Below are positions 1 to 20,057 of a DNA stretch of 20,057 nucleotides, one piece after another. The DNA is from a virus, in the IMG/VR virus record IMGVR_UViG_3300046011_003336, positions 1 through 20,057 of that record. One strand, given 5' to 3'. The position numbers were made by a program, and so were the translations under genes. Every line of letters starts with the position of its first letter. The stretch's first letter is position 1. Below the pieces are notes generated by a model. It saw only the letters and a program-made list of their open reading frames with translations. It searched no databases and was not told the DNA's origin.

Positions 1-4
1 GACA

Positions 5-298
5 ATGCTCATTGAGGAGGGCTGGGATGTTATTAACCAGTCCGGTGTTATTGGAGATTTAGGTAAAAAAACGGCTGGAATTAAAATTGTTGCAGATATT
101 CAACAAAAACAAATAGATATGCTGCAAAAAGCGGGACTGATTGAAGATAGTGAAATTGCCCAGCAGATAATTGAGACTGAGCGTAAACAGGAAGTTCTGG
201 TTAAAATTCTTAAAGAGGTTGTAGCGGACTGTGATCATTGTAAGAGAGAAGTGTTTAAGCGTCTAGAAGAGGTTACTGGCAAGGCAGAGGGCTTCTAA
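5..298 (+). CDS. Possible terminase small subunit (C-terminal part, likely 5'-partial)
   Basis: This 97-residue charged, mostly helical protein ends in a TAA that shares its last A with the start codon of the large terminase gene. The frame is open right to the window edge, and no ribosome binding site can be judged in front of the ATG at position 5, so the gene probably begins before the window. Position directly upstream of and overlapping the large terminase is typical of a small terminase subunit, which recognises DNA and feeds it to the large subunit during packaging. A CxxC pair in the sequence DCDHCK (about residues 75-80) is the only local motif. I see no clear helix-turn-helix in the visible part. 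The assignment is by context, not by sequence family; it could be another head-region protein. Confidence 0.5.
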   Translation: MLIEEGWDVINQSGVIGDLGKKTAGIKIVADIQQKQIDMLQKAGLIEDSEIAQQIIETERKQEVLVKILKEVVADCDHCKREVFKRLEEVTGKAEGF

Positions 299-2073
299 TG
301 TTTGATGACTTTATATCGGCCCTGGAAGAAGACGAGTTTGACGAGCACCCCGTAAACGTTGAAGAGTTTGTCACAAATGAAGACTATCTTCACCTACCGC
401 CATTGTCACAGTATCAGTACCAGGCTATTAAAGCCATGACACAGATTTATAAAAAAGATACTCTTATCAAACTTTATGGAGAAGAAGAGGGTCTAAAAAG
501 ATTTAAACAAACTTGCAATGAAGTTATATTGCAGTTAGGAAAAGGTAGCGGGAAAGATTATCTTTCTACCATCTCAGTAACCTACCTTGTTTATCTATTA
601 CTATGTCTAAAGGACCCAGCAAAGTATTTCGGCAAGCCCCCAGGAGACTCTATTGATATTATTAATATCGCCATCAACTCTGAGCAGGCTAAGAATGTGT
701 TCTTTAAAGGCTTTCGCAAAAGAATTGAAGACTCTCCCTGGTTTGTAGGGAAATATAACATTACGGCACAAAGCGTATCATTCGATAAATCAATTACATG
801 CCATTCAGGTCACTCAGAAAGGGAGTCTTGGGAGGGCTATAATGTTATCTGTGTGATCCTTGATGAGATCTCTGGGTTTAGTACAGTATCTACAAGTGGT
901 AACGAGCAGGCAAAAACTGGGCAGGCGATCTATGATATGTATAGAGCCTCCGTAGACTCTAGATTTCCAGACGTTGGAAAGGTAGTTCTTCTTTCATTCC
1001 CCAGGTACCGTGATGACTTTATTCAACAAAGATATAACGCTGTCGTGGCAGATAAAGATGTTGAGATTAAATCTCACAAATTTAAGTTAGATGATGAAAT
1101 AGAAAATATGCCGGAGAATGAGTTTACCGTTGAGTGGGAAGAAGATCATATAAATGCATACAAGTATCCTAAAGTATTTGCATTGCGCCGACCCACATGG
1201 GAAGTAAATCCAACTAGATCTATAGATGATTTTAAAATTGCATTTTATAATAATCCAGTAGATGCCCTTGGTAGATTCGCATGTATGCCTCCAGATGCTG
1301 TAGACGCCTTTTTCAAATCTAAAGAAAAGATATTAACGTGCTTTAATCAGCCGATGAACGGCGTGGATGATGATGGAAGATTTAGAGATTGGTTTAGGCC
1401 GCAGGAAAGCAAAGAGTACTACATCCATGTTGACCTTGCACAGAAGCATGATCATTGCGCTGTTTCCATGGCTCATGTAGATAGATGGGTGCATATAAAA
1501 TCTTTTATGAGCCACAATGTAGTTAGCCCGATAGTTGTAGTAGATTGTGTCAGATGGTGGACCCCCACCTCAGATAAATCTGTGGACTTCTCTGAAGTAA
1601 AACAGTTTATAGTAGACCTTAGATCCCGTGGATTTAATATCAAGAAGGTAACTTTCGATAGGTGGAACTCGCACGATATTATGTCTGAGTTAAGGATGAT
1701 TGGAATAGAAACAGAGACCTTATCTGTTGCTAAGAAACACTATGATGATATGGCTATGTTAGTTGGCGAGGAAAGAATAGTCGGACCTAGTATCAAACTT
1801 TTAACAGATGAACTTTTGCAACTTCGAATTATAAGGGACAAGGTTGACCACCCAAGAAAAGGAAGCAAGGATCTTTCTGACGCCGTATGCGGAGCAATAT
1901 ATAATGCCATTGCTTATTCTAGAAAAGAAGATGAAGAGATTGAGATTGAGGTTCATACATTTAAACAACTTGTGAGAGACCGTGAAAAAGAAGAGGCTCA
2001 AAGAAATGTCATACAGCCTCCACAAAAACAAGAAAATTTGGATGAGTATATTAATTCTATAGGAATGGTATAA
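298..2073 (+). CDS. Terminase large subunit
   Basis: This 591-residue protein is the ATP-driven packaging motor and headful/end-cutting nuclease of a tailed phage. The N-terminal ATPase domain has a P-loop GKGSGKD at residues 81-87 and a Walker B strand with acidic pair VICVILDE at 183-190. The C-terminal RNase H-fold nuclease domain shows the expected spaced acidic residues: VDLAQ near residue 378, FDRW near 453 and the DLSDAVCGA segment near 525. Length is normal for the family. The start codon overlaps the stop of the upstream gene by one base, indicating translational coupling. It is the clearest evidence that the window is phage DNA. No portal gene follows directly, which is unusual because many phages place portal right after the large terminase; here accessory genes fill that position. 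Confidence 0.95.
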   Translation: MFDDFISALEEDEFDEHPVNVEEFVTNEDYLHLPPLSQYQYQAIKAMTQIYKKDTLIKLYGEEEGLKRFKQTCNEVILQLGKGSGKDYLSTISVTYLVYLLLCLKDPAKYFGKPPGDSIDIINIAINSEQAKNVFFKGFRKRIEDSPWFVGKYNITAQSVSFDKSITCHSGHSERESWEGYNVICVILDEISGFSTVSTSGNEQAKTGQAIYDMYRASVDSRFPDVGKVVLLSFPRYRDDFIQQRYNAVVADKDVEIKSHKFKLDDEIENMPENEFTVEWEEDHINAYKYPKVFALRRPTWEVNPTRSIDDFKIAFYNNPVDALGRFACMPPDAVDAFFKSKEKILTCFNQPMNGVDDDGRFRDWFRPQESKEYYIHVDLAQKHDHCAVSMAHVDRWVHIKSFMSHNVVSPIVVVDCVRWWTPTSDKSVDFSEVKQFIVDLRSRGFNIKKVTFDRWNSHDIMSELRMIGIETETLSVAKKHYDDMAMLVGEERIVGPSIKLLTDELLQLRIIRDKVDHPRKGSKDLSDAVCGAIYNAIAYSRKEDEEIEIEVHTFKQLVRDREKEEAQRNVIQPPQKQENLDEYINSIGMV

Positions 2074-2075
2074 CC

Positions 2076-2441
2076 ATGGACATGAGTGAAGACCTTATCA
2101 AGATGATGCTTGAAAAAGGATACATTGAAGAGGTTGGGCAGAATCCGGTTGGAGACCCTTTATATAAAATAACGGAATTATTTTACACGGAGCAGGCTGA
2201 CCTTGTACAATGGATGCGAGAGCAAGATTCCGATATACTCAGTAGCCTTTGGTTCAAAGGATACATAGATCTTAAAATGTCTGAAGGTGGACTAGGTTTT
2301 GTTTATCTTACAGACAGGTCAGATACATGGGTAGACGCGGAGGATCTTACTGTTGATGAAAAATCTATGATGTATCTTATTTACAGCACAGGTTCTTACT
2401 TTGGAGGTAACCCAGACTATGGATACGAGGAACGTGATTGA
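2076..2441 (+). CDS. Hypothetical protein, possibly winged-helix-like
   Basis: A 121-residue acidic protein follows the large terminase by 2 bases. I do not recognise the family. It begins with a short helix-rich segment (EDLIKMMLEKGYIEEVG) that resembles part of a small winged-helix or helix-turn-helix unit, and a similar phrase recurs (SSLWFKGYIDL, about residues 56-66), which could reflect an internal repeat of about 50 residues. The C terminus is aromatic and acidic. ATG at 2076 and ATG at 2082 are both possible starts; neither has a strong Shine-Dalgarno sequence. The 3' end overlaps the next gene by 23 bases and carries that gene's ribosome binding site. Function cannot be stated. Confidence 0.75.
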   Translation: MDMSEDLIKMMLEKGYIEEVGQNPVGDPLYKITELFYTEQADLVQWMREQDSDILSSLWFKGYIDLKMSEGGLGFVYLTDRSDTWVDAEDLTVDEKSMMYLIYSTGSYFGGNPDYGYEERD

Positions 2442-2946
2442 CTATTACAAGGAATGGGAAAATGATCAGATCAAGGCGGATCTAGATACAAAGAGACTCC
2501 CATTTGTTGTAGGTTTTGAAAATATCTCTGGTGATTTTAATAAAGCATCTGGAATAAGAAATAGTAATGCATTTCTTGCAAAAGAATCTTGGATCATTGG
2601 TAATAAGAGATGGGATCGCCGTGGAGCGGTTGGCACCCAAAACTATATACACCTAAAGTACTCCCCAAGCCTTGACCATATATACCTTAATGAACCACAT
2701 ATTAGAGATATGCGATGGGTGGCAGTTGACAATGTTCCTGGAGCCATTCCAATTACACAGTATGACTGGGCTCCAAATACATTTATGATATTTGGAGAAG
2801 AGGCTAGAGGAGTTAGCCCCATGGGGCTTGGCATGGCAGATGATGTTGTTATGATTCCTCAACTTGGTAGTGTTAGAAGCCTAAATGTTAGCGTTGCAAG
2901 TGGCATCATAATGTACGACTACGCCACAAAACTTGGAATGCTATAA
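2419..2946 (+). CDS. SpoU/TrmH-like RNA 2'-O-ribose methyltransferase
   Basis: This 175-residue protein carries the signatures of the SPOUT-class SpoU (TrmH) family, which forms a trefoil knot and transfers a methyl group from S-adenosylmethionine to a ribose 2'-OH in tRNA or rRNA. Motif 2 is IFGEEARGVSP (residues 124-134), and motif 3 is MIPQLGSVRSLNVSVASG (145-162), with the conserved SLNVS core. The motif 1 region, around residues 35-52, keeps the conserved Asn and Arg (N36, R47). I chose ATG 2419 because GGAGGT lies 10 bases upstream at 2403-2408; a TTG at 2401 is in frame but less likely. It is a single-domain minimal form with no extra N-terminal RNA-binding domain. Placement near phage tRNA genes suggests a tRNA target, but host tRNA or rRNA is also possible. 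Confidence 0.85.
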   Translation: MDTRNVIDYYKEWENDQIKADLDTKRLPFVVGFENISGDFNKASGIRNSNAFLAKESWIIGNKRWDRRGAVGTQNYIHLKYSPSLDHIYLNEPHIRDMRWVAVDNVPGAIPITQYDWAPNTFMIFGEEARGVSPMGLGMADDVVMIPQLGSVRSLNVSVASGIIMYDYATKLGML

Positions 2947-2952
2947 TTAATC

Positions 2953-3087
2953 ATGGAAATATGTTCATTTTGTGGTAAGGAAGCAAAGTGGTACGGTAGT
3001 AGAAAAGGCTCAATGCTTTATGTCTGCGAAATACATTTTCAAGCATATTACATAAATCTTTCAGATTGGAATAGAATAGATGGCTGA
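2953..3087 (+). CDS. Small zinc-ribbon protein
   Basis: This 44-residue open frame begins 6 bases after the methyltransferase gene and overlaps the next gene by 8 bases. It has a CxxC pair at residues 4 and 7 (CSFC) and a CxxH pair at 25 and 28 (CEIH), the spacing of a one-metal zinc ribbon. The rest is aromatic and basic. Overlap at both sides of a compact phage gene run, and the intact metal-ligand pattern, support it as real. The role is unknown; small zinc ribbons of this type are common in phage genomes and may bind nucleic acid or protein. Confidence 0.7.
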   Translation: MEICSFCGKEAKWYGSRKGSMLYVCEIHFQAYYINLSDWNRIDG

Positions 3088-3454
3088 ATCGTATATCCCA
3101 ACAGACTCTATGGCTTCAAATGCGAGGCGCGGACTCGCTCTTAGAGATGAGTTTAATCGTGGAGGCACCTCAGTAGGAATTGCAAGGGCTAGAGACATTT
3201 CTAATAAAAAGAATCTAAGCGAGTCTACAGTATTAAGAATGCACTCATTCTTTAGTCGCCACGCGGTTGATAAAAAGGGCAAGGGGTGGAGTCAGGGTGA
3301 AGAGGGCTATCCTTCTAATGGCTTGATCGCATGGCTACTTTGGGGCGGAGACTCAGGTAGATCCTGGGCGGAATCAAAAAGAAATGCTATTATGAGAAGG
3401 AGAGAGCAGTCCAATAAAATGTGGAAGTCTTCTGCTTTCGATATAACCGAATAG
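3080..3454 (+). CDS. Conserved phage head-region protein
   Basis: This 124-residue basic protein belongs to a recognisable phage type with the pattern ARRGLALRDEFNRGGTSVG near the N terminus, followed by RARDI, a serine-rich helix (TVLRMHSFFSRH) and the closing GYPSNGLIAWLLWGGDSGRSWAESK. Similar domains occur alone or joined to prohead proteases in actinobacteriophages, usually near head genes; the biochemical role is not established to my knowledge. The start at ATG 3080 overlaps the upstream zinc-ribbon gene by 8 bases. The C-terminal codons contain a TATAAC hexamer (3442-3447) that could serve as a -10 element for the RNA island downstream. Confidence 0.8.
   Translation: MAESYIPTDSMASNARRGLALRDEFNRGGTSVGIARARDISNKKNLSESTVLRMHSFFSRHAVDKKGKGWSQGEEGYPSNGLIAWLLWGGDSGRSWAESKRNAIMRRREQSNKMWKSSAFDITE
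3442..3447 (+). promoter_or_regulatory. Candidate -10 hexamer ahead of RNA island
   Basis: TATAAC lies in the last codons of the preceding gene. Initiation 6 to 8 bases downstream would start RNA at about 3454-3456, just before the 13-bp inverted repeat at 3458. No good -35 is seen, so this is weak support. Confidence 0.3.
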
Positions 3455-3457
3455 ACC

Positions 3458-3559
3458 CCGATGTGCCAGCAATGCCGAGTTACGCGGTTGATTCCAGTAT
3501 GAAGTTAGTCAAACGTGCAGAATTCCTTGGGATGGTTTGGTTACCCGCTGGCACATCGG
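3458..3559 (+). ncRNA. Candidate structured RNA: 13-bp perfect stem with 76-nt loop
   Basis: The arms at 3458-3470 (CCGATGTGCCAGC) and 3547-3559 are exact reverse complements over 13 bases and enclose 76 bases. The element ends 3 bases before tRNA-Gln. The loop contains smaller pairing options (CCG/CGG at about 3474-3487 and TTGAT/GTCAA nearby). I could not fit a cloverleaf on either strand, so it is not an ordinary tRNA. A short open frame runs through it, starting at ATG 3472, but it has no ribosome binding site and runs into the tRNA. A perfect 13-bp pairing at this distance is not expected by chance in 20 kb. Confidence 0.5.
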
Positions 3560-3562
3560 TTA

Positions 3563-3633
3563 TGGAGAATGGTGTAATGGCAGCACAAATGTCTTTGGAA
3601 CATTTAGTTTAGGTTCGACCCCTGATTCTCCAG
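3563..3633 (+). tRNA. tRNA-Gln (anticodon TTG)
   Basis: The 71-nt cloverleaf has a 7-bp acceptor stem (TGGAGAA at 3563-3569 with TTCTCCA at 3626-3632), discriminator G at 3633, a short D stem (GTG/CAC), an anticodon stem AATGT/ACATT, anticodon loop 3593-3599 with TTG at 3595-3597, and a T arm with loop TTCGACC (3614-3620). The leading T and discriminator G are typical of bacterial tRNA-Gln. No CCA is encoded, so it must be added after processing. The D stem is only 3 bp plus a wobble pair. Confidence 0.92.
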
Positions 3634-3650
3634 CGATTGTTCGAATTGTA

Positions 3651-3665
3651 TGATATACTGTTAAG
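3651..3665 (+). promoter_or_regulatory. Extended -10 promoter giving a leaderless mRNA
   Basis: TGATATACT at 3651-3659 is an extended -10 element (TG, one base, TATACT). The expected start of transcription, 7 bases after the hexamer, falls on the A of the ATG at 3666. There is no Shine-Dalgarno sequence before that ATG. This is the arrangement of a leaderless transcript, which actinobacteria translate well. The same nine bases recur at 19804-19812. Confidence 0.6.
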
Positions 3666-4100
3666 ATGACTGTTAAACAATGTAGGGTGTGCGATAAAAC
3701 GAAATCTTTAGAGGATTTTTGCAAAGATAAAAGCATGAAAGATGGAAGAAGAAACATTTGCAAAAGATGCCATACAGACTATATGATTAATTATTATAAA
3801 AATAATCCAGATAAAACAGCGGCTAAAAATAAAATGAACACTAAATTTGTTCCCGCATGGAAAAGACACCACTTAGATGAAAGTGTCTATCTAGATATGT
3901 TAAATAAACATAATGGATTATGCCATTCATGTAAAAATAATAAGGCTCAAGTAATAGATCACGATCACTCATGTTGCAAAAAAGATAGATCTTGCGGAAA
4001 GTGCGTCAGAGGTCTACTGTGTAGACAATGCAATCTTGTTCTTGGGATTCTTGAAGAAGATAAAAGCAAGATAAAAAATTTGCTTAATTATATTAGTTAA
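3666..4100 (+). CDS. Endonuclease VII-type HNH endonuclease
   Basis: This 144-residue protein matches the recombination endonuclease VII family (His-Me finger/HNH fold). An N-terminal zinc knuckle has CxxC pairs at C6/C9 and C32/C35. The catalytic region has CHSC (86-89), the DHDH active-site segment (98-101) and RGLLCRQCN (115-123). Family members are either Holliday-junction resolvases of phages or free-standing homing nucleases. It lies between two tRNA genes, 32 bases after tRNA-Gln and 5 bases before tRNA-Asn, with its own apparent leaderless promoter. That layout fits a mobile nuclease gene that entered a tRNA cluster. The extra N-terminal zinc knuckle is common in free-standing phage copies. 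DNA target unknown. Confidence 0.88.
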   Translation: MTVKQCRVCDKTKSLEDFCKDKSMKDGRRNICKRCHTDYMINYYKNNPDKTAAKNKMNTKFVPAWKRHHLDESVYLDMLNKHNGLCHSCKNNKAQVIDHDHSCCKKDRSCGKCVRGLLCRQCNLVLGILEEDKSKIKNLLNYIS

Positions 4101-4105
4101 GCCAA

Positions 4106-4181
4106 TCTGACGGGGCAACTATTGGCAGTTGCGGCACGCTGTTAACGTGTTATCCTGCAGGTTCGATTCCTGCCGTCAGAG
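4106..4181 (+). tRNA. tRNA-Asn (anticodon GTT)
   Basis: The 76-nt cloverleaf has acceptor TCTGACG (4106-4112) paired with CGTCAGA (4174-4180) and discriminator G at 4181. The D stem is GCAAC/GTTGC (4115-4119/4128-4132), the anticodon stem GCACG/CGTGT, loop CTGTTAA at 4139-4145 with anticodon GTT at 4141-4143, and the T arm GCAGG-TTCGATT-CCTGC. The loop is identical to that of bacterial tRNA-Asn. No CCA is encoded. The variable region is 6 bases, slightly long. Confidence 0.94.
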
Positions 4182-4182
4182 C

Positions 4183-4365
4183 ATGGAAATACATTCAGAT
4201 AATGAGTGTCAAAAATATTGGCGGGAAGTATTTGCCTCCCAGATAGAAAAAACAACAAACTCTTATCATGTACAAGAAAAAGATGAAGATGTAGATAGAA
4301 TTAGATGGTTTCTTGAAGGATTAAGATATGCATCAATGATAGTCAGATGGGACGCTGACGAGTGA
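4183..4365 (+). CDS. Small hypothetical protein starting one base after tRNA-Asn
   Basis: This 60-residue acidic protein has a C-terminal amphipathic helix (RIRWFLEGLRYASMIV). I do not recognise it. The frame also contains an earlier ATG at 4129, but that lies inside the tRNA and is not credible. ATG 4183 leaves only one base, C4182, between the mature 3' end of the tRNA and the start codon, and there is no room for a ribosome binding site. Cleavage of the tRNA 3' end would therefore release an mRNA with a one-base leader. Typical protein composition and the lack of any other feature here support the gene. Confidence 0.65.
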   Translation: MEIHSDNECQKYWREVFASQIEKTTNSYHVQEKDEDVDRIRWFLEGLRYASMIVRWDADE

Positions 4366-4391
4366 GACTGCTCACAAAACACCTTTAAAAT

Positions 4392-4420
4392 TTGACCCCT
4401 TACTGGTACCCTGATAAGAT
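4392..4420 (+). promoter_or_regulatory. Sigma-70-type promoter
   Basis: A -35 TTGACC (4392-4397) and a -10 TAAGAT (4415-4420) are separated by exactly 17 bases. Predicted initiation near 4427 leaves a leader of about 20 bases with a strong AAGGAGG site before the ATG at 4449. Confidence 0.65.
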
Positions 4421-4448
4421 TAAAGTATCAACCCACAAGGAGGATGTA

Positions 4449-4607
4449 ATGAGAGCGTTTGCACATTTTTTCTCAGAAGTATTTAGAACAGATGCCACAA
4501 GCAACTATAAACTTCAGAGTGAATGGGAAAGAGCAAGGCATGAGGCCGCACGATTTGGCCCGTCCCATGTAGCAGAAATTGATGCTATCTTTGCCAGACA
4601 GTCATAA
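4449..4607 (+). CDS. Small hypothetical protein
   Basis: This 52-residue helical protein (SEVFRTDATSNYKLQ, then SEWERARHEAARF) follows its own promoter. I chose ATG 4449 because AAGGAGG at 4437-4443 sits 5 bases upstream; an in-frame ATG at 4392 lies within the promoter and would precede the transcript. Composition is that of a compact helical cytoplasmic protein. The gene stands alone between two promoters (4392 and 4611), so it may be expressed separately from its neighbours. Family and role are unknown. Confidence 0.75.
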   Translation: MRAFAHFFSEVFRTDATSNYKLQSEWERARHEAARFGPSHVAEIDAIFARQS

Positions 4608-4610
4608 TTA

Positions 4611-4640
4611 TTGACATTATGCCCACGATTACTATATTAT
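4611..4640 (+). promoter_or_regulatory. Promoter with consensus -35
   Basis: TTGACA at 4611-4616 is a perfect -35. Either TATATT (4633-4638, spacer 16) or TATTAT (4635-4640, spacer 18) can be the -10. It serves the lipoprotein gene at 4679, which has an AAAGGA site just upstream. Confidence 0.7.
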
Positions 4641-4654
4641 TAGTGTCGTGGGCA
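4620..4654 (+). promoter_or_regulatory. Palindromic operator candidate around the -10
   Basis: TGCCCACGA (4620-4628) and its exact reverse complement (4646-4654) flank the -10. A nested inverted repeat, ACTA (4631-4634) and TAGT (4641-4644), sits inside. The predicted RNA start lies near 4645, so the left arm would not be in the transcript. A DNA operator therefore fits better than a terminator, and no T tract follows. Confidence 0.55.
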
Positions 4655-4678
4655 AGTCATTTATAGAAAAGGATTAAT

Positions 4679-5083
4679 ATGAAAAGTATCATTATTGCTG
4701 CTACTATTTCTGCGGTTGCGCTAGTTGGCTGCACATCACAGGCTGCACCAGCCCCAGCACCGACAGTAACTGTCACTCAGCAGGCACCAGTACCCCTACC
4801 AGCACCTAGTCTGGATGATGGCGTAACTATCAATTCACAGAAGTTTGTAGATTTCGTTAGAGATAATGGAGGAATCTATGGAAGCATTGCAGATGAATCA
4901 GATATTATTGAACTAGGAAATACCATTTGCGATGGACTTTCATCTGGCCTGTCTGAAGATCAGGTCACGGCTATTTTGGCACAGGCTCTAGTAAAAAGTG
5001 ATATGGGCAATGACGATGGTGCTAAGTTTGGCGCGGCTCTTATAGTTGGCGCAAAAAATTATTTGTGTGGTTCTGTTTACTAA
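4679..5083 (+). CDS. Secreted DUF732-type lipoprotein
   Basis: This 134-residue protein starts with a lipoprotein signal peptide: lysine at position 2, a hydrophobic stretch, and the lipobox LVGC with the acylated cysteine at residue 18. A flexible Ala/Pro linker (residues 22-45) leads to a C-terminal domain that resembles DUF732: a paired cysteine pattern (TIC near 84, YLCG near 130) and the helix LSEDQVTAILAQA. DUF732 proteins are small exported proteins of mycobacteria and relatives, function undefined. Lysogeny or infection genes of this kind often alter the host envelope, for example against superinfection, but nothing here proves it. It has its own promoter with an operator-like palindrome, so it is probably controlled separately from the late genes. 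Confidence 0.82.
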   Translation: MKSIIIAATISAVALVGCTSQAAPAPAPTVTVTQQAPVPLPAPSLDDGVTINSQKFVDFVRDNGGIYGSIADESDIIELGNTICDGLSSGLSEDQVTAILAQALVKSDMGNDDGAKFGAALIVGAKNYLCGSVY

Positions 5084-5199
5084 TGACTCAATTTACGTTT
5101 TACTGCTTAGTTAAATCAGAGAGCGGCTATGTTATGAAGCCACACATTAATATTTATAGCAATATGATCGAAATAATAAATTGGAATAAAAATGTATGA
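5083..5199 (+). CDS. Small hypothetical protein, 38 residues
   Basis: The ATG overlaps the last base of the lipoprotein stop codon, and the stop overlaps the next gene's start by 8 bases, so the frame is tightly coupled on both sides. The product is short, with one cysteine and an aromatic N terminus (FTFYCL). No motif is visible. Support is mostly from gene packing. Confidence 0.55.
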   Translation: MTQFTFYCLVKSESGYVMKPHINIYSNMIEIINWNKNV

Positions 5200-5515
5200 A
5201 TATAAAGCGTATGTAGAAAGAGTTGTTGACGGAGATACTGTAGACTTGACGATTGATTTAGGATTTCATACCTATGTTGTGAAAAGAGTTAGACTGTCTA
5301 GAATAAACGCACCAGAAAGATTTACAGAAGAAGGTAAACTAGCAAAGGCCTTTGTTGAAAATGCTCTGGCTGTAGGAATGGAAGTTGTTGTTCAAACTCA
5401 ACTAGATTCAAAAGACAAGTATGGAAGAATCCTTGGTGAGATATTCATTGATAAACACTTCTCTTTAAATGAAATGATGTTGATGAATGGTCTTGCAGTC
5501 CCCTACAACGGTTGA
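5192..5515 (+). CDS. Staphylococcal nuclease-like (thermonuclease) protein
   Basis: This 107-residue protein has the SNase core: VVDGDTVDL (residues 11-19) with the calcium-binding aspartates, VRLSRINAPE (33-42) with the catalytic R34 and E42 equivalents, and DKYGRILGEIF (75-85) with the second catalytic arginine, R79. All catalytic positions are kept, so calcium-dependent cleavage of DNA or RNA is plausible. Unlike the secreted staphylococcal enzyme it has no signal peptide, so it should act in the host cytoplasm, perhaps in degrading host nucleic acid. Length is slightly short because the C-terminal helix is trimmed. The start overlaps the preceding small gene by 8 bases. Confidence 0.85.
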   Translation: MYEYKAYVERVVDGDTVDLTIDLGFHTYVVKRVRLSRINAPERFTEEGKLAKAFVENALAVGMEVVVQTQLDSKDKYGRILGEIFIDKHFSLNEMMLMNGLAVPYNG

Positions 5516-5540
5516 CTTATATTATTATCTACTGTAGAGT
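5512..5540 (+). promoter_or_regulatory. Sigma-70-type promoter
   Basis: A -35 TTGACT (5512-5517) and a -10 TAGAGT (5535-5540) are 17 bases apart. The -35 starts inside the stop codon region of the nuclease gene. The promoter drives the secreted lysozyme-like gene at 5571. Confidence 0.6.
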
Positions 5541-5544
5541 AGAT
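5527..5544 (+). promoter_or_regulatory. Inverted repeat over the -10, operator candidate
   Basis: ATCTACT (5527-5533) and AGTAGAT (5538-5544) are perfect reverse complements with a 4-base spacer and cover the -10. The half-site resembles the one at 19806-19820. Confidence 0.5.
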
Positions 5545-5570
5545 TAATGTTGCCGCCCAAGGAGGTCAAT

Positions 5571-6194
5571 ATGACGACAAAAAACCAAATTGGTTTGGCA
5601 GTAGATTGGATTGCCGCTGTAGTTTTGGCAGCCACTCTAATTGTCGCACCAAGTATGGCGTATGCTAAGTCTGCGCCCTTGGCGGATAGTGCAGGGAATC
5701 CTGTCACCGCTGATGCACAAGAAAGAAAAGCAGAGAAAGAAAAGGTTTGGACATTACCAGAAAAATGTAATGACAAGCCATCTAAAATTCTTTTTAAGGC
5801 AGGATTTACAAAGCCTGGAATGCTTAGAGGAATGTGGGCTATAACCTGGAGAGAATCTAAGCACCAGAACCTTGATGAAGGTTCCCCATGGTATTCAGGT
5901 GCTCTAGGATGGGCACAGATACAGACGAGTGCATGGTCTGGAAAATCATGGTGGTCTAGGTCTGCAATGCTAGATAGATACCAGCAGTCGGTCATTGTTA
6001 AGAAACATTTCTTTGACAAGGGACTGATGCATAACTGGGGATATGGATATTCCCATAAAAAAGATACATGGTACGTTGATGCAGGTATGTATTACTCCCT
6101 TTGGGGATCAGGATTGACATATTCATGGGTAATTGCACCATTCAATACTGGATGGTCTTTATTCCCTGGAAAATGTACTCCTAAAAAGGTATAA
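5571..6194 (+). CDS. Secreted lysozyme/transglycosylase-like protein
   Basis: This 207-residue protein has a signal peptide: a short basic N terminus, a hydrophobic segment at about residues 8-30, and a probable cleavage site AYA-K near 32. The mature part resembles lytic transglycosylase and lysozyme-like domains, with a candidate catalytic glutamate in WRESK followed by SGALGWAQI, the usual E...S.ALGW/GL.Q arrangement. It is rich in tryptophan. The likely substrate is host peptidoglycan. An exported enzyme with its own promoter might take part in lysis or in envelope remodelling, rather than being a virion component. I chose ATG 5571 because AAGGAGGT at 5559-5566 precedes it by 4 bases; the in-frame ATG at 5547 lies upstream of that site. 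Disulfide-capable cysteines are present (C61-type and near the C terminus). Confidence 0.72.
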   Translation: MTTKNQIGLAVDWIAAVVLAATLIVAPSMAYAKSAPLADSAGNPVTADAQERKAEKEKVWTLPEKCNDKPSKILFKAGFTKPGMLRGMWAITWRESKHQNLDEGSPWYSGALGWAQIQTSAWSGKSWWSRSAMLDRYQQSVIVKKHFFDKGLMHNWGYGYSHKKDTWYVDAGMYYSLWGSGLTYSWVIAPFNTGWSLFPGKCTPKKV

Positions 6195-6195
6195 T
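6190..6195 (+). promoter_or_regulatory. TATAAT -10 candidate overlapping a gene end
   Basis: TATAAT spans the last codon and stop of the lysozyme-like gene. A poor -35 (TGGAAA, 6167-6172) lies 17 bases upstream. Initiation near 6202 would put the strong hairpin at the extreme 5' end of the mRNA. Confidence 0.4.
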
Positions 6196-6204
6196 GTAAG
6201 GCAG

Positions 6205-6259
6205 ATGGTATGGCGGGGGAAACACAATAAAATGTGCGGCAACACCCCCGCCATACCGT
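6205..6259 (+). promoter_or_regulatory. Strong GC-rich stem-loop in 5' leader of glycosyltransferase gene
   Basis: GGTATGGCGGGGG (6207-6219) pairs perfectly with 6245-6257, with two further outer pairs (A-T and a G-T wobble). The 25-base loop can form a 4-bp CACA/TGTG inner hairpin. No T tract follows, so an intrinsic terminator is unlikely. It ends 8 bases before the GGAG ribosome site at 6268-6271. Confidence 0.65.
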
Positions 6260-6275
6260 AACTTATTGGAGAATA

Positions 6276-7433
6276 ATGAGAATAGGTTTTCTTTCAACAG
6301 ACTGGGGTGACCATTTTGAATCACAGCCGGGTGGATGTACTAACGTAAGAATGATGGGGCCAGCCATTCAACTAAGAACTATTGGTCATGAAGTAATGAT
6401 TGGAGAAATTGGCTGGAAGGACGGAGAGGGATTCGTTGCAGTTCAGCCAGTAGAAAGAGTTAAAGTTCGTGACCGTAGCGTAATTACTAAATACGACAGG
6501 GGTTTTGACAAACTTGATGTTGTAGTTCTTAAATTATTTATGCACGAAGACGCTCCCAAGTATATTGAAGAGGCAAAAAGATTAGGGCAAACAGTAATTA
6601 TAGATACTGATGATCACTTTGAGAAACTTCCAGAAGATAATTTAGCATTCATTACTACTGACCCAGAAACTCATCCAGAAAATAATAGAGATCACCTTAT
6701 TGCCACATATCCACTAGCAGATGGTATTATCGCAAGCACTAAGTTTTTAGAAGAAAGAATGCGTAAATATAATAAAAATGTCTATCGCATTTCAAATTCC
6801 CTAAATCCTTCAGACTTCATGTATAGAATAGATACTGCTGGAACAAAACCTACTATTGGTTGGGTTGGAATTATGATGTGGAGGGTAAACGATCTTAAAG
6901 ATGTTGCTGCTCCAATAAAAACTATGGTGGACACCTACGGCCTTAAATTTCATCATAGTGGCATCATGCTTGATAAACCTTACTGGGCGGCAGAAACTAT
7001 TGGCATAGATCCAGGCAAAATGAGTGGCTATTGCGGGTGTAGACCACAACACTATGGAAATATTTTTATGCCTATAGATATTGGAATTGTACCGTTAACT
7101 AAAAATGAATTTAATGAAGCCAAGAGTAATCTGAAAGGTTTAGAATACTCCCTATCTGGAATACCTTTCGTAGCCTCTGATACCAAAGAGTATAGAGATC
7201 TTGCCGACATGGGTGTTGGAAGGATCGCTAAATCTTCTAAGGATTGGATAAAACACATTAAAAAATTGTTAGATCCAGAGGTCAGAGAAGAGGAACGTCA
7301 GAATAACTATAAGATAGTTTCTCAAAACTTTAACCTTAACCTTACAAAATATAAATGGTCTGAGGCTATAGAACTTATACATATAGAAGCACAAAAGAAC
7401 AGGATTAAACAATACCAACTAATTAAGGTATAA
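6276..7433 (+). CDS. GT-B glycosyltransferase (GT4-like)
   Basis: This 385-residue protein starts with MRIGFLSTDWGDH and a glycine-rich turn (PGGCTNVRM) typical of the N-terminal Rossmann domain of GT-B enzymes. The C-terminal domain has the acceptor/donor loop EAKSNLKGLEYSLSGIPFVASDTKEY, where the E-rich nucleotide-sugar binding motif of GT4-type enzymes is found. It should transfer a sugar from a nucleotide-sugar donor to an unknown acceptor in the cytoplasm. I chose ATG 6276 (GGAG at 6268-6271); an in-frame GTG at 6234 lies in the hairpin loop. It stands apart from the main sugar operon by about 2.4 kb and has its own leader hairpin, so it may act on a different acceptor or carry out the first sugar addition. 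Confidence 0.82.
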   Translation: MRIGFLSTDWGDHFESQPGGCTNVRMMGPAIQLRTIGHEVMIGEIGWKDGEGFVAVQPVERVKVRDRSVITKYDRGFDKLDVVVLKLFMHEDAPKYIEEAKRLGQTVIIDTDDHFEKLPEDNLAFITTDPETHPENNRDHLIATYPLADGIIASTKFLEERMRKYNKNVYRISNSLNPSDFMYRIDTAGTKPTIGWVGIMMWRVNDLKDVAAPIKTMVDTYGLKFHHSGIMLDKPYWAAETIGIDPGKMSGYCGCRPQHYGNIFMPIDIGIVPLTKNEFNEAKSNLKGLEYSLSGIPFVASDTKEYRDLADMGVGRIAKSSKDWIKHIKKLLDPEVREEERQNNYKIVSQNFNLNLTKYKWSEAIELIHIEAQKNRIKQYQLIKV

Positions 7434-7434
7434 T
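7406..7434 (+). promoter_or_regulatory. Promoter candidate with TATAAT
   Basis: A -10 TATAAT (7429-7434), overlapping the end of the glycosyltransferase gene, lies 17 bases after TAAACA (7406-7411). It would serve the small genes from 7462. A strong GGGAGG ribosome site follows at 7450-7455. Confidence 0.5.
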
Positions 7435-7461
7435 TAATTATTAAATGATTGGGAGGCTGTC

Positions 7462-7656
7462 ATGCCGTATGATATTAGACAGAATTATCGAGGAAAGTCT
7501 GGATACTCTGTAGTTAGTGAAGATGGTTCTGTTCGTGGAACACATAGGACTAGAAGAGAGGCTGTAGAGCAACAACGCGCTCTTTATGCTGCAGAGTCAC
7601 AGACTAATAAAGGTTTCTGGGGCGGACTCTTCACCAATAACAAGGCAGGTAAATAA
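7462..7656 (+). CDS. Small conserved phage protein with FWGG tail
   Basis: This 64-residue basic protein has a single small domain of the pattern GYSVVSEDGSVRGTHRTRREAVEQQRAL, a fold that I recognise as recurring in phage head-region proteins, where a glycine-rich beta turn leads to an Ala/Gln-rich helix ending ALYAAE. The C-terminal tail is TNKGFWGGLF. The last A of its stop overlaps the next start. ATG 7462 follows GGGAGG (7450-7455). The role is unknown; the tail it shares with the next gene is discussed in the findings. Confidence 0.75.
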   Translation: MPYDIRQNYRGKSGYSVVSEDGSVRGTHRTRREAVEQQRALYAAESQTNKGFWGGLFTNNKAGK

Positions 7657-7982
7657 TGAATGCAGAATTGTACTCTCAGTTGACGGATGCAGAAAAAGAA
7701 TTTCATAATGCCCTCATGTCAATCTCTGAAAGATACGGGACATTAGACAATGAAGATTTAGGCATCTGGGTAGGATATGAATCTGCAGAAGAAAATGAAG
7801 ATGCTGCTATTGGGGTAAAGTGTTCAAACTGTACTCTTTACAATGCCCCTAACGGATGTGCTATCCTTTCTTATGCAGTAGAGCCAGAGGCTAAGTGCAG
7901 GCTCGCTGTTATCCCTCCGGGATATGTTAATGCATCCCCCATGAACAAAAGTTTCTGGGGCGGAAAGATTATCAAAAAATAG
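7656..7982 (+). CDS. Four-cysteine phage protein with FWGG tail
   Basis: This 108-residue protein has an acidic N-terminal helix and a central four-cysteine domain: CSNC (C56, C59), NGC (C68) and AKC (C81), followed by RLAVIPPGYV. The spacing C-x2-C-x8-C-x12-C resembles the high-potential iron-sulfur or zinc-type small domains found in phage head-region genes. The C terminus, NKSFWGGKIIKK, repeats the tail motif of the preceding protein. It starts on the stop codon of the preceding gene (one-base overlap). A structural or assembly role is plausible from position and from related phages, not from direct evidence. Confidence 0.75.
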   Translation: MNAELYSQLTDAEKEFHNALMSISERYGTLDNEDLGIWVGYESAEENEDAAIGVKCSNCTLYNAPNGCAILSYAVEPEAKCRLAVIPPGYVNASPMNKSFWGGKIIKK

Positions 7983-7996
7983 TAGATTGGTCTAAA

Positions 7997-8365
7997 ATGA
8001 AAATTCTTGTTTACGGAAGCAATAAGTTTTCCGATTATGATACCTTTACTCGCGCTGTAGTTGTCGCTATTGATAACGTAGTAGATAGTATAGATGGCAA
8101 ACTTGATATTTATACGGCGGGTCCATACAAAGTAAATCAATTTACAGCAGAATTTGTCAATAAAACAGAGGGATTCTTTAGACAAAAGGGAATAAAATCA
8201 AGATTCTATCGCGTACTAAAGAATGACGTTGTGGAAAACTTTGACAAGTATGGTATTAATAGTGTAGTATATTTATCAACGAAGAATGAAAGAGCAGAGA
8301 TATTTGACACAGTAATATCTACTGCTGAACAGAACGATGTTCCTGTCAACATCTATAAGGTATAG
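7997..8365 (+). CDS. Rossmann-like protein, possibly SLOG/DUF2493 type
   Basis: This 122-residue protein starts with MKILVYGSNKFSDYDTF, resembling the glycine-containing first strand and turn of SLOG/DUF2493 (YspA-like) proteins, and continues with alternating strands and helices. The C-terminal half, with a strand VVYLST, a helix and DVPVNIYKV, fits the last two strands of such a fold. SLOG proteins bind nucleotides or related ligands. The central segment is divergent, so the assignment is tentative. There is no clear Shine-Dalgarno; a short gap of 14 bases separates it from the previous gene. Confidence 0.55.
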   Translation: MKILVYGSNKFSDYDTFTRAVVVAIDNVVDSIDGKLDIYTAGPYKVNQFTAEFVNKTEGFFRQKGIKSRFYRVLKNDVVENFDKYGINSVVYLSTKNERAEIFDTVISTAEQNDVPVNIYKV

Positions 8366-8373
8366 GAGAAATA

Positions 8374-8409
8374 ATGAGGATCATTAAAGGAGAAGGTCGC
8401 AGTATCTAA
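8374..8409 (+). other. Mini open frame (11 codons) ahead of the deaminase
   Basis: ATG 8374 follows AGGAG (8364-8368) at good spacing and reads 11 codons to TAA at 8407-8409. It contains a second ribosome site, AAAGGAG (8386-8392), and part of a hairpin. It is either a leader peptide or the true start of the deaminase joined by a frame change. See the finding on 8374-8758. Confidence 0.35.
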
Positions 8410-8417
8410 GCGCGACC
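8395..8417 (+). promoter_or_regulatory. Small hairpin between ribosome site and deaminase
   Basis: GGTCGC (8395-8400) pairs with GCGACC (8412-8417) around an 11-base loop. It lies immediately after AAAGGAG (8386-8392) and includes the stop codon of the mini frame. Confidence 0.4.
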
Positions 8418-8443
8418 AAGCATATCTTTCAGTAGCATCATAT

Positions 8444-8758
8444 ATGGCATCTCAATCATCATGCAGAATGAAGCACGGGTCTGTAATTGTTAAGGGTGGT
8501 AGAGTTATTTCTACCGGACTTAATAAAGAGAGAAGTCATCCAAGAATAGTATCAAGCGAGCATATCAAAGATCATTGTTCAGTACATGCTGAAATAGATG
8601 CTATAAAGAAGGCAAAAGATGTTTCAGGTGCGACTATTTATGTAGCAAGAGTAAATAGGCGTGGAGAGCAAAGAGACAGTAAGCCATGTAGCAGATGCTA
8701 TGAAGTAATTAGAAATAGTGGAATCAAGAAGATTATTTACACAACTAGCGAGGAATAA
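8444..8758 (+). CDS. Cytidine/dCMP deaminase-family protein
   Basis: This 104-residue zinc-dependent deaminase has the HAE motif at residues 48-50 (zinc histidine and catalytic glutamate) and PCSRC at 81-85 (two zinc cysteines). The segment KHGSVIVKGGRVISTGLN is the usual substrate-pocket strand pair. It probably deaminates a cytosine nucleotide or nucleoside; a related MafB19/Tad-type nucleic acid target cannot be excluded. The frame stays open upstream of ATG 8444 back to 8378, and residues coded at 8405-8443 (SKRDQAYLSVASY) look like the first helix of the domain, yet no ATG, GTG or TTG occurs there. ATG 8444 would therefore truncate that helix. The stop overlaps the next ATG. Confidence 0.78.
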   Translation: MASQSSCRMKHGSVIVKGGRVISTGLNKERSHPRIVSSEHIKDHCSVHAEIDAIKKAKDVSGATIYVARVNRRGEQRDSKPCSRCYEVIRNSGIKKIIYTTSEE

Positions 8759-8976
8759 TGTCTTTAACAACGATTGGTTATGATCAGGCTCATGAGTTAG
8801 TAGATTCTAATAAGAATCTATTCTGGGATGGGTGGACTATTGTAGACTGGAAGCCATTTAAGGATGCCATCTATAAGAAGAATGGAATGTTTCGTAATGG
8901 TAAGTGGGGAGTAGCAAAAACCTACAAGCCAGAGAATGATGGATGGAAAGTGCCAGCAAAATATGTGGGTAGATGA
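8758..8976 (+). CDS. Small tryptophan-rich hypothetical protein
   Basis: This 72-residue basic protein with five or more tryptophans (WDGWTIVDWKPF and later) starts on the last base of the deaminase stop, indicating translational coupling. I do not recognise a domain. The repeated pattern of W-G/D near lysines suggests a compact beta-rich fold. Its 3' end overlaps the WhiB-like gene by 14 bases. Confidence 0.7.
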   Translation: MSLTTIGYDQAHELVDSNKNLFWDGWTIVDWKPFKDAIYKKNGMFRNGKWGVAKTYKPENDGWKVPAKYVGR

Positions 8977-9241
8977 AGCACTATGCGCTGGTACGGATAC
9001 CGAACTTTATTTCGATAAATACGAGTCAGATCAAGATACCGCTAGAGAGATAGATAGAATGTGTCTTTCTTGTCCAGTTATAAAAGAATGTTTTGATCAA
9101 GGTGTAAGAAGTGAATCTTACGGGGTTTGGGGCGGCATTTTCTTAAATGAAGGTAAACTAGATAATGTAAGAAACTCACATAAAACAGAGGCAGTTTGGA
9201 TAAGGCTTCTACCTTTGATTTCTGAGGAGAAAAAATGGTAG
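8963..9241 (+). CDS. WhiB-like iron-sulfur transcription regulator
   Basis: This 92-residue protein has the four cysteines of the WhiB-like (Wbl) family at residues 8, 34, 37 and 43 (C-x25-C-x2-C-x5-C), which hold a [4Fe-4S] cluster, and the following GVWGG turn (54-58). Wbl proteins are found in actinobacteria and their phages and act with the primary sigma factor at promoters. The C-terminal part after GVWGG is about 34 residues and lacks the usual strongly basic DNA-binding tail, so it may act through protein contact only or as a dominant competitor of host Wbl proteins. I chose ATG 8963 because it gives the short N terminus usual in the family; an in-frame ATG at 8936 adds nine residues. 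Confidence 0.88.
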   Translation: MWVDEALCAGTDTELYFDKYESDQDTAREIDRMCLSCPVIKECFDQGVRSESYGVWGGIFLNEGKLDNVRNSHKTEAVWIRLLPLISEEKKW

Positions 9242-9480
9242 ATAAGTTGGTTCTTAATGTTCTAAAAGAGAACAAACCACCATATAATATAGTTGTAGAC
9301 ATTGTAGAAACACCTAGTTACGTTGCTCTAAGAGTGTACGAAAACGAGGTAATGTCATTGTCTAACGAAAAGCAACTGATTGTAATGGAATACCTACACA
9401 AACTGCGTAACATTGTGACAACGTTTGGGATAAAATGTCATTTTCAAGGTGTTCCAGGAGATCCACCTAGGAGAATCTAA
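9235..9480 (+). CDS. Hypothetical protein, alpha/beta
   Basis: This 81-residue protein starts at ATG 9235, with a good GAGGAG site just upstream, and overlaps the WhiB-like gene by 7 bases. Alternating predicted strands (NIVVDIVE, VALRVYE) and a long helix (EKQLIVMEYLHKLRNIV) suggest a small alpha/beta fold. It ends PPRRI. No family is recognised. Its stop overlaps the following ATG by one base. Confidence 0.7.
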   Translation: MVDKLVLNVLKENKPPYNIVVDIVETPSYVALRVYENEVMSLSNEKQLIVMEYLHKLRNIVTTFGIKCHFQGVPGDPPRRI

Positions 9481-9653
9481 TGGAGATGGTCTGGATTGAG
9501 TCCGAACGTTGTTGGGGTAAGGTCATACAAAGAAATACTTCTTACTGCATCGTAAAGTACTACAAATCTGGTATGTATTATGAGGAAGTCATAGAGATAG
9601 AAGATCTAGTAGATTTGCAAGATATGGGAATAGATTACGAAGAGGGTGTTTAG
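9480..9653 (+). CDS. Small acidic hypothetical protein
   Basis: This 57-residue protein begins on the last base of the preceding stop and ends on the first base of the next start. It has a beta-rich start (WGKVIQ, SYCIVKYY) and an acidic C-terminal helix with many Glu and Asp. The pattern resembles small SH3-like or Tudor-like barrels seen in phages, but this is a guess from composition. Function is unknown. Confidence 0.65.
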   Translation: MEMVWIESERCWGKVIQRNTSYCIVKYYKSGMYYEEVIEIEDLVDLQDMGIDYEEGV

Positions 9654-9835
9654 TGTTTAAAAGAAAAGATGCGGTTCAAGTTAAACAGCCGCAGGAATAC
9701 TATTGCTCTAACCCAGGCTGCCTGAATGAGGTTGCTGATTTTAGCCCATTAAAAAATCTTCTTACAGACGAAGCCCATAATAACTACGCAGACTTTTACT
9801 GTTTTGATTGTATAGTTGAGGAAAGGTTCATATGA
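9653..9835 (+). CDS. Small zinc-ribbon protein
   Basis: This 60-residue protein starts at GTG 9653, coupled to the preceding stop, and overlaps the Gmd gene by 4 bases. It has cysteine pairs at C18/C23 (CSNPGC) and C50/C53 (CFDC), consistent with one bound zinc. The region between is acidic. It lies at the entry to the sugar operon, and its overlap suggests co-translation with Gmd, but no functional link to sugar metabolism is evident. Confidence 0.68.
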
Positions 9836-10839
9836 AAAAAGCACTAATTACAGGTATTACTGGTCAAGATGGTTCATATCTAGCAGAATTACTTTTAGAT
9901 AAAGGGTATCTTGTTTACGGAGTTAAAAGACGTTCATCGTCACTAAATACCGAAAGAATCGACCACCTGTTTGATCATCCAAATTTAGAATTAGTGTACG
10001 GAGATCTGACAGATTCCTCTTCTATGATAAAGATTATTAATGACACCAGGCCGGATGAAGTATATAACCTTGGTGCTCAGAGTCATGTTCAGGTGTCATT
10101 CGATACACCAGAGTATACGGCGCAGTCTGATGCGGTCGGACCTCTAAGAATTCTAGAGGCTATTAGAACATTGGGGCTGCAACATGATACTAGGTTTTAT
10201 CAAGCGGCTACATCAGAAATGTATGGACTTGTTCAAGAGGTGCCACAAACTGAGAAGACGCCGTTCTACCCTAGATCTCCTTATGGAGTAGCAAAACTAT
10301 ATGGATACTGGATTACAAAAAACTACCGTGAGTCCTACGATATGTATGCGTGTAGCGGAATACTGTTCAACCATGAGTCCCCTCGCCGTGGAGAAACATT
10401 TGTAACTAGGAAAATTACGCGAGGTCTGGCGGCTATTAAAAGAGGTGAATTAGACACTTTACAGTTAGGAAATCTTAATGCTTTACGAGACTGGGGCCAC
10501 GCAAAAGACTTTGTTAAAGCAATGTGGCTAATGCTTAATCAAGATGATCCAGAAGATTATGTTATTTCTACGGGAGAAGAGCACTCTGTAAGGGAATTTA
10601 TTGAAGCCTGTACCCCATTCTTTGGAATGAATATAGAGTGGTCTGGTGATGGCAGGGATGAGATAGGAATTGATAGAAATACAGGAAAGACAGTAGTTTC
10701 TGTTAATGAAAAATACTTTAGACCAGCAGAAGTTGATAGACTGGTGGGTGACTCGTCTAAGGCTAGAAGAGAACTGGGCTGGACACAAGAGTATTCGTTC
10801 TATGATTTAGTAAGGGAAATGTGCCTTGCCGAACTATGA
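9832..10839 (+). CDS. gmd: GDP-mannose 4,6-dehydratase
   Basis: This 335-residue short-chain dehydrogenase converts GDP-D-mannose to GDP-4-keto-6-deoxy-D-mannose using bound NADP. It has the family-specific nucleotide-binding start [13 protein letters not shown] (residues 7-19), the [11 protein letters not shown] segment (33-43) that contacts the cofactor phosphate, catalytic T127 and E129 in the ATSEMYG motif, and the Y151/K155 pair in [16 protein letters not shown] and the C-terminal [13 protein letters not shown] segment are characteristic of Gmd. Length is normal. It is the first enzyme of the operon and the common precursor step for GDP-fucose, GDP-perosamine and GDP-colitose. ATG 9832 overlaps the upstream zinc-ribbon gene. 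Confidence 0.93.
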
Positions 10840-11608
10840 CGTTACTATTAAGGCTCACCCAAAGGACTATTATAAACTTCCTTATGTCATATCTAGTCTT
10901 AGGCATCTAAGGCCGGGTTTTGACAATATCTATATTGTAAGCCCAGATGGGCATGTTCCAGACTCTGTGTATAAAAATAAAATTATCCCGATTAAGGATA
11001 CTGATGTTAATCCATTTATAGATAAAACAAAGTTTAATCATAGGTATAACTGGTGCTGGGTGAATATGGTTTCTATCACTCAGGAGTTTACTGAGAACGA
11101 CCTATACTTTGATGTTCAAGCAGACAACTTTTTCCTAAATGATTTAGACTTGTTTTCTGAGGATGGAAAGCCCAGACTGTTTAAAACAAAAGCAAATCCA
11201 AATAATAATAACGTCTGGCCTGGGTATTTTAACTTTAGTAAGTCTATGTTTAATATAGACAAAGTTACAATGGGGTCTTCATACATAATTGAATTCATGA
11301 TGTATGACAGGAGTAAATTAAAATCTTTATATCAGCCTCTGGATAAAAGTATTATGATTGAAAAATCATACAACGAGGTTAGTCCATATTCTTATCCAGC
11401 AGATCAGGAGATATTTGGCAACCTGATTGAATCAAGATTCCCAGATTCCTATGAAATAGTAGGACCAGTTGAAACGTACCTAAGCGGAGATACAAATAGG
11501 GATGAAAATATAAATAGAACCCTGGAGTATATTACTGAAGTAAAATCTCAACACCCAGATGCTATAGCATGTAGCCATCATACATATTGGATGCCAGAAT
11601 GGAACTAG
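10826..11608 (+). CDS. DUF6492-like glycosyltransferase
   Basis: This 260-residue protein resembles the DUF6492 group of GT-A-like proteins: the opening [21 protein letters not shown], a strand IYIVSPD, an acidic segment [10 protein letters not shown] that stands where the metal-binding DxD-type motif would be, and a late acidic/aromatic region ([10 protein letters not shown]). It probably transfers a sugar in the cytoplasm. The only start that gives the complete first strand is TTG 10826, with AAGGGA a few bases upstream; the gene overlaps gmd by 14 bases and fcl-like by 10. The specificity is unknown. Confidence 0.68.
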
Positions 11609-12540
11609 ATAGTAGGATTTATGTAGCAGGTCATAGAGGTCTTGTTGGATCTGCCATTGTTAGAAGGTTAAAGTCTCTTGGTTATAATAAAATTATTACA
11701 GACACAAAGAATGAATTGGATCTGAGGCATCAGGAGTCTACAAGAAACTTTATTAAATTGCATAAGCCAGAGTATGTATTCCTAGCAGCAGCAAAGGTTG
11801 GTGGGATTAATTACAATAAAAACCATCCGGGAGATTTTATTTATGATAACCTTCAAATACAAAATAATGTCATAAATACATCTTACGAACTTGGGGTTGA
11901 AAAACTTTTGTTTTTAGGATCGTCATGTATCTACCCAAAGATTTGTGAGCAGCCCATTAAAGAATCTGCCCTTCTAAACTCACCACTAGAGCCTACCAAT
12001 GAAGCCTATGCTATTGCTAAAATAGCAGGACTAAAGATGTGTCAGATGTACACGGATCAGTATGGCTTTAATACTGTATCCGCTATGCCAGCCAACCTTT
12101 ATGGGCCTAATGATAATTTTAATTCTGAGCAGTCTCATGTCATACCTGCAATGATAAAAAAGTTTTTAAATGCAATAGTCAATCAAGATAGTCAAGTTAC
12201 TTTCTTTGGCGACGGGAGCCCGATAAGAGACTTCATGTATGTAGACGACCTTGCTGATGCCTGCATATTTTTGATGAATAATTATAATAACCCCAACCAT
12301 ATAAACGTTGGATCTGGACTTGATGTTTCAATTAAATATCTAGCACAACTAATATCTTCTATTGTTGGATACACCGGAGAAGTTATATGGGATGAGTCTA
12401 AACCAAATGGCTCTCCAAGAAGAACTCTTGACACATATAGGATGGATGCGCTAGGATGGTATCCAAAGACCTCTCTTATGCAGGGGCTAGCAAATACTAT
12501 AGACTGGTATAAAAGAACAGGTGGAGATCGTGAACTATAA
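11599..12540 (+). CDS. GDP-fucose synthase/GDP-colitose synthase-like epimerase-reductase
   Basis: This 313-residue SDR has the start IYVAGHRGLVGSAIVRRL (residues 7-24) and the full catalytic set of GDP-L-fucose synthase: S108/C110 in GSSCIYP, Y137 and K141 in YAIAK, and H180 in SEQSHVIPAMI. These enzymes epimerise C5 (and C3 in fucose synthesis) and reduce C4 of GDP-4-keto-6-deoxy-mannose. ColC, the GDP-L-colitose synthase, is a related C5-epimerase/C4-reductase. Because the next gene looks like ColD, this one could be ColC-like rather than Fcl; sequence alone by eye does not settle it. I chose ATG 11599; an in-frame TTG at 11587 is possible. It overlaps both neighbours. Confidence 0.85.
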   Translation: MELDSRIYVAGHRGLVGSAIVRRLKSLGYNKIITDTKNELDLRHQESTRNFIKLHKPEYVFLAAAKVGGINYNKNHPGDFIYDNLQIQNNVINTSYELGVEKLLFLGSSCIYPKICEQPIKESALLNSPLEPTNEAYAIAKIAGLKMCQMYTDQYGFNTVSAMPANLYGPNDNFNSEQSHVIPAMIKKFLNAIVNQDSQVTFFGDGSPIRDFMYVDDLADACIFLMNNYNNPNHINVGSGLDVSIKYLAQLISSIVGYTGEVIWDESKPNGSPRRTLDTYRMDALGWYPKTSLMQGLANTIDWYKRTGGDREL

Positions 12541-13696
12541 GTGGCCCTTAATGAAAGAAACAATTACCATTGGCGATAGAATAGAAATGATTAAGTTTAT
12601 CGCCACAACTGGTAAATTTACTAATGGTGATAAAGTGAAGAACTTTGAATCTGAATGGAATGAGTGGCTTGGATCTCAACATTCTTTGTTTGTTTCTTCT
12701 GGATCTACTGCAAACTTTCTTTTATTGGCGGCAGTAAAAGAATATCTTGGTCTTAAAAACGGGGATAAAGTCCTAGTTCCAGCATGTACATGGATGACTA
12801 ACGTTGCCCCGATTATACAACTGGGACTTGAGCCAGTTTTCTGTGATATTAATATGTTCAACTTCTCATTTAACAAGCAGCATTTACAAACCTTATCCTT
12901 ATTGCACAAGGATATAAAGGTTATTTTTGTTACCCATCTTCTTGGGTTCCCATCGTGGGATGTAGAATACTTTAAGGAATACTTTCCAAATGCAATTATT
13001 CTAGATGATGTTTGTGAATCTCATGGAGTTACCAGAAGCGGAGAAAAGGTTGGTTCTAACAGCGTGGGGGCAACATTTAGTTTCTACTTTGGTCATCATA
13101 TGACTACTATCGAAGGCGGTATGGTTTCTACTCGCAACGAGGACCTATATGACCTCATGAAAATGAAGAGAAGTCATGGAATGTCAAGAGAGTCTATCCA
13201 TGCTAGTGAATACGCAATGAAATACCCTCTCATGGACCCCTCCTTCCTATTTATTACAGACGGATATAACTTTAGAAACCATGAAATCCCAGCCGTTCTT
13301 GGATCTAGTCAACTTAAAAGATTAAACGGAATGATAAAGAAGAGAAAAGAAAACTACCAAATGTTCTTAAAGTTACTAAAGAAGCATGAGGATAAATTCT
13401 ATATTCCATATAATCTTGGTGGAGATAGTAACTTTGCCTTCCCAATAGTTTCTAAAAAGGAATTAACGCACAGTATTCTTAAGTCTAAATTGCATAAGGC
13501 TGGAATAGAAAAGCGCCCTATAGTTAGTGGAAACCTACTGGAGCATCCATTCTTAAAGAATTATAAGATTGGTCAGGCTGGTCCAGCGACACCAGATGTA
13601 AAGATTATTCATAATAGAGGTCTTTATGTTGGAAATAACCATTTTGTTGGTGAGAAAGAAATATCTATGCTGGAAGAAATCTTTGACGAACTATGA
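12530..13696 (+). CDS. colD: GDP-4-keto-6-deoxy-D-mannose 3-dehydratase (ColD-like), DegT fold
   Basis: This 388-residue enzyme has the DegT/DnrJ/EryC1 aminotransferase fold with PLP-binding landmarks SSGSTAN (residues 56-62) and DDVCESHG (159-166). The position that normally carries the Schiff-base lysine (SFxxxK) is H189 in SFYFGHHMTTIEGG. That replacement is known for ColD and the CDP-sugar E1 dehydratases, which remove the C3 hydroxyl instead of transferring an amino group. Other ColD-like stretches are AGIEKRPIVSGNLL and GLYVGNNHF. With Gmd upstream the substrate should be the GDP sugar. I chose GTG 12530: AGGTG at 12519-12523 precedes it by 6 bases and the product begins like ColD; GTG 12521 is an in-frame alternative. 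Confidence 0.82.
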   Translation: MNYKWPLMKETITIGDRIEMIKFIATTGKFTNGDKVKNFESEWNEWLGSQHSLFVSSGSTANFLLLAAVKEYLGLKNGDKVLVPACTWMTNVAPIIQLGLEPVFCDINMFNFSFNKQHLQTLSLLHKDIKVIFVTHLLGFPSWDVEYFKEYFPNAIILDDVCESHGVTRSGEKVGSNSVGATFSFYFGHHMTTIEGGMVSTRNEDLYDLMKMKRSHGMSRESIHASEYAMKYPLMDPSFLFITDGYNFRNHEIPAVLGSSQLKRLNGMIKKRKENYQMFLKLLKKHEDKFYIPYNLGGDSNFAFPIVSKKELTHSILKSKLHKAGIEKRPIVSGNLLEHPFLKNYKIGQAGPATPDVKIIHNRGLYVGNNHFVGEKEISMLEEIFDEL

Positions 13697-14445
13697 GCAA
13701 AGACCCAAGAGAGTACGATGACTTCTTATATAAACTAAGAGGTAAATGGAACTTCTATTTGAATGAAAAAATTCTACAATGCAGTACTCCTTCAGATAAT
13801 AATATCGGATATCTAATTGAATCCAAAACTATAATTGAGGGTGTCTATGTAGACTTTATTCTGAATTGGGAAAAAGTAATAGATAACTTTAGATACATAT
13901 TTGTAAATGATCTGGGTCTTACTAAGTACCATCCAAAAATAAAGTGGGCTCCCGCATCATTTATATGGATAAATGAACCTAAAATATATTCAAAGAATAA
14001 ACTTATATCCATGATTTCTTCTAAGAAAAATATGTGCCCAGAGCACGCTAGAAGACTAGCCACAGTTCAGAGAATGTCGGCTATAGGAGGCGTAGATATT
14101 TATGGTCAAGGAATACAGTACATAGAGAGAAAAGAAGAAGGCCTATGTGATTATATGTTTTCTATAGCAATGGAAAATGCCAGGTATGCGGGAAACTTTA
14201 CTGAAAAGATAATGGATTGTTTTGCAACTGGAACGGTGCCAATTTATTCTGGAGATCCAAAGATAGATAGGATATTTAACCCGAAAGGTATAATAAACCT
14301 GACGGATGAGTTTCATCCTTCTCAGGTCAATGAGGATATTTACTATGAGAGAATGGATGCCATAGAAGAGAACTTAGAAATTGTAAAACAATTTTCTAGC
14401 ATCCAAGACTGGATTAACAATGAATACCTTAAGGAATTAAAATGA
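13693..14445 (+). CDS. GT10-family (fucosyltransferase-like) glycosyltransferase
   Basis: This 250-residue protein shows the alpha-1,3/4-fucosyltransferase (GT10) signature: YMFSIAMENARYAGNFTEKIMDCFATGTVPIYSG, split here as F156-N162 (conserved E161, N162), TEK at 170-172 and VPIYSG at 182-187. An upstream VDIYGQG (134-140) matches the conserved strand before the donor site. GT10 enzymes use GDP-fucose; the operon makes a GDP-6-deoxy or 3,6-dideoxy hexose, so the donor may be GDP-colitose or GDP-fucose. It is shorter than most members, lacking the long C-terminal heptad repeats of Helicobacter enzymes, and is cytoplasmic (no membrane anchor). ATGA overlap with the preceding and following genes. 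Confidence 0.82.
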   Translation: MSKDPREYDDFLYKLRGKWNFYLNEKILQCSTPSDNNIGYLIESKTIIEGVYVDFILNWEKVIDNFRYIFVNDLGLTKYHPKIKWAPASFIWINEPKIYSKNKLISMISSKKNMCPEHARRLATVQRMSAIGGVDIYGQGIQYIERKEEGLCDYMFSIAMENARYAGNFTEKIMDCFATGTVPIYSGDPKIDRIFNPKGIINLTDEFHPSQVNEDIYYERMDAIEENLEIVKQFSSIQDWINNEYLKELK

Positions 14446-15080
14446 ATAGTTTAAAGTGTGTCGTAGACTCTTACAGAAAATACTTTGGAGAATCTGCAAA
14501 GACGATAGTGGAGATTGGCTCTAGAGATGGTCACGACGCTTACTATCTATATCTTAAACTAAAAGCACACAAAGCATATACATTTGAGGCCAACCCTAAT
14601 TGCTATAAAGTTATTAATCTAAATTATCCTCAGTTCCATAACATATACGGTGCAGTATCAAACTTTACTGGTAAGGCTTCATTCAACATGGTTGAGTCGT
14701 CTGACTGGGACGCTGTAGGAACATCCTCATTAAAGGACCGTAATGACTCTTGGTACGATGGAAGGGCCATAAAGATCTCTGTAGACGTTGATACAATGTA
14801 TAACCATATCATTAACTATAATATAGTCCCGCCCTTTGATGTTGTAAAAATAGATGTAGAGGGTTGCTCATATGAAGTTCTTGAAGGATTTGGTAAATTT
14901 ATAAAAGATATTAAAGTTATTCATGTAGAAAATGAAACCTTGCAATACTGGAGTGAGCAAAAACTTGCAGATGAGGTTGGAGAACTGTTACTATCTAATG
15001 GATTCTTCCTGGACTACAAGGAAAATTTCGGAACGAATAGCGTAGATGAGGTTTGGGTGAATGGCAATATCATTCAATAG
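14442..15080 (+). CDS. FkbM-family O-methyltransferase
   Basis: This 212-residue SAM-dependent methyltransferase has motif I VEIGSRDGHDA (residues 23-33), the acidic ribose-binding strand TFEANP (47-52) and FDVVKIDVEGCSYEVLEGF (132-150), a hallmark of the FkbM family. Members often methylate sugar hydroxyls in glycans and polyketides. Within this operon it could methylate a sugar of the glycan, perhaps as a terminal cap. Length is normal for the catalytic domain, with no fused domains. It overlaps its neighbours by 4 bases (ATGA) upstream and 20 bases downstream. Confidence 0.88.
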   Translation: MNSLKCVVDSYRKYFGESAKTIVEIGSRDGHDAYYLYLKLKAHKAYTFEANPNCYKVINLNYPQFHNIYGAVSNFTGKASFNMVESSDWDAVGTSSLKDRNDSWYDGRAIKISVDVDTMYNHIINYNIVPPFDVVKIDVEGCSYEVLEGFGKFIKDIKVIHVENETLQYWSEQKLADEVGELLLSNGFFLDYKENFGTNSVDEVWVNGNIIQ

Positions 15081-15828
15081 TCTTGGTGGGTACGGAAGAC
15101 TTGGAAATCAGATGTTTCAGTATGCCTCTTTGAGGGGTATAGCGCACGAACACGGGTATGATTTTTCTATACCAGAGTTTGGTCACAGACTCTTTGAGGT
15201 ATTTACTATGGAGAATTGTAAACTAAGAGAAGAGAATAAAATTACTATGCAGAATCTAACTCATGTTGGATTCGAATTTGATAAAGCCCTGTTTGACAAC
15301 TGCCCTAACTATACTGATTTATATGGATACTTCCAGACCGAGAGGTACTTTGAAAGTATCTCTGAGTCGGTGCGTCAGGACTTTACTTTTATGAACCCGG
15401 ACACGACCCTTATACAGGCTTTAAGAGATGAAGCAGACGGCGTGCCAATAGTAAGTGTTCATGTACGCAGAGGGGACTATATTACATTGCAAGACTATCA
15501 CCCACTTCTTGGAAAAGAATATTATGAAGCATCTATGTCTATATTTAAGGAAGTACTGTTTGTAGTATTTTCCGATGATCCAGAGTGGTGTGAATATCAA
15601 GAGATGTTTGAGGGGTGTATGGTTGTAGATGCGTCAGACAAAACTGTTATGTACACCATGTCTCAATGTGACCATAATATTATTGCAAACTCTTCTTTTA
15701 GTTGGTGGGGTGCGTGGCTAAATAACAACTATCATAAAGTTGTCATTGCTCCAAAGAAGTGGTTTGGCCCGGCATACCATGATTACAATGTTTCAGACTT
15801 GTATCCAAGTAGGTGGATAGTCCTATGA
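15061..15828 (+). CDS. GT11-family alpha-1,2-fucosyltransferase-like protein
   Basis: This 255-residue GT-B enzyme shows all three GT11 motifs: GRLGNQMFQYA (residues 12-22), HVRRGDY (134-140), which binds GDP, and HNIIANSSFSWWGAWL (205-220). GT11 enzymes transfer fucose from GDP-fucose in an alpha-1,2 linkage; some members of the family use GDP-colitose in O-antigen synthesis. The presence of a ColD-like enzyme three genes earlier leaves both donors possible. There is no membrane segment. It overlaps the FkbM gene by 20 bases and the GT25 gene by 4. Confidence 0.9.
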   Translation: MAISFNSLGGYGRLGNQMFQYASLRGIAHEHGYDFSIPEFGHRLFEVFTMENCKLREENKITMQNLTHVGFEFDKALFDNCPNYTDLYGYFQTERYFESISESVRQDFTFMNPDTTLIQALRDEADGVPIVSVHVRRGDYITLQDYHPLLGKEYYEASMSIFKEVLFVVFSDDPEWCEYQEMFEGCMVVDASDKTVMYTMSQCDHNIIANSSFSWWGAWLNNNYHKVVIAPKKWFGPAYHDYNVSDLYPSRWIVL

Positions 15829-16430
15829 GTTTCTACGACCACTTTGAGGCGGCATTTTGTATAAATTTAGATAAAAGAAAAGATAAGTGGGAGGCTTCAC
15901 AAAAGCAGTTTGAAAAAATTAACTTACATGTAGAAAGAGTTTCTGGGATAGATGGATTCCTAGAGCCTCCTGCCAGCATACGTCCAGGAGAGGTCGGCTG
16001 CCTGAAGTCACACCTCAAAGTATTTGAGATAGCAAAGTCTCGCGGACTGAAGTCGTTCCTGATGCTAGAAGACGATGTTCACTTTTCTGATACATTCCAT
16101 GATCGCTTTAATATTATTGAAAACCAGTTGCCTGCATATGAAATGCTTTATTTTGGGTCTAACCCTCACAGCGGAGAAAGATTTGAAGTAACTCCCAATC
16201 TAAACAGAATTACATATACCTTTGCGGCGCATTGCGTTATATTTAAAGAATCCTGTTTTGATGATATTATTAATCAACTGAGAGGGCCAATACTTCATCC
16301 AGTAGATGTAGTTTATGGTCACCAGCAAGTTGTGCATACAGCGTATTCTATAAAGCCATCACTAGCATGGCAAAGAAAAGAATTTTCAGATATAAACCAA
16401 GAAATTGTTGACTACGAGTTTTTAAGATGA
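15825..16430 (+). CDS. GT25-family glycosyltransferase
   Basis: This 201-residue protein matches the GT25 (LPS galactosyl/glucosyltransferase type) pattern: CINLDKRKDKW (residues 12-22), ERVSGIDG (37-44), GEVGCLKSHLKVFE (55-68) and MLEDDVHF (80-87), where the EDD acts as the metal-binding DxD-like motif. It should use a UDP-hexose donor. I chose ATG 15825 with the ATGA overlap; an in-frame GTG at 15813 lies within the upstream gene. Donor and acceptor sugars cannot be read from sequence. It is followed by an 11-base gap, the only true gap in the operon. Confidence 0.85.
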   Translation: MSFYDHFEAAFCINLDKRKDKWEASQKQFEKINLHVERVSGIDGFLEPPASIRPGEVGCLKSHLKVFEIAKSRGLKSFLMLEDDVHFSDTFHDRFNIIENQLPAYEMLYFGSNPHSGERFEVTPNLNRITYTFAAHCVIFKESCFDDIINQLRGPILHPVDVVYGHQQVVHTAYSIKPSLAWQRKEFSDINQEIVDYEFLR

Positions 16431-16441
16431 TAGGATAAGGT

Positions 16442-17053
16442 GTGCCTAAATTTACAATAATTGCAACGGATGAAGAAAATCATGTTCCAAGAGATAAAAT
16501 GAAAGAGGGAGTAGACTCTCTAAACAATCAAACATTTAAAGACTTTGAACTTCTAGTAATTCATGACGGACCTAGGCGGGGTTCATACGACAATGAATTA
16601 GGAGACATTCCAGAAAACACCGGATTTATTGAGACAGATAAGCATTATGGAATTTATGGACTAGATGAGTTTTGGGCAGGATACGGCTGGGGACACCACT
16701 CTAGAGACTTGGGCATACAAAAGGCTAGCGGAGACTATATCCTTCACTTTAATATAGATAATATTCTATATCCAGACGCCTTACAAAAGATTTCTGAAAC
16801 AATTGATCAAACTAAATCTGATGTTGTTGTTTTTGCATGTAAGCATGAAAAGTTTGATATAAATTACTTTTCTGGAGTACCTCCAGTTATGGGTAAGATA
16901 GACTTGCTTCAATGTGTAGTGAGCAAGAAGGCATGGGATTCAATAGGTGGATGGCACAGGTACGATCACTCTGCTGACGGATTCCTGTTTGAAGAAATAA
17001 TTGCAAAGTATGGCTATACACATATACCAGAAGTTTTAGGAGAAAATAGATAA
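16442..17053 (+). CDS. GT2-like glycosyltransferase (GT-A fold)
   Basis: This 203-residue protein starts at GTG 16442 after AGGATAAGG. It has the GT2 strand-helix LNNQTFKDFELLVIHDGP (residues 27-44), then a histidine/glycine-rich donor loop (GYGWGHHSRDLGIQKASGDYIL) and a DxD-like HFNIDN (102-107). It is short for the family, having little beyond the nucleotide-binding core and one acceptor helix region (GGWHRYDHSADGFLFEE). It is probably a soluble transferase adding one sugar. The stop overlaps the next ATG by one base. Confidence 0.8.
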   Translation: MPKFTIIATDEENHVPRDKMKEGVDSLNNQTFKDFELLVIHDGPRRGSYDNELGDIPENTGFIETDKHYGIYGLDEFWAGYGWGHHSRDLGIQKASGDYILHFNIDNILYPDALQKISETIDQTKSDVVVFACKHEKFDINYFSGVPPVMGKIDLLQCVVSKKAWDSIGGWHRYDHSADGFLFEEIIAKYGYTHIPEVLGENR

Positions 17054-17844
17054 TGCCTATGTATGAGGATATTAGGGTGGCTTTAGAATACCAGAAAGAA
17101 AATGCTGACTGTACTACACTTATTCCAGATGATGTGCCAATTATCATTCCAACATTTAATACACCAACATACCTAAAGTCTATGGTAGATCAACTAGAGA
17201 AAAGAGGTTGGACAAATATTATCATTTGTGATAACAATTCAACCTTCCAGCCAATGATAGATCTATTAGAAAAACTATCTAATACCTACCATGTGGTTAG
17301 GTGGTCAGAGAATTACGGTCCAAGGTACTATACAGAGAATAAAGATATATGTTCAAGAATGCCTAGGTACTTCGTACTGACCGACCCCGATCTAATTCTG
17401 AATAAAAGTATGCCAGAAAACGCCCTTGATAAAATGAAAAGAATTGTTGATATGTATGGAGTATCTAAAGTAGGGCTAGCGATTGACATTTATTCACCAG
17501 AGGAAAGGGATAGGTTCTTTGACCGCCAACAGGTGGATAACTGGGAGTCTAATTATTGGAATATTAAGGTAGATCAGTATGCAGAAAAAGATGATTTATA
17601 CGCTGCCCCTGTAGACACTACGTTTGCCCTCTATAATAGAGACAGGTTTCTTTCAGAAATAGACAATGTTCCAGAGAAAATGACCTGCAATACTACTGCA
17701 ATTAGAATTGCTGGAAGATTTACTTGCAGACATATGGGCTGGTGGGATAAACTTCCTCTAGAAGAGGATGAGTATAAATTTTACAAAGATACCATAACTA
17801 GTTGGTCGTCTACTGAAAACGAGAAAAGGAAGTTAGGATATTAA
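17053..17844 (+). CDS. GT2-like glycosyltransferase (GT-A fold)
   Basis: This 263-residue protein has VPIIIPTFN (residues 28-36), IIICDNNST (56-64), ENYGPRYY (86-93) and FVLTDPDLIL (107-116), where DPD is the metal-binding DxD motif. The order is that of inverting GT2 transferases. The C-terminal part has AIRIAGRFTCRHMGWWD, a typical acceptor-side region, and no membrane helices, so the enzyme is cytoplasmic. It overlaps both neighbours by one base. It is a different lineage from the preceding GT2-like gene, judging by the motif wording. Confidence 0.85.
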   Translation: MPMYEDIRVALEYQKENADCTTLIPDDVPIIIPTFNTPTYLKSMVDQLEKRGWTNIIICDNNSTFQPMIDLLEKLSNTYHVVRWSENYGPRYYTENKDICSRMPRYFVLTDPDLILNKSMPENALDKMKRIVDMYGVSKVGLAIDIYSPEERDRFFDRQQVDNWESNYWNIKVDQYAEKDDLYAAPVDTTFALYNRDRFLSEIDNVPEKMTCNTTAIRIAGRFTCRHMGWWDKLPLEEDEYKFYKDTITSWSSTENEKRKLGY

Positions 17845-18854
17845 TGAAGACTGTACTTTTAACTGGAGCAAGTGGATTCGTAGGAAGCCATGTTCTTAGA
17901 CACATTCTGGCAAATACAGACTGGAATGTAGTATGCCTGGTATCTTTTAGACACCGTGGTATTACAGATAGAATTAGAATGGCGGTGTCGGGCTACGATG
18001 ACAATTTCACTAGAGTAAAGGTAATTAAGCACGACCTTACCGCACCTATTTCACCAGTTCTTTCACATGAGATTGGTAAGATTGATTATGTTCTTAATGT
18101 TGCTAGTGAATCTCATGTCGATAGGTCCATAGAATATCCTGTACCGTTTATTGAGAATAATGTATCTCTAGTTTGTAACATGCTGGAGTGGGCAAGATTC
18201 TCAGACATTGAAAAGTTCCTTCATGTATCTACGGATGAAGTCTATGGCCCTGCCCCAGTTGGTCACGCCCACCGTGAATGGATGGACCAATACTTCCCCA
18301 GCAACCCTTATTCGGCTTCTAAGGCGGCTCAGGAGTCTATTGCATATTCATACTGGAGAACCTATGGGGTTCCTTTAATTATCACTAACACAATGAATAT
18401 TATTGGGGAAATGCAGGACCCTGAGAAGTTCATCCCTATGACTATTAAAAGAGTTCTTTCTGGAGAAAAAATGGCTATTCATGCCGCTCCAACCGGACAA
18501 ATTGGTAGCAGATACTATCTGCACGCTAGGAATCAGGCAGATGCTCTACTTCACGCCCTGACCCAGCCCACACCTGAGTACGGTCAGTCTCAGGCCCCAC
18601 AGAAATTCCATGTAGTGGGAGAGCGAGAGGTTGATAATCTAGAGATGGCTGAGTTGGTGGCATCGTATGTAGGAAAGCCCTTGAACTATGAATTAGTAGA
18701 TTTTCATTCATCTAGGCCGGGACATGATTTGCGTTATGCCCTGGACGGTGATAAAATTGCTAATACAGGGTGGAAGGCACCCCTTTCCCTTGAAGAATCA
18801 CTAGAGAGAACGGTAAGATGGACTCTGGATCATCCAGAGTGGCTAGAACTATGA
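17844..18854 (+). CDS. dTDP-glucose 4,6-dehydratase-like SDR
   Basis: This 336-residue extended SDR resembles RmlB: TGASGFVGSH (residues 7-16), ASESHVDRSI (87-96), the catalytic STDEVYG (129-135; T130, D131, E132) and the Y156/K160 pair in YSASK. The later SRPGHDLRYALD segment is also RmlB-like. RmlB makes dTDP-4-keto-6-deoxyglucose, which would need further enzymes not present in this window. Alternatives are a related UDP- or GDP-sugar dehydratase or epimerase; the usual dTDP-specific regions cannot be checked by eye. It closes the operon and overlaps the next small gene by 4 bases (ATGA). Confidence 0.8.
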   Translation: MKTVLLTGASGFVGSHVLRHILANTDWNVVCLVSFRHRGITDRIRMAVSGYDDNFTRVKVIKHDLTAPISPVLSHEIGKIDYVLNVASESHVDRSIEYPVPFIENNVSLVCNMLEWARFSDIEKFLHVSTDEVYGPAPVGHAHREWMDQYFPSNPYSASKAAQESIAYSYWRTYGVPLIITNTMNIIGEMQDPEKFIPMTIKRVLSGEKMAIHAAPTGQIGSRYYLHARNQADALLHALTQPTPEYGQSQAPQKFHVVGEREVDNLEMAELVASYVGKPLNYELVDFHSSRPGHDLRYALDGDKIANTGWKAPLSLEESLERTVRWTLDHPEWLEL

Positions 18855-18952
18855 ACATAAATTACGATTACGATGAAGAAGAAGATTTAGACGAGGAAAT
18901 TGAGCGTCTAATGAAACAGAAAAGGCAAGTCAACAACAAACGATCTCGTTAA
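18851..18952 (+). CDS. Small charged hypothetical protein, 33 residues
   Basis: The ATG overlaps the preceding stop as ATGA. The N-terminal half is very acidic (DEEEDLDEEIE) and the C-terminal half is basic (KQKRQ, NNKRSR). No family is recognised. Support comes from coupling to the operon; such short charged proteins can be adaptors or inhibitors, which is speculative. Confidence 0.5.
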   Translation: MNINYDYDEEEDLDEEIERLMKQKRQVNNKRSR

Positions 18953-18964
18953 GTTGGAGGTATT

Positions 18965-19093
18965 ATGAAGTCCTATCTCCCTATGTTCGACTGGAACAAT
19001 GGTGATGAAATCAATCCATGGGAATGGCTATGGGATGATGAGGATAGATCTCCCCGCAATGTCCGCCGCATAATTTCTATACGAAAGAAGTGA
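18965..19093 (+). CDS. Small hypothetical protein, 42 residues
   Basis: ATG 18965 follows a strong GGAGG (18956-18960). The product is rich in tryptophan and acidic residues in the middle (NPWEWLWDDED) and basic at the end (RRIISIRKK). Similar short acidic-tryptophan proteins occur in phages, but I assign no function. Confidence 0.6.
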   Translation: MKSYLPMFDWNNGDEINPWEWLWDDEDRSPRNVRRIISIRKK

Positions 19094-19096
19094 TTA

Positions 19097-19288
19097 ATGC
19101 TTGATGTGCGAGGTTTGCCTACGCCGGAATGCCCTAGTTGTGGCAGTTGGCTTCTAAAAATATGTGTTACGTTTGACGAAGAATATAATATTTCACAGTA
19201 TTTGCTTGACGGAGAGTGCGCTATGTGCGGTACACTCATGACTGTACCCACACCTATTGACCACCCAGACTACCAGGAGATGTTGTGA
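19097..19288 (+). CDS. Zinc-ribbon protein
   Basis: This 63-residue protein has CPSC (C12, C15) and CAMC (C41, C44) separated by a beta-rich segment, the layout of a rubredoxin-like zinc ribbon. It starts 3 bases after the preceding stop; its own stop overlaps the GTG of the HAD gene by 4 bases. It may bind nucleic acid, but no partner is evident. Confidence 0.7.
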   Translation: MLDVRGLPTPECPSCGSWLLKICVTFDEEYNISQYLLDGECAMCGTLMTVPTPIDHPDYQEML

Positions 19289-19743
19289 AAACCGCTGTGA
19301 TTTTTGATATGGATGGCACACTTGCAGATGTGTCATCCATTCGTCATCATCTAACAAAGTACGATGAGACAAAAAGAACTGTTGTTAAACACTTTAATAG
19401 ATTTCATGCAGAATCTGTTAGTGTTCCATCACACAGGCATGTTGTAAACGCTGCTCAGATGGCTCATATGCTGGGTCATGCTGTACTGGTAGTTACTGCG
19501 AGAAAGCATATGTGGAGGCATCATACGGCTTGGTGGCTTGCCATGCATGAAGTTCCTAGCGATATGCTAATGATGCGCGGTAATGAAGATAACCGTAAAG
19601 ACTACGAGGTTAAGAGAGACATGCTTGACACACTCCTCAAGGCATACGATATAGTCCATGCCTGGGACGATAATCCAAATATTATCAATCTATGGAAAGA
19701 AAACAATATACCAACTACTGTAGTCCCAGGATGGGAAAAGTAA
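19285..19743 (+). CDS. HAD-family phosphatase (polynucleotide 3'-phosphatase-like)
   Basis: This 152-residue protein starts at GTG 19285 and has the HAD nucleophile motif VIFDMDGTLAD (residues 5-15; D8 and D10), the second motif region VVTARKHMW (about 70-78), and AWDDNPN near the C terminus with the metal-binding aspartates. The order and the segments MRGNEDNRKDYEVK resemble the phosphatase half of phage polynucleotide kinase/phosphatase, which removes 3'-phosphates in nucleic-acid repair. No kinase domain is attached, so it may instead act on small phosphorylated metabolites. Confidence 0.82.
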   Translation: MKTAVIFDMDGTLADVSSIRHHLTKYDETKRTVVKHFNRFHAESVSVPSHRHVVNAAQMAHMLGHAVLVVTARKHMWRHHTAWWLAMHEVPSDMLMMRGNEDNRKDYEVKRDMLDTLLKAYDIVHAWDDNPNIINLWKENNIPTTVVPGWEK

Positions 19744-19796
19744 TGGACGGAATAGATAATTACTTTGAAATTAAGTGGATTATAAAAGAATATTAA
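19743..19796 (+). CDS. Possible tiny protein, 17 residues
   Basis: ATG 19743 overlaps the HAD gene's stop (TAATG) and the frame ends at TAA 19794-19796. It has no visible motif. Coupling is the only support, and it may be chance. Confidence 0.25.
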   Translation: MDGIDNYFEIKWIIKEY

Positions 19797-19803
19797 TTAG
19801 GTG

Positions 19804-19820
19804 TGATATACTCAGTATAT
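19804..19820 (+). promoter_or_regulatory. Extended -10 promoter inside a palindrome
   Basis: TGATATACT (19804-19812) is an extended -10, and ATATACTCAGTATAT (19806-19820) is a perfect 15-base palindrome around it. No good -35 is present, which fits an extended -10. Initiation near 19819 gives a leader of about 50 bases. Confidence 0.6.
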
Positions 19821-19832
19821 AGAGGCACCCCA

Positions 19833-19860
19833 TTCCTTTAAAAAAATATAATTAAAGGAG
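19833..19860 (+). promoter_or_regulatory. Hairpin that can mask the ribosome binding site
   Basis: CCTTTAA (19835-19841) pairs with TTAAAGG (19852-19858) around a 10-base A/T loop, extended by a T-A and a T-G pair. The 3' arm contains AAAGGAG (19854-19860), the ribosome site for the GTG at 19869. Confidence 0.5.
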
Positions 19861-19868
19861 TTTTTAAG

Positions 19869-20057
19869 GTGCAAAATAATTCAAATAACGTGCTTTTATA
19901 CCTAGTTATTTCAGCAATTTTTATTGTTACGGTTAGCGGTATAATATTTATGTTTCACTCTAACGCAATTGCTGGCGCAGGAAAAGTAAAAATATGTCAT
20001 GCAACTTCCTCACAGTCTAATCCATATGTCAGTATCGAAATTGATTCCTCAAGTATT
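19869..20057 (+). CDS. Membrane-anchored exported protein with ICHAT motif (3'-partial)
   Basis: The visible 63 residues start at GTG 19869 (AAAGGAG at 19854-19860, 8-base spacing). A single hydrophobic segment (about residues 9-29) after a short polar N terminus is a signal anchor or an uncleaved-looking signal peptide, with a possible cleavage near AIAGAG. The following KVKICHATSSQSNPYVSIEI matches the short conserved segment KxxICHAT...NPY that recurs in exported and cell-wall proteins of actinobacteria. The gene runs off the window. A surface role on the infected host cell is likely, but its nature cannot be inferred. It has its own palindromic promoter, like the lipoprotein. Confidence 0.7.
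   Translation, partial: MQNNSNNVLLYLVISAIFIVTVSGIIFMFHSNAIAGAGKVKICHATSSQSNPYVSIEIDSSSI

Follow-up and report, generated by a model that had tools for sequence, protein, structure and literature searches.

What is the perfect 13-bp inverted repeat that stands directly in front of a tRNA gene in this phage genome, and what might an RNA closed by it do? The window, i.e. the whole stretch of viral DNA that was analysed (a 20-kb record of 20,057 nt), encodes a terminase 61% identical to that of Streptomyces phages (e.g. Gilson). A preliminary description made from the letters alone had singled out the repeat as a candidate novel non-coding RNA, and its geometry is confirmed: the 13-nt arms at 3458-3470 and 3547-3559 are 100% complementary and 76 nt apart, and the second arm ends at 3559, three bases before tRNA-Gln(ttg) begins at 3563. 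The accompanying guess that chance would yield such a repeat in a few per cent of cases was correct, as perfect 13-bp inverted repeats whose loop does not exceed 110 nt turned up in 12 of 300 dinucleotide-shuffled versions of the window (4%); the window itself holds two such repeats. The features of the locus are:

3458..3559, + strand: type I RNA element, 102 nt, between an ORF stop codon and a tRNA, position conserved
3458..3470, + strand: 5' arm of P1, the closing stem, from the repeat search; two-sided changes in relatives
3547..3559, + strand: 3' arm of P1, 3 nt upstream of tRNA-Gln
3475..3479, + strand: 5' strand of P2, CCGAG, pairing with 3526-3530 by fold and alignment
3526..3544, + strand: motif 1, CUUGGGAUGGUUUGGUUAC, antisense to 23S rRNA 1910-1929 (helix 69 and 3' flank)
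3514..3520, + strand: motif 2, CGUGCAG, antisense to the CUGCACG block at about 1962-1968 of 23S rRNA
3563..3634, + strand: tRNA-Gln(ttg), by ARAGORN and Rfam
3080..3454, + strand: ORF matching phrog_2859, its UAG stop 3 nt upstream of P1 in every type I copy

Relatives of this type I element, found via the terminase, the upstream ORF and the pattern, carry the same element in the same place, 3 nt past the UAG of the phrog_2859-like ORF and mostly 3-5 nt upstream of a tRNA. Across 18 related phage sequences P1 is paired throughout, with no broken cell and two-sided changes at 5 of its 13 pairs; the arms thus pass the check for compensatory change that had been proposed for them. P2 (CYGAG/CUURG) is paired in 90% of cells of the same 18 sequences and has two-sided changes at 2 of 5 pairs, so that P2, together with a small hairpin, is partly supported by comparison. 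RNA fold z-scores were -2.6 for the window and -2.5 to -5.8 for relatives. Judged by this covariation, the inverted repeat is the closing stem of a conserved structured RNA. A coding sequence was considered too and rejected, the reading frame being broken in relatives by indels and a conserved UAG (GGUGUAGUU).

Neither type I nor the type II form described below matched any of the 4227 families of Rfam 15 above the gathering threshold, weak chance matches aside. This covariance search, suggested at the outset, together with the covarying stem, bears out the call of a novel RNA. The suggested tRNA-like identities (aberrant, intron-bearing or permuted) found no support, with ARAGORN and Rfam matching the neighbouring tRNA only and no cloverleaf family. 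The tRNA downstream of type I elements varies between Gln, Asn and Pro; in one lineage the next tRNA lies 51 nt away with a promoter-like sequence of its own, in another 287 nt away. A guide for processing of the tRNA transcript, also put forward initially, is unlikely given these unrelated tRNAs, the gaps of 51 and 287 nt in two lineages and the frequent position of type II copies after a tRNA. Of note, an endonuclease VII-like HNH gene (window 3666-4100) is inserted between tRNA-Gln and tRNA-Asn, and near relatives lack it at this position.

Among the loci fetched first, a model of the element matched near relatives only, and a weak match led to the same core with its ends moved, referred to here as type II. 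In type II, CUUAGGAUGGU..GUUAC comes first and the GUGCAG block last, with a new closing stem between them; P1 is missing, and a closing stem of 11-14 bp is found where type I has a short linker. A motif pattern search brought many further type II copies, so that, after removal of one false type I, the distinct sequences number 39 for type II and 15 for type I. Together the two forms amount to about 50 different elements from uncultivated phages; most belong to the terminase lineage of the window and are packed against tRNA genes, and they share the invariant motif CUURGGAUGGUNNRGUUAC. Among the 48 non-truncated contexts with the exact motif, 43 (34 type II and 9 type I) are closed by a stem of 11 bp or more, as against 14 of 3000 random positions. 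Aligned copies demonstrate, at the level of sequence, that the RNA exists in two circularly permuted forms. The terminase is 59-69% identical to that of the window in most type II contigs that reach this gene, which indicates one broad phage lineage. As to cultured phages, a search of INPHARED by motif returned no copy of the element, nor was one present in the 42 kb that surround the terminase in Gilson and Paradiddles; PLSDB likewise yielded none, and two bacterial motif matches both lacked the stem.

Four further loci (L338, L364, L399 and L407) have CUUAGGAUGGU..GUUAC copies with GUGC nearby that are closed in another way, in some cases with terminators after them; they may represent a third permutation. 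Besides, a SpoU-family RNA methyltransferase gene (window 2401-2946) lies near the RNA in phages with the type I form and is rare in type II; the element as a guide for this phage methylase was discarded, the gene having been found at a single one of 41 type II loci, many of which are short. An 11-bp inverted repeat with a 40-nt loop was also seen 3 nt past a tRNA-Glu (L277, 12843-12904, in G001), with no conserved relative in G005.

The type II neighbourhoods point to the strand from which the RNA would be made. In many copies the 5' end lies 0-2 nt past a tRNA (for Ile, Met, Asn or Gly), and in several the 3' end is separated by 1-6 nt from the following tRNA on the same strand (for Pro, Asn or Leu), the layout expected for a gene excised by tRNA processing. 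Four copies without an upstream tRNA (L339, L362, L367 and L387) have sigma-70 promoters of the type TTGACA-17/18-TATAAT, agreeing with the consensus at 12 of 12 positions in L387 and 11 of 12 in L362, and in each the -10 box stops 6-7 nt short of the base with which the closing stem begins. Since this base is the expected start in all four, the RNA strand is that of the tRNAs. The TATAAC hexamer originally noticed at a suitable distance for RNA to begin at the stem did not hold up as a promoter: it lies at 3442, where the upstream ORF has its final codons, and 7 of the 16 distinct type I flanks listed lack it, so it is no conserved promoter.

What the core might recognise is suggested by the invariant motif, whose reverse complement resembles positions 1910-1929 of 23S rRNA, GUAACUAUAACGGUCCUAAG (helix 69 and its flank). 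Blocks flanking motif 1 match the antisense of 1931-1942 and 1963-1985, and the blocks follow each other as in the antisense of 23S rRNA both in type I (GUGCAG, linker, CUUAGG) and, read circularly, in type II. The reference was the E. coli 23S sequence, checked in the annotated genome, rather than that of the host. An earlier alignment with loose gaps placed 18 of 55 best matches within the region and was uninformative, and a windowed test was therefore used instead, in which the joined core segments of 26 representatives were matched, in antisense, against 23S 1906-1985 minus helix 71, with 278 other windows in both orientations as controls. On E. coli 23S this region ranked first for 25 of the 26 (z 3.9-10.3); in the exception, L164, 3 of the 278 windows outscored it.

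Because motif 1 had been used to find the members, its conservation counts once, and the rest of the core was tested alone. Without motif 1, no window among 372 was better than 1931-1985 for 9 of 24 members (L333, L353, L397, L443 and L453, and type I L019, L089, L186 and L203); for 18 type II members, related and not independent, Fisher's method gave a chi2 of 134 on 36 df. L443 and L453 contain extended antisense blocks, CGUUACGC..GUGCAG..GGAUAUUU. The signal of the window's own element is moderate (9 of 372 windows score equally or higher), L337 and L447 are weak, and L304, L362 and L376 gave no 23S signal once motif 1 was left out.

The kinds of pairs are informative as well. In an alignment that gave G.U and A.C equal scores, 50 elements formed 1763 Watson-Crick, 238 G.U, 65 A.C and 178 other pairs with 23S rRNA; over 1930-1985 the G.U to A.C ratio is about 145:65, A.C being fewer there, not rare. 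The variable motif positions facing U1915, U1917 and U1926 are A or G only. Both the G.U excess and these positions are such as selection for pairing would leave behind, unlike a relic. For the window, the duplex of motif 1 with 23S rRNA is calculated at -24.7 kcal/mol, and the family departs from perfect antisense at two near-invariant points that call for an explanation, a G facing A1919 and a bulged G1922; motif 1 is partly involved in internal pairs, too. Taken together, these comparisons show, for the primary sequence, an RNA complementary to one region of 23S rRNA beyond chance.

We consider it somewhat better than an even bet, with a probability of roughly 0.55, that the element is a phage RNA acting in trans, which base-pairs with helix 69 of 23S rRNA and changes how the ribosome is used, the effect being conjectural. 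Such a phage-encoded, structured RNA of about 75-145 nt would be made from the tRNA strand and released via its own promoter and/or processing of the adjacent tRNA, namely RNase P cleavage at the 5' end of the next tRNA; in the window, the expected RNase P site of tRNA-Gln would free its 3' end. The long closing stem would shield the RNA ends, and the conserved core would offer two or three segments antisense to 23S 1910-1985, directed at helix 69 with its 3' flank and at the strands 1931-1942 and 1963-1985, with helix 71 skipped. Pairing would presumably involve 50S subunits that are free or still being made. Bridge B2a is formed by helix 69, which also contacts the tRNAs in the A and P sites; in vitro, 70S ribosomes no longer form once A1912 or A1918 has been modified by DMS (PMC1190176). 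Pairing at helix 69 should, by this result, disturb subunit joining or mark free 50S subunits. Conceivably, then, helix 69 (bridge B2a) would be opened or masked and the subunits kept apart; alternatively, translation might be altered during infection or this part of the rRNA shielded from attack. A bolder version, which we hold tentatively and at somewhat less than even odds, is that the permutable RNAs of this phage lineage base-pair with helix 69 and neighbouring strands of the host 23S rRNA to seize ribosomal subunits, be it to block or stage 70S formation or to shield the paired site from defence nucleases.

The complementarity might also be a relic or incidental, in a structured phage RNA with another job (a protein scaffold, a ribozyme or an sRNA with another target), which we regard as unlikely. 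Circular permutation is typical of compact folded RNAs, e.g. the hammerhead and twister ribozymes (PMC10085705), and would suit such an RNA, as would a core that is invariant and folds internally and the three type II members without 23S signal beyond motif 1. However, the 25 of 26 top ranks, the extended blocks of L443 and L453 and the G.U bias are hard to reconcile with a relic, and no ribozyme or riboswitch family of Rfam matched. Separately, a likeness of GGUAUAGUUACC to the hairpin ribozyme was dropped, since the partner AGAA strands are not conserved.

Less probable still is an element acting in cis, whereby RNase P cleavage at the tRNA would leave the upstream mRNA with a 3' end guarded from exonucleases by the stem 3 nt away. 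That type I always lies between a stop codon and a tRNA, a layout shared in relatives by a second RNA element of this phage (6207-6257, see below), fits this idea, but it explains neither the invariant core and its permutation nor the type II copies that have their own promoter or lie between two tRNAs.

We give little credence to the opposite strand being the RNA, i.e. a small sense mimic of helices 69-71 that would serve as decoy for a ribosome-modifying enzyme or nuclease. The likeness of this strand to 23S rRNA itself does extend to the AACUA loop of helix 69 and to the GCACGAA block; yet promoters and tRNAs point the other way, and the G.U to A.C ratio of 238:65 speaks for the tRNA strand. 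Moreover, the inner closing stems, in pairing registers set with G.U permitted, contain about 18 G.U and no A.C when read on the tRNA strand, where A.C would be G.U on the other strand. An automatic count of stems extended by G.U versus A.C, dominated by outer unpaired bases, gave 28 versus 31 with 7 ties and was set aside in favour of the inner stems. Finally, an intrinsic terminator or attenuator ahead of the tRNA can practically be dismissed, for although L089-type copies have TTTT after the element and then a separate promoter-like sequence for the next tRNA, no U-run follows the stem in the window (TTATGG after P1) or in the majority of relatives; termination here would, besides, shut off the tRNA that begins 3 nt further on.

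The window contains a second RNA of note, defined by two features:

5571-6194: lysin-like gene, its stop codon followed by the hairpin RNA
6207-6257: second hairpin RNA, following the stop of the lysin-like gene

The stem of this hairpin covaries strongly, and its internal loop GCGGCAAC is invariant. The exact complement of the loop, GUUGCCGC (window 5549-5556), lies directly 5' of the Shine-Dalgarno sequence of the lysin-like gene, a position that it keeps in all copies examined, even where the proteins are only about 30% identical. When the orthologous leaders of three long contigs were compared, the lysin-like gene alone stood out. The arrangement suggests translational control of the lysin-like gene by an interaction between its 5' and 3' UTRs, and the hairpin probably works like the 3'-UTR of Staphylococcus aureus icaR, which pairs with its own Shine-Dalgarno region (PMC3868564). 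The main element was likewise considered as antisense to a phage leader and rejected, with no conserved complement to a ribosome binding site within 12 kb or across the orthologous leaders of three long contigs. Like the main element, the second one often has a tRNA within a few nucleotides downstream (L015 11461-11511, L019 8408-8458, L313, L340 and L350), which is tRNA-Met or, in L313, L340 and L350, another tRNA.

Phages are known to act on host ribosomes through proteins, whereas a phage RNA directed at rRNA by base-pairing is not known to us; nor did we find a description of one in open-access papers. An RNA aimed at helix 69, conserved in many uncultivated phages and kept in their tRNA arrays would, if true, represent a new kind of phage-host interaction and provide a natural reagent for subunit joining. 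Should the 23S link fail, the elements would still form a new permuted RNA family absent from Rfam.

Several known systems bear comparison. Like the hammerhead types I-III, the element has one core that is closed at different helices in different copies (PMC10085705), although, unlike the hammerhead, it matched no Rfam ribozyme. With the bacterial Y RNA YrlA it has in common a stem-closed RNA with a folded head; no YrlA match was obtained at the elements, and no Ro homologue in the fetched element loci. Of note, Ro-like RNA-binding protein genes occur in the tRNA region of the Streptomyces phages Gilson (L468) and Paradiddles (L469), a hint of Y RNAs there. The T4 RNAs C and D are small stable RNAs of unknown function encoded in the T4 tRNA cluster; by description, they resemble the element as phage-encoded stable RNAs of about 100-140 nt inside a tRNA cluster, and we are aware of no report of rRNA complementarity or permutation in them. 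The snoRNA and archaeal sRNA guides are, again by description, similar in being small structured RNAs with split antisense to conserved rRNA, whereas the duplex of the element would span most of helix 69. To our knowledge, rRNA modification guides of the snoRNA type do not occur in bacteria or phages, and no bacterial protein complex for a C/D or H/ACA guide is known to us. Lastly, 3'ETS-leuZ is a short spacer of a tRNA transcript that is freed by tRNA processing and acts in trans by pairing with sRNAs; the element proposed here would share this mode of release and action in trans, yet differs from it in being a structured, conserved and promoter-bearing gene.
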